Shown here: one piece after another, positions 1 to 64,000 of the stretch
Position numbering within the stretch: position 1 is the first letter of the stretch
Layout: the number at the start of each line of letters is the position of its first letter
Program-made: the position numbers and the translations under genes
Assembly (NCBI GenBank): GCA_018814405.1
Contig: JAHIZO010000009.1
Location: forward strand, 1-64,000
Length of the DNA stretch: 64,000 bases
Reading direction: 5' to 3'
Source: Gammaproteobacteria bacterium
GTDB lineage: Bacteria > Pseudomonadota > Gammaproteobacteria > Burkholderiales > Gallionellaceae
The notes under the pieces: model-generated
What the model saw: the letters and a program-made list of their open reading frames with translations, nothing else
What the model was told of the DNA's origin: nothing
Database searches by the model: none

Positions 1-179
1 AAGCGAATTTACATTTCTGTATCTTCGATTAGCGTGAGGTACTTCTGTATGTCTTGAGTTGATTCATTTCGCCGTAGCAAAACTCATCTGCCTCCACACA
101 CGTACCCACACTAATCGGTTGTTTTTTCTATCTTTTAAAGAACTTTTTTCTCGTTTCCTTCACCACCGTGGCAGCGAAG
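1..179 (-). other. leader of a leftward rRNA operon (partial)
   Basis: Read on the minus strand, this stretch follows a strong promoter and contains a boxA-like antitermination site, GTTCTTTAAAAGA, at 131-143. An imperfect inverted repeat follows, with arms at 26-41 and 103-117 (core CGATTAG / CTAATCG), as in the spacer ahead of mature 16S rRNA in betaproteobacteria. No protein-coding frame is evident. The 16S gene itself would begin just left of base 1. This is inferred from boxA, the stem and the promoter together; no mature rRNA sequence is inside the window. Confidence 0.7.
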
Positions 180-226
180 AGGTGCGCATTATAGAGACTT
201 AAAACTTTCCGTCAACTAAATTTTCA
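180..226 (-). promoter_or_regulatory. strong rRNA-type sigma70 promoter
   Basis: On the minus strand a TTGACG -35 box (210-215) and a perfect TATAAT -10 box (188-193) are separated by 16 bases. A GCGC-rich discriminator follows, which is typical of stringently controlled rRNA promoters. A-T-rich bases upstream (216-226) could act as an UP element. Transcription would start near 180 and run left into the boxA-containing leader. Confidence 0.8.
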
Positions 227-246
227 CACCAGCAATCTTTAACTGT

Positions 247-323
<77 letters not shown>

Positions 324-339
324 TCAGTTGAGGGACGGC

Positions 340-368
340 ATTCTATAGATGCTCACCTATGAGGTCAA
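340..368 (-). promoter_or_regulatory. promoter of the initiator tRNA
   Basis: On the minus strand TTGACC (363-368) and TAGAAT (340-345) are 17 bases apart, placing the start point about ten bases before the tRNA. The promoter lies directly behind the queG stop codon, so the tRNA probably does not depend on queG transcription. Confidence 0.7.
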
Positions 369-372
369 GAAC

Positions 373-1449
373 TTAATCTGGATTAAGTTCAATCTTGCGC
401 TGTAATGCCCATTCAACATGCTCCCTGACAAGGAGAGATGTGTGCTGCGACCTTGTCTGCAATGCCATCAAACTCTCATCAGTTGCCGGTGCATTGCCTA
501 GGGCTACAGCGATATTCCTCAACCATTGCTCATATCCAATGCGATAGATCGCGCTCCCGACCATTCGCATCTTGAACTCATCTTCACTCCAGGCAAACAG
601 TTCGATGAGCGATATGTCGTCCAGCTTGTTCCGCACTGAAAAGTCTGGCTCTATGCTTTTGTCGGCGAATTTATTCCATGGGCAAAATAATTGGCAATCG
701 TCACAACCATAGATGCGATTACCTATTAAGGGTCTTAACTCAATAGGAATGCTGCCCTTATGTTCAATAGTTAGATAAGAGATGCAGCGCCGTGCATCAA
801 TTTTATATGGTGCAGTGATAGCCTGCGTTGGACACACCTCCATACAAGCAACACAGGTTCCACAATGACTTTGCTGTGCCTTATCCACCGATAAAGGAAG
901 ATCAATGAATATCTCCCCCAGAAAGAACCAAGAACCTTGCTCACGTGAAAGCAATAAAGTGTGTTTACCGCGCCATCCCAGACTCCCCTTCTGCGCCAAC
1001 TCTACTTCTAGCACGGGTGCACTGTCTGTGAACACACGGCACTGGCACTCAACTACTTCTCGAATCTTTTGTGCCAACTTTTCAAGTCTATTACGTAGCA
1101 CCTTGTGATAATCACGCCCTAGTGCGTAGCGAGAGACGTAAGCGCGGGAAGGATCAAGCAATATGGCTTCGGCATCATGGCTTGGCTCAGGAAAATAATT
1201 CATCCGCACAGAGATCACACGCAAAGTGCCTGGTAGCAACTCAGTCGGACGTGCCCGTTTCACACCATGTTTTGCCATATAATCCATAGCACCGTGATGG
1301 CCGTCCGCTAGCCACTGGAGCAGATGTTCTTCCGCCTCGCCTAGATTGGTATCTGAAATGCCAAGCGCTTGAAAGCCGAGTTCTCTGCCCCATGCCTTGA
1401 TACGCCGGGCAAGTTCATCCATTTCAAATCGGGGGTCACTATTTTGCAT
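373..1449 (-). CDS. queG: epoxyqueuosine reductase QueG
   Basis: QueG reduces epoxyqueuosine to queuosine in the wobble position of tRNAs, using a cobalamin cofactor and two 4Fe-4S clusters. The 358-residue product shows both ferredoxin-like cysteine sets: CGTCVACMEVCP and, later, CDDCQLFCP. The N-terminal segment DELARRIKAWGRELGFQ matches the usual family start. I chose the ATG at 1449; 1422 is also possible. The frame stays open much further upstream, but that part overlaps tsaE and is not QueG-like. It is divergent from tsaE with start codons almost on top of each other. It is cytoplasmic. Confidence 0.93.
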   Translation of the reverse strand: MQNSDPRFEMDELARRIKAWGRELGFQALGISDTNLGEAEEHLLQWLADGHHGAMDYMAKHGVKRARPTELLPGTLRVISVRMNYFPEPSHDAEAILLDPSRAYVSRYALGRDYHKVLRNRLEKLAQKIREVVECQCRVFTDSAPVLEVELAQKGSLGWRGKHTLLLSREQGSWFFLGEIFIDLPLSVDKAQQSHCGTCVACMEVCPTQAITAPYKIDARRCISYLTIEHKGSIPIELRPLIGNRIYGCDDCQLFCPWNKFADKSIEPDFSVRNKLDDISLIELFAWSEDEFKMRMVGSAIYRIGYEQWLRNIAVALGNAPATDESLMALQTRSQHTSLLVREHVEWALQRKIELNPD

Positions 1450-1908
1450 GAATCGAATCATAGCCCAATAGCTCTGCCCAATGAGGAGGCTACTGCCACC
1501 TTTGCGCAGCGATTGGCTCATGCGCTTCATCCGGGACTTGTGATCTATCTGCGCGGAGACCTTGGTGCTGGCAAGACCACACTGGTTCGATCCTTGTTGC
1601 AGGCACTTGGGTATCAGGGACGAGTCAAAAGCCCAACCTATACTCTGGTTGAACACTACGAAGTGAGAGGGCTACACTTACGCCATTTCGATCTCTACCG
1701 CTTTCGCGATGCCGATGAATGGGAAGAAGCTGGATTCCGTGATGAGTTTGACGCGCAAAATATTTGTTTGGTTGAATGGCCGGACCAAGCGACTGGACTA
1801 CTACCCGATGCCGACCTCAGCCTCACCTTTGAAATACTTCAGGATGGCCGCGAGATCTTCCTGCACGCCTATACTGAAGCAGGGAAGAAATGTTTGAACG
1901 CACTCTAA
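1444..1908 (+). CDS. tsaE: tRNA threonylcarbamoyladenosine biosynthesis ATPase TsaE
   Basis: TsaE is the small ATPase partner of TsaB-TsaD in making t6A37 on ANN-decoding tRNAs. The product is 154 residues, the normal size, with the P-loop GDLGAGKTT near residues 38-46 and the family motif SPTYTLVE after it. No ATG fits the expected N-terminus. A TTG at 1444 preceded by GGGGG (1431-1435) gives the family-like beginning HESNHSPIALPNEEA, so I take it as the start. The 3' end overlaps amiC by 19 bases, as in many proteobacteria where tsaE and an amidase gene are coupled. Confidence 0.92.
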   Translation: MHESNHSPIALPNEEATATFAQRLAHALHPGLVIYLRGDLGAGKTTLVRSLLQALGYQGRVKSPTYTLVEHYEVRGLHLRHFDLYRFRDADEWEEAGFRDEFDAQNICLVEWPDQATGLLPDADLSLTFEILQDGREIFLHAYTEAGKKCLNAL

Positions 1909-3167
1909 AGTCTATTTTGTTATTGCTATTGGTATGGGCAAGCTCCGCCCATGCTGAGATACCCGTCACTTCAGCCCGTCTCTGGCCAGCACAGGATTAC
2001 ACGCGCCTGACACTGGAATCGAAATCCTCGATCCGCTATAACCAATTCACGCTCTCGAATCCGGAAAGGTTGGTCATTGACCTTGAGGAGGTCGAACTCA
2101 GTGTGGCATTGAATGAGCTATCGAACAAAGTCAGCAAAGAGGATCCATATATCAGCAACTTGCGCATAGGGCGTTTCAAGCCCGGTGTCGTCCGCCTAGT
2201 CTTGGATCTGAAATCACAAGTCAAACCACAGTTATTCAGCCTGAAGCCTGTGGGGGAATATGGACACCGACTGGTTCTGGATATTTACCCCGCTGTGCCA
2301 GTCGATCCTTTGATGGCATTGTTAGAGCAGCAATTTGCCACAAGCGAACGAGATAGCAATGAAGATGTAGCAGAAATGTCTGCCACAGATATCGCAACAC
2401 CTGTGCCGCCCGTCACAAAATCTCCGCCCCCCTACCCGGAATTGCGCAATCGTGTGCTTGTCATTGCCTTGGATGCGGGGCATGGCGGAGAGGATCCGGG
2501 AGCGCTGGGGCGCAGAGGAACCCGCGAGAAAGATGTGACGCTATCCATTGCGCGCGAATTAAAGACGCAGATAGACTCGATCTCGGGGATGCGCGCGGTA
2601 CTCATTCGGGACGGTGATTACTTCATTCCCCTCAAGGGACGCGTAGAAAAAGCGCGCCGCGCACATGCCGATTTGTTTGTCTCCATTCACGCAGATGCCT
2701 TCGTCAAACCGCACGCACGAGGATCGTCTGTTTTTGCATTGTCCGAAGGTGGTGCAACCAGTGCCAGTGCACGCTGGCTCGCAAAGAAGGAGAACGAGGC
2801 CGATCTCATTGGCGGCGTGAACCTTGCAGTAAAGGATCCTTACCTTGCCCGCACCCTGCTCGACCTGTCTCAAACTGCCACCATCAACGACAGCATGAAG
2901 CTCGCCAATCATGTGTTGAAGGAATTGGGGGGCATCAACAAGCTGCATCGCGGCCGTGTGGAACAAGCCGGATTTGCCGTACTTAAGTCTCCGGACATCC
3001 CGTCCATCTTGATAGAAACAGCATTCATCAGCAATCCAGCCGAAGAGAGTAAGTTGAAAGATAGCGCCTATCAGCGCAAGATGGCACAGGCCATTCTCAG
3101 CGGGATAAAACAATACTTCGCACAGAATCCCGCACTATCTAAACACAAAGTAGTGCTGAACGATTAG
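1890..3167 (+). CDS. amiC: N-acetylmuramoyl-L-alanine amidase, AmiC/AmiB type
   Basis: This periplasmic zinc amidase splits septal peptidoglycan during daughter-cell separation. The 425-residue precursor has a signal peptide (cleavage probably after AHA, residue 22), an N-terminal AMIN domain for cell-wall targeting, a proline-rich linker near 165-185 and a C-terminal Amidase_3 domain. The zinc-site motifs DAGHGGEDPGA and SIHADAF and the catalytic-Glu motif IETAFISNPAEE are all present. The segment rich in SASARWLAKKENEAD and LLDLSQTAT corresponds to the inhibitory helix that EnvC/NlpD-type activators displace. A Shine-Dalgarno AGGGAAG precedes the ATG. Its end meets cysM convergently with only four bases between. 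Confidence 0.93.
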   Translation: MFERTLKSILLLLLVWASSAHAEIPVTSARLWPAQDYTRLTLESKSSIRYNQFTLSNPERLVIDLEEVELSVALNELSNKVSKEDPYISNLRIGRFKPGVVRLVLDLKSQVKPQLFSLKPVGEYGHRLVLDIYPAVPVDPLMALLEQQFATSERDSNEDVAEMSATDIATPVPPVTKSPPPYPELRNRVLVIALDAGHGGEDPGALGRRGTREKDVTLSIARELKTQIDSISGMRAVLIRDGDYFIPLKGRVEKARRAHADLFVSIHADAFVKPHARGSSVFALSEGGATSASARWLAKKENEADLIGGVNLAVKDPYLARTLLDLSQTATINDSMKLANHVLKELGGINKLHRGRVEQAGFAVLKSPDIPSILIETAFISNPAEESKLKDSAYQRKMAQAILSGIKQYFAQNPALSKHKVVLND

Positions 3168-3171
3168 TCGA

Positions 3172-4059
3172 TCAGGCGGGAAATACCCCGGTAGACAAGT
3201 AGCGGTCGCCTCTATCGCAGACGATGAAGACGATGGTCGCATTCTGCACCTGTTGCGATATACGCATTGCGATGCTCAGCGCCCCACCCGAAGATATCCC
3301 GCAAAAGATCCCCTCCTCGCGAGCCAAGCGGCGTGTCATCTCCTCTGCATCCTTCTGACCGACGTATTCGATACGATCGACATTCTGCGGGTTGTATATC
3401 TTAGGCATGTAAGCCTCTGGCCATTTTCGAATACCCGGAATCTGCGCCCCCTCTTCAGGCTGTGCGCCTATGATTTGAATGGCTGAATTCTTTTCCTTGA
3501 AGAAGCGCGCATTGCCCATGATGGTGCCCGTCGTCCCCATACTGCTGACAAAGTGCGTGATCCCGCCTTGGGTATCACGCCAGATCTCAGGCCCGGTACC
3601 TTCGTAATGCGCCAATGGATTATCCGGATTGCCGAACTGATCGAGAATGATGCCACGGCCCTCGTCGCGCAACTTTTCTGCCGTATCCCGTGCCAACTCC
3701 ATACTACCCACCTTGGGTGTCAGCACCAGTTCCGCGCCGAACGCACGCATAGTCTGGCGGCGTTCCACACTCTGATTCTCCGGCATCACCAAGATCATCT
3801 TGTATCCACGCATGGCAGCAGCCATCGCCAGCGCGATACCGGTGTTGCCGCTAGTCGCTTCGATCAATGTATCGCCGGGTTTGATTTGACCGCGCGCTTC
3901 GGCATGCCGGATCATCGAAAGCGCCGGCCTGTCTTTTACTGAACCGGCAGGATTATTTCCTTCCAGCTTGGCAAGGATAATGTTGGATGTATCACCGGGG
4001 ATGCGCTTGAGTCTGACCAGCGGCGTATTGCCGACATAGTCGTCCAATGTCTTGTACAT
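3172..4059 (-). CDS. cysM: cysteine synthase B
   Basis: This is an O-acetylserine sulfhydrylase of the CysM type, a PLP enzyme able to use thiosulfate as well as sulfide. At 295 residues it has the short CysM length. The PLP lysine is Lys42 in NNPAGSVKDRPA, the phosphate loop is SSMGTTGTI, and the substrate loop is [10 protein letters not shown]. The NNPAGSVKDRPA and GTGPEIWRDT forms separate it from the CysK next door. It lies 65 bases downstream of cysK on the same strand, with a hairpin between them. It is probably co-transcribed with cysK at a reduced level. Confidence 0.93.
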   Translation of the reverse strand: MYKTLDDYVGNTPLVRLKRIPGDTSNIILAKLEGNNPAGSVKDRPALSMIRHAEARGQIKPGDTLIEATSGNTGIALAMAAAMRGYKMILVMPENQSVERRQTMRAFGAELVLTPKVGSMELARDTAEKLRDEGRGIILDQFGNPDNPLAHYEGTGPEIWRDTQGGITHFVSSMGTTGTIMGNARFFKEKNSAIQIIGAQPEEGAQIPGIRKWPEAYMPKIYNPQNVDRIEYVGQKDAEEMTRRLAREEGIFCGISSGGALSIAMRISQQVQNATIVFIVCDRGDRYLSTGVFPA

Positions 4060-4076
4060 GGCCTGTTCCGTAGATG

Positions 4077-4109
4077 GATAACGCTTGCATGATAAATGCA
4101 GGCGCTATC
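4077..4109. repeat. inverted repeat between cysK and cysM
   Basis: GATAACGC at 4077-4084 pairs with GCGCTATC at 4102-4109, with an inner TGCAT/ATGCA pairing. On the minus strand it forms a hairpin between the cysK stop and the cysM start. There is no T-run, so it is more likely an mRNA-stabilising or attenuating stem than a full terminator. Confidence 0.55.
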
Positions 4110-4124
4110 CTTTGCACTGCCGCA

Positions 4125-5099
4125 TTAAACAGCGATACCTGAAGCGTCGAACATTCCCTCGAAGAGGATAGAACTGAGGTAGCGCTCACCAGAGTCCGGC
4201 AGGATGACCACGATGGTCTTACCTGCGTTCTCCGGTTTTTTTGCCTGACGCACCGCTGCCGCCACCGCCGCGCCACTGGAGATGCCGGAAAGAATGCCCT
4301 CCTCCTGCGCCAGACGACGCGCATACAACACAGCTTCCTCATTCGTCACCAGTTCGATGTCATCCACCAGTGAAATATCCAGCGCGCCCGGCACGAAACC
4401 TGCGCCTATGCCCTGTATCTTGTGCGGTGCCGGCTTGAGCTCCTGGCCTGCGCGCTTTTGCGTCAGGATAGGGCTGGCGGTCGGCTCGACAGCCACTGAC
4501 TTGATCGCCTTGCCTCGGGTGTTCTTGATATAGCGAGATACTCCAGTGATCGTGCCGCCGGTACCAACGCCAGCCACGAAGATATCAACCTTGCCGTCGG
4601 TGTCATTCCAAATCTCAGGCCCCGTGGTCGCTTCATGGATGGCCGGATTGGCAGGATTTTCGAACTGTTGCAGCAGGACGTACTTTGAATCGGATTCGGC
4701 GATCTCTTTCGCCTTGGCGATCGCACCGCCCATACCCTTTGCACCTTCGGTCAGCACCAACTTGGCGCCATAGGCGACCAGCAACTTGCGGCGCTCGATA
4801 CTCATCGTCTCGGGCATGGTCAGTGTCAGCGGTATACCACGTGCCGCAGCCACATAGGCAAGTGCGATGCCGGTATTGCCACTGGTCGGCTCGACGAGTT
4901 CGTTGCCGGGGCCGAGCAATCCCTTCTGTGCTGCATCATCGATCATTGCAACGCCGATACGGTCTTTAACCGAGTAAGCCGGATTGCGACCTTCGATCTT
5001 GGCAAGGATGGTGGCTGATGCGCCATCGCTGATCCTGTTCAGCTTGATCAGCGGCGTACCTCCGACAGAAAGCGAATTATCTGCAAACAGCTTTGACAT
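4125..5099 (-). CDS. cysK: cysteine synthase A
   Basis: CysK condenses O-acetylserine with sulfide to form cysteine. The 324-residue product has the PLP lysine at position 45 (AYSVKDRIG), the substrate loop PTSGNTGIA and the phosphate-binding [10 protein letters not shown]. The start is the ATG at 5099, preceded by a strong AAGGAGT at the right spacing. The open frame extends further upstream, but that part is not CysK-like. It is followed on the same strand by its paralogue cysM. Confidence 0.95.
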
Positions 5100-5135
5100 C
5101 ACATACTCCTTGAATTGAATGGATACGATGGCTGC

Positions 5136-5165
5136 ATTATAGGCAGGGGTCATCCTTACCGATAA
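5136..5165 (-). promoter_or_regulatory. candidate cysK promoter
   Basis: A perfect TATAAT (5136-5141 on the minus strand) lies 36 bases before the cysK ATG, but no good -35 box stands at 16-18 bases. That pattern suits an activator-dependent promoter, for example one driven by CysB. The regulator is an inference. Confidence 0.45.
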
Positions 5166-5200
5166 TCACATTTACCTATTTTGTTATTCCATTTGAGCAT

Positions 5201-5232
5201 AAAAAAACCGCCCGGCTGCAAGCCGAGCGGTT
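5201..5232 (-). terminator. rho-independent terminator after the comEA-like gene
   Basis: On the minus strand, AACCGCTCGGCT pairs with AGCCGGGCGGTT around a three-base loop, followed by a run of seven T. It ends the lapA-...-comEA transcript and isolates cysK. Confidence 0.9.
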
Positions 5233-5253
5233 CAAATAATGCGACGTGAAGGA

Positions 5254-5517
5254 CTATTTCTTGTCTGGCTTACTCACGGTGAATTCGCTTCGCAAGCGCT
5301 CCACCGTTTTTTTGCCGAATCCTTTGACCTCATCAAGCTCTTCCACGCTCTTGAACAGTCCGTGTTGTTTTCGATGTTGAACAATAGCTTGGGCTTTCGA
5401 AGCACCTACTCCCTTCACAGCCTGCAACTCATCCACGCTCGCCGTATTCAAATCAACCGCAGCGTAGAGTGAACCGGAAAACAAAAGTACCAACAGGGTT
5501 AGCAACAGCTTCTTCAT
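5254..5517 (-). CDS. ComEA-like helix-hairpin-helix protein
   Basis: This small protein of 87 residues has a signal peptide (MKKLLLTLLVLLFSGSLYA) and two helix-hairpin-helix motifs, LQAVKGVGASKAQAI and LDEVKGFGKKTVERL. Such ComEA-type proteins bind double-stranded DNA in the periplasm, and in competent species they ratchet incoming DNA. Whether this organism is competent cannot be told here. The ATG at 5517 has AAAGGAG six bases upstream; the GTG one codon earlier is too close to it. It is the last gene of the heptose-precursor operon and is followed by a clear terminator. Confidence 0.85.
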   Translation of the reverse strand: MKKLLLTLLVLLFSGSLYAAVDLNTASVDELQAVKGVGASKAQAIVQHRKQHGLFKSVEELDEVKGFGKKTVERLRSEFTVSKPDKK

Positions 5518-5575
5518 CACTTTCTCCTTTCGAAGTTAGCGACCGAGGTCGCGGGTAGCATACCCTCCTCCTGGT

Positions 5576-6574
5576 TTACTTCGACTTCTCCAGCATGTAA
5601 TTCACGTAATTCGCCGTACCTTGCTCCACGGTCAGGAATGGCTCGGCATAGCCAACCTCGCGCATGGCCGATATATCGGCCTGGGTGAAGCTCTGATACT
5701 TGCCGCGCAATGCATCCGGGAATGGGATATAGCGAATGATCTGTTGTTGCAGCAACTGCTCCAGCGTCAGGACAGGCTCGCCCTTCTCTGCGCGCAAGGT
5801 ATTGATCGTTGCCACAGCCACATCATTGAAGCTCTGCGCTGTGCCTGTACCAAGGTTGAAGATACCCGATTTTTCTGGATGATCCAAAAAGTGCATATTC
5901 ACCTTGACCACATCTTCCACCGACACGAAATCGCGCAGCTGACCGCCGTTGGCGTAGCCATCACAGCCCTCGAACAGTTTTACATGTCCTTCAGCGCGAT
6001 ATTGGTTGAAGAAGTGATAGGCCACCGATGCCATGCGCCCTTTATGCTGCTCGCGCTGGCCGTACACATTGAAATAGCGAAAGCCGACGACCTGCGATGT
6101 ACGCTCAGACCAGCGGCGACGCACCACCTGATCGAACAGGAACTTAGAATAGGCATAGACGTTCAAGGGCGACTCGTATTCACGGCTCTCCTTGAACACA
6201 CCGCCGCCGCCGTATACCGAAGCGGACGATGCATACAAGAATGGCACATCTTCGCTCTGGCAATGATTCAGCAACTCCAGAGAATAACGATAGTTGTTCT
6301 CCATCATGTAACGGCCATCCGTTTCCATGGTGTCCGAGCAAGCGCCTTCATGCAACACGGCGGCGATCTCGCCATCAAAGTCTCCGCCCACCACACGTTC
6401 GATGAAGTCCTCCTTATCCATGAAGTCGGCGATCTCGCAATCCGTGAGATTCAGGAACTTGTCGGCCTTTTTCAGATTGTCGACCGCGATGATGTCGGTC
6501 ACGCCACGTTCATTCAGCGCTTTGACCAAGTTGGACCCGATGAAACCTGCTGCTCCGGTTACCACGTAGTACAT
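5576..6574 (-). CDS. hldD: ADP-L-glycero-D-manno-heptose 6-epimerase
   Basis: HldD makes the heptose precursor of lipopolysaccharide inner core by epimerising ADP-D,D-heptose at C6''. The 332-residue protein is an extended SDR enzyme: the NADP-binding [10 protein letters not shown] starts at residue 6 and the catalytic Tyr-Lys pair is in [15 protein letters not shown] precedes the ATG. It lies 117 bases downstream of rfaE1, the kinase of the same pathway. The gap contains a run of C and no gene. Confidence 0.95.
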
Positions 6575-6691
6575 GCTATCTCCTTGAAATAGAAGGATGG
6601 ATTACAGCCCCCCCCTCTTTCCCTTCGCTGTGCACAGAAGGGTATTACATTAACCATGCTTACTACAAGGCTTTGTTGAGTCAAACAGTAC

Positions 6692-7636
6692 TCAATCCTG
6701 ATTCCCCATATCCTGCTGTATCTCTTCGCGGGAAACCACAGCCGTACCCAGTTTGGCCACTACCACGCCCGCCGCTCGATTGGCGATGCGCACTGCTTCC
6801 ACCATATCCGCACCGCTCGCCAGCATCACTGCCAACGTGGCGATGACCGTATCGCCTGCACCACTCACATCGAACACTTCACGCGCCAGCGTCGGCTCGT
6901 GCAATATCCCCTGCTCACGGAACAGCGACATACCTTCCTCGCTACGCGTCACCAACAATGCCTCCAAGCCCAACTCGGTGCGCAGCTTCTGTGCTTTTTC
7001 GTTCAACTCCGCTTCGCTCTTCCAGTTACCCGCCACATCGCGGAACTCGCTGCGGTTAGGAGTCAGCAGGGTTGCGCCGCGATAGCGCTCGTATTCATCT
7101 CCTTTAGGGTCCACCAGCACCGGCTTGTGCGCCGCACGGGCCAGTTGGATCATCTCGGCGATATGAGTCAAACCGCCCTTGCCGTAATCAGACAGCAAGA
7201 CCACATCGCAATCCGGTAGTTTGCTACGAAAATCGGCTAGCTTTGCTTGTAACACTTCATGGCTTGGTGGCGTTTCGAAATCAATGCGCAGCAATTGTTG
7301 CTGACGCGCAACGGCTCGCAGCTTGACGATGGTGGAGAAACTCTCATCACGATGCAACAAAGCATCGACCCGGCCCTGTGCAGTCAGCAGGCGTTGTAGA
7401 CAATCCCCTGCCTCGTCCGCGCCGACCACTGACAACAGCGTGCAATGCGCGCCCAGTTCCGCAATGTTGCGCGCCACATTGGCTGCACCACCGGGCCGCT
7501 CTTCAACCTTATTCACCTTCAGCACCGGCACCGGCGCCTCTGGCGAGATACGGCTGACATCTCCGAACCAATAACGGTCCAGCATCACGTCTCCGACGAC
7601 CAACACCCGCGCTTTATCGAACGATGGCAGCTTCAT
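6692..7636 (-). CDS. rfaE1: D-glycero-beta-D-manno-heptose-7-phosphate kinase
   Basis: This PfkB/ribokinase-fold kinase phosphorylates heptose 7-phosphate at C1 in the ADP-heptose pathway. The product of 314 residues is only the kinase half of the bifunctional enterobacterial HldE; the nucleotidyltransferase (RfaE2) is not in this window. The motifs [11 protein letters not shown] near the N-terminus and [11 protein letters not shown] near the C-terminus are the substrate and anion-hole signatures. The ATG at 7636 overlaps the pyrF stop as ATGA, with GGAG upstream, so the two genes are translationally coupled. Confidence 0.93.
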
Positions 7637-8349
7637 GCCACATCTCCTGTTTCTTTCAGAATGTCTTGCAGCGCCTGCAATGGATCGGGCGCTTGCGTGA
7701 TCGGGCGACCGATGACCAGATAGCTGGCGCCCGCCTGTAGTGCTGCTTGCGGAGTCATGATGCGAGACTGATCGTTTGCTGCGGCATTCGCCGGACGTAT
7801 CCCCGGCGTCACCAGACAAAAATCTTTACCACATTGCTGGCGTAACGCCACCGCTTCCTGTGCTGAACACACGACACCATCCAATCCACTGTCGCGAGTC
7901 AGTTGCGCCAGACGGATCACCATTTGTGCCGGACTATCTTGTATGCCGATCCCATGCAGATCTTCCTGCGCCATACTGGTGAGGATAGTCACCGCGATCA
8001 GTTTCGGTCGTTGCACATGATTCTCCAGCGCTTCGCGCGCCATCTCCATCATCTTGCGGCCGCCCAAAGCGTGTACGTTCACCATCCACACTCCCAAAGA
8101 TGCAGCCGCCTTACAGGCTTGTGCAGTGGTATTAGGGATGTCGTGGAATTTGAGATCGAGGAACACTTCGAATCCGCGCTGCTGTAATTGCTCGACCAGT
8201 TGCGGACCGGCCGAGGTGAACAACTCCTTGCCGACTTTCAGCCGACATAAAGTTGGCTCCAGCCTCTCGGCCAATGCTAGCGCGGAGGCCGCCTGCGGAA
8301 AATCCAGCGCGATGATGATCTTCGGGTCTTGTTGTTTGGTGGAACTCAT
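7633..8349 (-). CDS. pyrF: orotidine 5'-phosphate decarboxylase
   Basis: PyrF decarboxylates OMP to UMP, the last step of pyrimidine synthesis. The product has 238 residues with the N-terminal IIALDF, the catalytic [10 protein letters not shown] and the phosphate-binding VTPGIRP and YLVIGRPIT segments. It overlaps lapB upstream and rfaE1 downstream by four bases each (ATGA). This ties nucleotide, LPS-quality-control and heptose genes into one transcript. Confidence 0.95.
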
Positions 8350-9521
8350 GCGATCAATCCATTTTCTTCACTACGTTTTGGCGAATAGCTTTCCCAGCTG
8401 TGGCACGCGGGACAATGCCAATAGAAGTGCTTTGCCTTGAAACCACAATGGCCGCATCGATACATCGCAAGGCTGCGCGTACGGTTGTGGATGAGCGACT
8501 TCACCAATTCGACATCACCCCGGCGTTCGCCGGTCATCTTCATCAATTGGGCTTCGAGCAGTTTATCCAGTCCCAACAGCGTTGGGTTGCGCTTCAGTTC
8601 ATTGAGCACCATCTGGTAGGCAGCCTCGGGCCCTTCGGTTGCGACCAGCGCTTCAAACAGCACATTCATTAGATCCAACGATGGGTGTACTTTCAAATAG
8701 CCGCGTAGCAATTCCACACCCGCCGACTCATTTCCGCCCTGCTGGCAAGCTTGAAATATGCGTTCCGCGACCAGTGGCAGATATTGCGCATCTTGCGTCT
8801 CGACTGTTTTCCATATCTCGATAGCGCGAGCCGTATTACCGGAAGCCAATGCGATATCACCTAACTTGATGCTGGCACGCACGCCTTGCGGATCGATTGC
8901 GAGTGCTTGTTCCAGATGCACGACCGCAGCATCCACTTGCTTGTCAGCACACTCGCGCTCAGCCAACTCACAATAAAAGAACGATGCCTGTCTTGCATAG
9001 GATTTGCCGGTTAAAGTAGTCAATCGCTGGCTAATATCGATAGCTTTCAGCCAGTCTTTCTCCTTCTGGTAGATCTCCAGCAAGAACTCCAACGCAGCCT
9101 GCTCGTGGGAGGTACCGTTCAACCCGTGGAAGGCAGTTTCTGCGCGATCCAATATGCCGGCCTTCAAATAATCCTGAGCCAGCTCAAACAGTGCTTGCTC
9201 TCGTTTATCCTCGTCCAGATCGGCACGCTCATACAAATTCAGATGCATGCGTATCGCACGATCCACCTCACCGCGGCGCCGAAATAAGCTACCCAATGCA
9301 AAGTGCAACTCGACGGTCTGTGGATCGACCTTCACGACTTCTATAAATGCTTCGATAGCCTGATCCTGCTGCTCGTTGAGCAGAAAGTTCAAGCCTTGAA
9401 AATATGAGCGCGGCAGAGAGCTGGATTCAGACAGCAGCTCTTTGATATCGACACGCGCGGCCAGCCATCCCATGCCAAAGAATAGCGGGAAGACCAGCAA
9501 CATCCAAGGTTCAAAATCCAT
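8346..9521 (-). CDS. lapB: lipopolysaccharide assembly protein LapB (YciM)
   Basis: LapB is an inner-membrane-anchored TPR protein that presents LpxC to FtsH and so limits lipid A synthesis. The 391-residue product has one N-terminal membrane segment ([17 protein letters not shown]), then tandem TPR helices, and ends in a rubredoxin-like metal site with two CxxC pairs (CGHC and CPAC). It sits between lapA and pyrF in the usual proteobacterial order. Confidence 0.93.
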
Positions 9522-9530
9522 CTTGTATTT

Positions 9531-9827
9531 TCAGGAAGAATGATTGGGCGTATCTGCTTGGCTGTCAGCACTGCGCCCGGATTGATTGGATTGTACTTCT
9601 GCTCGCGCATGCGCCAAATCACTGCGCAAACGCACCACCACTGCAAGCATCGCCAACATACCCAACACGACGCCGATGACAAGAAAACCAAACAACGCGA
9701 CTACCAGCGGCGCTTGCCATTCGTAACCGAACAGATAGCGCAGCGAAACGATTTCGTTGTTCTTCATCGCAAAGCCCAGCAAAGCGACAAACAACAGTAT
9801 CCGTAGCAACCAGGTCAGATAGCGCAT
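9531..9827 (-). CDS. lapA: lipopolysaccharide assembly protein LapA
   Basis: This small membrane protein of 98 residues has two predicted transmembrane helices, roughly residues 4-20 and 38-65, followed by a polar coiled tail rich in Ala, Arg, Gln and Ser. It belongs to the LapA (DUF1049) family, which works with LapB in LPS assembly control. The FAMKNNEIVSLRYLFGYEWQ segment is the conserved loop between the helices. It opens the lapA-lapB-pyrF-rfaE1-hldD-comEA run. The 149 bases upstream hold the ihfB terminator and no clear promoter. Confidence 0.88.
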   Translation of the reverse strand: MRYLTWLLRILLFVALLGFAMKNNEIVSLRYLFGYEWQAPLVVALFGFLVIGVVLGMLAMLAVVVRLRSDLAHARAEVQSNQSGRSADSQADTPNHSS

Positions 9828-9920
9828 GCTTTAATTTTTATCATCGAATCGAGGTACAAAGATAGCACGAACACGCAATTGTTTCTCGCAGGGATATTGC
9901 TCTATGGGCAATAACTCGCC

Positions 9921-9956
9921 AAAAAATTGGCGGCGCATCTTACGATGAGCCGCCAA
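9921..9956 (-). terminator. rho-independent terminator after ihfB
   Basis: On the minus strand TTGGCGGC (9949-9956) pairs with GCCGCCAA (9927-9934), with an inner CATC-GTAA-GATG stem, followed by six T. It separates the long gyrA-to-ihfB run from the lap operon. Confidence 0.9.
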
Positions 9957-9976
9957 TCATTCAATCACTTGCTAGT

Positions 9977-10264
9977 TCAGGATTGAGGGTAATCCACGCG
10001 TTCCCGCAGTTCTTTACCGGCCTTGAAGTGAGGCACGTACTTGGCAGGCACCTGAACCTTGTCACCGGATTTTGGATTACGACCCAAACGCGGCGGACGA
10101 TAGTTCAAAGCAAAACTGCCAAATCCGCGAATCTCGATACGCCCACCACTAGATAAAGTAGCGGACATACTGTCCAGTATCACCTTGACTGACAACTCAG
10201 CATCCTTCCCCAGCAACTGGGGATGCCGCTCTGCCAGCTTGGCGATCAGATCGGAACGTGTCAT
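9977..10264 (-). CDS. ihfB: integration host factor subunit beta
   Basis: IhfB pairs with IhfA to bend DNA at specific sites. At 95 residues it has standard length, with the family core [11 protein letters not shown] and the DNA-intercalating proline arm around [19 protein letters not shown] precedes the ATG. It lies directly behind rpsA, the conserved position in beta- and gammaproteobacteria, and is closed by a terminator. Confidence 0.96.
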
Positions 10265-10275
10265 GCCCTGCCTCC

Positions 10276-11982
10276 TTACTGCGTGTCAGCCTTGCTGGAA
10301 TCCATCTTGGCCTTGAGCAGAGCACCCAGGTTAGTGGTGCCGGAAGCGGTGGTGTTCTCAGCTGCGAACTTCTGCATCGCTGCTGCCGTGTCGGCCTTGT
10401 CCAGCGCCTTGATCGACAGGTTGATGCCGCGGTTCTTGCGATCCACGTTGATGATCACAGCCTTGACGCTGTCGCCTTCCTTCAGGTGATTGCGGATATC
10501 TTCCACGCGATCCACCGATACTTCGGAGGCCTTCAGGTAGGCTTCAACATCGCCGTCCAGACCGATCACAGCACCCTTGGCATCCAGAGACTTGACGATA
10601 CCGGTAACGATAGCGCCCTTGTCATGGCCGGTTACGAAACCGCCGAACGGATCACCTTCCAGCTGTTTGATGCCCAGAGAGATGCGTTCGCGCTCGACAT
10701 CGATAGCCAGCACGACTGCTTCCAGTTCGTCGCCCTTCTTGTAGTTGCGCACGGCTTCTTCGCCTGCAACGCTCCAAGACAGGTCGGACAGATGCACCAG
10801 ACCGTCGATACCGCCATCCAGACCGATGAACACGCCGAAGTCGGTGATCGACTTGATCGCACCCTTAACTTTGTCACCCTTCTGGTGATTCGCTGCAAAG
10901 TCATCCCAAGGATTGGACTTGCACTGCTTCATGCCCAGAGAGATACGGCGGCGCTGCTCGTCGATCTCAAGGATCATCACTTCTACTTCGTCACCCAAAG
11001 CAACGACCTTAGAAGGATGAACGTTCTTGTTGGTCCAATCCATCTCGGAAACATGCACCAGACCTTCGATACCTTGCTCGATCTCAACGAAAGAACCGTA
11101 GTCGGTCAGGTTAGTCACTTTACCGAACAGGCGAGTGCCTTGCGGGTAGCGACGTGCCAGACCATTCCAAGGATCATCGCCCATCTGCTTGATGCCGAGG
11201 GAAACGCGGTTCTTCTCTTGGTCGAATTTCAGGATCTTGGCTTCGATCTCGTCGCCAACAGTCAGCACCTCGGATGGGTGCTTGACGCGACGCCATGCCA
11301 GATCGGTGATGTGCAGCAGGCCGTCGATACCGCCCAAGTCAACGAACGCACCGTAGTCGGTGATGTTCTTGACGATACCCTTGACCACTGCGCCTTCCTT
11401 GAGGGTTTCCAGCAAGGATTCACGATCAGCGCCCTGAGTCTCTTCCAGCACAGCGCGGCGGGAAACCACCACGTTGTTGCGCTTGCGATCTAGCTTGATG
11501 ACCTTGAGTTCCATGGTCTTGTTTTCGTACGGTGTGGTGTCCTTGACCGGACGGATGTCCACCAGCGAACCGGGCAAGAATGCACGGATGCCGTTGACCA
11601 TCGCAGTCAAACCGCCCTTGACCTTGCCGCTGACATAACCTTCAACGATGCGGCCTTCTTCCATCGCCTGCTCCAGGTCGATCCAGGCAGCCAGACGCTT
11701 GGCTTTTTCGCGCGACAAACGTGTCTCGCCGTAGCCGTTTTCCAGGGACTCGATCGCCACGGTAACGAAATCACCCGCAGCAACTTCGATTGCACCTGTT
11801 GCATCTTTGAATTCTTCAACAGGAATAAAACTTTCGGACTTCAGTCCGGCATTTACCACGACCACGTTCTGCTCAACGCGAACGACTTGGGCAGTAATCA
11901 ATTCACCTGCGCGCATTTCTTTGCGGCTCAGGCTTTCTTCAAACATTGACTCAAAAGATTCCATTTCGGCTACAGCGGTCAT
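10276..11982 (-). CDS. rpsA: 30S ribosomal protein S1
   Basis: S1 brings mRNA to the 30S subunit. The 568-residue protein has six S1 OB-fold repeats, seen as recurring [25 protein letters not shown] and [13 protein letters not shown] segments; repeats 1-2 are the degenerate ribosome-docking pair. There is no strong Shine-Dalgarno before the ATG, which fits the known translational autoregulation of rpsA from a structured leader. The 81 bases upstream carry G/C runs able to fold. It follows the fused aroA-cmk gene; cmk-rpsA-ihfB is the classical order. Confidence 0.96.
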
Positions 11983-12063
11983 TTTCGATCTACTCTCAGG
12001 TTATCCCGCAAACTGCACGGGGGGTTCGTTTATCAACCCGGATAGCGGGGAGCCATACGGGGC

Positions 12064-14016
12064 CTAACTCAATGCACGGTAACGTGTCAGCACTTCTTCG
12101 ACCGCTTGCTCGATGTTCAGAGGAGTCGTATCCAGCAGACTTGCACCTTGCGCCTGTTGCAGTGGAGCGACGCTTCGTTGCATATCTCGCTCGTCGCGCG
12201 CCTGTATATCCTGCAAAAGGGCGGCGATATTAGCACCCATCCCTTTTTCTTTCAACTGCTTATATCTTCGTTCCGCACGCGCCTCGGCCGAAGCGGTCAG
12301 GAAAACTTTCAACGCCGCATCAGGGAACACCACCGACGCCATGTCGCGGCCGTCCGCCACCAACCCTGGCGACTGGCGGAAAGCCCGCTGTTTATCGAGC
12401 AGAGCCGCCCTCACCTGCGGCAGCGAAGCCACTTTGGAGGCAGCCGAGCCGGCTTCCTCGGTACGCAGTTCGTCGCCGACCATCTCGCCATCCAGCCAAG
12501 TCTCGCCCTTCTCGAAGCGGATATCCACCTCGCCAGCCAGCGCAGCCAGCCTAGACTCATCATCCAGCGCCACGTTGTGACGCTGCGCCGCCAATCCCAG
12601 CAAACGGTACAACGCACCGCTGTCGAGGTAATGCATGCCCAAAGCATCGGCCACGCGTTGTGCCACCGTCCCTTTGCCAGAGGCAGAGGGACCATCGATA
12701 GCGATAACTGGAACGGCTCGTGTCACTTTGGCAAACTCCTTGAAATAGTCAGGAAAGGTCTTGGCGACGCACCCGGGATCGTTGATGCGCATACCTGCGC
12801 CATCGAAGGCTGCCAACGAAAAACACATCGCCATGCGATGATCATCGTAGGTGTCTATGCCTGATTGAGGATTAAGAATCTGGGATTCAGGCGGGGTGAT
12901 GCGAATGAAATCCTCGCCCTCTTCCACCGACGCCCCCACCTTGCGTAACTCAATCGCCATGGCTGCGATGCGGTCGGTCTCCTTCACGCGCCAGCTGGCG
13001 ATATTGCGCAGCGTCGTTGTACCGTCAGCGAACAACGCCGCCACGGCCAGCGTCATCGCGGCATCGGGGATGTGATTGCAATCGAGGTCGATAGCCTTCA
13101 GCTTGCCCTCAGCAGGACCGCTGGCTTCCATCCAGTTCGGCCCCATCGTGATGCGCGCCCCCATCTTTGCCAGTTCTTCGACAAACCGTTTGTCGCCCTG
13201 CACGCTATCTGCGCCCACACCTTCGACACGAACTGTACCGCCACCAATTGCACCGGCTGCCAAGAAATATGAAGCGGAAGATGCATCTCCCTCAACGAAT
13301 ATCGTGCCAGGCGATTGATAATTCCCCTCTTGGGCACTCACTCCTGAATCGTAAAAATCTCCCAATACCCCGACACCAAATTGCGCCATCGTCAATAGCG
13401 TAATATCAACATAAGGTTGGGATATCAATTCACCGTCAACCTTGACCTTCACCGAATGATTCAGCAGGGGCAACGCCATCAATAGTCCCGACAGGAACTG
13501 GCTCGATACGTCTCCACGAATCTTGACCGTGTCGCCAGCCAGTTTGGCAGGCGAAATCTGCAGCGGCGGAAAACCTTCGTTGCCCAGATACTTGATGTCC
13601 GCGCCGAGTTGGCGCAAAGCATCAACCAGATCTCCGATAGGCCGCTCATGCATGCGCGCCACACCAGAAAGCTCATAACTGCCGCCCGACAAAGCCAGCG
13701 CCGCCGTCAACGGACGGAAAGCGGTACCCGCATTACCCAAGAACAGCTTGGCATCTTTATTGGGAATATCGCCTGCGCAACCCGTGATGCGATAGGCATT
13801 GTCACCCAACGATTCCACGCTGATACCCAAGGTAGCCAAGGCCTCCAGCATGCGATCGGTATCGTCCGACTTCAACAGATCGCGCACCTCGGTCACACCT
13901 TCGGACAATGCCGCCAGCAACAACACACGATTAGAAATGCTCTTGGAACCGGGCAAGCGCACAGTACCGCGCGCTGACATCAAAGGAGGAAGATCGAGGA
14001 ATTCGTGCTGAGCCAT
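12064..14016 (-). CDS. aroA: fused EPSP synthase AroA / cytidylate kinase Cmk
   Basis: One uninterrupted 650-residue frame joins two complete enzymes. Residues 1 to about 430 are EPSP synthase (shikimate pathway): [29 protein letters not shown] and [14 protein letters not shown]. From about 434 to the end is cytidylate kinase (CMP/dCMP phosphorylation): the P-loop [21 protein letters not shown] and [14 protein letters not shown]. There is almost no linker. The ATG at 14016 gives the normal AroA N-terminus; the frame further upstream overlaps tyrA and is not protein-like. An internal AAGGAG (12736-12741) nine bases before a GTG at 12726 could also start a free 220-residue Cmk. Each half has full family length. 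Confidence 0.93.
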
Positions 14017-14032
14017 GCGATGAGGTGTGTAG

Positions 14033-14902
14033 TTATTGTTGAGTCCAGGTGCTGCGTACTTCGCGCGCCAGACTGAATATCTCTTCCAGCTTGGCGGCGT
14101 CGTTATCGGCCAGCGCCTGCTGCAAAGAGGAAAGCTCATTGATGTATTGCTGCAATTCGCGCAGCAAGGCATCGCGGTTGGCCATACTGATGTCGCGCCA
14201 CATCTCGGGTGAGCTGGCGGCGATACGGGTGAAGTCACGGAAACCGCTGGCCGCGAAGGACAGCAACAGATCTTTGTTATCGCGCTGCGCCAGATCGTGC
14301 ACCAGGGCGAAAGACAGCAGATGCGGCAGATGACTGACCGCTGCGAACACACCATCGTGCTCTTCCGGGGTCAGTTCACTCACTACGGCCCCACATGCTT
14401 CCCATGCCTGACGCACGCGCGCCACGGACTCTTTGGAATTCTCGGACAATGGCGCGAGCACGACTTTCTTGCCTTGGTACAGATCAGCCATCGCCGCAGC
14501 TGCACCACTCTTCTCGGCACCCGCAATCGGATGGCCGGGAATGAATTGCGTAATCTTGCCAGCCAACTTGTTGCGCGCAGCAGCGACCACATCGCACTTG
14601 GTGCTACCACCATCCGTCACCAGCGTCTGGCTACCAAGATGCGGCGCGATACGTGCGAAGAGTTCATCCATCTGCGCCACCGGTGTTGCCAGCAATACCA
14701 GATCGGCATCGCCGACTTCTGCTGCCACATCGTTGCCGATACGATCAAGAATGCCTAAACGCTTAGCTTCGTCCAACGTGGCTTGACTGCGTCCGAAACC
14801 GACCACCTCGCCTACTGCACCCGCCTTGCGCAAAGCCAGTGCAAACGATCCGCCGATGAGGCCGACACCAAAGATGACGATTTTGCGGAAGGTCGGTTGC
14901 AT
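14033..14902 (-). CDS. tyrA: prephenate dehydrogenase
   Basis: TyrA oxidatively decarboxylates prephenate (or arogenate) on the way to tyrosine. The 289-residue product has the NAD-binding [14 protein letters not shown] at the start, the catalytic [11 protein letters not shown] and the substrate-site [10 protein letters not shown]. It lacks a chorismate mutase or ACT domain, unlike enteric TyrA; the mutase is supplied by pheA two genes upstream. Three bases separate it from aroF and 16 from aroA-cmk. Confidence 0.93.
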
Positions 14903-14905
14903 GGT

Positions 14906-15922
14906 TTAAAGCGTGCGTCCGATCGCACCGGCGATCGCACCCAACGTTCCCATCAATTTTTTTAGTTCATCCGGTGTCAGTGCCTGATCCGCATCGCACC
15001 ATGCGTCGCACGGGCTGGGATGCATCTCGACCAACAGACCGTCTGCACCCGCAGCAATAGCCGCTTGCGACAATGCAGGCACCATCCATGCCTTACCGCC
15101 TGCATGCGAAGGATCGACAATCACCGGCAGGTGCGTCTCTTTCTTGAGTACGGCGATGGCAGTCACGTCCAGCACGTTGCGGTAGGCAGTTTCGAAGGTA
15201 CGGATGCCGCGCTCGCAGAAGATGATGTTGTGGTTACCGCCTGCGGCGATGTATTCCGCCGACATCAGCCATTCGCTGACGGTGGCCGACATGCCGCGCT
15301 TGAGGATGACCGGCTTGTTGATACGGCCAACTTCCTTCAGCAAGTCGAAGTTCTGCATGTTGCGCGTGCCAATCTGGATCACATCCACGTCGTACTCGAG
15401 GAAAGCATCGATCTGGCGCGCATCCATCAGCTCGGTGACGATGGGCAGCTTGTATTGGCTTGCCGCCTTGCGGAACATGTCCAGCCCTTCCACACCATGT
15501 CCCTGGAAAGCATAGGGGCTGGTGCGCGGCTTGAACGCACCACCGCGCATCAACCGGCAACCCGCTTCATGCGTGAATTTGGCGGCGAGGTCCATCTGCT
15601 CCTGCGTCTCCACCGAACATGGTCCTGCGATGATCTGGATCTGCTTGCCACCCAGCGGCACACCGGCGATATCGATCACGGTATCCGCCTTGTGCGACTC
15701 GCGCGACACGATTTTGTATTGCTTGGCGATGTGCATCGCCGATTCCACGCCCGGTAGTGGGGTGAACATTTCCGCCTCCAGCTTGCGTTCATCGCCGATG
15801 GCACCGATCACGATACGTTCGATACCGCGCGAAATATTGGCGCGCAGCCCGGCAGCTTCGATCTTCTTCACCACCGCATCGAGTTGCACATCGGTCGTGT
15901 CACTGCCCATCACGATGATCAT
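14906..15922 (-). CDS. aroF: 3-deoxy-7-phosphoheptulonate (DAHP) synthase, ferredoxin-like-domain type
   Basis: This enzyme catalyses the first committed step of the shikimate pathway, joining PEP and erythrose 4-phosphate. The 338-residue product has an N-terminal ferredoxin-like regulatory domain (about residues 1-65), as in the Thermotoga-type type I-beta enzymes where it mediates tyrosine or phenylalanine inhibition. The TIM barrel follows, with AGPCSVET, LMRGGAFKPRTSPYAFQG, KRGMSAT and DPSHAGG. The ATG at 15922 overlaps the hisC stop as ATGA and has GGAG upstream. Confidence 0.93.
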   Translation of the reverse strand: MIIVMGSDTTDVQLDAVVKKIEAAGLRANISRGIERIVIGAIGDERKLEAEMFTPLPGVESAMHIAKQYKIVSRESHKADTVIDIAGVPLGGKQIQIIAGPCSVETQEQMDLAAKFTHEAGCRLMRGGAFKPRTSPYAFQGHGVEGLDMFRKAASQYKLPIVTELMDARQIDAFLEYDVDVIQIGTRNMQNFDLLKEVGRINKPVILKRGMSATVSEWLMSAEYIAAGGNHNIIFCERGIRTFETAYRNVLDVTAIAVLKKETHLPVIVDPSHAGGKAWMVPALSQAAIAAGADGLLVEMHPSPCDAWCDADQALTPDELKKLMGTLGAIAGAIGRTL

Positions 15923-17040
15923 TTGGCTTCTCCGTTCACCTGTGCATTGATGCATTTTTCCAGAGCGCCCAGGAATTTCGCATTCTCGCTTTCCAGTCCG
16001 ATGGAAACGCGTAACCAGCCCGGCATGTCGTAGTTCTCGATGGGGCGCACGATCACGCCCAGTTCCAGCAGGCGGCGATAGGTCGCCTTGGCATCGCCGA
16101 CATTGAAGGCAACGAAGTTGCCATAGGACGGGATGTATTCCAGACCCAGCTTGCCCAGTCCTTCGGTGATCTGTGCCATGCCGCGCTGATTCAGCTCAAA
16201 GGTACGCTTCACGAAAGACACATCACGCAACGCTGCCACAGCGGCAGCCTGAGCCACGCTGTTCACATTGAACGGCTGGCGCACGCGATTCATCATGTCA
16301 CTGATCTGTTCGTGCGACATCGCATATCCCACACGCAGACCAGCCAAACCATAGGCCTTAGAGAAGGTGCGCGAGATAATGAGATTGGGAAATTCCTTCA
16401 ACCAACTCACACTGTCGTAACGCTTCTCTTCCGGCAGGTATTCGTTGTAAGCCTCATCCAACATCACCAGAATGTCCTTCGGCAAGTCGCGCATGAACTG
16501 CAACAATTCTTCCGTTTCCAGGAAGGTGCCGGTCGGATTGTTCGGATTGGCGATGAATACGATCTTGGCCTTGTTCTCTTTGGCTGCCTTCAGCATGGCA
16601 GGCAGGTCGTGTCCGTAACCTTTGGTCGCGGGCACGCTGATGCCAGTCGCACCGACTGCCTGCGTCGCCAATGCGTACACCGCGAATGCATGCGCCGAAT
16701 ACACCACCTTGTCGCCCGGCGTTAGGAATGCACGCGCGGCCAATTCCAACAAGTCGTTGGAGCCATTACCCAAGGTGATGTTGGCATGGGAGACGTTGTA
16801 ACGTTTGACCAGTGCATCCTTCAGTTCGAAACCGTTGCCGTCCGGATACAGCGCGATGTTCTTGATCGCTTCCTGCATGGCGGCCACAGCGGCACCGCTC
16901 GCACCCAGCGGGTTCTCGTTCGAGGCCAGCTTGATGATACCGGTGATACCCAGCTCACGCTCCAGCTCGGCGATGGGTTTACCGGGCTGATAAGGCGCGA
17001 TAGCACGGATGTAGGAAGGGGCTAAATCACAGTAATTCAT
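15919..17040 (-). CDS. hisC: histidinol-phosphate / aromatic aminotransferase
   Basis: This is a class I/II PLP aminotransferase of 373 residues in the HisC family. It has SNENPLGAS near the start, ANPNNPTGT, and the PLP lysine in SRTFSKAYGLAGLRVGY. Its position between pheA and aroF-tyrA suggests the HisC2 role of transaminating phenylpyruvate, hydroxyphenylpyruvate or prephenate, rather than or in addition to histidine synthesis; this is inference from context. I take the ATG at 17040; an ATG eight codons upstream has no better ribosome site. The leader contains a large inverted repeat. Confidence 0.9.
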   Translation of the reverse strand: MNYCDLAPSYIRAIAPYQPGKPIAELERELGITGIIKLASNENPLGASGAAVAAMQEAIKNIALYPDGNGFELKDALVKRYNVSHANITLGNGSNDLLELAARAFLTPGDKVVYSAHAFAVYALATQAVGATGISVPATKGYGHDLPAMLKAAKENKAKIVFIANPNNPTGTFLETEELLQFMRDLPKDILVMLDEAYNEYLPEEKRYDSVSWLKEFPNLIISRTFSKAYGLAGLRVGYAMSHEQISDMMNRVRQPFNVNSVAQAAAVAALRDVSFVKRTFELNQRGMAQITEGLGKLGLEYIPSYGNFVAFNVGDAKATYRRLLELGVIVRPIENYDMPGWLRVSIGLESENAKFLGALEKCINAQVNGEAK

Positions 17041-17067
17041 ATACTCAAATCCATCACAAAACATTAG

Positions 17068-17131
17068 AGAGACGCTGGAAAACAGACAGAAGAACGAATC
17101 TAGCTGATGTTTCCGCCCTGCCAGCGTCTCT
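17068..17131. repeat. 11-bp inverted repeat in the pheA-hisC gap
   Basis: AGAGACGCTGG (17068-17078) and CCAGCGTCTCT (17121-17131) are perfect complements separated by 42 bases. In the leftward transcript they would form a stem ending 27 bases before the chosen hisC start. No T-run follows. It is either an mRNA structure controlling hisC or the trace of a small mobile repeat. Confidence 0.6.
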
Positions 17132-17154
17132 ATAGATTAATTAATACAGACTAT

Positions 17155-18219
17155 TCAAACAGCAACCGGGTAGGAACCCAGCACTTTGACGAAGGCCGCG
17201 ATCTGGCGCAATTGATCCAATGCTGCCGCCACTTTGGCATCGTTCTGATGGCCTTCGATATCGACGTAGAACACGTATTCCCACATCCCCGCACCCGAGG
17301 GGCGAGATTCCATCTTGGTCATCGACACACCATGCTGTGCGAATGGCGTCAGCAGATCATGCATCGCGCCCGGACGATTGGCAGCAGTCATCACCAGCGA
17401 AGTCTTGTCACGACCTGAAGGGGCGACATCTTGGTTGCCAATCACGAGGAAACGCGTGGTGTTACGCGCGTCATCTTCAATGTTCTTTGCCAAAACCTTG
17501 AGCTTGAAATGCTCTGCGGCTTGTTCCCCGGCTATGGCGGCCGAGAACGACTCTTCTGTCGCCAGACGTGCGGCATCGGCATTGCTGCTGGCCGTGATGC
17601 GCTCCGCATGCGGCAGATGTGCATGCAACCAGTCCTGGCATTGCCCAAATGACTGCGGATGCGAATACACCTTGCGGATGATAGACAGCTCGTTCTCGTT
17701 CGAGAGCAGGCATTGATGCACTTGCAGCATGACCTCGCCACATATCTTCAGGTCGCTGTTCAGCAACAGATCCAGCGTGCGACCCACAGCGCCTTCAGTG
17801 GAATTCTCCACCGGCACCATGCCATAGCTGGCCGTACCGCTTTCCACCGTGGCAAACACGCCATCGATGGACTCAGCCGGCACACCTACTGTCGCTTGAC
17901 CGAAGCGTTGAAAAACTGCGGCTTCGCTGAATGTGCCGTGCGGCCCCAGATACGCCACATGCAGTGGCGCTTCTAGTGCACGGCACTGTGAGATCACTTC
18001 GGTAAACAATTGCTTGATCGCCTCCGCCGAGAGCGGGCCTTTATTCTCTTGCACCAAGCGCAGCAACACTTGCGCCTCACGCTCCGGGCGCAGCACGGCG
18101 CTTTCACCTTTGGCATGGCCGATCAATTGCGCGAACTTCGCACGCTTATTGAACATCTCCAGCAACTGGCCATCCAGCTGGTCTATCTGCTCACGGTATT
18201 TCTGTAACTCTTCGTTCAC
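17155..18219 (-). CDS. pheA: bifunctional chorismate mutase / prephenate dehydratase
   Basis: PheA converts chorismate to prephenate and then phenylpyruvate. The 354-residue product has an AroQ mutase domain (about 1-85), a dehydratase domain (about 90-270, with YLGPHGTFSEAA and VPVENSTEG) and a C-terminal ACT domain with MTKMESRPSG, the phenylalanine-sensing motif. The start is GTG, overlapping the serA stop as GTGA, with GGAG upstream. It also supplies prephenate for tyrA downstream. Confidence 0.95.
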   Translation of the reverse strand: MNEELQKYREQIDQLDGQLLEMFNKRAKFAQLIGHAKGESAVLRPEREAQVLLRLVQENKGPLSAEAIKQLFTEVISQCRALEAPLHVAYLGPHGTFSEAAVFQRFGQATVGVPAESIDGVFATVESGTASYGMVPVENSTEGAVGRTLDLLLNSDLKICGEVMLQVHQCLLSNENELSIIRKVYSHPQSFGQCQDWLHAHLPHAERITASSNADAARLATEESFSAAIAGEQAAEHFKLKVLAKNIEDDARNTTRFLVIGNQDVAPSGRDKTSLVMTAANRPGAMHDLLTPFAQHGVSMTKMESRPSGAGMWEYVFYVDIEGHQNDAKVAAALDQLRQIAAFVKVLGSYPVAV

Positions 18220-19406
18220 GCTTCTTTCTCCAGCGGCAGATCACGCACTACCAGCACGCCGGGAATGGCTGACAGATGTGCAATTAGTTTGTGCGGCAAT
18301 GCGCTGTCGGTATCCACCAACGTATACGCCATATCACCGCGCGATTTATTGGTCATGTTATGAATGTTGATTCCAGCTTCCGCCAGTGCAGAGGAAATCT
18401 GCCCCAGCATGTTAGGTACATTGGCATTGGCAATGGCGACCCGGAATGCCGATTCGCGCGGCATCGCAACATTGGGGAAGTTCACCGTGTTGCTGATGTT
18501 GCCATGCTCCAGATATTCACGCAGTTGTTCTGCCACCATCACTGCACAATTCTCTTCCGCCTCTGCAGTCGACGCCCCGAGATGCGGCAAGGCGATGATC
18601 CGCTCATTTCCCAGTGTCTTATTGCTGGGGAAGTCGCACACATAACTACGCAGATGCTTGCTATTCAAGCCCGCAACCACCGCATCCTCGTTGACGATGG
18701 CATCGCGCGAGAAATTCAAAAGCACAGCACCCGACTTCATTCCGGTCACGCGCTTCTCATTGATCAGATCGCGTGTCGCATCCAGCAAGGGCACATGCAA
18801 TGTCACAAAATCGCTGTGCTTGAGCAGGTCTTCGATGCTGTGCGCCTTCTTCACTTGCGAAGACAAGCCCCAAGCCGCATCGACCGTTATCTCCGGGTCA
18901 AAACCGATCACCTGCATCCCCAAACCCAGTGCTGCATCCGCCACCAAGCGTCCTATTGCACCGAGACCGACCACACCCAGTGTGCGGCCGCGCAATTCGG
19001 TACCGGCGTAATTTTTCTTACCGTCCTCGACCAGCTTGTGCAGGGTCGCATCGTCACCGCTCAATCCAGCCGTAAAGTTCAGCGCCGGAATGATGTTACG
19101 CGAAGCCAGCAGCATGCCGGTGATGACCAGCTCCTTAACCGCATTGGCATTGGCACCCGGCGCATTGAACACCGGCACGCCGCGTTCGCTCATCCGCTTG
19201 ACCGGCACATTGTTCGTTCCCGCCCCGGCACGCGCAATGGCCAGCACACTGGCTGGAATATCCATCTCGTGCATGTTGTGCGAGCGCACCAAGATCGCGT
19301 CCGGCTGCGTGATATCGTTAGCGGTGACGTAGCGCCCGGCAGGCAAGCGCTTCAAGCCCATCGCAGAGATCTTGTTCAGGGTGAGTACTTGATATGTGCG
19401 GCTCAT
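18216..19406 (-). CDS. serA: D-3-phosphoglycerate dehydrogenase with ACT domain
   Basis: SerA oxidises 3-phosphoglycerate, the first step of serine synthesis. The 396-residue product has the NAD-binding GVVGLGAIGRLVADAA, the catalytic Arg in NFSRDAIV, the catalytic His in LPHLGAST, and a C-terminal ACT domain (about 320-396) likely to bind serine as inhibitor. It lies 17 bases after serC, so both serine enzymes are produced together at the head of the aromatic run. Confidence 0.93.
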   Translation of the reverse strand: MSRTYQVLTLNKISAMGLKRLPAGRYVTANDITQPDAILVRSHNMHEMDIPASVLAIARAGAGTNNVPVKRMSERGVPVFNAPGANANAVKELVITGMLLASRNIIPALNFTAGLSGDDATLHKLVEDGKKNYAGTELRGRTLGVVGLGAIGRLVADAALGLGMQVIGFDPEITVDAAWGLSSQVKKAHSIEDLLKHSDFVTLHVPLLDATRDLINEKRVTGMKSGAVLLNFSRDAIVNEDAVVAGLNSKHLRSYVCDFPSNKTLGNERIIALPHLGASTAEAEENCAVMVAEQLREYLEHGNISNTVNFPNVAMPRESAFRVAIANANVPNMLGQISSALAEAGINIHNMTNKSRGDMAYTLVDTDSALPHKLIAHLSAIPGVLVVRDLPLEKEA

Positions 19407-19423
19407 GGCGGCGCGCTCGCGAC

Positions 19424-20506
19424 TCAGGAATTGCTGCTGGCGAATTCGTTCATGAACCCGACCAACGCCTGCACGCCTTCCAGCGGCATGGCGTTATAGA
19501 TCGAGGCACGCATACCACCAACGGAACGGTGACCTTTCAGCTGCAGCAATCCACGTGCATCGGCCTGCTTGAGGAATTCGCCATCCAGCGCGGCATCCTT
19601 CAAAGTGAAGGGCACGTTCATACGCGAACGGTCTGCCTTGTTCACCGGGCAATTGTAGAAACCGTTGCTGCTGTCGATCGCGTCATACAGCAGCTGCGAC
19701 TTGGCGATATTAGTCTTTTCCATCGCAGCGATGCCGCCGTTCTTCTTCAGCCACTGGAACACCAGTCCCGCCATGTAAATGGCAAAAGTGGGCGGCGTGT
19801 TGTACATCGACTCGCCATCCGCATGCGTCTTGTAGTCCAGCATGGTCGGTGTACCGGCAGCTACTTGTCCGATCAAGTCTTCACGCACGATCACCAGCGT
19901 CAGACCGGCCGGGCCGATGTTCTTCTGCGCACCTGCATAGATCAGACCGAACTTGGAGACATCGATCTCGCGCGACAGGATGTTGGACGACATATCCGCC
20001 ACCAACGGCACATCACCCGTCTCTGGAATCCAGTTGAACTCCACGCCGCCGATGGTTTCGTTCGGTGTGTAGTGCAGATAAGCAGCATTCGGATCGCACT
20101 TCCAAGTATCGAAAGCCGGCACATAGCTGCAGTTCTTGTCTTTGTTATCTATGGCGACATTCACCGCACAGAACTTCTTGGCTTCGCCGATGGCTTTCTT
20201 GGACCATTCTCCGGTATAGATGTAGTCAGCCGAGGCTTTATCGCGCATCAGATTGAGCGGAATCATGGAGAACTGCAGATGTGCACCGCCCTGCAGGAAC
20301 AGCAGCTTGTAGTTGGCAGGAATGCCCATCAACTCGCGCAGGTCGGCTTCGGCTTGAGCATGGATGCCCATGTATTCCTTGCCGCGGTGCGACATTTCCA
20401 TCACGGACATGCCACTCCCATGCCAATCGGCCAGTTCCGCCTGGGCCTGCAACAACACTTCTTTTGGCAATACCGCCGGCCCTGCACTGAAGTTGTAAAT
20501 CGCCAT
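19424..20506 (-). CDS. serC: phosphoserine aminotransferase
   Basis: SerC transaminates 3-phosphohydroxypyruvate to phosphoserine and also acts in pyridoxal phosphate synthesis. The 360-residue protein begins NFSAGPAVLP, has the PLP lysine in AGAQKNIGPAG and ends with the GGMRASIYNAMP substrate segment. GAGGAG precedes the ATG. It follows gyrA by 19 bases. Confidence 0.96.
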   Translation of the reverse strand: MAIYNFSAGPAVLPKEVLLQAQAELADWHGSGMSVMEMSHRGKEYMGIHAQAEADLRELMGIPANYKLLFLQGGAHLQFSMIPLNLMRDKASADYIYTGEWSKKAIGEAKKFCAVNVAIDNKDKNCSYVPAFDTWKCDPNAAYLHYTPNETIGGVEFNWIPETGDVPLVADMSSNILSREIDVSKFGLIYAGAQKNIGPAGLTLVIVREDLIGQVAAGTPTMLDYKTHADGESMYNTPPTFAIYMAGLVFQWLKKNGGIAAMEKTNIAKSQLLYDAIDSSNGFYNCPVNKADRSRMNVPFTLKDAALDGEFLKQADARGLLQLKGHRSVGGMRASIYNAMPLEGVQALVGFMNEFASSNS

Positions 20507-20525
20507 ACTGTGCTCTCCTCAGAAA

Positions 20526-23105
20526 TTATTCAGCGTCAGTCTCAGATTCAGTTCCTGCTTCAGACTCATCTTCAGTTTCGGCGATACGGCTCAGACCGGC
20601 CAGCTTCTCGCCCTTCTCCAGATTCATCAGCGTCACACCCTGCGTGGCGCGACTCATTTCGCGAATCTCGTTGACACGGGTGCGGATCAGCACGCCGTTG
20701 GTGCCGATCAGCATGATCTCATCCTCGGTACCGACCAGCGTGGCAGCAACGACCTTGCCGTTACGCTCGGAAGTCTGAATCGCGATCATGCCTTTGGTGC
20801 CGCGGCCATGACGTGTGTATTCGGTGATCGAAGTACGCTTACCGTAGCCGTTCTCGGTCGCGGTCAACACAGACTGTTCACCGTCCTCGGCCACCAACAG
20901 CGCGATCACTTTGCCGCCTGCTACCAGATTCATACCGCGTACGCCGCGTGTCACACGACCCATGGAGCGCACATCGTTCTCGTCGAAGCGTACCGCTTTA
21001 CCTTCATCGGAGAACAGCATCACGTCATGTTTGCCGTCGGTCACTGCCACGCCGATGAGGAAGTCACCCTCATCCAGATTAATGGCGATGATGCCGGCCT
21101 TGCGCGGATTGGAGAAGTCAGACAACGGTGTCTTCTTCACCGTGCCCTCGCTGGTGGCGAAGAAGATGAACTTGTCTTCGGCGAATTCCTTCACCGGCAA
21201 CACCGCATTGATCTGCTCGCCTGCTTCCAGCGGCAACAGATTGACGATAGGTCGACCACGCGAGATACGCGTGCCCTGCGGTACGGCATACACCTTGAGC
21301 CAGTACACACGGCCACGATTGGAGAAGCACAGGATGTAATCGTGGGTGTTGGCGATGAACAGGTTGTCGACGAAATCATCTTCCTTGGTCGACGCCGCCT
21401 GCTTGCCACGACCACCGCGCTTCTGCGCACGATATTCATCCAGCTTCTGCGCTTTCATGTAACCGCCATGCGAAATGGTGACCACAACCTCTTCCGGTGC
21501 GATCAGATCTTCCATCGACATATCTTGTGTATGCGTGATGATCTCACTGCGGCGCTCGTCACCGAACTGGGAACGAATGGTAACCAACTCATCGCTGATG
21601 ATCTGCGTCACACGCTCAGGCTTGGCCAGAATATCCAACAAGTCAGCGACCTTATCCATCACTTCACGGTATTCGTTAACGATCTTGTCCTGCTCCAGAC
21701 CGGTCAAACGTTGCAGACGCAATTCCAGGATCGCTTGCGCTTGCGCATCAGACAGGAAGTAACCTGTGCCTTTGACCATGCCGAATTCCGGCGCCAATCC
21801 TTCCGGACGAGAAGCCTCATTGACACGACTCAGCAAGTCCTCGACCAGCGCTGAGCGCCAACCGCGCGACATCAGTGCGCGCTTGGCTTCCGGCGGCGTA
21901 GGGGCGGCTTTGATCAAAGCGATGATCTCATCCACGTTGGACAAGGCGACCGCCAGACCTTCCAGGATGTGGCCGCGCTCGCGTGCTTTGCGCAGTTCAA
22001 AGATAGTGCGACGTGTCACGACTTCGCGGCGATGACGCAGGAAGGCTTCGATGACGTCTTTCAGATTGCACAGCTTGGGCTGGCCATCCACGATGGCAAC
22101 CATATTGATGCCGAAGCTGTCCTGCATCTGCGTTGATTTGAACAGCTTGTTCAGGATCACGTCGGCGTTCTCGCCGCGCTTCAGCTCGATCACGGCGCGC
22201 ATACCGGACTTGTCCGATTCGTCGCGGATCTCGGAGATGCCTTCCAGGGTCTTCTCACGCACCATCTCGCCGATCTTCATCAGCAGGCTGGCTTTGTTAA
22301 CCTGATACGGCAGTTCGTCGATGATGATCGCCTCACGATCACCTTTACCGATGTCTTCAAAGTGTGTGCGGGCACGCATCACCACACGGCCGCGACCGGT
22401 GCGATAACCCTCTTTCACGCCTGCCAGACCATAGATATAGGCTGCAGTCGGGAAGTCCGGCGCAGGCACCAATTCGATCAGCTTCTCGATATCCATGTCC
22501 GGTTCGCGCAACAGCGCAAGACAAGCATCCACCACTTCGCTCATGTTGTGCGGTGGGATGTTGGTTGCCATACCCACCGCGATGCCGGAAGAACCATTCA
22601 CCAACAGGTTGGGGAAGCGCGCCGGGAACACCAGCGGTTCATTTTCAGAACCGTCGTAGTTCGGCCCAAAGTCGACGGTCTCTTTTTCCAGGTCTTCCAG
22701 CAGCTGGTGGGCGATCTTCGCCATGCGGATCTCGGTGTAACGCATCGCCGCCGCGTTGTCGCCGTCGACCGAACCGAAGTTACCCTGACCATCGACCAGC
22801 GTGTAACGCAGCGAAAAGTCCTGCGCCATGCGCACGATGGTGTCGTACACCGCGGTATCGCCGTGTGGGTGGTATTTACCGATCACGTCACCGACGATAC
22901 GCGCCGATTTCTTGTAGGCGCGATTCCAATCATTGGACAGTTCGTGCATCGCGAACAGCACGCGACGGTGCACGGGCTTCAGGCCATCGCGCACATCGGG
23001 CAAGGCACGCCCCACGATCACGCTCATGGCGTAATCGAGGTAAGACTTGCGCATCTCTTCTTCTAGGCTGACCGGGAGGGTTTCTTTAGCGAATTGTTGT
23101 TCCAT
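20526..23105 (-). CDS. gyrA: DNA gyrase subunit A
   Basis: GyrA is the DNA breakage-reunion subunit of gyrase. The product is 859 residues, with the catalytic Tyr in RYTEIRM, the GyrA box QKRGGRG and a C-terminal beta-pinwheel ending in an acidic tail rich in Glu and Asp. In the quinolone-resistance region [10 protein letters not shown], the Ser83-equivalent of E. coli is Thr84, while Asp88 (E. coli Asp87) is kept. Thr here is natural in many species. I chose the ATG at 23105 because [17 protein letters not shown] is the usual N-terminus. Confidence 0.96.
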
Positions 23106-23152
23106 GAGCGACCTGACGAATGAGCCGGTTAGGCAATGAAATCGAAGGCCGC

Positions 23153-23161
23153 ATTCTAGCA
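23153..23161 (-). promoter_or_regulatory. extended -10 promoter of gyrA
   Basis: TGCTAGAAT on the minus strand is an extended -10 element 47 bases before the gyrA ATG. No recognisable -35 box accompanies it. It would be the first promoter of the leftward run towards ihfB. Confidence 0.45.
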
Positions 23162-23261
23162 CAGCGACTACACTTGCCGACTACCTGACAGACACCTCAC
23201 AAGTTTGGCTATTGGCGGTAGTTTTGTTAAAGTCAGCCACCCTCCCTACGAGATCGACAGC

Positions 23262-23957
23262 ATGTCCAACGCAGACCCCATTGAACTTGAGAAATTCTCG
23301 CAACTCGCCCACAAATGGTGGGACCCGAACAGCGAGTTCAAGCCCCTGCACGAGATCAACCCGCTGCGGCTGGGTTATATCGACGACATCGCCCAACTGG
23401 CCGGCAAAACCGTGCTGGACGTAGGCTGCGGCGGCGGCATCCTGAGCGAAGCCTTGGCGGACGCCGGCGCGACCGTGACCGGCATCGATCTGGCAGACAA
23501 ATCCCTGAGCGTGGCCAAACTGCACTTACTGGAAAGCGGCAAGCAGGTGGAATACCGCAAGGTGGCGGTTGAAGAGCTGGCTACCGAACGCCCCGGCCAC
23601 TACGATGTGGTGACCTGCATGGAGATGCTGGAACATGTGCCCGACCCTTCTGCCGTGATCGCTGCCTGCGCGCAACTGGTGAAACCGGGCGGCCATGTGT
23701 TCTTCTCCACCCTGAACCGCAACCCCAAGTCCTACCTGTTCGCCATCATCGGCGCCGAGTACGTGCTGAACATGCTGCCGCGCGGCACGCATGACTATGC
23801 AAAGTTCATCAAGCCATCCGAACTGGCGCAATGGTGCCGCGATGCCGACTTGCAAGTGCAAGAGTTGACCGGCATGAGTTACAACCCGCTCAACAAGACC
23901 TATGCGCTGGGCAACGACACCAGCGTCAACTATCTAGTCGCCTGCCAACGTGGTTGA
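23262..23957 (+). CDS. ubiG: ubiquinone 3-O-methyltransferase UbiG
   Basis: UbiG carries out both O-methylations of ubiquinone synthesis with S-adenosylmethionine. The 231-residue product has the SAM motif [13 protein letters not shown] and the family segments [11 protein letters not shown] and [11 protein letters not shown] at the start. The ATG at 23262 gives the usual [16 protein letters not shown] beginning. It diverges from gyrA and overlaps the next gene by eight bases. Confidence 0.95.
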
Positions 23958-24603
23958 TGCCGTCCTCCTTGATTTAGACGGCACCTTTGCCGATACCGCC
24001 CCCGATCTGGGCGAAGCTTTGAACCATGTGCGCAGCCTGCACAACTTGCCGCCCTTGCCGCTCGCCACCATGCGCCCACAGGCCTCGCATGGCTCCCCCG
24101 GCTTGCTCAAGCTGGGCATGAATGTCACGCCCGACAGCGACGGCTACGAGGAGATGCGCGCCGCCTTTCTGGAACACTATGAAGCGCACATCTGCGACCG
24201 CACAAAATTGTTTCCCGGCATGGCGGCACTGATCAGCGAGTTTGAAGAACGCGACATCCCTTGGGGCATCGTCACCAACAAACCGCACCGCCTCACCGTG
24301 CCGCTGATGGAAAAGCTGGGCTATGCCACGCGCGCCGCCTGCCTAGTCAGCGGCGACACCTGCGAAGAAGCCAAGCCCCACCCCGCCCCTATGCTGCATG
24401 CCGCCAAGCTGATGGGCGTCGAGCCGGGACGCTGCCTGTATCTGGGCGACGACCTGCGCGATATGCAAGCCGCCAATGCCGCCCACATGATCGGCATCAT
24501 CGCCGGCTATGGTTACCTCGAAGCGAATGCCGATACCAATACATGGCAGGCAGCAGGCATCGTACAGACCCCTTTCGCACTATTGCGCTACCTGTCGCTT
24601 TGA
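23950..24603 (+). CDS. gph: HAD phosphatase, phosphoglycolate phosphatase-like (probable MupP)
   Basis: This 217-residue HAD-superfamily phosphatase has the nucleophile motif [12 protein letters not shown], the motif II Thr in VTNKPHR and the motif IV acids in YLGDDLRD. Homologues are often annotated as phosphoglycolate phosphatase. The gyrA/ubiG neighbourhood matches the setting of Pseudomonas MupP, which dephosphorylates N-acetylmuramic acid 6-phosphate in the AmgK-MurU cell-wall recycling route; the substrate is therefore an inference. It starts with GTG inside the ubiG end. Confidence 0.85.
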
Positions 24604-24643
24604 ACGACGGTATGATGCTCATCTCGATGCAAGGCTATGCACC

Positions 24644-26020
24644 ATGAGCGATCCGACCGGTAACGACACACCTTCAAACGCGGACCAGAGCGACGTGCAG
24701 GAGATCCTGCACAAGGTCATCATCGCCCACCAGCAAGCACTGGCATTGCTGCATCAAACCGAAACCGCTTACAGCCGTTTGGTACCGCACCAGCTACTCA
24801 GCTTGCTACAGGCCAAGAGCATCGTCGACGTGAAACTGGGTGACCAGGTCGAGCGCAAGATGACCATCATGTTCTCCGACATCCGCGACTTCACACAGCT
24901 GTCAGAATCGATGACGCCGACTGAGAACTTCGAATTCATCAACTCCTACCTCAGCCAGATGGAACCGGTGATCAGCCGTCACCACGGCATCATCGACAAA
25001 TACATCGGTGATGCCATCATGGCGTTGTTCGAGAAAGGGGCGGACGAGGCGCTGCGGGGTGCTATCGACATGCTGGAGCGTCTGGGCTACTACAACACTG
25101 GTCGCGGCCGCGCCGGCTACAAGCCCATCCACATCGGCATCGGCCTCAATACCGGCATGGTGATGATCGGCACCGTCGGCGGCATCAACCGCATGGATAG
25201 CACGGTGATCGGCGATGCGGTCAATCTGGCCGCCCGCCTGGAAGAAGCCACCAAGACCTACAACACCCCGATCATCATCAGCCATAACACGCTGTACGAC
25301 CTGAACGACCCAGACACCTATCACATCCGCTTCCTTGATCGCATCCGCGTCAAGGGCAAGTCCCAGCCGCTATCCATCTACGAAGTGTTCGACAACGATC
25401 CGGAAGAACTGCGTGCATCCAAGGACGAGACGCGCAATGTTTTCGAACAAGCTGTCGCCTACTACCACCTGAAAGACATAGACAAAGCCATACAGTCGTT
25501 CAAGCGCTGCATCGATATCTGTCCGGATGACCTGTGCGCGCATATCTACCTCAAGCGCTGTTACGAGTTCGAAGCAACCAATTATCACCATGGCACAGGC
25601 GAACTCGACCTACTGCAAAGCTGGAAAGAGGAGTTCAAAAGTGGCATCCCGGAACTGGATGCCGCCCATCAGTCACTGCTGGAACGCATCAACCAACACG
25701 CCACCCGCATCCGCCAGAACGAAAGCGATGATTTCCACGACGTGTATGCCTTCCTCAAACAATACTGCTCAACATTGTTCCCGCTGGAAGAAGCCCAGAT
25801 GCGTGAACACGACTATCCTTTCGCCGATAGCCACACCCAAGAGCACAAGCGCTTCATCGAGAACTATCGCGATCTGGAAAAGCGCATGCATGCCGGCAAC
25901 GAAGACTCGCGCTATCTGGCCTACCGCACCGAACTGCTCTTGCTGGACTGGTTCGCCTCGCACGCCACCCGAGCCGACCGCCACTTCGCTCGCCACCTGC
26001 ACCAAAACAACGGCCAGTAA
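24644..26020 (+). CDS. soluble class III adenylate/guanylate cyclase with C-terminal hemerythrin-like domain
   Basis: This 458-residue protein has three parts. Residues 65-250 are a class III nucleotide cyclase with metal-binding Asp79 (MFSDIRDFT) and Asp123 (KYIGDAIMALF), and STVIGDAVNLAARLE. Residues 258-310 are TPR-like. Residues 327-450 are a bacteriohemerythrin-like domain. Hemerythrin ligands align with canonical spacing as His342, Glu382, His397, His401, His440 and Asp445, but the second histidine is Leu378. There is no membrane segment. This suggests an oxygen-, NO- or redox-responsive cyclic nucleotide signal; the missing ligand leaves metal content open. The start is the ATG at 24644, with AAGG upstream. 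Confidence 0.85.
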   Translation: MSDPTGNDTPSNADQSDVQEILHKVIIAHQQALALLHQTETAYSRLVPHQLLSLLQAKSIVDVKLGDQVERKMTIMFSDIRDFTQLSESMTPTENFEFINSYLSQMEPVISRHHGIIDKYIGDAIMALFEKGADEALRGAIDMLERLGYYNTGRGRAGYKPIHIGIGLNTGMVMIGTVGGINRMDSTVIGDAVNLAARLEEATKTYNTPIIISHNTLYDLNDPDTYHIRFLDRIRVKGKSQPLSIYEVFDNDPEELRASKDETRNVFEQAVAYYHLKDIDKAIQSFKRCIDICPDDLCAHIYLKRCYEFEATNYHHGTGELDLLQSWKEEFKSGIPELDAAHQSLLERINQHATRIRQNESDDFHDVYAFLKQYCSTLFPLEEAQMREHDYPFADSHTQEHKRFIENYRDLEKRMHAGNEDSRYLAYRTELLLLDWFASHATRADRHFARHLHQNNGQ

Positions 26021-26024
26021 AGCC

Positions 26025-26033
26025 TGTTACAAT
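26025..26033 (+). promoter_or_regulatory. extended -10 promoter of ssrA
   Basis: TGTTACAAT overlaps and follows the stop of the cyclase gene and lies about 20 bases before the mature tmRNA 5' end. The -35 region is not clear. Confidence 0.45.
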
Positions 26034-26053
26034 GCAGTCGCTTGAAAGCACCC

Positions 26054-26422
26054 GGGGGCGACTTGGCTTCGACGTGGGTTTCAAAGCAGCGCAGGGCATA
26101 CCGAGGACCCGCTACCTCGTAAATAAGCTGGAAAACCAATAGTCGCAAACGACGAAAAGTACGCTCTAGCCGCTTAAGGTTAGACCTCACACCCTGCTGT
26201 CCGTGGAGGGGCTCGATACCGTAAGGTTGAGATGAGTTGAGGACATTTACACGGAATCGTGTCGTGCAGGGTCACTTTGTACGAAGCTAAAACTAAGGTG
26301 ACTCGTCCAGTAGCAGCCTGTCGGTTGGCGTCTGCCGGATAAAATTAAATAACTAGACTAAGTATGTAGAACTGTCTGTAGAGGACTTGCGGACGCGGGT
26401 TCAATTCCCGCCGCCTCCACCA
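26054..26422 (+). ncRNA. ssrA: transfer-messenger RNA (tmRNA)
   Basis: This 369-base one-piece tmRNA rescues stalled ribosomes together with SmpB. The 5' end GGGGGCGACTTGGCTTCGAC pairs with the 3' acceptor CGCCTCC, followed by ACCA, and the T-arm GCGGGTTCAATTCCCGC is intact. The tag frame at 26145-26177 reads ANDEKYALAA then TAA, ending in the ALAA degradation signal. A terminator follows directly. Confidence 0.98.
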
Positions 26423-26426
26423 ACAA

Positions 26427-26464
26427 ACAAAAAAGCTCACCCGCAAGGGTGGGCTTTTTTGTTT
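26427..26464 (+). terminator. rho-independent terminator of ssrA
   Basis: AAAAAGCTCACCC pairs with GGGTGGGCTTTTT around a GCAA loop and ends in a T-rich run. Confidence 0.92.
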
Positions 26465-26480
26465 CAGCCCCTCCACCTCA

Positions 26481-26509
26481 TTGAAGCCACCGCCCGATGT
26501 CGGTATAGT
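26481..26509 (+). promoter_or_regulatory. sigma70-type promoter of the GspE-like gene
   Basis: TTGAAG (26481-26486) and TATAGT (26504-26509) are separated by exactly 17 bases, 21 bases before the ATG. The gene therefore appears to be transcribed independently of ssrA. Confidence 0.65.
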
Positions 26510-26529
26510 CGCCGGAACTTACTCAGGGC

Positions 26530-28323
26530 ATGCACATGGGCGCGCAAGACGTTCCAAATCACAAACTCAAACTGACCGAGCTGCTCGACATGCTGGTCAC
26601 GGACGGCATGGTGGACAAAGCGGAGGCTGATGTACTTGTCGCTGAGCGTCGCTCACAGCGTAACGACCACCATCCTCTCGCTGTAATCGCGGGAAAAAGC
26701 TGGAAGTCGCTGTTACCCCCGAATCGCACCCTGACACTGGAAACACTAACCGAATGGCTGGCCGCCAAGGCCGGATTAGAGTATTTCCACATCGACCCAT
26801 TGAAGATCGATTTCTCCAATCTGACCGAGTTGATGTCCATCGATTATGCGAATCGCTTCTCCATCATGCCCATCCGCATCGACGGTGGCGATCTGGTGGT
26901 GGCGACAGCGGAACCTTGGCTGCGCGACTGGGAAGTCGTATTGCGCCAGACTTCACGAAAGAGCATCCGCCGCGTGGTCGCCTCTCCGCTGGACATCAAA
27001 CGTTATCTGGTCGAGTTCTACAATCTGGCGCGTTCGGTTAAGAGCGCGACACACACCAATACTTCCTCCAGCAATCTCGCTTCTTTCGAACAACTAGTCG
27101 AACTGGGCAAGAGCAACAAGCAGTTCGATGCCAACGACCAACACATCGTGCACATCGTCGATTGGCTATGGCAATACGCCTTCGACCAACGCGCTTCCGA
27201 TATCCACATCGAGCCGCGCCGCGAATCGGGCATTGTGCGGTTCCGCATCGACGGCGTGCTGCATCAGGTGCACCAGTTGCCGATGTCGGTGGTGGCGGCG
27301 ATGACCAGCCGTATCAAGCTGCTGGGCCGTATGGATCTGATGGAGAAGCGCCGCCCGCAGGATGGCCGCATCAAGACGCGCACCGAGGAAGGTCAGGAGA
27401 TCGAACTGCGCCTGTCAACCCTGCCCACGGCCTTCGGCGAAAAACTGGTGATGCGTATCTTCGATCCGGAAGTGTTGGTGCGCGATTTCGCCGAACTAGG
27501 TTTCTCGGAAGACGACCGGACGCGCTGGGAACAAATGACCGGCAGACCAAACGGCATCATCCTGGTCACCGGTCCGACCGGTTCGGGCAAGACCACCACC
27601 CTGTATTCGACCCTCAAGCATCTGGCCACGCCGGAAGTGAACGTCTGTACGCTGGAAGACCCGATCGAGATGGTGGAGCCCGCCTTCAACCAGATGCAGA
27701 TCCAGCCCGACATCGGCGTGAACTTTGCCGATGGCGTGCGGGCCCTGATGCGTCAGGATCCGGACATCATCATGGTGGGTGAGATTCGTGATCTGGAGAC
27801 GGCCGATATGGCGATCCAGGCGGCTTTGACCGGTCACTTGGTGCTCTCCACCTTGCACACCAATGATGCGCCTTCAGCCATCACACGCCTGCTCGACCTT
27901 GGCGTACCGCCTTACCTGCTCAATGCCACGCTGCTCGGCATCATGGCACAGCGTCTGGTTCGTACCCTGTGTCCACATTGCAAACAGCCCCATCCCGCCA
28001 GCGATGCAGACCATGTGCTATGGGACAACCTGGTCTCGCCATGGAAAGCCGCTCGGCCTGCAAAGTTGCACCGCCCACAAGGCTGCCTGGAATGTCGCAT
28101 GACAGGTTACTCGGGGCGTATCGGCATCTATGAGATCCTACTCATGTCTCCCGAATTGCGTAAACTCATCACTTCCGAGACCGACATCGCTGCACTGCGC
28201 GATCAGGCCGGACGCGAAGGCATGAAACCGCTGCGTATTTCGGGTGCACAAAAGATCGCCAACGGCACGACCACCATGGAAGAAGTGCTCAAGAGTGCAC
28301 CGCCAGCAGAACAAAATAGATAA
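26530..28323 (+). CDS. GspE/PilB-family secretion or pilus assembly ATPase
   Basis: This 597-residue hexameric AAA-type ATPase has an N-terminal MshEN/T2SSE_N-like region (about 10-165). The ATPase follows, with Walker A GPTGSGKTTT (348-357), the Asp-box around CTLEDPIE, Walker B DPDIIMVGEIRD (410-421) and the His-box HLVLSTLHTND. A four-cysteine zinc site is at C481, C484, C519 and C522. It could power type II secretion, type IV pilus extension or a related machine. No inner-membrane platform, prepilin peptidase or secretin gene is adjacent, so the partner system is unknown. An in-frame ATG at 26536 is an alternative start. Confidence 0.88.
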   Translation: MHMGAQDVPNHKLKLTELLDMLVTDGMVDKAEADVLVAERRSQRNDHHPLAVIAGKSWKSLLPPNRTLTLETLTEWLAAKAGLEYFHIDPLKIDFSNLTELMSIDYANRFSIMPIRIDGGDLVVATAEPWLRDWEVVLRQTSRKSIRRVVASPLDIKRYLVEFYNLARSVKSATHTNTSSSNLASFEQLVELGKSNKQFDANDQHIVHIVDWLWQYAFDQRASDIHIEPRRESGIVRFRIDGVLHQVHQLPMSVVAAMTSRIKLLGRMDLMEKRRPQDGRIKTRTEEGQEIELRLSTLPTAFGEKLVMRIFDPEVLVRDFAELGFSEDDRTRWEQMTGRPNGIILVTGPTGSGKTTTLYSTLKHLATPEVNVCTLEDPIEMVEPAFNQMQIQPDIGVNFADGVRALMRQDPDIIMVGEIRDLETADMAIQAALTGHLVLSTLHTNDAPSAITRLLDLGVPPYLLNATLLGIMAQRLVRTLCPHCKQPHPASDADHVLWDNLVSPWKAARPAKLHRPQGCLECRMTGYSGRIGIYEILLMSPELRKLITSETDIAALRDQAGREGMKPLRISGAQKIANGTTTMEEVLKSAPPAEQNR

Positions 28324-28339
28324 CAAAGGGAGTATGAAA

Positions 28340-29245
28340 ATGAGTCTGTTGCATAGCCTTAACCAGCAACACGCCATCGAGAATCACGTGCAACTGCGCG
28401 AGATCGCCGATGGTGTGATCATCGCGGAAATATCCAACCAACACGCACTGGCCAACATCGCATTGCAAGGCGCGCATATCGCCACCTTCCAGCCGCGCGG
28501 TGAAGAACCTGTACTCTGGCTATCCCCCAATGCCAAGTTCGCACCGGGAAAATCCATACGCGGCGGGGTGCCGATCTGCTGGCCATGGTTCGGCCCGCAC
28601 AAAGACGACAGCAAACTGCCCGGCCATGGCTATGCACGCACCGTGCCTTGGGAATTATTGGAGACTAAAGCCAATCCTGATAGCTCCACCTGCTTGCGCT
28701 TTGGCCTGATCGAAAACGACACCACTCGCAGCCAATGGCCACACGCTTGCACCGTCCAATTGGAAGTGACCGTAAGCAAATCGCTCAAAGTCGAACTGGT
28801 CACTACCAATACCGGCGATGCAGCATTCGAGTTGGGTGAGGCTCTACACACCTACTTCCAGATCAGCGACGTCGAGAACATGACCATCCGTGGATTGGAT
28901 AACTGCGAATACCTGGACAAGGTGCAGGATTTCTCACGCTTCACCCAGCACGACGGCATCGTCATCGAAAGCGAAGTGGATCGTGTCTATGTGAACACCG
29001 AAGCCGATTGCGTGATCGAGGACAAAGGACTGAAACGCGCCATCCGCATCGCCAAGCAGGGCAGCAAGTCCACCGTTGTGTGGAATCCCTGGCAAGACAA
29101 AGCCGAGAAGATGGGCGACTTCGGCCCAAAACTGCACCGCGACATGGTATGCGTGGAAAGCGGCAACGCGCTGGAGAATGTGGTCACCCTGCAACCGGGT
29201 GAAACACATCGCTTGGTCGCGGAGTACAGCGTCGAGAAACTGTAA
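28340..29245 (+). CDS. D-hexose-6-phosphate mutarotase (YeaD-like)
   Basis: This aldose-1-epimerase-fold protein of 301 residues interconverts the anomers of glucose 6-phosphate and related sugars. Family signatures are RGGVPICWPWFGPH (phosphate-binding arginine and aromatic pocket), GHGYARTVPWEL and the catalytic His in EALHTYFQI. I chose the ATG at 28340, seven bases after AAAGGGAG; an ATG two codons earlier is too close to that site. It lies 16 bases behind the GspE-like gene, likely by chance rather than function. Confidence 0.88.
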   Translation: MSLLHSLNQQHAIENHVQLREIADGVIIAEISNQHALANIALQGAHIATFQPRGEEPVLWLSPNAKFAPGKSIRGGVPICWPWFGPHKDDSKLPGHGYARTVPWELLETKANPDSSTCLRFGLIENDTTRSQWPHACTVQLEVTVSKSLKVELVTTNTGDAAFELGEALHTYFQISDVENMTIRGLDNCEYLDKVQDFSRFTQHDGIVIESEVDRVYVNTEADCVIEDKGLKRAIRIAKQGSKSTVVWNPWQDKAEKMGDFGPKLHRDMVCVESGNALENVVTLQPGETHRLVAEYSVEKL

Positions 29246-29264
29246 CGCTTAAGCCGCACCAAAC

Positions 29265-29293
29265 AAAAGAGCCGCTTCGCAGCGGCTCTTTTT
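29265..29293. terminator. bidirectional terminator between the mutarotase gene and efp
   Basis: AAAAGAGCCGCT and AGCGGCTCTTTT form a perfect 12-bp stem with a TCGC loop. A and T runs on both flanks let it stop transcription from either side. Confidence 0.92.
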
Positions 29294-29314
29294 CATTGCA
29301 TCAACAAAACAGGC

Positions 29315-29881
29315 TTAGTTAGCGCGCTTCTTGAACTCGTTGGTGCGGGTATCGATCTCGATCTTGTCGCCGATCTCGATGAAGGCAGCCACTGGCAGCT
29401 CAAATCCGGAGCCGACCAACTTGGCGGGCTTCATCACCTTGCCGGAAGTGTCGCCGCGCACTGCGGGCTCTGTGTATTCGATTTCGCGTACGATAGTGTT
29501 GGGCAGCTCGACAGAGATCGCCTTACCTTCGTAGAAAGTCACTTCGCACTTGTCTTCCATGCCGTCAGTCAGATAGTTCACTGCGTCACCGAGGTTCTCC
29601 TCTTCGACTTCGTACTGGTTGTACTCTTCATCCATGAACACAAACATGGGATCAGCGTAGTAGGAATAAGTACAGTCTTTCTTGTCGAGGATGATCTGCT
29701 CGAACTTGTCGTCCGCAGCGTACACAGTCTCTTTTCCGGAACCGCTGAGTAGGCCCTTCATCTTCATCTTCACCACAGAACCGTTACGGCCGGAACGGCT
29801 GTATTCGGCCTTCAGAATGACCATCGGCTCGCCGCTAACATTGATCACGTTACCTGCGCGGAGTTCTTGTGCTGTTTTCAT
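29315..29881 (-). CDS. efp: translation elongation factor P
   Basis: EF-P relieves ribosome stalling at polyproline. The 188-residue product has the KOW-like domain I followed by two OB folds. The tip residue is Arg32 in SRSGRNGS, which marks the rhamnosylated EF-P class; earP, the rhamnosyltransferase gene, lies directly upstream on the same strand. It is the last gene of its transcript and ends at a strong terminator. Confidence 0.96.
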
Positions 29882-29919
29882 TGGAGTCTGCCTGCTACGA
29901 AATTTTGAAGGCGCGAATT

Positions 29920-31068
29920 CTATGCAACTTGCCTAGAAAAAGCCAGCAAATTCAATGCGAGATTATTCCCTGATAGCCGCTTAGCCCATGTTTGGCCGTG
30001 TTCTTCAAGATTAGTGCGATTTTCGACAAATCGCCCCCAAGCACCTGCAATATCCACCCCGCCGTTCCACGCCAGCCATAAGTCATGCACTGCGGAAGCA
30101 AGTTCTTCAGGTAGTCCCTCGACATAGCGCGCCTGCAAAGCTGTCAGCTTTTCCATATGCACACTGTCGTGTTGAGGATAAATATGCCAGATGAATGGCT
30201 TGCCTGCCCATTGCGCCCGCACACAAGAATCTTCACCGCGCACGAAATTCACGTCGCATGCCCAAAGCAGCTCGTCGTAGCGCGACTGTTCACCGAAGGG
30301 CAGCACATGCACGCGCAGATTTCCGCGCTGCCAAACCTCACCTGCTTTGCCAGTCTGCTGGCCGAAATATTGTGCCACCTGTGGCAATGCGCGGCCTTCC
30401 GGCAGCAAGCAGGTTACAGGATGCGCCCCCTGCTCCCACGTGCGCAATAACTCATGCATGGCTTCGTTCTCATAGCTGAACAGCGAAACACGCATTTCGT
30501 TAGCTACGCGTGGCGGCACATTCAATAATTGCCAGTAGCTCGCCTGCTCATTTCCATCATGCTGAAATGCGTCTCGACGCACCAATAGATCGCGCTCCAG
30601 CAACAGCCCGCCCGTCTTGGGCGTGAATCCCGGAAAGAAGAAATACTTGGTCAATGGCAAAGTCGGATGCGGCGAAGGAAGCTGGTGATGCGTCTCCACC
30701 CATTCTTCGGCACTGAGGTACTCCAGATTGAGCCAGACAGGCTTGCGTTCACAAGCTGCCATTGCAGCGACATAACTGTCCGGCAGCTTGCAGGCAAACG
30801 CCCCGATCACCAGATCAGCCGGCTCGACCAAGGGCATCACGCTTGCCCACAAGCGAATATCCACACTACGGCACGTTTGCACAGGCAAATCCGCATCCAG
30901 TTCCGGCAACATCTTGCCGAAGCTGTGCATATCATCCACCCACAGCCGCACGGCGAGACCATGCTCATGCGCCAACTGCCGCGCCAAACGCCAACAGACA
31001 CCGATGTCGCCGTAGTTATCGACTACGGCGCAGAAGATGTCACAACTGCGCGGCAATCTCTCCCCCAT
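29920..31068 (-). CDS. earP: EF-P arginine rhamnosyltransferase EarP
   Basis: EarP transfers rhamnose from dTDP-rhamnose to Arg32 of EF-P. The 382-residue GT-B protein has the N-terminal catalytic-Asp region [16 protein letters not shown] and the nucleotide-sugar motif [20 protein letters not shown]. The ATG at 31068 follows the rlmJ stop by two bases; the longer open frame upstream overlaps rlmJ. Linkage to efp is the classical arrangement. Confidence 0.95.
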
Positions 31069-31070
31069 CG

Positions 31071-31916
31071 TTATGCCGCCTGTTGCTCCAGCACGAAGCG
31101 CGCACCGGCATCCTGCCCCAGCAATGCCACCAACATAGGCATCACCTCCTGCAAGGTAGCGTGCAAAGTCCATGGCGGATTGAGCACGAACATGCCGCTG
31201 CCGTGCATGCCGAAGCCATCATCGGACGGAGTATGTACATGTAGCGCGACATGCAACCAGCTCTTCACAGGCAGCCGTTTCAGCTTGTCAGGCAGGCGCT
31301 CTGCTTCTTCGCGCTGCAAACAGGGATACCACACGGCATACGTGCCATTGGCGAAACGCTTCAAGCCTTCCTGCAAAGCCTCAACCACACGTTTGTAATC
31401 CTGCTTCTCTTCATAGGGAGGATCGATCAACACCAGCGCGCGGCGCGGCGGCGGCGGCAGCAAGGCCTTGAGCGCGGCGAATCCATCCGACTTCTGCACC
31501 ATCACCTGCTTGTCATGCGCGATGAAGTTCTCCGACAGGATCTCGTAATCGGAGGGATGCAATTCGAACAGACGCAATCTGTCCTGCTCACGCAGCAGCA
31601 TCTGCGACACCAACGGCGAACCCGGATAGAGCTTCAGCCTGTCTTCCGGATTGATGTGCTTCACCAGTTCGACATACTCGGCCAGCGCAGGCGGCAAGCC
31701 CTTGGCATCCCACAAGCGCGCGATGCCGCTTTCGTATTCCGCGTTCTTTGCGGCATAACCGCTCAGCAATTCATAACAGCCCGCTCCCGCATGCGTATCG
31801 ATGACCCAGTAGGGCTTGTCTTTTTGCGCCAGATATTGCAGCAACTGCATCTGTACGAAGTGTTTCAGCACATCGGCATGGTTGCCGGCGTGGAAGGCGT
31901 GGCGATAACTCAGCAT
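31071..31916 (-). CDS. rlmJ: 23S rRNA (adenine-2030-N6)-methyltransferase RlmJ
   Basis: RlmJ methylates A2030 of 23S rRNA. The 281-residue protein begins MLSYRHAFHAGNHADVLKH, the family signature, has the SAM-binding DTHAGAGCYEL and the catalytic DPPYEEKQDY. AGGAG precedes the ATG. It is tightly packed between the acyltransferase and earP, so three unrelated functions may share a transcript. Confidence 0.93.
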   Translation of the reverse strand: MLSYRHAFHAGNHADVLKHFVQMQLLQYLAQKDKPYWVIDTHAGAGCYELLSGYAAKNAEYESGIARLWDAKGLPPALAEYVELVKHINPEDRLKLYPGSPLVSQMLLREQDRLRLFELHPSDYEILSENFIAHDKQVMVQKSDGFAALKALLPPPPRRALVLIDPPYEEKQDYKRVVEALQEGLKRFANGTYAVWYPCLQREEAERLPDKLKRLPVKSWLHVALHVHTPSDDGFGMHGSGMFVLNPPWTLHATLQEVMPMLVALLGQDAGARFVLEQQAA

Positions 31917-31929
31917 GGAAGCTCCTGCA

Positions 31930-33897
31930 TTAGAACAGCCTGTCTACCAACGGTAGCAAATGGAACGCGCCGGCGGCGCTGATGTGATTATTGTCACTGT
32001 ACAGATAATCACTCCCGAGCTTTGTCGCGCACGCACCGGACTTGCAGAGTATCTCACCCGGGGCAGCAAAATTCAGGTTTGGATGCTCTGCGGCCAGCTT
32101 GCCAGCCATCTCTGTCATGAATCGTCCCTGAGCACTGTATTCATCCGGCGCGATCTCGTACCCGTCGGATAATTGCTGGATGACCGATGGCAACGTGGGG
32201 ACATCCAGCATGACCGTGACTGCGATGCCGCGACGCTCGAAAAATTCCACTGTCCTGCCGAAGGCGCGCGCCATCACGCGCTGGCTCTGCTGCGCATCCA
32301 GCGATTCATCCCTGCTGTCGGAGAGCAACATGGAGGGCCGCTGCAAGACGCCTTTGATCCGGTTGCCTTCTGCATACATGTTCCAGTGGGCGACCAGATA
32401 GACCTTGCTGACTTTGCCGAAGTGATCGAGCAATCCGGCAAGCTTCCGCTCCAGGTCGGCTTCGCACATATCCCGACTCATATCGAGCGAATGGACCCCA
32501 AATATGGGAGGGCAACCCGGCAGGCTCGAATAGATTCCGGCCTGATGATGCTTGCGCGCCACGACATCGAATGCCGGCGCCCATGCGAAAGCATGCGAAT
32601 CGCCGATGAGCAGGAAACCTGCCTCGGTGCCCGCCTCCCCGATCACCGCGCAGCTGCTCAAACCGCCTGACGCGCCGACCGGCGGTTCGCAGGCTCGCCA
32701 GGGCGTCTTATCGATGCCTGCTGCCTTGTACAGATCGAAATCCTGCAAGTTCTGCCGCACCTTCACCCAGGTGGGGAAGCGCTCTTCCATACCGCCTTTG
32801 CCATAGATGTATCCGCCTGCGGCGATGACAAAGATCGCGAACACCAGTGTCGCCAGCCCCGCCTGCCTTGCGGAAAAACGGTCCTTGTTCCGATGTAGCG
32901 GCGCTTCGATGAATCGCCATGCCGGATAAGCCACGGCGAACGTTCCCGCGATCAACAGCGGCAGCTGCAGCAACTGCGAAATATCCCATTGCAAGTTGCG
33001 CAGCAATACCAGCAGTGGCCAATGCCAGAGATACAATGAATACGAAAGCGCACCGGCGAACACCAGCTGCTTGCCGCTCAGTACCGCACCGACACGTGTT
33101 CCGTGACTGGACAGGATCAGCACGGCCGTGGCAAAACAGGATGCCGCGACCCAAACGCCGGCATACGGGATGCGCTCGTCGAGGAATAGGAAAGTCAGCA
33201 AGATGAACAGGATGGATAGGACAGAGAGCCATTCGTTGCGGGCGAAGCGCTGCCTGATGTCATCAGATACTTGGGCGGCCATCGCGCCGATCATGAATTC
33301 CCATATGCGTCCGGGGAACGAAAAGAAACTGGAGATATGGTCTTGCTGGATGACCCATACCTTCCATGCCAGCGAACAGACGAACAGCAAGCCAAAAACC
33401 ATCCAGCGCCGGTATCTGAAACGCCACAGCATGACCAATAACAACGGGAAGAACAGGTAGAACTGCTCTTCGATCGAGAGCGACCAGGTGTGCAGCAGCG
33501 GCTTGACCTCGCGCGACAGATCGAAATATCCCTGCTGCCGGGCAAACACCAGATTGGTCAGATACACCGCCGTGAACTGCAGACTCTTACCGAACTGACC
33601 GAAGTCAAAAGGCAGCAGCAGGAAGTAGCCGATCACGATGGTCGCGACGATCATCGCGAACAGATTGGGCAACAGACGGATAACGCGATTCTTGTAGAAC
33701 CCGGACAAAGTGAACCTTCCGGCACGGTGTTCTCTCACGATAAGCTGGGTGATGACATAACCCGATATCACGAAGAACATATCGACACCCGCATATCCAC
33801 CCGGCAAGGGCACGCCGCCAAAATGGAACAGCATGACGGCGAGGATGGATATCCCGCGCAGGCCCTGTATCTCGAAACTGTACTGCTGTTGCTTCAT
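31930..33897 (-). CDS. membrane acyltransferase with C-terminal SGNH domain (OafA/OafB-like)
   Basis: This 655-residue protein probably O-acetylates a cell-surface glycan such as O-antigen or another envelope polysaccharide. The N-terminal part (about 1-360) is an acyltransferase-3 membrane domain with about ten helices and the catalytic-region LFHFGG and LLHTWSLSIEEQFYLFFP. The periplasmic C-terminal part is an SGNH esterase/transferase-like domain with the Ser in IGDSHAFAW and the Asp-His pair near DNNHIS. GGAG lies before the ATG. The acceptor cannot be named from sequence. Confidence 0.88.
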   Translation of the reverse strand: MKQQQYSFEIQGLRGISILAVMLFHFGGVPLPGGYAGVDMFFVISGYVITQLIVREHRAGRFTLSGFYKNRVIRLLPNLFAMIVATIVIGYFLLLPFDFGQFGKSLQFTAVYLTNLVFARQQGYFDLSREVKPLLHTWSLSIEEQFYLFFPLLLVMLWRFRYRRWMVFGLLFVCSLAWKVWVIQQDHISSFFSFPGRIWEFMIGAMAAQVSDDIRQRFARNEWLSVLSILFILLTFLFLDERIPYAGVWVAASCFATAVLILSSHGTRVGAVLSGKQLVFAGALSYSLYLWHWPLLVLLRNLQWDISQLLQLPLLIAGTFAVAYPAWRFIEAPLHRNKDRFSARQAGLATLVFAIFVIAAGGYIYGKGGMEERFPTWVKVRQNLQDFDLYKAAGIDKTPWRACEPPVGASGGLSSCAVIGEAGTEAGFLLIGDSHAFAWAPAFDVVARKHHQAGIYSSLPGCPPIFGVHSLDMSRDMCEADLERKLAGLLDHFGKVSKVYLVAHWNMYAEGNRIKGVLQRPSMLLSDSRDESLDAQQSQRVMARAFGRTVEFFERRGIAVTVMLDVPTLPSVIQQLSDGYEIAPDEYSAQGRFMTEMAGKLAAEHPNLNFAAPGEILCKSGACATKLGSDYLYSDNNHISAAGAFHLLPLVDRLF

Positions 33898-33957
33898 TCA
33901 CTCGCTCCAATATTCAAACTTTATCCTTCGCCGTCTCGCGGCTGGCATACCCGTCGT

Positions 33958-35163
33958 TCACTCTGCGCGCAAAGCTTCGACCGGGTCGAGCTTGGCGGCA
34001 CGCATGGCGGGCACCACGCCGGCTAACATGCCGATGGAGACGGCAGTCAGCTCGGCCAAGGCGGCGAACATCCATGGGGTATGCACCGGCAGCGCGGGCA
34101 CCAGCAGATGCAGGCCTTGCGCGATGCCTATGCCCAACAGCAGGCCCAGGCCGCCGCCCAATGCCGAGAGCATCATGGCTTCACCTAGGAACAACACCAG
34201 CACCTGTTGTTCGCGCGCACCCAACGCGCGCAACAGGCCGATCTCGGCAGTGCGTTCGGTGACAGCCATGGTCATGATGGTGAGGATGCCAACCGCGCCG
34301 ACCAGCAGCGAGATAGCACCCAGCGCGCCGACGGCGAAGGTGAGGATATCCAGCACCGAGCTCAGCACTTCCAGCGCCTGCTCTTGGGAGATGATGGTGA
34401 AGTCCTCGCGGCCATGCACTTCGACCAACCGGTTCCTGATCAGACGGATCAGGACATCCGCCTCGATATCGGCGCGGTAGCTGACATTGACTTCCATCAG
34501 TCCGGGACGGTTGAGCAGTTCCATCGCGCGCGCGGCGGGGATGAACACCGCGTCGTCCATATCCATGCCCAGCACCTGACCTTTGGCTTCCATCACGCCG
34601 ACCACGCGATAGCGCTGTCCGCCGACACGTAGATACTGGCCCAGCGGATTGGTGTCGCCGAACAGTTCCTGCTGGATCTTCGAACCGATCACCGCCTGTG
34701 CGCGCGCCTGTTCGTCATCCGCATCCGTCCAGAAGCTGCCGCTCTGCACTTTCATGGTGAAGGCCTTGCCGAAATCGCGCCCCTCGCCCAGCACCATGGT
34801 GCGGCGCGTCTTGCCCTCGAAGCGCACTTCCGCATTGCCCATCAGGCCGGGGATGACATATTCCACGTAAGGCAGACGGCGCAAGGCATCGGCATCTTCC
34901 AGCGTGATCGGCCGGGCCGAACCGAAGATGCCGACATTGCCGCCCTGCGTCTGCGTCTTGCCCGGTTGCACACTGATGATGTTGGTGCCGAACTGCGAGA
35001 ACTCGCTGAGCACGAACTGGTGCAGACCTTCGCCGATGGAGGTGAGCAGGATCACGGCGGCGATGCCGATGGCGATGCCCAACCCGGTCAGGAAGCTGCG
35101 CATCCGGTAGGTGAGGAAGCTGGAAGAAGTGAGCGTGATCAGGTCGCGGATATACATGATCAT
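33958..35163 (-). CDS. MacB/FtsX-type ABC transporter permease, second copy
   Basis: This 401-residue permease has one N-terminal helix, a large MacB_PCD periplasmic domain (about 55-240) and three C-terminal FtsX helices with the TAEIGLLRALGAREQQV coupling region. It overlaps the first permease gene as ATGA. An ATG two codons later (35157) has better spacing to GGGG. It forms the last gene of a four-gene MacAB-like operon and is a diverged paralogue of its neighbour, so the two may make a heterodimer. Confidence 0.88.
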   Translation of the reverse strand: MIMYIRDLITLTSSSFLTYRMRSFLTGLGIAIGIAAVILLTSIGEGLHQFVLSEFSQFGTNIISVQPGKTQTQGGNVGIFGSARPITLEDADALRRLPYVEYVIPGLMGNAEVRFEGKTRRTMVLGEGRDFGKAFTMKVQSGSFWTDADDEQARAQAVIGSKIQQELFGDTNPLGQYLRVGGQRYRVVGVMEAKGQVLGMDMDDAVFIPAARAMELLNRPGLMEVNVSYRADIEADVLIRLIRNRLVEVHGREDFTIISQEQALEVLSSVLDILTFAVGALGAISLLVGAVGILTIMTMAVTERTAEIGLLRALGAREQQVLVLFLGEAMMLSALGGGLGLLLGIGIAQGLHLLVPALPVHTPWMFAALAELTAVSIGMLAGVVPAMRAAKLDPVEALRAE

Positions 35164-36368
35164 TTCCCCGCCAGCGCGGCGACCGGATCCAGTCTCGCCG
35201 CGCGCCGCGCCGGCCACACGCTGAACAGGATGCCGGTGCCCAATGCGGTGGCGGTAGCGGCGATCACCGCCCACCAGGGCGGCGACACGGGCAAACTGGG
35301 GTAGACCTGCCCGATGATGAAGCTCCCCGCGTAGCCCAATGCCAATCCGGCGATACTGCCGATAGCGGATAGCAGTGCGGCCTCGGCAAAGAACAGTTGC
35401 CGTATCTGTTTGCCCGGCGCACCCAATGCTTTCAGCAGACCGATCTCTTTCACCCGCTGCGCCACGGCGATGAGCATCACATTCATGATCAGCACGCCTG
35501 CCACCGCCAGACTGATGGCGGCGATGCCGCCGACTGCCATGGTCAACGCACCGAGAATTCGATCAAAAGTCTGCAACACGGCATCCTGCGTGATGACGGT
35601 CACATCGCGCTCACCGCTATGCCGTTCTGCCAGAATTGATTCTGCGTCTTTTGTAACCTGCTCAATAGCATCACGGTTCTTGGCCTCGATCAAAATGCGA
35701 AACAGGCCGGAGTTATTGAACAACTGATGCGAAGAAGCGACCGGGATGATAACCAGTTCGTCGGTGCGCATGCCCATGGATTCACCCTGCGAAGCCATCA
35801 CACCGATGACACGAAAGCGGCGATCACCCAGACGCACCCACTGCCCCACAGCCTGCTCGTTGCCGAACAACTCGCGCTTCATCTGGTTGCCCAGTACGCA
35901 CACCGAAGCCGTATCGTGAATGTCACCCTCGGGCAAAAAACGTCCGACCGCAATCTCCATATGGCGCACCGCCAGCAGTTCGGAAGTCGAGCCCAGCACC
36001 ACCACTTCACGGTTCAATGCGCCGCGCGACAGTGAAGCAGAGCCGACCGTGAGCGGCGCGAAGCGCTTGATGGCGCGGCTGCGCAGCAGGGCCTGCGCAT
36101 CATCCAGCGTGATCTCGCGCGGTGTCTGGCCAGACATCAGACCGGGGCCTACACCCGAGGTCTCGGTACGCCCCGGCAAGACGATGACCAGGTTGGTCCC
36201 CAGCGACGCGAACTGATTCACCACATAGCGTCTGGCCCCTTCGCCCAATGCAGTCAGCACCACGACAGCAGCCACCCCGATAGACATCGCCAACATCATC
36301 AGCAAAGTCCTTGTCGGGCTGCCGCGTAAGCTGCCTGTGGCGAATCTCAGGGTATCGGCCAGTCTCAC
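35160..36368 (-). CDS. MacB/FtsX-type ABC transporter permease, first copy
   Basis: This 402-residue permease has the same layout as the next gene: an N-terminal helix, a MacB_PCD periplasmic region and an FtsX domain with VKEIGLLKALGAPGKQI. Unlike classical MacB, the ATPase is a separate protein encoded just upstream. The start is GTG, overlapping the ATPase stop as GTGA. Confidence 0.88.
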   Translation of the reverse strand: MRLADTLRFATGSLRGSPTRTLLMMLAMSIGVAAVVVLTALGEGARRYVVNQFASLGTNLVIVLPGRTETSGVGPGLMSGQTPREITLDDAQALLRSRAIKRFAPLTVGSASLSRGALNREVVVLGSTSELLAVRHMEIAVGRFLPEGDIHDTASVCVLGNQMKRELFGNEQAVGQWVRLGDRRFRVIGVMASQGESMGMRTDELVIIPVASSHQLFNNSGLFRILIEAKNRDAIEQVTKDAESILAERHSGERDVTVITQDAVLQTFDRILGALTMAVGGIAAISLAVAGVLIMNVMLIAVAQRVKEIGLLKALGAPGKQIRQLFFAEAALLSAIGSIAGLALGYAGSFIIGQVYPSLPVSPPWWAVIAATATALGTGILFSVWPARRAARLDPVAALAGK

Positions 36369-37045
36369 TTTGCCTGCTGCTCGTCGGAAAGGATGCGTCC
36401 GTCCAGCATGTGTATCTGGCGATGGGCACGCGCACCGATCTCGGCATCATGGGTCACCACCACCAGCGTGATGCCCTGCTCCAACAAGCCTTCCAGCAAC
36501 TTGAGTACCTCCCATCCGGTGGCTTGGTCGAGATTTCCTGTCGGCTCGTCCGCCAGCAACACGGTAGGATTCATCACCGTGGCACGGGCGATGGCCACGC
36601 GTTGCCGTTGGCCGCCGGAGAGCTGGTCCGGCTTGTGATCGGCGCGATCCGACAGCCCGTAGTTGCGCATCAGCACCTGCACCCGCTCCTTGCGCTCCTC
36701 GGCGGCGATGCCTGCCAGGATCATCGGCAATTCGACGTTCTGCGCCGCAGTCAGGCGCGGCACCAGATGAAAAGACTGAAACACGAAACCGATCTTCTCG
36801 CGCCGCACACGCGCCAGCTGTGCGTCGTTCAACTCGGTGACGTTGCCGCCGTCCAGCAGATAGGTGCCCGAACTCGGCCGGTCGAGCAGGCCGAGCATAT
36901 TGAGCATGGTGGATTTTCCGGAACCGGACGGCCCCATGATGGAGATGTACTCGCCCGCGCCGAAACTCAGATCGACGTCGCGCAAAGCGGCGACCTCTTG
37001 GTCGCCGACCGTAAAGGTACGACAGACGTTTTGTAGTTCGATCAT
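36365..37045 (-). CDS. MacB/LolD-type ABC transporter ATPase
   Basis: This 226-residue nucleotide-binding protein has Walker A GPSGSGKST, Q-loop FVFQSFHLVPRLTA, signature LSGGQRQRVAIARA, Walker B VLLADEPTGNLD and switch THD. It energises the two adjacent permeases. It overlaps the adaptor gene upstream (ATGA) and the first permease downstream (GTGA), so all four genes are translationally coupled. Confidence 0.93.
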   Translation of the reverse strand: MIELQNVCRTFTVGDQEVAALRDVDLSFGAGEYISIMGPSGSGKSTMLNMLGLLDRPSSGTYLLDGGNVTELNDAQLARVRREKIGFVFQSFHLVPRLTAAQNVELPMILAGIAAEERKERVQVLMRNYGLSDRADHKPDQLSGGQRQRVAIARATVMNPTVLLADEPTGNLDQATGWEVLKLLEGLLEQGITLVVVTHDAEIGARAHRQIHMLDGRILSDEQQAK

Positions 37046-38226
37046 TGGGCGGCTGGTTGAGCGGTTTCCGGCTGGACGACTGCACCCACTTCCACGCCTT
37101 CACGATCCAGAGAAGACACGACCCTATCTCCTTCAACCAGGCCGGCAAGCACTTCGACCCTGTCCCAATTACTCAGGCCGGTGGTGATGGCTCGCTCTTC
37201 CAGCACGCCTTTATCGCCATAGCGCAGCACACGATCACCTTCCAGCAAGGTCGATGTGGGGATACGCAGCACATTCTGCCGCGTCTCATAGATGATCTCG
37301 ACATCTGCGCTATAGCCGACCAGCAGATTGTCATTTGCCGCCGGTTTGTCGAATTCGACCTCGACTTCTACAGTGCGCGCCTGTTTCTCCAGATCGAGCA
37401 CATAAGGCGCGATGCGGCGCACCTTGCCGTTGAAGCTTCGCCCTTTGATCGCGTCCAGCGTGATGCGGCTGACCTGCCCCACCTTCAGCTTGGCAGCATC
37501 CACCTCGTCGATAGGCGCGCTGACATACATACAACTGTCATCGATCAGATCGATGGCAGGTATGGTCAAAATACCGGGCGGCGATGGCGTAGCGTATTCG
37601 CCCAATTCCCCGCTGATGTCCGCCACGATGCCATCGAACGGCGCGCGCAACACCATGCGTTCCAAGGTCGCCTTTGCAACTCTGACGCGCGAGCGACTCT
37701 GCTCGACATCGCCATTCGCCGAAGCACATGCAGAGCGTTTCGCAGAAGCCTCGGTCATCGCACGGTCCAACTGTTGCACCGAGATGAAACCTTGGGCGCG
37801 CAACTCCTGCGAACGCACTGCATCACGTTGTGCTGCATCGGCCAGGGTGCAGACTTCCTGCACACGCGACAACGCAACCTTGAGCTGCTCCTGCGCCAGA
37901 CTCTCCTGCGCGTGCAGATCGTTGTTCCACAACTCCAGCAGGATCTGGCCCTGTTTCACTCGCTGGCCTTTCTTCACCAGCAACTTGGCGATCTGTCCGC
38001 CAGCAGAGGGCGACATCTTGGCGCGGCGGCAGGCATTCACCGTCCCTGCGCGCGTGTTGCTGACCGAGGCCTCCACGAGGCCGCGTTCTACTTTCTGCAA
38101 AACGACGGGAATCGGTTTGGATTTTGGAAACAGCACTGCAGCCACTGCAATAACAACCACTGCAATGACAGCGATAACGATTTTTTTGCGGCGGGTAGAT
38201 TGCGAACCGGAAGTCGGCAAGGTCAT
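37042..38226 (-). CDS. periplasmic adaptor protein, HlyD/MacA family
   Basis: This 394-residue membrane-fusion protein has an N-terminal anchor (about 15-33), a lipoyl half-motif, an alpha-hairpin (about 100-190) containing three cysteines, a second lipoyl half (LRAPFDGIVADISGELGEY) and beta-barrel regions. With the ATPase and two permeases it should build a tripartite MacAB-like exporter; the outer-membrane partner is elsewhere. AGGAG precedes the ATG. Substrates could be lipoproteins, peptides or siderophores; none is indicated by the sequence. Confidence 0.88.
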   Translation of the reverse strand: MTLPTSGSQSTRRKKIVIAVIAVVVIAVAAVLFPKSKPIPVVLQKVERGLVEASVSNTRAGTVNACRRAKMSPSAGGQIAKLLVKKGQRVKQGQILLELWNNDLHAQESLAQEQLKVALSRVQEVCTLADAAQRDAVRSQELRAQGFISVQQLDRAMTEASAKRSACASANGDVEQSRSRVRVAKATLERMVLRAPFDGIVADISGELGEYATPSPPGILTIPAIDLIDDSCMYVSAPIDEVDAAKLKVGQVSRITLDAIKGRSFNGKVRRIAPYVLDLEKQARTVEVEVEFDKPAANDNLLVGYSADVEIIYETRQNVLRIPTSTLLEGDRVLRYGDKGVLEERAITTGLSNWDRVEVLAGLVEGDRVVSSLDREGVEVGAVVQPETAQPAAQ

Positions 38227-38266
38227 TTATTACTCCTGACTGTTCGCTGCAGAATGGCGAAAGAAA

Positions 38267-38342
38267 TGGTGCCGATGAGGGGAATCGAACCTCTGACCTA
38301 CGCGTTACGAGTGCGTTGCTCTACCAACTGAGCTACATCGGC
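38267..38342 (-). tRNA. tRNA-Thr (CGT anticodon)
   Basis: A 76-base cloverleaf with encoded CCA: the acceptor stem GCCGATG pairs with CATCGGC, the D-loop AGCTCAGTTGGTAGAGC and T-arm AGAGGTTCGATTCCCCT are standard, and the anticodon is CGT in CACTCGTAACG. Confidence 0.97.
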
Positions 38343-38387
38343 ATTTCGGCGCCGAGTATAAGCGGATAGGGCATCTACGGGCAACGA

Positions 38388-39428
38388 CTAACGCCAGCGA
38401 TACGGCGCAACATCGAGTGTTTGCGGCTTATCGAATATCTTATTGAGCAACACTTCAGCACTGGCCGGCGCCATGGTGACACCGTAGCGGAAGTGACCGC
38501 CGTTGACATACAAGTTCTCCAAAGCAGGATGGCGATCTATGGTCGGGATGTTGCCGTCAGAGCCGGGACGCAAACCCGCCCAATGACGCTCGATAGGCAC
38601 GCCCTGCAAAGCGGGCAACAACGCGATAGCGCGCAGCAGCATGGATTCGCGCGCTTCTTCCGTCGTGGATTTATCGAAGCCGACATCCTCCAATGTACTG
38701 CCGATCAACAGATGGCCGTCCTTGCGTGGAATGAAGTACAAGTCCCCCTGCAAAAGGATATGCGGCAGCGGCGGTGCATCGAACTTGAACAACAGCATCT
38801 GCCCGCGGATGGGCTTGATGTCCAACTGCTGCGCGTGCTCACCCAACAAGGCCTTACTCCAAGCACCCGCCGTCAGCACATAATCGTCCGCAGCGAAATC
38901 GCCCTGACTGGTACGCACATGCCGTACCCTGCCCGCCTGCGCTTCGATACCCAATACCTCGCACTGTTCCACGATACGCCCGCCAAGTTGAATCACCCGT
39001 TCCCGCATTGCGCTCAACAATCTTGGATTGCGCACTTGCGCGATCTCCGGCAAAAAGATGGAATCACCGGCCAGCTCATAGCGCATCCCGTGCGCATCAC
39101 ACCAGTCGATAGCCGCTTTCTGATCGAACGGCGGCAACACGCGCATCCCGCAACGCAGATACTCGGTATCCACCCCAGTCTCGGCCGTCAGCTCGGAAGT
39201 AAAACGCTCGAAGCGCGCCATACCCAACAAGGCTAAGCGCGTGACCTCCTCCGGATAATCCCACGGACACAATGGCGACATGATGCCGCCCCCCGCCCAA
39301 GAAGCCTCCTGCCCCAGTTCGCCGCGCTCCAGCACGGTCACTTGGCAGCCTGCTTGCAGCAAAACCTGCGCCGTCGCCAAACCGACCGCGCCAGCACCTA
39401 TCACTATGAAATGTTTTGACAAAACCAC
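38388..39428 (-). CDS. thiO: glycine oxidase ThiO
   Basis: ThiO is an FAD enzyme that oxidises glycine to iminoglycine for the thiazole part of thiamine. The 346-residue product has the dinucleotide motif [15 protein letters not shown], the [11 protein letters not shown] segment and the C-terminal [17 protein letters not shown]. The true start is GTG at 39428 or TTG at 39422; the latter has GAGAG at a better distance. No other thiamine gene is next to it. In P. aeruginosa the same gene flanks the minor-pilin cluster. Confidence 0.9.
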
Positions 39429-39537
39429 TCTCTATACCGTGCCGTTAGTCTGGGAAAAATGCCACTCATCGGCAAATGCTGGCATCGCGCGAGCTGCTGC
39501 CGTACTTTTGCCACACCGAACATATCTGGAGTGCAGA

Positions 39538-39942
39538 ATGAAACAGCAGAACGGCTTCACCTTGGTTGAATTGATGATCGTCGTTGTCATCGTCGGCATA
39601 CTAGCATCGGTGGCCCTGCCCGCCTATCAAGACTATGTGACTCGCGGCAAACTGACTGATGCCACTTCGAAGTTGGCAGAAGCACGCGTCAAGATGGAAC
39701 AATACTTCCAAGACAACCGCACCTATGATGCAGGCGGCTGTCCGGGCTCTGTCGCAACGTCCAGCGATTATTTCACATACACCTGCACCAATCTCGGTAG
39801 TGACACATATCTCATTACTGCAACAGGTAAAAATGATCTTTCTACTTTCATCTTCTCCATCAACCAAGCCAATGCAAAATCCACAAACTCACCTTGGGGA
39901 AGTGGTGCTTGCTGGATCACCAGCAAGGGGGGAGCGTGCTAA
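39538..39942 (+). CDS. pilE: type IV pilin PilE-like
   Basis: This 134-residue prepilin has a short positively charged leader cleaved before Phe in [20 protein letters not shown], keeping Gly-1 and Glu5, and a long N-terminal helix. Four cysteines in the globular part (Gly-Gly-Cys, Tyr-Thr-Cys, Ala-Cys-Trp and the C-terminal Cys) could form disulfides. It resembles PilE minor pilins of the fimT-pilV-W-X-Y1-E clusters, but here it is first rather than last. GGAG lies six bases before the ATG. Confidence 0.9.
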
Positions 39943-40457
39943 TACACGTTAATCTCAAGCGCAGTTCGGGCTTTTCGATGGTCGAGCTGATGGTAGGGAT
40001 CGCTGTCTTGGCGATCCTGGCTGCCGTAGCAGTGCCCAGCTTCCAGACCTGGTTACTGAATTCGCAAGTACGGAACGCGGCAGAATCTATCTCTAATGGG
40101 CTACAACGTGCTCGTGCTGAAGCAGTTGGGCGCAACACCGATATCGAGTTCGAGCTTTCCGCAGATTCTTCATGGACAGTTCGCGTACTGGGAGGAGCAG
40201 ATATTGAAACTCGCTCCAACTCTGAAGGTTCAAAAAGCGTAAACGTAAGTTTTACGCCTGCAGGAAACACCATAGTCACTTTTAACGGCTTTGGTGGAAT
40301 TAAGACTGGAACCGCTCCTTTCACCCAAGTTGATGTCGATTCTTCTGTACTGCCCACTTCTGAAAGCCAAAACCTTCGCATCACCATTGGTGTGGGCGGC
40401 AATGTCCGCATGTGTGATCCAAACGCAACTGCCGGCTCGTCACGGGCATGTATTTAA
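39936..40457 (+). CDS. fimT: minor pilin FimT/FimU (GspH-like)
   Basis: This 173-residue pseudopilin-like protein has the prepilin peptidase site before Phe in [20 protein letters not shown] and a GspH/FimT beta-rich C-terminal domain ending [14 protein letters not shown]. It primes pilus assembly together with PilV, PilW and PilX. The likely start is GTG at 39936, inside the end of pilE and preceded by AAGGGG; no suitable ATG exists. Confidence 0.88.
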
Positions 40458-40468
40458 AGGTGAGAAAT

Positions 40469-40852
40469 ATGAGAATTTCGCCCCCAAGTAAAATATCCGG
40501 CCAGCAAGGTGTGGTCATCATCGAAGCGATGATCGCTATCCTGATCTTCTCTGTCGGCGTACTGGGCATCGTTGGCATGCAGGCCAACATGATCAAGAAC
40601 ACTTCAGACTCAAAATTCCGCAACGATGCCAGCTACATCGCCCAACAACAGATCGGCACACTCTGGACATCCCCAGACAACTTGCCCGCAGATAACAGCA
40701 CCAGCACCAGCCCCGTCAACGAATTACCGAATGGCACTGTCACCATCACTCGCAACGCCGACCAGTACACTATAGTCGTCGGCTGGAAACAGCCCGGTGA
40801 AAATGAAACTACACATAGCTACACCACCGTTGCGACCATCACCGGAATCTAG
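40469..40852 (+). CDS. pilV: minor pilin PilV
   Basis: This 127-residue minor pilin has its cleavage site after Gly in SGQQG, giving a mature N-terminus VVIIEAMIAILIFSVGVLG with Glu5 kept. Residue +1 is Val rather than the usual Phe or Met, as in some PilV proteins. The start is the ATG at 40469, with AAAGGTGAG upstream. It lies between fimT and pilW in the expected order. Confidence 0.9.
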   Translation: MRISPPSKISGQQGVVIIEAMIAILIFSVGVLGIVGMQANMIKNTSDSKFRNDASYIAQQQIGTLWTSPDNLPADNSTSTSPVNELPNGTVTITRNADQYTIVVGWKQPGENETTHSYTTVATITGI

Positions 40853-40855
40853 GAC

Positions 40856-41941
40856 ATGAACGACAATTGCAAACTCAGCGCTTTCCGCCAGACTGGCTTC
40901 ACCTTGATAGAGATCATGGTCGGCCTTGCCATAGGCATGCTCGCTACGGTGGTCATCCTGCAGGTCATCTCGATGTTCGAAAGCCAGAAACGCACCACCA
41001 CAGGTAGTGCCGATGCACAGACTAATGGCAGTATCGCCCTCTACAACATCATGCGCGAACTCAGTCTAGCTGGCTATCCGCTGATGCCTGTGGAAAATTC
41101 GCCGCTTGAATGCACCACCGTCACTATCGGCACAACAGGCACCCCGGGCATCTCTAGCATCACACCAGTTACCCTCACCAACAATACCAGCGACACAGTC
41201 ACCATACGCTATGGCACGTCAAACATGGGCGGTATACCGACCGATATCACTGGCAACGGTCTGCCGAGATCAGTCAGCAACGACCTCGGGTGCACCTCTG
41301 GAGATATTGCACTCATCTCCAACGGCGGAACTTGCGCGTTGACTACAGTAACAGCCACTTCCAGTGCAGTTCCTGCAACCGTCACACTCCAAGATGTCGA
41401 TATTGATACCGCCACCTACCCGACCATAGCTGCCATTGCGACCACAGGTGCCAGCATCTCCTGCCTAGGCACCTGGAGAGAGGTTTCGTATAGAAGTGCT
41501 GGCGGCAATCTGCAGCGTTGCAATAGGGCCGAGCTAGATTTAGACGGAAACCAAAGCGATTGCTCCCCTACTGCAGTAGATGACGATCCAGACTGGCTAC
41601 CCATCGTGGCTGGAATCGTCAATATCCAGACCCAATATGGCGTTTCCAATTCCGCCAATTCCAATCAGGTCTCTCTTTGGATGGATCCCAATTCTTTCAA
41701 TATCACAAATATCGCTGATCGCAATCGCGTCAAAGCGATCAGGATCGCCGTCATTGCTCGAACAGACCAAAAAGACGCATCCAACGTGACAACAGCACTC
41801 AACGTATGGTCAGGCAGCGCATCCTCACCCGCGCCGACGGTCGATCTGAGTGCCGATGCAGACTGGCAGCACTACCGCTACAGGGTTTTTGAAACCATCG
41901 TGCCACTGCGCAACGTGATTTGGGCAAAGGATACGCTATGA
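40856..41941 (+). CDS. pilW: minor pilin PilW
   Basis: PilW is a large minor pilin (361 residues) with the prepilin site before Phe in RQTGFTLIEIMVGLAIGMLA, then a Ser/Thr-rich beta domain with several cysteines. It is a component of the tip-priming complex. Its stop overlaps the pilX start as ATGA. Confidence 0.9.
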   Translation: MNDNCKLSAFRQTGFTLIEIMVGLAIGMLATVVILQVISMFESQKRTTTGSADAQTNGSIALYNIMRELSLAGYPLMPVENSPLECTTVTIGTTGTPGISSITPVTLTNNTSDTVTIRYGTSNMGGIPTDITGNGLPRSVSNDLGCTSGDIALISNGGTCALTTVTATSSAVPATVTLQDVDIDTATYPTIAAIATTGASISCLGTWREVSYRSAGGNLQRCNRAELDLDGNQSDCSPTAVDDDPDWLPIVAGIVNIQTQYGVSNSANSNQVSLWMDPNSFNITNIADRNRVKAIRIAVIARTDQKDASNVTTALNVWSGSASSPAPTVDLSADADWQHYRYRVFETIVPLRNVIWAKDTL

Positions 41942-42636
41942 AATCAGCATGCTCTATGTTTAACGGCCCCCGCGCCTATCGACAGCGCGGTGTCGTTCTG
42001 TTCTTTGCTCTGGTCGCCTTGGTTGCGATGTCACTGGCAGCCGTGGCGCTGATCCGGTCGGTAGACACTAGCACCATCATCGCTGGCAATCTGGCGTTCC
42101 GCCAATCGACCACCAGCGCAGGGGATTCAGGCATCGAATCTGCCATGAGTTGGCTGTCAGCCATTCAATCTGCCAACAGCAATCTCAACGTATTGCTCGA
42201 TTCGACCCATCCTTTCAATACCACCGACTCTTCAGCCCGCCCGGGGTATTACTCAAACGTAGCAAATCTCGACATATCGAACCCGATGACGTGCTTTGAT
42301 CCGAGAATAGATGATATTGATCCCACCAATGATAGCGACCCTAGAAATTGCAGATTGCTCAATGATGATGCTGCAATCGATACGGATGGCAATGGAAATA
42401 AAATACGCTACCTCATTGAAAGAATGTGCCGCAACGCCGACCAAGTTCCCAGCATCGACCATTGCCTATTCAGTTCGGCTGTACAGGACAACTTCGGCCA
42501 GAACATCCCATTGCCACAAGAAGTCTGTACCGGAGCGGGCTGCCCTGTAGCAGGCCAGGCACCGCAGCTTCGCATCACAGTCCGTACCCAAGGGCCCAGA
42601 AACACGGTCAGTTACGTGCAGGCATTCGTTTACTAG
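41938..42636 (+). CDS. pilX: minor pilin PilX
   Basis: This 232-residue minor pilin has a less canonical N-terminus: cleavage after Gly in YRQRG, then VVLFFALVALVAMSLAAVAL, without Glu5, as is usual for PilX. Asp-rich stretches (DPRIDDIDPTNDSDPRN and DDAAIDTDGNGN) could bind calcium. The ATG at 41938 has AAAGGA upstream. Confidence 0.9.
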   Translation: MKSACSMFNGPRAYRQRGVVLFFALVALVAMSLAAVALIRSVDTSTIIAGNLAFRQSTTSAGDSGIESAMSWLSAIQSANSNLNVLLDSTHPFNTTDSSARPGYYSNVANLDISNPMTCFDPRIDDIDPTNDSDPRNCRLLNDDAAIDTDGNGNKIRYLIERMCRNADQVPSIDHCLFSSAVQDNFGQNIPLPQEVCTGAGCPVAGQAPQLRITVRTQGPRNTVSYVQAFVY

Positions 42637-42647
42637 CAGGAGGCGAC

Positions 42648-45600
42648 ATGAACACATTCAAAAAGCACACACAACCTTTCAGCATAAACGCGATCAAACT
42701 AGCGCTTTTGCTCTTCCCGTTGCTTTCTGCAGTGAATATTGAGGCTGCTTCCTTATCGCTCGCCACCTCACCGCTTGCGACATCTACCACCTCATCAGTC
42801 AAGCCGAACCTGCTATTCATCATGGATGATTCAGGCAGTATGAAGCGTGAATACATGCCGGATACGGTTAGTAGCAATGACGATAAATTCTGCTACCGCA
42901 ACCATAATTACAATGGCGTGTATTACAACCCAGGCCTCATCTATTCACTGCCGATCAAGAGTGATGGAAGTAACTATCCGAACTCATCTTTTACGAACGC
43001 CCAAGATGACGGCTATAGCGGTACGGCCAGTACGAACCTATCCAATGGATTCAGAGCCGGCGACGATGGAAGCGATCAAGCAGCCTACTACTACAAATAC
43101 ACCGGGACATCACCTGCGACGCCTGTGCCCGGTACTTGCTATGCGGATAGCAGCTATACGAGGGTCACTGTAAGCAGCACATCTGGCCCTGGCAGCACTG
43201 ACGAACGCCAGAACTTTGCCAACTGGTACAGCTATTACCGCACGCGCTTATTGACTATGAAGACTGCTGCCGGCCTGGCTTTCAGTGAGCTGGATGGAAA
43301 CTATCGCGTCGGGATGATGAAGATCAGTCAGACCAATCCGATCGTCAATATCGATGCCTTTAGCGGAACCCACCGAGACAGCTGGTTCAGCACGCTCTAT
43401 GGCATGACCGCCCCCGGTTCGACACCGCTTCGCCGTTCTCTCTCGGATGCTGGACGCTACTACGCAGGCAAACTGTCAGGCATCACAGACCCAATGCAGT
43501 ATTCCTGTCAACAGAACTTCACCATCCTCTCCACGGATGGTTACTGGAACAGTGATGGCGGAAAAAAACTGGATGATTCCACCATGGACAATCAGGACGG
43601 CAACCAGCCACGTCCCTATTACGACGGCTCTCCACTAGTCAACAAACGCAGCACCAGCCAGATTAATAAAACACAGATTCAGACCTCACAGAGCACTTCC
43701 CAGAATCAGAAACGGGAGTTGAAATCAGAAATCAGCAATTTGCAACGGCAGATATCCCAACTACAAATCCGTACTGGCACATTGCAAACCAGAACAGGCA
43801 GCAGTTCCACGGCACCTCTGGAAACACGAACTTCATCCAATTACGGGAGCTCATGGTCTAGCTGGAGTAGCGCAGCAACCTCAGGATGTGTAGAAGATAA
43901 TGGAGGAAGGAATCAAAGAGAATGTCGTGGCTCAATTGAGAAGAGTAGGTCTTATGATTACGGCGCCACATGGACTGCTTGGGCCGACTCATCCTCTACA
44001 GGCTGCACTGATGACAATTCCGGTAGGAATCAAACCATGTGCCGAGATGGGACAACTGCAACATGGGGCCCGTGGACCGACGCTACTTCTAGCTGCACCG
44101 TTTCAAGTACCACAGATTGTCAATATCTGTACTCGGCTTGGAACGATGCAACTTCATGCACTCCGAATCCTGCCTCACCTACTTCGCCATACACGGTGCT
44201 CAGCGCGAACGAGTGCCAAGAAGTGGTCTCGACGGCATATCAAAATGTCTCATCCTGTACTGAAAATGCGATTCCGGATGCGAGTGGCCAAACCACACAG
44301 TGCAGCTACTCATCATGGGTACTTGGCGGCTCCCCTTCAACTTGTACCGATGTCCCTCAAGACACGACCAACCCCTTTGACATGACGGCAAGTAGCGGCA
44401 TTGCAACACGATGTACCGATACCGGCTGGGTAGGAGCCAGCTCATGTACCTACAGCTCCACTACCGGCTATCTCAGAGAATGCCAAACAGTGAGCACAGG
44501 GCCTACGCTCGTCAGCTCATGTACTGCGGCCACCCCAAGCGCAAGTAACTCCTACACACTGACATCATGCAATAGCAGCACCATCCTTGCGGCCACGCCC
44601 GTTGGTTCTTGTACCCCGATCACTGCTTCGGCATCCAATAGCTATGTCGCGACAACCTGCAACACCGTCTCGTCCGGCCCTACGACCGTTGCTAGTTGCA
44701 CCGAGCAAGCTGCCTCCTTGGCCAATAATTGGACAGCGACCACTTGTACGACCGAGGCGGGAACAGGTGGTACCAGCAATACGCTGGCTGACGTTGCGAT
44801 GTACTACTACCAGACGGATCTAAGAACAACAGATCTGGGCAACTGCACCGGCGTGCTTGGCGAAGATGTCTGCGCTAACAACGTATTCCTTAGCGACTTG
44901 GATAAGAATACCCAGCAGCATATGACTACGTTCACATTGGGTATGGGGGCCGACGGAAGGATGGCCTACTCCCCCAGTTATCTCACCGATACAACTGGGG
45001 ACTATCCTTCGATTAAGAAGGTTACTCTGGCTACGGCATCTGTCTGCACCTGGCAGTCCACAGGTACGACATGCAACTGGCCCATACCCAGCTCAGGCGA
45101 CATTGAAAATATCGATGATCTATGGCATGCCGCGGTGAATGGTCATGGCGCCTATTTCAGCGCCAAAGACCCGACTTCTCTTTCTTCCAGTCTTGCGCAA
45201 GCCTTGGCGGGTATCAATTCCCGCAAAGGGGCGGCCGCGGCAGCCGCAACCAGTACGCTGAACCCTGTTGCCGGCAACAACTATGCTTTCGTTGCCAGTT
45301 ATACGACGCTTGCATGGAAAGGTAATCTCGAAGCTCGCGGCATCAACACACTAACGGGTGCAGTCAATGAAAATGCAGAATGGTGCGTGGAAAACGTCGT
45401 TGCCGGCACCTGCGCTTCCCCAAGCTCGGTAGCTGCAGAAGCCATTGGAGATACCACGACATACTATTGCGTCACGCCGAACTCGGTGATCTGCACGGGC
45501 GGCACACTTGATGGTACTGACTGTAAAGTCCCCATGGCGACTTCCTGCGCAGGAACCATGAGCAGTTTGGTCGGCGATGTCGTTGACTCCCGCACAATCA

Positions 45601-47375
45601 AGACTGCAAACAGCAGTGGAGATGCGTTGATCGACTTTAGCTATGCCAGCCTTACAGGTACTCAACAAGGCTACTTCTCTGCAACGAAGCTGGCCGGACT
45701 CAGCCAATGGGCGACACTTGATGCTACTCAGCAAGCCACAGCAGCAGGCACGAACTTGGTTAATTATCTGCGAGGCCAGTACGCCTATGATAGTCGCGAT
45801 ACCAACTTGGCAGCCAACCGGCTCTATCGCTACCGCGAAGCGGTAATGGGCGATGCTTTGGAATCCGAACCTGCCTTTATGGGGTCTCCGGTATTCAATT
45901 ACCCGTACCCGGGTTACAGCAGCTTCAAGTCAGCGAATACAAGCCGCTCCGGTATCGTTTACATCGGCGCGAACGACGGCATGATGCATGCCTTCTATGC
46001 AAAAGACAGTGCCGGTGCCGGCTCCCCTTGCGTCATTGGAGCCATAGCTGGCGAATATTGCGGCGGGGAGGAAGCATGGGCCTATGTGCCCAGTATGGTG
46101 ATGGAAGGCATGTGGAAGTTGGCTGACACAAATTACGCCACTTCGCACAAGAACTTTGTGAATGGCAGCCCAACCACTTCTGATGTCTGCGTTGCAAACT
46201 GCGCAGACAGTGCTTCTGCAGTATGGAAAACCATCTTGGTGGCCGGTTTGAGCGGCGGTGGTCGAGGATATTACGCACTGGACATCACAGACCCTGCCAA
46301 CCCGACCCTACTCTGGGAATTCACCACGATGGCAGGCTTGGGTGCTCAATCCGGCTATGACGATGATGATGTCGGTTACAGTTTCGGACACCCTATCATC
46401 ACCCGCAAGCAGGATGGCACATGGGTGGTGCTACTCACATCCGGCTATAACAACACATCCCCTGGCAGCGGAAAATCCTATCTTTATGTGATGAATCCAG
46501 AGACTGGCGCCATCATCAGCAAGATCGGCACTGGGGCTGGCAGCCTAACCACACCTAGTGGTCTCAGCCATATCGTTGGGTGGAATGACGAACCAGCAGG
46601 TAACTTGGTAGGCGTCGTCTATGGTGGAGATCTGCAGGGTAACCTCTGGCGCTTCGATATCAACAGCACAGTTGCCGGCAATACTGTAGCCGGAGAGATC
46701 GGTACAGGCGATGTCATGCTATTTGCAACGCTTAAAGATCAGTACGGCGTAGGTCAACCCATCACCACTACCCCTGTACTTGGCAAGATAAATGAGAAGC
46801 GTGTCGTTTTCGTAGGCACTGGAAAATATCTGGAGACCAGCGATCTAACTGATACGCAACTACAATCCATCTACGCAATCAAAGATGACAATGCAACCGC
46901 CACGCTGGTCAATGCGCGCAACTCTCTGGTTCATCAAACCATTGCCAATAGCTCAAGCGGTGCCTCGCGTAATTCAGGCAATGTGGCTGTCGACTTTTAC
47001 TCCGACCGTGGCTGGTATATCGACCTTCCAGACACCGGTGAACGTGTGAACATCGACAGCACACTGGTACAGGGTACGCTCATCGTTCCTTCGATCGTTC
47101 CATCGAACACCTCTTGCTCGCCAGGAGGCTACGGTTGGTTGAATTATCTTGATTACAGGACAGGGGGAGCTGTCAACACATCAGTCAACCTTGTTGCTGA
47201 AAAGACTGATTCAACTATCGTCGGTGTCAATGTTCTCTATATCGGTGGAGAACCGAAAGTCGGCGTCGTCACCTCGACCAATCCGACACCAACGGTGATT
47301 GATGCGGTGTCGTTCGCAGCCAATGCCCCTGTCTTCACAGGCAAGCGGGTGATTTGGCGTGAGCTGATCCCATAA
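42648..47375 (+). CDS. pilY1: PilY1-type pilus-tip adhesin with cysteine-repeat insertion
   Basis: This 1575-residue exported protein sits at the pilus tip and regulates retraction, adhesion and surface sensing. It has a signal peptide ending near NIEA, then a von Willebrand A-like domain with the metal-site DDSGSM at about residue 60. The C-terminal PilC beta-propeller (about 1070-1550) carries VYIGANDGMMHAFYA, GGRGYYALDITDP and GGDLQGNLWRFDI. Between TDGYWNSDGG and NTLADVAMYYY, which belong together in the family, lies about 350 residues: a Gln-rich helical stretch (about 340-385), then ten cysteine-pair repeats (about 400-705). AGGAGG precedes the ATG. A terminator follows. Confidence 0.92.
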   Translation: MNTFKKHTQPFSINAIKLALLLFPLLSAVNIEAASLSLATSPLATSTTSSVKPNLLFIMDDSGSMKREYMPDTVSSNDDKFCYRNHNYNGVYYNPGLIYSLPIKSDGSNYPNSSFTNAQDDGYSGTASTNLSNGFRAGDDGSDQAAYYYKYTGTSPATPVPGTCYADSSYTRVTVSSTSGPGSTDERQNFANWYSYYRTRLLTMKTAAGLAFSELDGNYRVGMMKISQTNPIVNIDAFSGTHRDSWFSTLYGMTAPGSTPLRRSLSDAGRYYAGKLSGITDPMQYSCQQNFTILSTDGYWNSDGGKKLDDSTMDNQDGNQPRPYYDGSPLVNKRSTSQINKTQIQTSQSTSQNQKRELKSEISNLQRQISQLQIRTGTLQTRTGSSSTAPLETRTSSNYGSSWSSWSSAATSGCVEDNGGRNQRECRGSIEKSRSYDYGATWTAWADSSSTGCTDDNSGRNQTMCRDGTTATWGPWTDATSSCTVSSTTDCQYLYSAWNDATSCTPNPASPTSPYTVLSANECQEVVSTAYQNVSSCTENAIPDASGQTTQCSYSSWVLGGSPSTCTDVPQDTTNPFDMTASSGIATRCTDTGWVGASSCTYSSTTGYLRECQTVSTGPTLVSSCTAATPSASNSYTLTSCNSSTILAATPVGSCTPITASASNSYVATTCNTVSSGPTTVASCTEQAASLANNWTATTCTTEAGTGGTSNTLADVAMYYYQTDLRTTDLGNCTGVLGEDVCANNVFLSDLDKNTQQHMTTFTLGMGADGRMAYSPSYLTDTTGDYPSIKKVTLATASVCTWQSTGTTCNWPIPSSGDIENIDDLWHAAVNGHGAYFSAKDPTSLSSSLAQALAGINSRKGAAAAAATSTLNPVAGNNYAFVASYTTLAWKGNLEARGINTLTGAVNENAEWCVENVVAGTCASPSSVAAEAIGDTTTYYCVTPNSVICTGGTLDGTDCKVPMATSCAGTMSSLVGDVVDSRTIKTANSSGDALIDFSYASLTGTQQGYFSATKLAGLSQWATLDATQQATAAGTNLVNYLRGQYAYDSRDTNLAANRLYRYREAVMGDALESEPAFMGSPVFNYPYPGYSSFKSANTSRSGIVYIGANDGMMHAFYAKDSAGAGSPCVIGAIAGEYCGGEEAWAYVPSMVMEGMWKLADTNYATSHKNFVNGSPTTSDVCVANCADSASAVWKTILVAGLSGGGRGYYALDITDPANPTLLWEFTTMAGLGAQSGYDDDDVGYSFGHPIITRKQDGTWVVLLTSGYNNTSPGSGKSYLYVMNPETGAIISKIGTGAGSLTTPSGLSHIVGWNDEPAGNLVGVVYGGDLQGNLWRFDINSTVAGNTVAGEIGTGDVMLFATLKDQYGVGQPITTTPVLGKINEKRVVFVGTGKYLETSDLTDTQLQSIYAIKDDNATATLVNARNSLVHQTIANSSSGASRNSGNVAVDFYSDRGWYIDLPDTGERVNIDSTLVQGTLIVPSIVPSNTSCSPGGYGWLNYLDYRTGGAVNTSVNLVAEKTDSTIVGVNVLYIGGEPKVGVVTSTNPTPTVIDAVSFAANAPVFTGKRVIWRELIP
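43843..44755 (+). repeat. coding array of ten cysteine-pair repeats in pilY1
   Basis: The encoded segment has ten units, each a Cys (usually SC-Thr) followed after 7-22 residues by a second Cys, giving 20 cysteines that can all pair. The first units have thrombospondin-like W-x-x-W before the Cys, as in SSWSSWSSAATSGC and ATWTAWADSSSTGC, and share NGGRNQ/NSGRNQ. The last three are near-identical in pattern: SC, then A-S-x-S-N-x-Y or A-N-N-W, then T-T/S-C. Confidence 0.8.
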
Positions 47376-47385
47376 GATTCATTCA

Positions 47386-47420
47386 TTAAAAAAAAGCGGC
47401 CTTCAGGCCGCTTTTTTTAA
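47386..47420. terminator. bidirectional terminator between pilY1 and ispH
   Basis: A-rich sequence then AAGCGGCC, a TTCA loop, GGCCGCTT and a T run form a near-perfect palindrome of 35 bases. It can terminate the rightward pil operon and the leftward ispH transcript. Confidence 0.93.
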
Positions 47421-47430
47421 TGGTGTCATC

Positions 47431-48363
47431 TCAATACATAGATTCACTTAGCGTCTTGGGGATCGGGAACACCACATTCTCCTCAATACCATCCAGTTCC
47501 TTCACCTCGCCCGCACCAAGTTCCTGCAGACGGGCGATCACCTCCGTAACCAGCACCTCGGGTGCCGACGCGCCGGCGCTGATGCCGATGTTCTGTTTGC
47601 CTTGCAGCCATTCGGCTTGCACTTCGCTGGCGTTATCCACCAGATAGGCAGTTACGCCGATATTCCTGGCGACTTCACGCAGACGGTTGGAATTGGAACT
47701 GTTGGGGGAGCCGACCACGATGACTAGGTCGCATTGTTGAGCCAGTAGCTTCACCGCATCCTGACGGTTCTGGGTGGCGTAGCAGATGTCGTCTTTCTTG
47801 GGACCGGTGATGGATGGGAAGCGTGCTTTGAGGGCAGTAATAATAGTGCTGGCATCGTCCACCGACAGCGTGGTCTGCGTCACATAGGACAAGTTCTGCT
47901 CGTCCCGCACTTGCAATGTCTTTACGTCTGCGGGTGATTCGACCAGATACATGCCGCCTTCGCTCTGCCCCATGGTGCCTTCTACTTCGGGGTGGCCCTT
48001 GTGGCCGATCATCACAATCTCTTTGCCCTGATCGTGCATGCGCGTCACTTGCAGGTGTACCTTGGTCACCAACGGACAGGTCGCGTCGAATACGGTCAGG
48101 TTGCGTGCTTCGGCTTCACGGCGCACAGCTTGCGATACACCATGGGCGCTATAAATAAGGATGCTGCCGGATGGTACATCCTGCAGATCTTCGATAAAGA
48201 TCGCGCCCTTGGCCTTCAATCCTTCGACCACGAACTTGTTGTGTACGACTTCGTGGCGCACATAGATGGGGGAACCGTGCAGTGCGATGGCACGTTCCAC
48301 GATCTCGATGGCGCGGTCGACACCGGCGCAGAAGCCGCGCGGATTGGCGAGCAGGATTTGCAT
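47431..48363 (-). CDS. ispH: 4-hydroxy-3-methylbut-2-enyl diphosphate reductase IspH
   Basis: IspH is the last enzyme of the MEP isoprenoid pathway, releasing IPP and DMAPP with a 4Fe-4S cluster. The 310-residue product has the three cluster cysteines in [23 protein letters not shown] and [11 protein letters not shown], and the substrate motif [10 protein letters not shown]. Its usual neighbour lspA lies 3.4 kb upstream, with the stressosome-like module in between. Confidence 0.96.
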
Positions 48364-48419
48364 GGATGATCCTTGAAAGTGTTACTGGAAGGTGCGAATG
48401 TTACCGCAAACGGTGACTG

Positions 48420-48761
48420 TCAGCGCCAGCCGTCGATGTCGAGTGCGGTTTCGAACTGGGGTTTCTCCTGCAAAAATCGTGAGAGGGCAAAAGCTGCTGT
48501 CGGCTGCATCTGGATGCAGATCATCCTGACATTGATCGCCTGCATGGCACGGGCCAGCATATCCAGCCATGCGTAATACACGGGATCGATCAGCGACTGG
48601 TCCGAGAGGTCGTAATACAGACGCACGGCATGCGCCTGCAGCAGGCGCGCCGCGATGGCTTCGATCAGTTGTCCGCTGTTGCGCGTATTCAAACTTTTCG
48701 AAGGGTCGAGCAAAAAATCACCGCGCCCGATCTGCGTCAGGTGTAATCCGGGAATCGACAT
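48420..48761 (-). CDS. RsbS-like STAS-domain protein lacking the phospho-serine
   Basis: This 113-residue single STAS domain, compared from memory with Bacillus RsbS, has the same order: DLSDQSLIDP against DLTSVDMIDS, MQPTAAFALS against IQPAVAVTLI, and FETALDIDGW against IETALDLEQG. The residue at the RsbS Ser59 phosphorylation site is Pro60. It therefore cannot be switched off by the kinase in the classical way. It starts two bases after the rsbR-like gene. The RsbS identity is good by position and length; its function is inferred. Confidence 0.7.
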   Translation of the reverse strand: MSIPGLHLTQIGRGDFLLDPSKSLNTRNSGQLIEAIAARLLQAHAVRLYYDLSDQSLIDPVYYAWLDMLARAMQAINVRMICIQMQPTAAFALSRFLQEKPQFETALDIDGWR

Positions 48762-48763
48762 CT

Positions 48764-49624
48764 TCAGTGTGAGACGGTGATGCCCATGCGCGAGAATGCT
48801 TCCTTCAGCCCGTCGGACATGCTGGCGCGCGTGGTGATGTTGTTGAAATCGATGTTCAGACTGACCAGCGCACGGGCGATCTCGGGATGGATGCCGGTGA
48901 TGATCGCGTCCGAACCCATCAGTTGCACGGCGCGCACCATCTGGATCAGATGGTGCGAAACCTGCGAGTCGATGCTCTTCACACCGGTCAGATCCATCAC
49001 CACCGCCTTGGCATGATCTTTCGCGATGCGGTTGAGCAGCGCTTCCATCACCAGCATGGTGCGGCTCGAATCAAGCGTGCCGATGATGGGCAAGGTCAGC
49101 ACACCGTCCCATATCTCGGTGATAGGGGTCGCGGTCTCGCGTATCTCCGCCTGCTGGGCCTGCATGGTACTCTCGCGCTCTTCAAGGTAGGCGCGGAACA
49201 CGGCCATGATAAGTTCGTTGAAGATGCCGGTGAAATAGAGCAGGACCGTGCGCGATTCGCTGAACGCGATGCCGCTCGCTTTGGACAGCGCATCGATCAA
49301 TCCAAGTTGCAACGACTGGGTGTAGCGCACCACATCTTCCACATGGCCGCCGCGCATCAGCACCTGCTGCGACAAACTGCCGAAGAAGAACTCAAGCGCA
49401 TGGAATTCCGGCGACTGCAGATCGGTCGGATCCTTGGAACCCAGCAATGAAACGACCAGACTTTCGAATTCAAGACTGATATCGGCGACTTCCTCGGGAT
49501 CCATCAGGCGCTGGTCACCGCAGAAATACTTTATGCCGGATGCTTCCAGTTCAGGCGCGATGCCGCTGATCTTAAGTCCGAACAACCCCTTCAACTTTTC
49601 GCTGCCGCTTTTCCTGGCCACCAT
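48764..49624 (-). CDS. RsbR-like stressosome sensor protein
   Basis: This 286-residue protein has a helical N-terminal sensor-type domain (about 35-160), a linker with IRETATPITEIWDGVLTLP, and a C-terminal STAS domain (about 175-280) with MDLTGVKSIDSQVSHHLIQ and TGIHPEIARALVSLNID. These are RsbR signatures. The positions of the phospho-threonines Thr171 and Thr205 of B. subtilis RsbRA are Ser186 and Ser220 here, 34 residues apart as expected. GGGAG lies before the ATG. It should form the stressosome core with the RsbS-like protein. Confidence 0.8.
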   Translation of the reverse strand: MVARKSGSEKLKGLFGLKISGIAPELEASGIKYFCGDQRLMDPEEVADISLEFESLVVSLLGSKDPTDLQSPEFHALEFFFGSLSQQVLMRGGHVEDVVRYTQSLQLGLIDALSKASGIAFSESRTVLLYFTGIFNELIMAVFRAYLEERESTMQAQQAEIRETATPITEIWDGVLTLPIIGTLDSSRTMLVMEALLNRIAKDHAKAVVMDLTGVKSIDSQVSHHLIQMVRAVQLMGSDAIITGIHPEIARALVSLNIDFNNITTRASMSDGLKEAFSRMGITVSH

Positions 49625-49648
49625 TTCATCTCCCTGAGTAGTTATTGA

Positions 49649-50701
49649 TTATTTTCCCACGACCGAAACGCAGATCGACTGGTCATCGGAAATGCGCCCC
49701 ATGATATTCCCCAGCGTATAAGCGATCAATTGCGGATGCTGGTTGAACAAACCGACGAAATTCCCGGTATCCCAGTTGCGCCGGATGCCGTCGCTCGCCG
49801 TCACCACCACCGCGCGCTTGCCGAGTTTACCGCGAACCGGGCTGGTCGCCCTGTGTTCCCTACCCAGTATCCCGGGAGCGAAACCGAAGTGCTGCATCTC
49901 GTCCTGCTCGTAGATCCTGGCATGCATATCGCCCACCCCGTGCAACTGGTACCCGTGCCGCACGGTATCGATCTCGCAGATCGCCGCCACTGCGCCGCGC
50001 GTCGAAACCAATTGCCGGTCCACTTCATGCAATATCGCGCCGATGTCGGTGTGATGTTCGACATGCTTCCCCAGATTGGCCGTCGCATTCTGCGCCTCAG
50101 CACCATGCCCCAAACCATCCAGATGCAGCCAACACAAACGGCCCTGCTTCTGCTGCAGATAGATGCGATCACCGTTATGCCGGGTATCGGAGAGCGAGCG
50201 GGAATAAATACCGATATCGTTACCCAGCATCCTTGTCCTGCCTTGCCCGATATTGAAGCGGGCCAGAAAGACCGTGCCGCTCCACTTGGGTATCTGGCTG
50301 TGAGACCGGTGCTGCGTGTAAAAATAGGATTCGTCGCTCAGGCGGCGGATGGCCCCCAAGCCTTTGCCAAAAGTGTTCGAGGTCGAATAACCGTCCTGCT
50401 CGGCCCGATCCATATCGTTGATACCGGGACCGTAATCCAGCGAAAGGATATCCAGCACCGGGCCGGGTTGCTGCCAAAGCTGGATCAGACCGCGTCCGCC
50501 GGCATGCTTGATATTGTTGGTTCCCAACTCGGCCGCGACCAGCATGATGTTCTCGCGCTGGTGATCCGGTATGTTGAGCCGGTTGGTGATGGCAAACAGC
50601 TTGGAGCGCAGCAGCACCAGCGAGCTTTCATCCTGGGTGGAACTGCTGTGCAGCAGCTTGCAATCCACCGCGCTGTCGAACACCTTGTGAGCTTTCAACA
50701 C
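49649..50701 (-). CDS. fused RsbT-like kinase / RsbX-like PP2C phosphatase
   Basis: This 350-residue protein has two domains. Residues 20-150 form a GHKL ATPase of the RsbT anti-sigma-kinase type: N-box Glu58 and Asn62 (AAELGTNN), DYGPGI (89-94) and FGKGLGAIRRL (111-121). Residues 160-350 are a SpoIIE/RsbX-type PP2C phosphatase with metal-site Asp195 in HLDGLGHGA, SDGI and the C-terminal DDQ. In classical stressosomes the kinase and phosphatase are separate proteins with opposite effects. The start is GTG, overlapping the GGDEF gene end. Catalytic motifs of both halves look intact. Confidence 0.82.
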   Translation of the reverse strand: MLKAHKVFDSAVDCKLLHSSSTQDESSLVLLRSKLFAITNRLNIPDHQRENIMLVAAELGTNNIKHAGGRGLIQLWQQPGPVLDILSLDYGPGINDMDRAEQDGYSTSNTFGKGLGAIRRLSDESYFYTQHRSHSQIPKWSGTVFLARFNIGQGRTRMLGNDIGIYSRSLSDTRHNGDRIYLQQKQGRLCWLHLDGLGHGAEAQNATANLGKHVEHHTDIGAILHEVDRQLVSTRGAVAAICEIDTVRHGYQLHGVGDMHARIYEQDEMQHFGFAPGILGREHRATSPVRGKLGKRAVVVTASDGIRRNWDTGNFVGLFNQHPQLIAYTLGNIMGRISDDQSICVSVVGK

Positions 50702-51675
50702 GCCATTCCCGGACAGTCCATGTTACATGCGCCTGAACGTTGGCTTGGACACTGATCGATCTGCGCCTGGCCGCGTCCTGATCGTTTTGCCTCGTATAGC
50801 GAGTTGTCCGCACTGCGGACAAAATCCTCGAGCAGCAGTTCTTCGGCCGTGTCCTTGTTGATGGTAGAAACGCCGATACTGACCTTATGCGACATCATTT
50901 TAAGCACCTGCTTCGCCTTGTCGCACGCCTGCGGGTAATCGGCATAGATCACCACGGCGAATTCATCACCGCCGAAACGGAAGGCAAAATCCACATCCTC
51001 CCGGATCACCTTGCGCAATACTTCCGCCATTTTGACCAGATGCTGATCACCGACCTGGTGACCGAACTCGTCATTGATCTGCTTGAAGTGATCAAGATCG
51101 AGGAACAGCAACGAGACGGGCGCATTTTTCTGACGCATGGTGTGCAAAAAGATCTGCCTGAGTCGCACATCGAAGGCCCGCCGATTGTATAGACCTGTCA
51201 GCGCATCCGTCTCGGCAAGGTAGAGGGTTTCCTGAAGCTCGTTCTGTCGGCGTTTGAGGGATTGCTGCAGCAGCTCAAGCTCCATTTCGGCATTCGCTCG
51301 CACCTCGTCGAAATGACGCTTCATGTCGATATTGCGCTGCAAAAGGATCTCGGGGTCGACCAGCGCGACGGAGTTCTCCATGAAGCAGCGCAACTCGGCG
51401 ATCCGCTCCGGAGCTGGCATTTGGGCCAGTGCCACGATCTTGGACTGTTCGCCCTGCCCCCAATGCACGACCAACTGCCGCTCACGCAGGGCCAGACTGA
51501 CCGGCATCGGATTACCCATCGCAGCACCGGCATGACGCAATTGCTCCAGCAGACCCAGAACAGCGATAGTGGCGGCGAACACATTCCCCCCGAGATCGCT
51601 CACGCTTTTCAGCACGAACTCGATGAAATTCTGCAGATCAGGTTCGATCGCAAGATTTTGCTTGAGAATCTCCAC
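50695..51675 (-). CDS. diguanylate cyclase (GGDEF) of the stressosome-like module, with four-cysteine tail
   Basis: This protein of about 326 residues makes cyclic di-GMP. It has an N-terminal helical and mixed region without recognised domain (1-115), a coiled coil (about 115-152) and a GGDEF domain with DALTGLYNRRAF, FLDLDHFKQIND and an intact FRFGGDEF. The product-inhibition RxxD site is not at its usual position. The last 18 residues hold four cysteines spaced C-x7-C-x3-C-x4-C. There is no membrane segment. GTG at 51675 has GGAG eight bases upstream; GTG three codons earlier is possible. It is first in the module, which points to cyclic di-GMP as output or co-output. Confidence 0.85.
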   Translation of the reverse strand: MEILKQNLAIEPDLQNFIEFVLKSVSDLGGNVFAATIAVLGLLEQLRHAGAAMGNPMPVSLALRERQLVVHWGQGEQSKIVALAQMPAPERIAELRCFMENSVALVDPEILLQRNIDMKRHFDEVRANAEMELELLQQSLKRRQNELQETLYLAETDALTGLYNRRAFDVRLRQIFLHTMRQKNAPVSLLFLDLDHFKQINDEFGHQVGDQHLVKMAEVLRKVIREDVDFAFRFGGDEFAVVIYADYPQACDKAKQVLKMMSHKVSIGVSTINKDTAEELLLEDFVRSADNSLYEAKRSGRGQAQIDQCPSQRSGACNMDCPGMAC

Positions 51676-51752
51676 CAGCCCCACTCCAGATCAGGTCATG
51701 TGAATCAATCGCACGATTGGAACACAAAACGAAATACATGCCTACCACGCAG

Positions 51753-51766
51753 AATGCATATGCATT
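51753..51766. promoter_or_regulatory. 14-bp perfect palindrome upstream of the stressosome-like module
   Basis: AATGCATATGCATT is a perfect palindrome 78 bases before the GGDEF gene start, in the 136-base gap behind lspA. It has the form of a dimeric regulator site. No clear -35/-10 pair could be set around it, so the role is open. Confidence 0.4.
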
Positions 51767-51811
51767 ATTTGCGGCGGACAGCCAGAGTCCTTACAGATCA
51801 GTTAGATAGCG

Positions 51812-52282
51812 CTATTTTTTGAGATGCCGGGCGGAACGAAAACCATCCAGGATCAACAGTCCCGCTCCCAGAGTGATCGCCGAATCGGCCACGTTGAAGG
51901 CAGCGAAATGATAGCCCGCCGCGTGGAAATCCAAAAAGTCGACCACATAGCCGTAGGCGATGCGGTCGATCAAGTTTCCCAATGCACCGCCGAGGATGAA
52001 TGCCAGCGCAAAGCTGAACAGCTTCTCAGCCTGATGTTTGCGCAACAGCCACACGATCCACCCCGACGCCACGACGGCGATGAGGGAGAACAGCCAGCGC
52101 TGCATCCCGCCCGCATCATGCAGGAAGCTGAACGCCGCGCCGGTGTTGTACGCCAGCACCAGATTGAAGAACGAAGTGATGGCGAGCGATTCGCCATAAA
52201 CAAAGTGGCTGGTGATGGCGAGCTTGCTCGCCTGATCGAGCACGATGACGATGACTGCCAGCAGCAGCCAGCGATTAAGCAT
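51812..52282 (-). CDS. lspA: lipoprotein signal peptidase
   Basis: LspA (signal peptidase II) is an inner-membrane aspartyl protease that cleaves prolipoproteins. The 156-residue product has four transmembrane helices, with the catalytic Asp residues in [16 protein letters not shown] and [11 protein letters not shown]. The ATG at 52282 lies inside the end of ileS, so translation is coupled. Confidence 0.95.
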
Positions 52283-55067
52283 GCTTACGCGCCTCACCGT
52301 CGCCGAACAGGTTGCTCACGCAGCGCCCGCACAGTGTCGGATGGTTGGCATCGCTGCCCACGTCTTCGCGATAATGCCAGCAACGTTCGCATTTCTCGTG
52401 TGTGCTCGGTGTGACGTTGATCTCCAGTTCACCTTCACGCAGATGCACATTGGCTCGCGAGGTGATGAGCACGAAACGCAAGTCATCATCCAAACGAGAC
52501 AGCAGCTCGAAAGTCTCTTTCGGCGCGTACACATCCACCTCGGCCTGCAAGTCAGAGCCGATGGCCCCCACCGTACGCTGATCTTCCAGCTTCTTGTTGA
52601 CCAGTTCACGCACGGCACGGATGTCAGCCCAGGCACTCACCTGCTCGCCGCTCAGACCGGAATCCGGCAACTCATACCACAGCTGTTCGAACACGCTCAC
52701 TTCTTCACTTCCATTCAGCGTCGCCCACACCTCCTCACCCGTGAAGCTGAGGATAGGTGCAATCAAGCGGCCCAGTGCCTGCGTGATGTGATACAGCGCA
52801 TTCTGCGCGGAGCGGCGTGCCTTCGAGGTCTCGCCTGCTGTGTACAGGCGATCCTTGAGGATATTCAGATAGAAACTACCCAACTCTTCCGAGCAGAACC
52901 CCTGCAATTTCTGCACAGCCAAGTGAAACTCGTATCGGTCGTAATCGGCACGCACATCATCTTGCAGTTTCTGTATCAGCGACAATGCATAGCGGTCGAT
53001 CTCCAGCCATTCGGTGACAGGCAACGCATCGCGCTGCGCATCGAAATCACTCACATTGGCCAACAGGAAACGCAAAGTATTGCGAATGCGACGATAGCTG
53101 TCGGTCACGCGCTTGAGGATCTCGTCCGAGATGGTCAGCTCGCCGGAGTAGTCGGTCGAAGCCGTCCACAGACGCAGCATGTCCGCACCCATGGTGTCGA
53201 TGATCTTCTGCGGCGCGATGACGTTGCCCTTGGACTTCGACATCTTGTGGCCCTTGCCGTCCACCACGAAGCCATGCGTGAGCAAGGCATCGTATGGCGC
53301 GCGACCATTGATGGCGCAGCCGGTCAGCAAGGACGACTGGAACCAGCCGCGATGCTGGTCGGAGCCTTCCAGATACAGATCGGCCGGTGCGCGCAGGCCT
53401 TCGCGTTTTGCCAACACGGAATAATGCGTCGCGCCGGAATCGAACCACACGTCCAGCGTGTCGCTCAACTTGCGGTAATGCGCAGCATCGTCACCCAACA
53501 GATCGGCGCTGTTCAGCGAGAACCATGCCTCGATGCCGACTTGCTCCACGCGCTTCGCCACTTCTTCCAACAACTCCGGCGTGCGCGGATGCAGTTGCAA
53601 TGTCTCTTTGTGCACGAAGAACGGCATCGGCACACCCCAGTTACGCTGACGCGATACGCACCAGTCGGGTCGGTTCTTGATCATCGCCTCGATGCGCGCA
53701 CGGCCCCAAGCAGGATAGAACTTGGTGTCCGCCACCGCATCGTTCGCCAGCTGACGCAAAGTCGCGCCACCTTCGCCCTGCTCCATGCCGATGAACCACT
53801 GCGGCGTAGCGCGGAAGATGATGGGCGTCTTGTGACGCCAGCAATGTGGATAGCTGTGCTTCATCTTTTCCTGATGCAACAGATGACCGCTGGCTGCCAA
53901 CGCTTCCAGCACGATGTCGTTGCCCTTCCACACGAACACACCGGCCAGCGGCGTTTCGCCCACCGGCAAAGTAGTCGAGATGAACTTGCCGTCGTCGCCC
54001 ACTGGGTTCTCCACTGGCAAGCTATATTTCTGGCCGACCACATAGTCGTCCACACCGTGCGCCGGTGCGGTGTGCACCAGTCCGGTACCCGCTTCCAGCG
54101 TGACGTGTTCGCCACAGATGATGGGCACGATGCGGTCGTAGAACGGATGCTGCAGCGGCAGGTTCTCCAGCGCGCTGCCCTTGCCAGATCCGACCACTTC
54201 CGCTTCCAATTGATAGCGCTGCACACAAGATTCGAGCAGATCGCCCACCAGCAGCAGATAGCCCTTGTCGGTCTTGGCCAAACGATATTCGTATTCGGGA
54301 TGCACGCTCACCGCCTGGTTGGCGGGCAAGGTCCACGGTGTGGTGGTCCAGATCACCGCATATACTTTTGCGCTGCCGGGCAGCGACACACCGAGCGCGC
54401 GACCTAAGGCTTCGACGTCTTTCACCTCGAAGCCGACATCGATCGCAGGCGACACTTTGTCTTCGTATTCCACTTCCGCCTCGGCCAGTGCCGAACCGCA
54501 ATCCAGACACCAGTTCACCGGCTTGCGCCCCTGATACAGATAACCGTTCTGTTGGATCTGACCCAGTGCGCGGATGATGTCCGCTTCGGTCTGGAAGTCC
54601 ATGGTCAGGTAAGGCTTGTCCCAGTCACCCAACACGCCCAAGCGGATGAAGTCCTTCTTCTGGCGCTCGACCTGTTCTTTCGCATATTCGCGGCACAGCT
54701 CGCGGAACTGCGACGGCGGGATGGCCTTGCCGTGTTGCTTCTCCACCTGCAATTCGATGGGCAGACCGTGACAGTCCCAGCCCGGCACATAAGGCGCATC
54801 GAAGCCACTCAGCGTCTTGCTCTTGATGATGATGTCCTTCAACACCTTGTTCACTGCGTGGCCGATGTGGATGTCGCCGTTCGCATACGGCGGGCCATCG
54901 TGCAGGATGAACTGCGGACGTCCCTTGGCCGCGGCGCGGATGCGCTGGTAGCGCTGCTGTGCTTGCCATTGCGCCAGCATCTTCGGCTCGCGCTTGGCGA
55001 GGTCGCCACGCATGGGGAACGCCGTGTCGGGCAGGTTCAGGGGGTACTTCTTCTTGTCTTCACTCAT
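52275..55067 (-). CDS. ileS: isoleucyl-tRNA synthetase
   Basis: This class I synthetase of 930 residues has the HIGH-type motif DIHIGHA, the KMSKS motif KMSKSKGNV, a large editing CP1 insertion with [12 protein letters not shown], and a C-terminal zinc site (CERCW...CGRC). The ATG at 55067 gives [20 protein letters not shown], the normal N-terminus, and overlaps the ribF stop by eight bases. Confidence 0.97.
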
Positions 55068-55986
55068 GATCGATAAACCATTGCTTTGCATTATTCACAT
55101 CTGACCTGATCTGTCGCGTCAGCGCTTCCAAACCGTCGAACTTCATCTCATCGCGCAACTTGTGCAGGAATTCCACCCGCAGATGCCGGCCGTATATCTG
55201 CTGTTCGAACTCGAACAGGTGCACTTCCAGCACATATTTCGCATCATGCTTCAGCGTCGGCCGCAGGCCCAGACTGGCCACGCCCTGCAACACGCCGAGT
55301 CCGTCCGAATGCACATTCACCACAAACACGCCTTTGAGCGGCGGCAGGTTGTGCTTCATCTGGATGTTCGCCGTGGGATAACCCAGTTTGCGACCCATCG
55401 CATCGCCATGCACCACGCGTCCGCTGATGCTGTACGGGCGACAGAGGTAGTCGCGGGCGATGTCCAGCTTGCCTTCTGCCAGCGCATTGCGGATCACCGT
55501 GCTGGATACGCGCACCTGCTCATGCATCACACTATGCATCGCCTTCACCTCGAAGCCATGCTGCTTGCCGGCCTGCTGCATCAGGGCGAAGTCACCACCG
55601 CGCCCGCTGCCGAAGCGAAAATCATCCCCGATCAATACATGCTGGGCACGCAGCGATTCCACCAAAGTCAAAATGAAATCGTCCGCCGATTTCTGCGCGA
55701 ACACCTTATCGAAAGGACACACATACACGCGGTCCATGCCCATCTCGCGGAACAGCTCCAGCTTTTCGCGCAGGCTGGTGAGCCGCGCCGGCGCCTGCTG
55801 CGGGGTGAAGAATTCGCGCGGATGCGGCTCAAAAGTCACCACCGCCGTCTGCAATCCGCGTGCCTGCGCCGCCTCGCGCAATTCCTTCAGCATCGCCTGA
55901 TGCCCCAGATGCACCCCGTCAAAATTGCCGATGGTGACCGCCGAAGGTCGAAAATCCGTAGAATGGAGGCCGCGTAGAATCTGCAT
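55060..55986 (-). CDS. ribF: bifunctional riboflavin kinase / FAD synthetase
   Basis: RibF converts riboflavin to FMN and FAD. The 308-residue product has an N-terminal nucleotidyltransferase domain ([14 protein letters not shown], then [14 protein letters not shown]) and a C-terminal kinase domain ([11 protein letters not shown]). It begins the ribF-ileS-lspA chain. No Shine-Dalgarno is visible and the -10 box lies unusually close to the ATG. Confidence 0.95.
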
Positions 55987-55995
55987 AGGGCGCGG

Positions 55996-56001
55996 ATTAT
56001 A
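55996..56001 (-). promoter_or_regulatory. -10 box of ribF
   Basis: A perfect TATAAT on the minus strand ends only nine bases before the ribF ATG, so a start at the normal distance would leave a leader of a few bases. The -35 region is poor. Confidence 0.4.
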
Positions 56002-56043
56002 CAGCCTTACACCCCGTAATCACCCCCGCCAAAAAGGGAAAAC

Positions 56044-56436
56044 ATGCTGAACTACCCCCGCGTTGCGATCGACTTCATGAACAATGACCACGCCGAGTTC
56101 GTCGCCCTGCGCAAGCATCTGCTCGACCTGCTGCATATGGGCGCGGATCACACGCAGGTAGACGCCATGCTGGACCAGCTGCTGGAACACACCCGCCGCC
56201 ATTTCACCGAGGAGGAAGAACTGATGCTGTCGGTCCAGTTCCCGCCTTACCCCATGCACAAGGGGGAGCACGACAAAGTGCTGGCCGACATGGTCTCCCG
56301 CATCGAAACGTGGAAAGTTACGCGCAATGCCAAAGACATCAGCAGCTGGCTGGAACACGCCGTGCGCGATTGGTTCGTCAATCACGTCAGCAGCATGGAT
56401 TTCGTCACAGCAGCCTATATCCAAGCACGGAGTTAA
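56044..56436 (+). CDS. hemerythrin-domain protein with full ligand set
   Basis: This 130-residue single-domain hemerythrin binds oxygen or related ligands at a di-iron site. All seven expected ligands are present with near-canonical spacing: His16, His53, Glu57, His72, His76, His114 and Asp119. AAAGGGA precedes the ATG. It is directly followed by a diverged paralogue. Likely roles are oxygen storage, delivery or sensing in the cytoplasm. Confidence 0.88.
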   Translation: MLNYPRVAIDFMNNDHAEFVALRKHLLDLLHMGADHTQVDAMLDQLLEHTRRHFTEEEELMLSVQFPPYPMHKGEHDKVLADMVSRIETWKVTRNAKDISSWLEHAVRDWFVNHVSSMDFVTAAYIQARS

Positions 56437-56438
56437 TG

Positions 56439-56807
56439 ATGAGTGAAGACGTATTCGACCAAAGCCGATTTGTGCAAGCCCATGCAGCCATACTGGAACT
56501 GCTGGACAGCGATACAACTGAAGATTCGCTGAACGAAGCGCTGACCACCATGCAATCCAGCTTGCAGCAGCAATTCTCTAAAGAAGATCAAGCCATGCAA
56601 GCCGCAGCATTCGGCCCGCTGGATGCGCACAAGAAAGACCACGATCAAGCTTTGGAACGCCTGTCAGCCCGCATCGCACAATGGCATGAAACGCATGATC
56701 GCAAGGCTTTGCTGGAATATCTCGAAGGGCCGTTCAGCGACTGGTTCGTGCGGCACGTCAACACACGCGACTTCATCACCGCGCAGCGGCTCTCGCTGGG
56801 CGTTTAG
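56439..56807 (+). CDS. hemerythrin-like protein missing one iron-ligand histidine
   Basis: This 122-residue paralogue of the preceding gene has ligand positions His15, Glu49, His64, His68, His106 and Asp111, but the histidine four residues before the Glu is Gln45. The di-iron site is therefore incomplete or altered. Two ATGs lie in tandem at 56436 and 56439; the second is six bases from GGAG. It overlaps or adjoins the upstream stop and is likely co-translated, so the two may form a hetero-oligomer. It ends convergently with the ykgJ-like gene, overlapping its stop. Confidence 0.82.
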   Translation: MSEDVFDQSRFVQAHAAILELLDSDTTEDSLNEALTTMQSSLQQQFSKEDQAMQAAAFGPLDAHKKDHDQALERLSARIAQWHETHDRKALLEYLEGPFSDWFVRHVNTRDFITAQRLSLGV

Positions 56808-57118
56808 TGTGGCGGCGGCACCATACCGCGCAGTTTGAAGCAACTCGGATTAGGTGACCCGTCCAACTCATATTCATTGAACTCGCGGCACACCTGCGGC
56901 CGATCCGCATAGATGATACAGCGCACCCCCTGCCCCACCTCCCCCTCCAGCGCGATACAGCGCGGCGGATAGACATCCGTACCCTTCATACAGAAGGACT
57001 GTTCATTGAGTTGATTGGTGAGTTTGAGTGGCACATGAAGGAGCTCTTCACGATGCAGCACGATGCGGAAGTGCGCGCAGCATGCGCCACAGGTCAGGCA
57101 GGAATTACCCGCATTCAT
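56804..57118 (-). CDS. YkgJ-family cysteine-cluster protein
   Basis: This 104-residue protein has eight cysteines, including SCLTCGACC at the N-terminus, [15 protein letters not shown] and VCREF. This is the CxxCGxCC...C pattern of the YkgJ/zinc- or iron-cluster family, whose function is not established. It overlaps rimO by four bases (ATGA) and follows it. Confidence 0.85.
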
Positions 57119-58434
57119 TCCCTGACGACTTCAGCATGCAAGTCGTGCTCGTCGGATCCTGTGATCTTTACTGTAACGAACTCGCCCACTTCCAAGTCTT
57201 CGCCGTCGATGTAGACCAAGCCGTCGACATCCGGCGCATCGGCACTGCTACGTGCGATGGAGCCTTGTTCATCCACATCGTCCACCAGCACGGTCATGGT
57301 CTGGCCGACTTTCTTGGCCAGCTTCTCGGCGCTGATCTCTTCCTGCAGATACATCAAACGTGCCAGACGTTCTTCCTGTTCTTCGGGGTCGATATGATCG
57401 GGCAAGGCATTCGCGGCCGCGCCTTCAACCGGTGAATACTTGAATGCGCCGACACGGTCCAACTGCGCTTCTTCGATGAAGTCGAGCAACTCTTCGAACT
57501 CTTGTTCCGTCTCACCGGGGAAGCCGACGATGAAGGTACTGCGCAGGGTGATGTCGGGACAGATCTCGCGCCATTTCTTGATGCGCGTCAGCACGTTCTC
57601 GCTGCTGGCCGGGCGCTTCATCAGCTTGAGGATGCGTTCGTTGGCATGCTGGAACGGAATGTCCAGATAGGGCAAGATCTTGCCTTCCGCCATCAATGGG
57701 ATGACATCATCCACGCTGGGATACGGATAGACGTAATGCAAGCGCGTCCACACGCCGAGGTCACCCAGTGCTCCCGCTAGGTCGGTCATGCGTGTCTTGA
57801 GCGGTTTGCCTTGCCAGAAGCCGGTGCGATACTTCACATCCACACCGTAAGCCGAGGTGTCCTGCGAGATGACCAACAATTCCTTCACGCCGGACTCGAC
57901 CAGCTTCTCCGCCTCGGCCATCACCTCATGCACAGGACGGCTGACCAGATCGCCTCGCAGGCTGGGGATGATGCAGAAGGTGCAGCTATGGTTACAGCCT
58001 TCGGATATCTTCAGATAGGCGAAATGCTGCGGCGTCAGGCGCACGCCCTGCGGCGGCACCAGATCGGTATAAGGATCGTGCAAGCGCGGCAGATACTGGT
58101 GCACCGCGTTCATCACTGCATCCGTTTCGTGCGGGCCGGTGACGGCGAGCACCTTGGGATGCGTCTTCTGCACGATGTCGCCCTTTGCACCCAGACAACC
58201 GGTAACGATGACCTTGCCGTTCTCCTGCAAGGCTTCGCCGATGGCTTCCAACGACTCCGCCACCGCGCTGTCGATAAAGCCGCAGGTGTTGACCACCACC
58301 AGGTCGGCTTCTTGATAGCTCGGCGTTAGTTCATAGCCTTCGGCCTGCATGCGCGTGAGAATGAGCTCAGAGTCGGAAGCCGCTTTGGGGCAACCGAGTG
58401 AGACGAAACCGATCTTGGGGTGAGTTTTACTCAT
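57115..58434 (-). CDS. rimO: ribosomal protein S12 methylthiotransferase RimO
   Basis: RimO is a radical-SAM enzyme that methylthiolates Asp88 (E. coli numbering) of ribosomal protein S12. The 439-residue product has the N-terminal UPF0004 domain with cysteines in SLGCPKA, VNTCGFI and TGCLGAK, the radical-SAM CNHSCTFC, and a C-terminal TRAM domain. The ATG at 58434 lies inside the CDF gene end and has AGGAAA upstream. Confidence 0.95.
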
Positions 58435-59353
58435 GGGAATTTCCTGTAGATTCTTCTGTCCGCTCCAGCGTCGCATCGCTCTGCGAGAGTGGATCTTCGA
58501 TGGGTTCCAGATGCGTTGTGATGTGACAGAACGGTACCGCGGCACGGATCTCGGCTTCGATCACTTCGACCAGATCATGGCCGCGCTGCACCGTCCATTT
58601 TCCCGGCACCAGCACGTGCATGGAGATGAAGGCCTGCCGCCCGGCTTCGCGCGTGCGCAGCGCATGGAAGTCCAGCCCCTGCTCGCGATATTTCACAAGC
58701 ACGGCTTCGATGGCGTTGATGTGTTCCTGCGGGATGGCGGCATCCATCAGGCCCTCAGCCGAACGGTGCAGCAATTGCCAGCCCGTCCACACGATGTTCG
58801 CCGCCACCAGCAGCGCGATCACTGGATCCAGCCACAACCAGCCGGACAGCCAGACCAGCGCCACACCGATGATGACGCCGACAGAGGTCCATACATCGGT
58901 CATCAGGTGTTTGGCGTCCGCTTCCAGTGTGATGGAGTTGTAGGCGCGTCCGGCTTTGAGCAGTTCGCGCGCAGCGAACAGATTGATCAGTGAGGCGACC
59001 ACCGACACAGCCAAACCGACACCGACCTCGGCCAGCGCCTGCGGATGCAGGAAACGGTCGATGGCCGCATAGGCGATGCTGAATGCCGCCAACAGAATGA
59101 GGAAACCTTCAAATGCGCTGGAGAAATATTCCGCCTTGCCGTGGCCGTAGGCATGTTTCTCATCGGCTGGGGCAGCGGCCAGCGTCAACATGAACAAGGC
59201 CATCAACGCACCGGCCAGATTGACGAAGGATTCCAGCGCATCCGACAGCAGACCGACCGAGCCGGTCAGCCACCATGCCAAGCCCTTGAGCAGGATGGTG
59301 GCGACTGCGGCGGCGATGGACAGCCAGGCAAAACGGGTCAGATCGGCCTGCAT
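58427..59353 (-). CDS. cation diffusion facilitator family transporter
   Basis: This 308-residue inner-membrane divalent-metal/proton antiporter has six helices, with site A residues in SDALESFVN and [14 protein letters not shown], and a cytoplasmic C-terminal dimerisation domain. FieF-like proteins export zinc, iron or related metals; the metal cannot be fixed from sequence. It follows the ZIP gene after one base and overlaps rimO by eight bases. Confidence 0.9.
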
Positions 59354-59354
59354 G

Positions 59355-60128
59355 TCAAACCCCGGTCGCGAATCCGACCAAGCCGACAGTCGCCACGCCT
59401 AGCCCGATCAACACCACCTGCTGCACGGTATCGCGCATCTGGGTGCGTTTGTGCAGACCTGGGATGAGGTCCGCCACCGCGACATAGATCATGCTGGCTG
59501 CCGACAAGGCGAGGATGTAAGGCGTCCAGGATTGCAGACCTTGCAACGCGTAATAGGCCAATACGCCCCCAATCAGCGTAGCCAAGCTGGAGATCAGGTT
59601 GAGCTGGAACGCGCGCAGCTTGCTGTAACCGGAATGCAGCAGGATGACGAAGTCACCGACTTCCTGCGGGATCTCGTGCGCGATGATGGCCAGTGCGGTG
59701 ACGATACCCAGATTGATGTCGACCATGAAGGCGGCCGCGATGATGATGCCGTCGACGAAGTTGTGGAAGGTGTCGCCCACGATGACCATGGTGCCGCTGC
59801 GCCCGTGATCATGGGCACTATGTTCGTGCGGTTCATGCGCTTCGCAATGGTCGTGATGACAGTGACGCCAGATCAACACCTTTTCCAGCGTGAAGAACAG
59901 CAGGATGCCGGCCAGCACCGTGCCGCTCACCGCCGATGCGTTGTCCGCCAGCTCGATCGCTTCCGGCAATACATCCAGAAACACAGCCCCCAGCAAAGCA
60001 CCGATGGCATAACTGACCAGCATGCCGATCCAGTGCATGCGCGCATTCAGTGCGAACAATGCAGCAAACGCTATGCTCAGCACACCGCCAAACAGGCTGG
60101 CAACGATGATCCAGGACAGAACAGACAT
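59355..60128 (-). CDS. ZIP-family metal transporter
   Basis: This 257-residue protein has about eight membrane helices. The metal motifs are [13 protein letters not shown] in helix 4 and [10 protein letters not shown] in helix 5. A His-rich cytoplasmic loop (residues 88-110, with [15 protein letters not shown]) probably buffers or senses the metal. ZIP carriers move zinc, iron or manganese into the cytoplasm. Pairing with a CDF exporter in one transcript suggests joint control of one metal. Confidence 0.9.
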
Positions 60129-60173
60129 ATCAAACCAAGGGGATACGGGGCGCGCATTGTACCCGACCGGGCA

Positions 60174-61736
60174 CTATTCCCCCAGTACCACATCCTTGGT
60201 CTCGGGCAGGAACAGCAGGCCGATGACGGAGGCCATGATGAGCATGCCGACCGGATACCACAGCCCCGCCATCACATCGCCCGCGTTCACTGATAGCAAG
60301 GTCACCATGAACGGCGACAGGCCGCCGATCCAGCCCGCGCTCAGATTATGCGGCAATGCCGCTGCGGTATAGCGGTTGCGTGCTTTGAACAGTTCGGGCA
60401 GCACAGCTGTCTGCGGCCCTGTGATGAGACCGACTGCGACCACTGGTATCACCAGCAGCAGGAACAGCATGACCGGGCTGGCCTGCTCGCTGTCCGCTTG
60501 CTCTGTCCAGCCTTTCGACTTCAGTCCCGCGGTCAAAGCAGCAGGATCAAAACCGTTGACTTGCACATCATTGCCGATGCGCACCACTACGCCCTCACCC
60601 GCCTCGGTGCTATGCACGATGCCGTTCTTGATGAAGAACTCCTGATTGCGCGCACATTCGCTCAACGCCTTATGGAAGGGGCTGTAATCGCAGTCGGTAC
60701 CGGACAAGCTCACCTTCACTTCACTGTTGAAACGCTCCAGCGCCGGATTGCCGAAATGCTGCAAGCCGTTGAACACGGGGATGATGGTGATCGCTCCCAG
60801 CAGCAAGCCCGCCAGCAACACGGGACGGCGACCGATACGGTCGGATAGCCAACCGCACCAGATGGTGAGCGGGAACAGCAACAGCGTGGAGAGCATCACC
60901 AGCGTGCTGGCGAGTTGCGCATCCAGCCGCACCACGCTCTTGAGGAACACATTGGCATACACCTGCGAGGTGAAGAACAACAATGAACCACCTGCCGAGA
61001 TGCAGAAGAACAGCAAAGCCATACCCTTCAAGGTCTGACGGTCACGGAAGCATTCGCGCAACGGTGCTTGGGAAACACGGCCCTGCTCCTGCAATTCTTT
61101 GAACACTGGTGACTCTTCCAGACTCATGCGGGTCTTGATTGAGATGAACAGTAACACCACCGAAAACAGGAAAGGCACGCGCCAGCCCCAACTGCTGAAC
61201 GAGGCATCGTCGAGAAACATATGCAGCAACACGATCTGGAAAGTGGAGACGAGAATACCCAGCGGCCCCATCAGTTGCAGCACGCTGGTATAGAAACCGC
61301 GTCGCCCGTCCGGCGCATGTTCAGTCAGATATACCGCCACACCGCCGATCTCACCACCCACCGCGAAACCTTGCAGCAAGCGCAACAGTAACAACAAGGC
61401 TGGCGCCAACATGCCGACCTGCGCATAGGTGGGCAACATACCGACCAGAAAGGTGGATGCGCCCATCAAGCTGATGGTGACTAGGAAGATCGGACGACGT
61501 CCGTAACGATCCGCCAGTGTGCCGAACAGCGCAGAGCCCAATGGCCGCACGATCATGCCCACACCGAATGCGGCCAGACTCGCCAGCAAAGCGGCGGTCG
61601 CGTCTTCCGGTGGGAAAAACAGCACACTGAAATAAGTAGCCAGCGTGGCGAAGGTGAGGAAGTCATACCATTCAAGGAAGGTACCGAAACAGGCGGCGAG
61701 CACCACCTTACGCTGTGTTTTAGTGATCGTATTCAT
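60174..61736 (-). CDS. MFS transporter, metabolite:H+ symporter type, with long central loop
   Basis: This 520-residue major-facilitator protein starts in the style of the MHS/ProP subfamily: ACFGTFLEWYDFLTFATLA and the loop LADRYGRRPIF. Between about residues 330 and 440, after IIPVFNGLQHF and before the helix PVMLFLLLVIPVV, there is an extra hydrophilic domain with two cysteines. The ATG at 61736 gives a normal N-terminus. Substrates of relatives are organic acids or osmolytes; none can be named here. Confidence 0.87.
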   Translation of the reverse strand: MNTITKTQRKVVLAACFGTFLEWYDFLTFATLATYFSVLFFPPEDATAALLASLAAFGVGMIVRPLGSALFGTLADRYGRRPIFLVTISLMGASTFLVGMLPTYAQVGMLAPALLLLLRLLQGFAVGGEIGGVAVYLTEHAPDGRRGFYTSVLQLMGPLGILVSTFQIVLLHMFLDDASFSSWGWRVPFLFSVVLLFISIKTRMSLEESPVFKELQEQGRVSQAPLRECFRDRQTLKGMALLFFCISAGGSLLFFTSQVYANVFLKSVVRLDAQLASTLVMLSTLLLFPLTIWCGWLSDRIGRRPVLLAGLLLGAITIIPVFNGLQHFGNPALERFNSEVKVSLSGTDCDYSPFHKALSECARNQEFFIKNGIVHSTEAGEGVVVRIGNDVQVNGFDPAALTAGLKSKGWTEQADSEQASPVMLFLLLVIPVVAVGLITGPQTAVLPELFKARNRYTAAALPHNLSAGWIGGLSPFMVTLLSVNAGDVMAGLWYPVGMLIMASVIGLLFLPETKDVVLGE

Positions 61737-61899
61737 GGTCTGTGCATAGATTGGAAACAGCGCAGGGATATAAAGCATATGCTGGTGCTTGTCCACCCAA
61801 GCGCTTGATTTACAGTGTGGAGACACACACAATGGCGGCGCATTGAACCATTCGTCGCTACGCACGGTCACATACCCGCCTTATTTTTCGGAGATCACA

Positions 61900-62520
61900 A
61901 TGAACACGAATACCCTGCTGACCCTTTCCGCTGCTGCCCTGTTGCTGTCGGCCTGCGCCACGCCCGACGCCGGCAAACCGGTCACCTATCAGGATGTGAA
62001 TTCCACCGGTGTCGTGGCCGGTGTGGGTGTGGAGAGTCAGGATGTAACCGCTGTCACCGACGTGATGGTGAAGGACATCCTTGCCACGCCGGAAGTCGTG
62101 AAGCGCAGCCAAGCGGCACGTGTGATCCTTGATTCAGCTTATTTCGAGAACGAGAGCAGCCAGCGCATCAACAAGAACCTGCTGGTGGATAGGCTGCGCA
62201 TCAATCTGCAACGTGCAGCCCAAGGCAAACTGCAATTCGTGTCGCGCGAATCCGCCGACATGGTCGCGCAGGAACGCGACATGAAGCGCCAAGGGGTGAC
62301 CGATGCGGGCACGCTCAAGCAAGCCAAAGCGACCGCCGGCGCTGACTATCGCCTGGTTGGCCGCATCAACTCGCTGGATGCACGCAGCGCGCAGAGCGGT
62401 ATGGTGGAACGCTACACGCAGATCACTTTCGAACTGATCGATCTGGAGACTTCACTCAGCGTCTGGTCCAACCTGTACGAGTTCAAGAAGGGTGGCCAGG
62501 ACGATGCGATCTATCGCTGA
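61900..62520 (+). CDS. LpoB-like outer-membrane lipoprotein (penicillin-binding-protein activator family)
   Basis: This 206-residue lipoprotein has a lipobox LSAC (Cys19) and a LpoB/TolB-N-like fold: alternating segments with GADYRLVGRI followed by the closing ITFELIDLETSLSVWSN. In enterobacteria LpoB activates PBP1b from the outer membrane; that role here is inferred from family only. GGAG precedes the ATG at 61900. Its end overlaps the next lipoprotein gene. Confidence 0.8.
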   Translation: MNTNTLLTLSAAALLLSACATPDAGKPVTYQDVNSTGVVAGVGVESQDVTAVTDVMVKDILATPEVVKRSQAARVILDSAYFENESSQRINKNLLVDRLRINLQRAAQGKLQFVSRESADMVAQERDMKRQGVTDAGTLKQAKATAGADYRLVGRINSLDARSAQSGMVERYTQITFELIDLETSLSVWSNLYEFKKGGQDDAIYR

Positions 62521-63985
62521 TCATTCAGCGACACCCCGCTTCGTTCCCCGCGCCCTTGCTTGCGCAGTCTGGCTGACACTATCCGGCTGCGCCTCAACGG
62601 GCCTTGATACCAACCCTGTCGAACCGGGGCGCATCGAACAACTGCTGGAACCCAAAGCGGAAGTGCCGCCTGCCTTGCGTCCCTTCGTGTTGCGCGATCA
62701 GGAACAAGGCCGCCGCGACCGTGTGCTGAACGAAGCCATGGCCGGGCTCGCCGCACTGGAATTGTCACAACCGGAAACGGCACAACGTCTACTGTCCGAC
62801 GCGCAAGCGCTGATCGAGACCATCTACGCGAATGACCCGGCGGCCAACCGCGCACGCAGCAATTTCGTACCGGAAGCCAACAAGGACTTCAAAGGCGACC
62901 CCTACGAACGCGCCATGGTCGGCTACTACCTTGCCCTCGCCGATTTCTCCGATCCCGATCTGGACAACGCGCGCGCCGACCTGCGCTTCGCCGAGATACA
63001 GGACACCATGTCCGCTTCCGAAACTTTCCAGAGCGACATGGTCGTCATGCCGTTCATCCGTGGCTGGCTGTACAACTGCTCTGGGCGCACGGCGCAGGCG
63101 AAGGACGAATTCAAAGCCGTGAAAAAAGCCAAGCCGGGTATCAAGACACCTGCCAACACAGACAATGTTCTATTGATCGGTGAAGTCGGACGCGCTCCGG
63201 GCAAGATCGCAAGTGGTCGCCAGCAGGAAGAATTGCGCTATGCACGGCGCGACGACGGCAGGATACGCGGCGTCACCTTCACGCAGGGCGAGCAACTATT
63301 GGTGGGACAGCAGATCGAGGATGTGTACTGGCAAGCTTCGACGCGCGGCGGGCGCGCTGTGGACAAGATACTGGCGGGCAAAGCGTCGTTCCGTAATACC
63401 GCCGAGGGCATCGCCACCGGTGCCGCCGTGTTCGCGCATATCTCATCCGATCTGGCACGCAATGCAGCAAGACGCAAGGACAGCGACGACGCGGGGCAGT
63501 ATGCCGGACTGGCACTGCTCGGCATGTTGGTCAGCATCGGCAGCGACATCGTCGCCGCCTCAACCCATCCCGAAGCTGATACGCGCAACTGGTCCAGCCT
63601 GCCCGACCGCATCTATGTGGCGACTACCCAAATGGACGTGAATACAGAGCTTAGCCCTTGGTCCTTGGGATTACACGATGCGCGGGGCGAACTGCAACGT
63701 GCGGTGGAGATGAAGACCTTCCGTTCCGGTGCCTGCTTGCTGGTGTGGGGCAGACAATATCCGGCTAGTTACCCCTCCAGTTGGGCGGATAGTTCACTAC
63801 AACATGAAGCTGTGACCCATGAGAAATGCCAGGGTGCTTGCAGTGCGATCACCGAACAGGCGACACTTGATGCCAAGAATTTCAATACATCGCTCGCACC
63901 GCTCGCCGCACCAAGCATAGTTACTGACAATGTTGAATCGCGGACGACTTTCAAGCGCAGAATATTCCTCACCGTCCCGGACTGA
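62504..63985 (+). CDS. COG3014-type lipoprotein of unknown function
   Basis: This 493-residue protein has a signal peptide with lipobox LSGC. A helical, TPR-like region (about 45-230) with RAMVGYYLALADFSDPDLDNARADLRFAEIQ is followed by a C-terminal beta-rich part after a Gly/Ala-rich stretch that could touch the membrane (GIATGAAVFAHISSDLA and YAGLALLGMLVSIGSDIVA). It overlaps the LpoB-like gene by 17 bases. I chose ATG 62504; GTG 62492 is possible. The pair is likely a cell-envelope module; I do not recognise a biochemical activity. Confidence 0.8.
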   Translation: MRSIADHSATPRFVPRALACAVWLTLSGCASTGLDTNPVEPGRIEQLLEPKAEVPPALRPFVLRDQEQGRRDRVLNEAMAGLAALELSQPETAQRLLSDAQALIETIYANDPAANRARSNFVPEANKDFKGDPYERAMVGYYLALADFSDPDLDNARADLRFAEIQDTMSASETFQSDMVVMPFIRGWLYNCSGRTAQAKDEFKAVKKAKPGIKTPANTDNVLLIGEVGRAPGKIASGRQQEELRYARRDDGRIRGVTFTQGEQLLVGQQIEDVYWQASTRGGRAVDKILAGKASFRNTAEGIATGAAVFAHISSDLARNAARRKDSDDAGQYAGLALLGMLVSIGSDIVAASTHPEADTRNWSSLPDRIYVATTQMDVNTELSPWSLGLHDARGELQRAVEMKTFRSGACLLVWGRQYPASYPSSWADSSLQHEAVTHEKCQGACSAITEQATLDAKNFNTSLAPLAAPSIVTDNVESRTTFKRRIFLTVPD

Positions 63986-64000
63986 ACCTGCAACACTGAT

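Follow-up and report, generated by a model that had tools for sequence, protein, structure and literature searches.

The locus described here bears on the route by which stressosomes lacking sigma-B act on their outputs. In the window, by which we mean the whole stretch of 64,000 nucleotides that was analysed, a diguanylate cyclase gene lies beside genes for a kinase-phosphatase fusion and two STAS proteins, and the question is whether the cyclase is the output of these neighbours. Our analysis suggests that a stress-sensing complex probably controls the c-di-GMP-making enzyme in this cassette. The first-pass annotation had described four adjacent leftward genes with a small overlap and small gaps, and this layout was confirmed. 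All four open reading frames lie on the minus strand in the order DGC–TX–R–S, where DGC denotes the cyclase, TX the kinase-phosphatase fusion, R the RsbR-type protein and S the RsbS-like protein. TX and DGC overlap by 7 bases, and the gaps from R to TX and from S to R are 24 and 2 bases, respectively. The features are as follows.

50695..51684, minus strand: DGC, diguanylate cyclase, 329 aa (Pfam GGDEF)
51364..51684, minus strand: N-terminal domain of DGC, residues 1-107, candidate decayed RsbT-like (GHKL) domain, a suggestive reading only
51211..51354, minus strand: long helix of DGC, residues 111-158, predicted linker to GGDEF (AlphaFold2 model, alignment)
50770..51216, minus strand: GGDEF domain of DGC, residues 157-305 (Pfam PF00990, 5.5e-36)
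49649..50701, minus strand: TX, RsbT-like kinase and RsbX-like PP2C phosphatase, 350 aa (Pfam, profiles)
50255..50701, minus strand: kinase half of TX, GHKL, RsbT-like (HATPase_c_2, 1.3e-5)
49652..50218, minus strand: phosphatase half of TX, RsbX-like PP2C (SpoIIE) (profile match to PDB structures)
48764..49624, minus strand: R, RsbR-type, helical N-domain and STAS domain, 286 aa (phmmer, Foldseek, Pfam)
49067..49069, minus strand: Ser186 of R, first RsbR phosphosite position (alignment to RsbR)
48965..48967, minus strand: Ser220 of R, second RsbR phosphosite position (alignment to RsbR)
48420..48761, minus strand: S, RsbS-like single STAS protein, 113 aa (homologue profiles)
48582..48584, minus strand: Pro60 of S, RsbS phosphoserine position (alignment to RsbS)

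A second in-frame GTG at 51675, the limit given in the first-pass annotation, is preceded by GGAG at a plausible spacing and offers an alternative start for DGC (326 aa). Promoter and terminator predictions flanking the cassette were uninformative, numbering 3 and 5 where shuffled sequence gave 2.4 and 4.1.

The linkage of the four genes was then followed across genomes. Starting from TX, a scan of genome contigs showed all four genes on one strand and in the same order in 57 of 67 loci, one gene being split or clipped in four of the 57 (L047, L060, L061 and L071); in the other 10 loci, contig ends interrupt the cassette. An arrangement kept in so many loci is not due to chance. Starting from the DGC N-terminus alone, TX was found to adjoin in 15/15 other genomes, and R and S were also present in 14 of these, the remaining one ending at a contig edge. 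Starting from S, the cassette linkage was seen in 13/13 other genomes. The GGDEF gene is thus not routinely found apart from the other three, and the genome searches found no strong match to the DGC N-domain without TX. In several of the whole-genome searches (DGC N-terminus, RsbT-like and output domains), the best 9, 10 or 18 first-look candidates per genome were scored. The surroundings of the cassette vary, the top neighbour cluster occurring in only 14 of 68 loci, and a conserved additional member was rejected on the same count. The four genes are a fixed signalling cassette. This supports the earlier view of a stressosome-type set of R, S, kinase and phosphatase with a diguanylate cyclase as its dedicated output, while linkage by itself is not direct protein contact. 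Many bacteria akin to iron and sulfur oxidisers carry the cassette.

Profile searches agreed with the domain assignments made at first for the GGDEF domain (5.5e-36), the kinase half of TX (1.3e-5) and the STAS domain of R (4.1e-14). The HATPase_c_2 match of TX (25.6 bits) falls just under the curated cut-off of 27.4, and the single-sequence SpoIIE match is weak (0.088). A homologue profile of the PP2C half matched PDB entry 3zt9 best (8.3e-15), which is deposited as SpoIIE and which we take to be the Moorella phosphatase, and it also matched RsbX (3w40, 1.4e-8). In alignment columns, the ATP-site residues E53, N57, D84, G86, G88, G107, G109 and G111 are kept in 67/67 sequences, as are the aspartates D190, D299, D334 and D335, which are presumably metal-binding. 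The cassette contains an RsbT-type kinase with intact GHKL motifs, present as the fusion only, and TX has the features of an RsbX-type feedback phosphatase. In its own genome TX is the sole RsbT-like match, no second one being found, and R is the single RsbR match. The earlier remark that no RsbU lies nearby held more widely, as no RsbU_N match was found anywhere in this genome.

R has the make-up of an RsbR protein, namely a putative sensor N-domain, a STAS domain and two hydroxyl phosphosites. Its residues 130-285 matched the Vibrio stressosome chain 7o0i_B (phmmer, 3.7e-31) and residues 137-278 matched RsbR 7b0u_A (5.3e-28). The best Foldseek match was the Listeria stressosome chain 7b0u_0 (289 columns, TMq 0.47). 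The N-domain match is weak, RsbRD_N being detected in 34 of 60 homologues with a best value of 0.00099, and no globin match was seen among the Pfam families listed. Ser186 is Ser in 60/60 homologues, and the position of Ser220 is Ser in 59 and Thr in one of the 60; we take these positions to be T171 and T205 of B. subtilis RsbR. For the residue counts, one best match per locus was used, and fragments up to about 60 residues and a spurious S match in L094 were excluded. The fold alignments used 60/66 DGC and 59/65 R homologues, each with the window protein added.

The description of S as an RsbS-type STAS protein held in part. Its STAS character stood: the single sequence gave no Pfam match, and a homologue profile matched RsbS structures (best E = 0.011), STAS being detected in 10 of 14 members of the S family. 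An origin unrelated to STAS was rejected on these matches. The defining serine is absent, since D59-P60 occupies the RsbS phosphosite (S59 in B. subtilis), and the identification of S as a classical RsbS was rejected. Ser/Thr occurs at this site in 3/60 homologues and in 2/14 further ones, or 5/73 combined, L112 and L074 being apparently the same contig (both of length 25137). As a few proteins retain the hydroxyl residue, the loss of the site is not absolute. Some of the 73 seem to be almost the same protein, as do L049 and L050, whose profile scores are equal. In the classical model, phosphorylation of RsbS accompanies the release of RsbT.

The GGDEF motif of DGC is intact and is kept in 66/66 aligned homologues. 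Judged by the motif spacing that we assume for it, the canonical RxxD inhibitory site is absent. Neither RsbU_N nor any other Pfam domain was found in DGC upstream of GGDEF, and RsbU_N was absent among the 25 of 35 Pfam families listed for 42 homologues of the N-domain. In the homologue alignment, a conserved segment, D110-P111...L114..R117-N118, opens the linker helix. In hhalign the linker resembles output-kinase linkers (p 2.4e-4, 44% probability); since it is helical, chance similarity is cheap.

Some output kinases of stressosomes begin with a domain to which the N-terminal domain of DGC may be akin, a suggestive but unproven likeness. When its profile was compared with 398 Pseudomonadota genomes, the top match outside the cassette fell on a stressosome output kinase, in register with its RsbT-like N-domain (22.2 bits, E 3.7e-4 per genome). 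The second match was G562, at the linker of a different output protein (E 0.0067; rank four on rescoring). This match is hardly better than that of an unrelated GGDEF protein (E 0.0073) and is therefore less telling for the RsbT-like case. In a shuffle test, 9/9 RsbT-like domains of alphaproteobacterial outputs exceeded the 99th percentile of shuffles (2.0 bits). The same level was exceeded by 2/33 other T and TX domains (15 separate T plus 18 T and TX domains of alphaproteobacterial loci), 0/14 canonical TX, 0/16 cassette TX and 2/80 reversed sequences. Among 8 further output domains, one exceeded it, namely the G565 gene already counted in the nine, the two sets sharing this one member; L131, L151 and L161 are one gene. 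The scores of the nine are modest (six at 2.7-6.4 bits, one at 8.4), and the nine are related to each other and were fetched via the first match.

Profile comparison of the DGC N-terminus gave a probability of 0.1-0.2% against two sets, the lower value (hhalign) being that for the kinase half of the cassette itself, a kinship that was rejected on it. Against the alphaproteobacterial output set it gave p 0.0063 with a probability of only 6%, 40/40 column-shuffled controls being weaker; with the two best-scoring outputs removed, p was 0.061. Nothing convincing was found in Pfam or the PDB (best PDB E 0.16). Placement by PDB fold was uninformative, the 50 listed matches being driven by GGDEF, and the viral library behaved likewise; among the 50 Foldseek matches listed per library, which GGDEF swamps, none was named GHKL. 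The AlphaFold2 model of the domain shows the order strand-helix-helix-strand-strand, which we take to fit the first half of the GHKL fold. Weighing these facts, we consider a relationship of the DGC N-terminus to RsbT-like domains slightly favoured.

From these sequence features we tentatively propose, with a rough probability of 0.43, that the cassette is a self-contained stressosome-type partner switch with its own cyclase as output, in which DGC would be docked on the R/S scaffold, the site that we favour, or on TX, and TX would phosphorylate R. We infer as follows how the proteins would join in one complex, where DGC would dock, in which direction the response would run and how the signal would enter. 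R and S would build a STAS scaffold, and the signal would enter via the helical N-domain of R. The kinase half of TX would phosphorylate R at Ser186 and Ser220, and the RsbX-like half would strip the phosphates. S, unphosphorylatable at the usual place, would serve as a fixed docking subunit. DGC would be held on the R/S scaffold, or on the kinase domain of TX, through its N-terminal domain, a candidate decayed RsbT-like domain that lacks ATP motifs. Phosphorylation of R would loosen the contact with DGC; in the released DGC, the coiled-coil linker would pair two GGDEF domains, raising c-di-GMP, until the phosphatase half of TX reset the switch.

It is possible, albeit doubtful, that this arrangement is the extreme of a wider one. 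Output enzymes in a widespread proteobacterial class of stressosomes would then carry their own RsbT-like domain, held and released directly by the scaffold without an RsbU-type receiver. In the cassette, the domain of DGC would be a dead pseudokinase matched by S, the STAS partner whose phosphosite is lost, and catalysis would have shifted to TX and R.

It is worth considering other interpretations of the cassette. R and S may sequester TX, and stress may free it, whereupon the kinase half would bind or phosphorylate the N-terminus of DGC and switch the cyclase on. The RsbT homologue and MtG of Moorella offer a precedent in the available text of PMC12143880 and PMC4976288, DGC and TX overlap as genes in the window and sit side by side in all 57 loci with the full set, and TX retains its key kinase residues. 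DGC, however, lacks RsbU_N, the reported RsbT-receiving part of RsbU and MtG, S no longer has the phosphosite that the classical model ties to release, and TX bears a phosphatase that would be expected to stay near R. We regard this route, in essence the one put forward in the first-pass annotation, as unlikely.

Quite improbable, in our judgement, is a switch in which R or S binds the coiled-coil linker of DGC according to phosphorylation state and TX merely sets that state. Such binding has precedents in SiaC-SiaD and HsbA-HsbD, as given in the available parts of PMC8457831 and PMC5085249, and the long predicted helix with its conserved segment would suit it. Among the 50 Foldseek matches listed for DGC, SiaD had the highest query-normalised TM-score, 0.54, at 17 A rmsd. 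S, however, is mostly unphosphorylatable at its STAS site, the Pfam matches of 14 S proteins included no DUF1987/SiaC-type match, and the conserved N-domain of DGC would be left without a role. Mere co-inheritance and co-expression, with DGC obeying its own signal and touching none of TX, R and S, is very improbable, for although loosely related genes can share operons, the order is the same in 57/57 loci with the full set despite variable surroundings, and no strong DGC N-domain match was found without TX.

If the proposed partner switch operates, stress sensing and c-di-GMP would be coupled by the cassette in bacteria related to iron and sulfur oxidisers. The cassette is compact and fixed in composition, its output is a defined enzyme and two motifs have been lost naturally, which makes the question of how stressosomes act on their outputs tractable with four proteins. 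In the available part of their report, Heinz et al. (PMC9237108) note that RsbU_N is missing from most of the downstream proteins that they considered and that they obtained no positive interaction between RsbT and D1 in Vibrio. Phosphorylation-independent signalling was reported for B. subtilis S59A in the available text of PMC3944199, and the cassette, whose R and S occur together naturally with the RsbS serine missing, bears on that observation.

The cassette was compared with canonical modules in 17 proteobacterial regions; 18 were fetched, and L144, being another cassette, was set aside. A fusion of the TX kind stands beside a separate RsbT in 14/17, so that the fusion is not what is new, and its novelty was rejected. 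A separate RsbT is kept in 16/17, and the RsbS phosphosite is Ser/Thr in 16/16 (L145 was unmatched by the pattern; L147 shows one STAS gene only, taken as S). In contrast, the cassette has no separate RsbT and has mostly lost the S phosphosite. The output begins with an RsbT-like domain in 8/17 regions; the three of these that were scanned with Pfam proved to be histidine kinases rather than cyclases, and the outputs of L138 and L147 are GGDEF-EAL proteins.

In the Moorella thermoacetica stressosome the kinase and the phosphatase are separate proteins, and RsbS keeps its serine, S58 being named in the PDB title of 3zxn. A cyclase as a stressosome output is already known from this system, which bears out the earlier statement that modules of this general kind are known: MtG (Quin et al. 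2012), with RsbU_N and GAF domains, stands under an RsbT homologue in the available text of PMC12143880 and PMC4976288. The cassette shares with it the RsbR/S scaffold, the RsbT-type kinase, the RsbX-type phosphatase and the GGDEF output; it differs in the fused kinase and phosphatase, the lost S site and a DGC without RsbU_N or GAF. RSTX modules beside c-di-GMP proteins in Proteobacteria, with a single-domain RsbX and downstream outputs, are likewise described in the available part of Heinz et al. 2022 (PMC9237108). These modules, so far as described there, resemble the cassette in having RsbR, RsbS-like, kinase and RsbX-type phosphatase components without sigma-B, whereas the cassette has the order output-TX-R-S, no separate RsbT, and an R without a globin match among the families listed.

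As in SiaABCD and HsbRAD of Pseudomonas aeruginosa, the proposed switch would combine a STAS protein with a kinase and a phosphatase and act on a diguanylate cyclase. Those two systems are not known to have an RsbR/RsbS pair or an RsbT-RsbX fusion. In them one phosphorylatable STAS protein binds the cyclase, according to the available parts of PMC8457831 and PMC5085249. SiaABCD is marked by a SiaC-type (DUF1987) protein, for which S gave no match as noted above, and by SiaD, whose equivalog model has a cut-off of 290 bits and scored 107.8 on DGC. HsbRAD is marked by the response regulator HsbR with kinase and phosphatase, in part after the available text of PMC5085249, and by Ser56 of HsbA; Pfam found no HsbR-type receiver domain in the four cassette proteins, and the S site is lost. 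Judged by its sequences, the cassette differs from the known systems in a one-chain kinase and phosphatase without a second RsbT, in the loss of the S phosphosite and in a cyclase without RsbU_N.

Four genes on the minus strand make up the cassette in the window, flanked by lspA (Peptidase_A8) and ispH (LytB):

50695-51684, minus strand, diguanylate cyclase (DGC)
49649-50701, minus strand, RsbT-like kinase fused to an RsbX-like PP2C phosphatase (TX)
48764-49624, minus strand, RsbR-type protein (R)
48420-48761, minus strand, RsbS-like single STAS protein (S)

DGC and TX overlap by 7 bases; TX is separated from R by 24 bases and R from S by 2. The coordinates and domain assignments of the first-pass annotation, which had proposed a stressosome-like module with a GGDEF output, were borne out for all four genes. 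Position 51675 is a second in-frame GTG start of DGC; the choice of start alters three residues. A long open reading frame with a PilY1 beta-propeller domain (42426-47375, plus strand; Pfam T4P_PilY1, 2.7e-49) lies near the cassette on the opposite strand, beyond ispH, and any functional tie to c-di-GMP is putative.

DGC-TX-R-S is a real, conserved cassette. S was present in 13 of 99 other relatives, and each of the 13 regions fetched via S carried the whole cassette, its genes in the order DGC-TX-R-S, with just 2 regions sharing the lspA/ispH site. The search with TX, run on named genome contigs, gave 67 loci. Most belong to MAGs, and the genomes include Gallionella, Sideroxydans, Sulfuricella, Thiobacillus, Hydrogenophilus, a Halorhodospira MAG and the isolate Desulfobotulus alkaliphilus. 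In 57 loci all four genes stood in the same order on one strand, a gene being split or clipped in 4 of these; the remaining 10 loci were interrupted by contig ends. Within the class, 15 of 368 further genomes had the DGC N-terminus; TX adjoined it in 15/15 and all four genes were found in 14, the last locus being cut by a contig end. Among 398 Pseudomonadota genomes, strong matches to it occurred only in the own genome and in G665, whose region holds all four cassette genes. The commonest flanking-gene cluster was seen at 14 loci out of 68, with no fixed side or strand. Since the four genes are fixed from three starting points and the flanks vary, they constitute a conserved unit, patchily distributed.

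Several single loci are worth recording. S is split over two reading frames in L061 and L088, DGC in L047 and R in L071, by breakage or assembly error. In a MAG labelled Anaerolineae, a cassette at a contig end (L079, 5024-7032; DGC and TX visible) has a TX 48% identical; its presence there would reflect misbinning or transfer. In the cassette of D. alkaliphilus (L094, 5041-8431) TX is 35% identical, the minimum over the scan, and the S phosphosite is Thr.

The GGDEF domain of DGC is intact in the window, and the motif is kept in 66/66 homologues. The canonical RxxD motif, which we take to mark the inhibitory site, is absent: the window has Glu in place of its Arg, which 6/66 homologues have. 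The GHKL kinase half of TX retains the key ATP-site residues in 67/67, and the best solved relatives of its PP2C half are 3zt9 (8.3e-15) and RsbX (1.4e-8). Kinase and phosphatase share a single chain, and the own genome gave one RsbT-like match, TX itself.

The C-terminal half of R matches RsbR-type stressosome chains (7o0i_B, residues 130-285, 3.7e-31; 7b0u_A, residues 137-278, 5.3e-28). With Foldseek, its AlphaFold2 model (mean pLDDT 80, pTM 0.52) matched best a 274-residue chain from the Listeria stressosome (7b0u; 289 columns, TMq 0.47, rmsd 11), RsbR to judge by that length. RsbRD_N matched weakly in 34/60 homologues (best 0.00099). Both phosphosites are kept: Ser186 in 60/60, and Ser220 in 59, with Thr in the one other homologue. 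S is a short STAS protein (domain detected in 10/14 members; best E of its profile against RsbS structures 0.011). Judged from the alignment, it has lost the phosphorylated serine of RsbS: that position holds 36 Pro, 10 Gln, 5 Glu, 2 Thr and 2 Ala, with Arg, Gly, Leu, Asp and Ser once each (n=60), with Thr in 2/14 further loci from the class. In canonical modules it carried a hydroxyl in 16/16 read (15 Ser, 1 Thr). Excerpts of PMC3944199 report that S59A in B. subtilis RsbS weakened signalling and did not abolish it.

We compared the cassette with 17 canonical stressosome regions (L131-L143, L145-L148). In fourteen, R and S are followed by a stand-alone T and this by a TX fusion, whereas the cassette has no separate T; the phosphatase is separate in L145 and L148, and L147 has the fusion without a separate T within the stretch read. 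The kinase-phosphatase fusion was considered as a special trait and rejected, TX-type fusions being common among these regions. In 8/17 the output (effector) protein starts with an RsbT-like domain; the three of these that were Pfam-scanned are histidine kinases. An alignment of the eight outputs with L134, in which the RsbT-like copy has apparently decayed, revealed a common linker after this domain.

We put the probability that the DGC N-terminus is related to this RsbT-like domain at about 0.55. In the AlphaFold2 model (mean pLDDT 86.6, pTM 0.54) it comprises a strand (3-10), two helices (14-30, 35-52), three strands (61-67, 70-75, 79-85), a helix (92-107) and a helix (111-158) running into GGDEF; the order of the first five elements is that of a GHKL domain. 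Its profile's best non-cassette match in the 398 genomes was the RsbT-like domain of output G565, in register (22.2 bits, E 3.7e-4 per genome). Second by E-value came G562, another such output, through its linker (0.0067; rank four on rescoring), directly followed by an unrelated GGDEF protein (0.0073); around the eight other weak matches, nothing in their short loci scored above 5 bits against RsbT, R or TX. With hhalign, the DGC linker matched the output linker, a helical stretch, at p 2.4e-4 (probability 44%), the output alignment containing G562 and G565. When tested against shuffles, 9/9 alphaproteobacterial output domains exceeded the 99th percentile, seven scoring only 2.7-8.4 bits; the comparisons gave 1/8 other outputs (G565 again), 2/33 other T and TX domains, 0/14 and 0/16 in further sets and 2/80 reversed sequences. 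The N-domain aligned with the alphaproteobacterial output set at p 0.0063 (probability 6%; 40/40 column-shuffled controls weaker), and at p 0.061 minus the two best output sequences. Nothing significant emerged by hhalign with other RsbT-like sets, and Pfam and PDB searches gave chance-level matches only. If the relation is real, the DGC N-terminus would be a pseudokinase domain, the catalytic Asn and glycine boxes being gone in the alignment.

Composition, order, and the retention and loss of motifs are the observed part of the mechanism. On the reading we favour, R and S would form the scaffold of the switch, TX would phosphorylate and dephosphorylate R, and the cyclase, docked via its N-domain, would be freed or paired on signal; the joint complex, the docking partner, the direction and the signal are what we infer. 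The leading alternative is the Moorella-like route of the first-pass annotation, in which the freed kinase would act on the cyclase. Excerpts of PMC12143880 and PMC4976288 describe a Moorella stressosome that controls a cyclase; Pfam found no RsbU_N on DGC, and none was found in the own genome. A STAS-to-helix route, as in Sia/Hsb systems, would come next, and four proteins without interaction, set beside their constant company and order, would come last.

Modules of the rsbRSTX type with c-di-GMP outputs have been described (excerpts of PMC9237108). In the open PMC literature, judged by titles, abstract openings or excerpts, we recognised no description of the four-gene composition, of an S without its phosphosite or of RsbT-like domains on outputs, which is not proof of absence. 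Compared with the textbook stressosome, the cassette departs in three respects: the one-chain kinase-phosphatase, the lost S serine, and a cyclase without RsbU_N.
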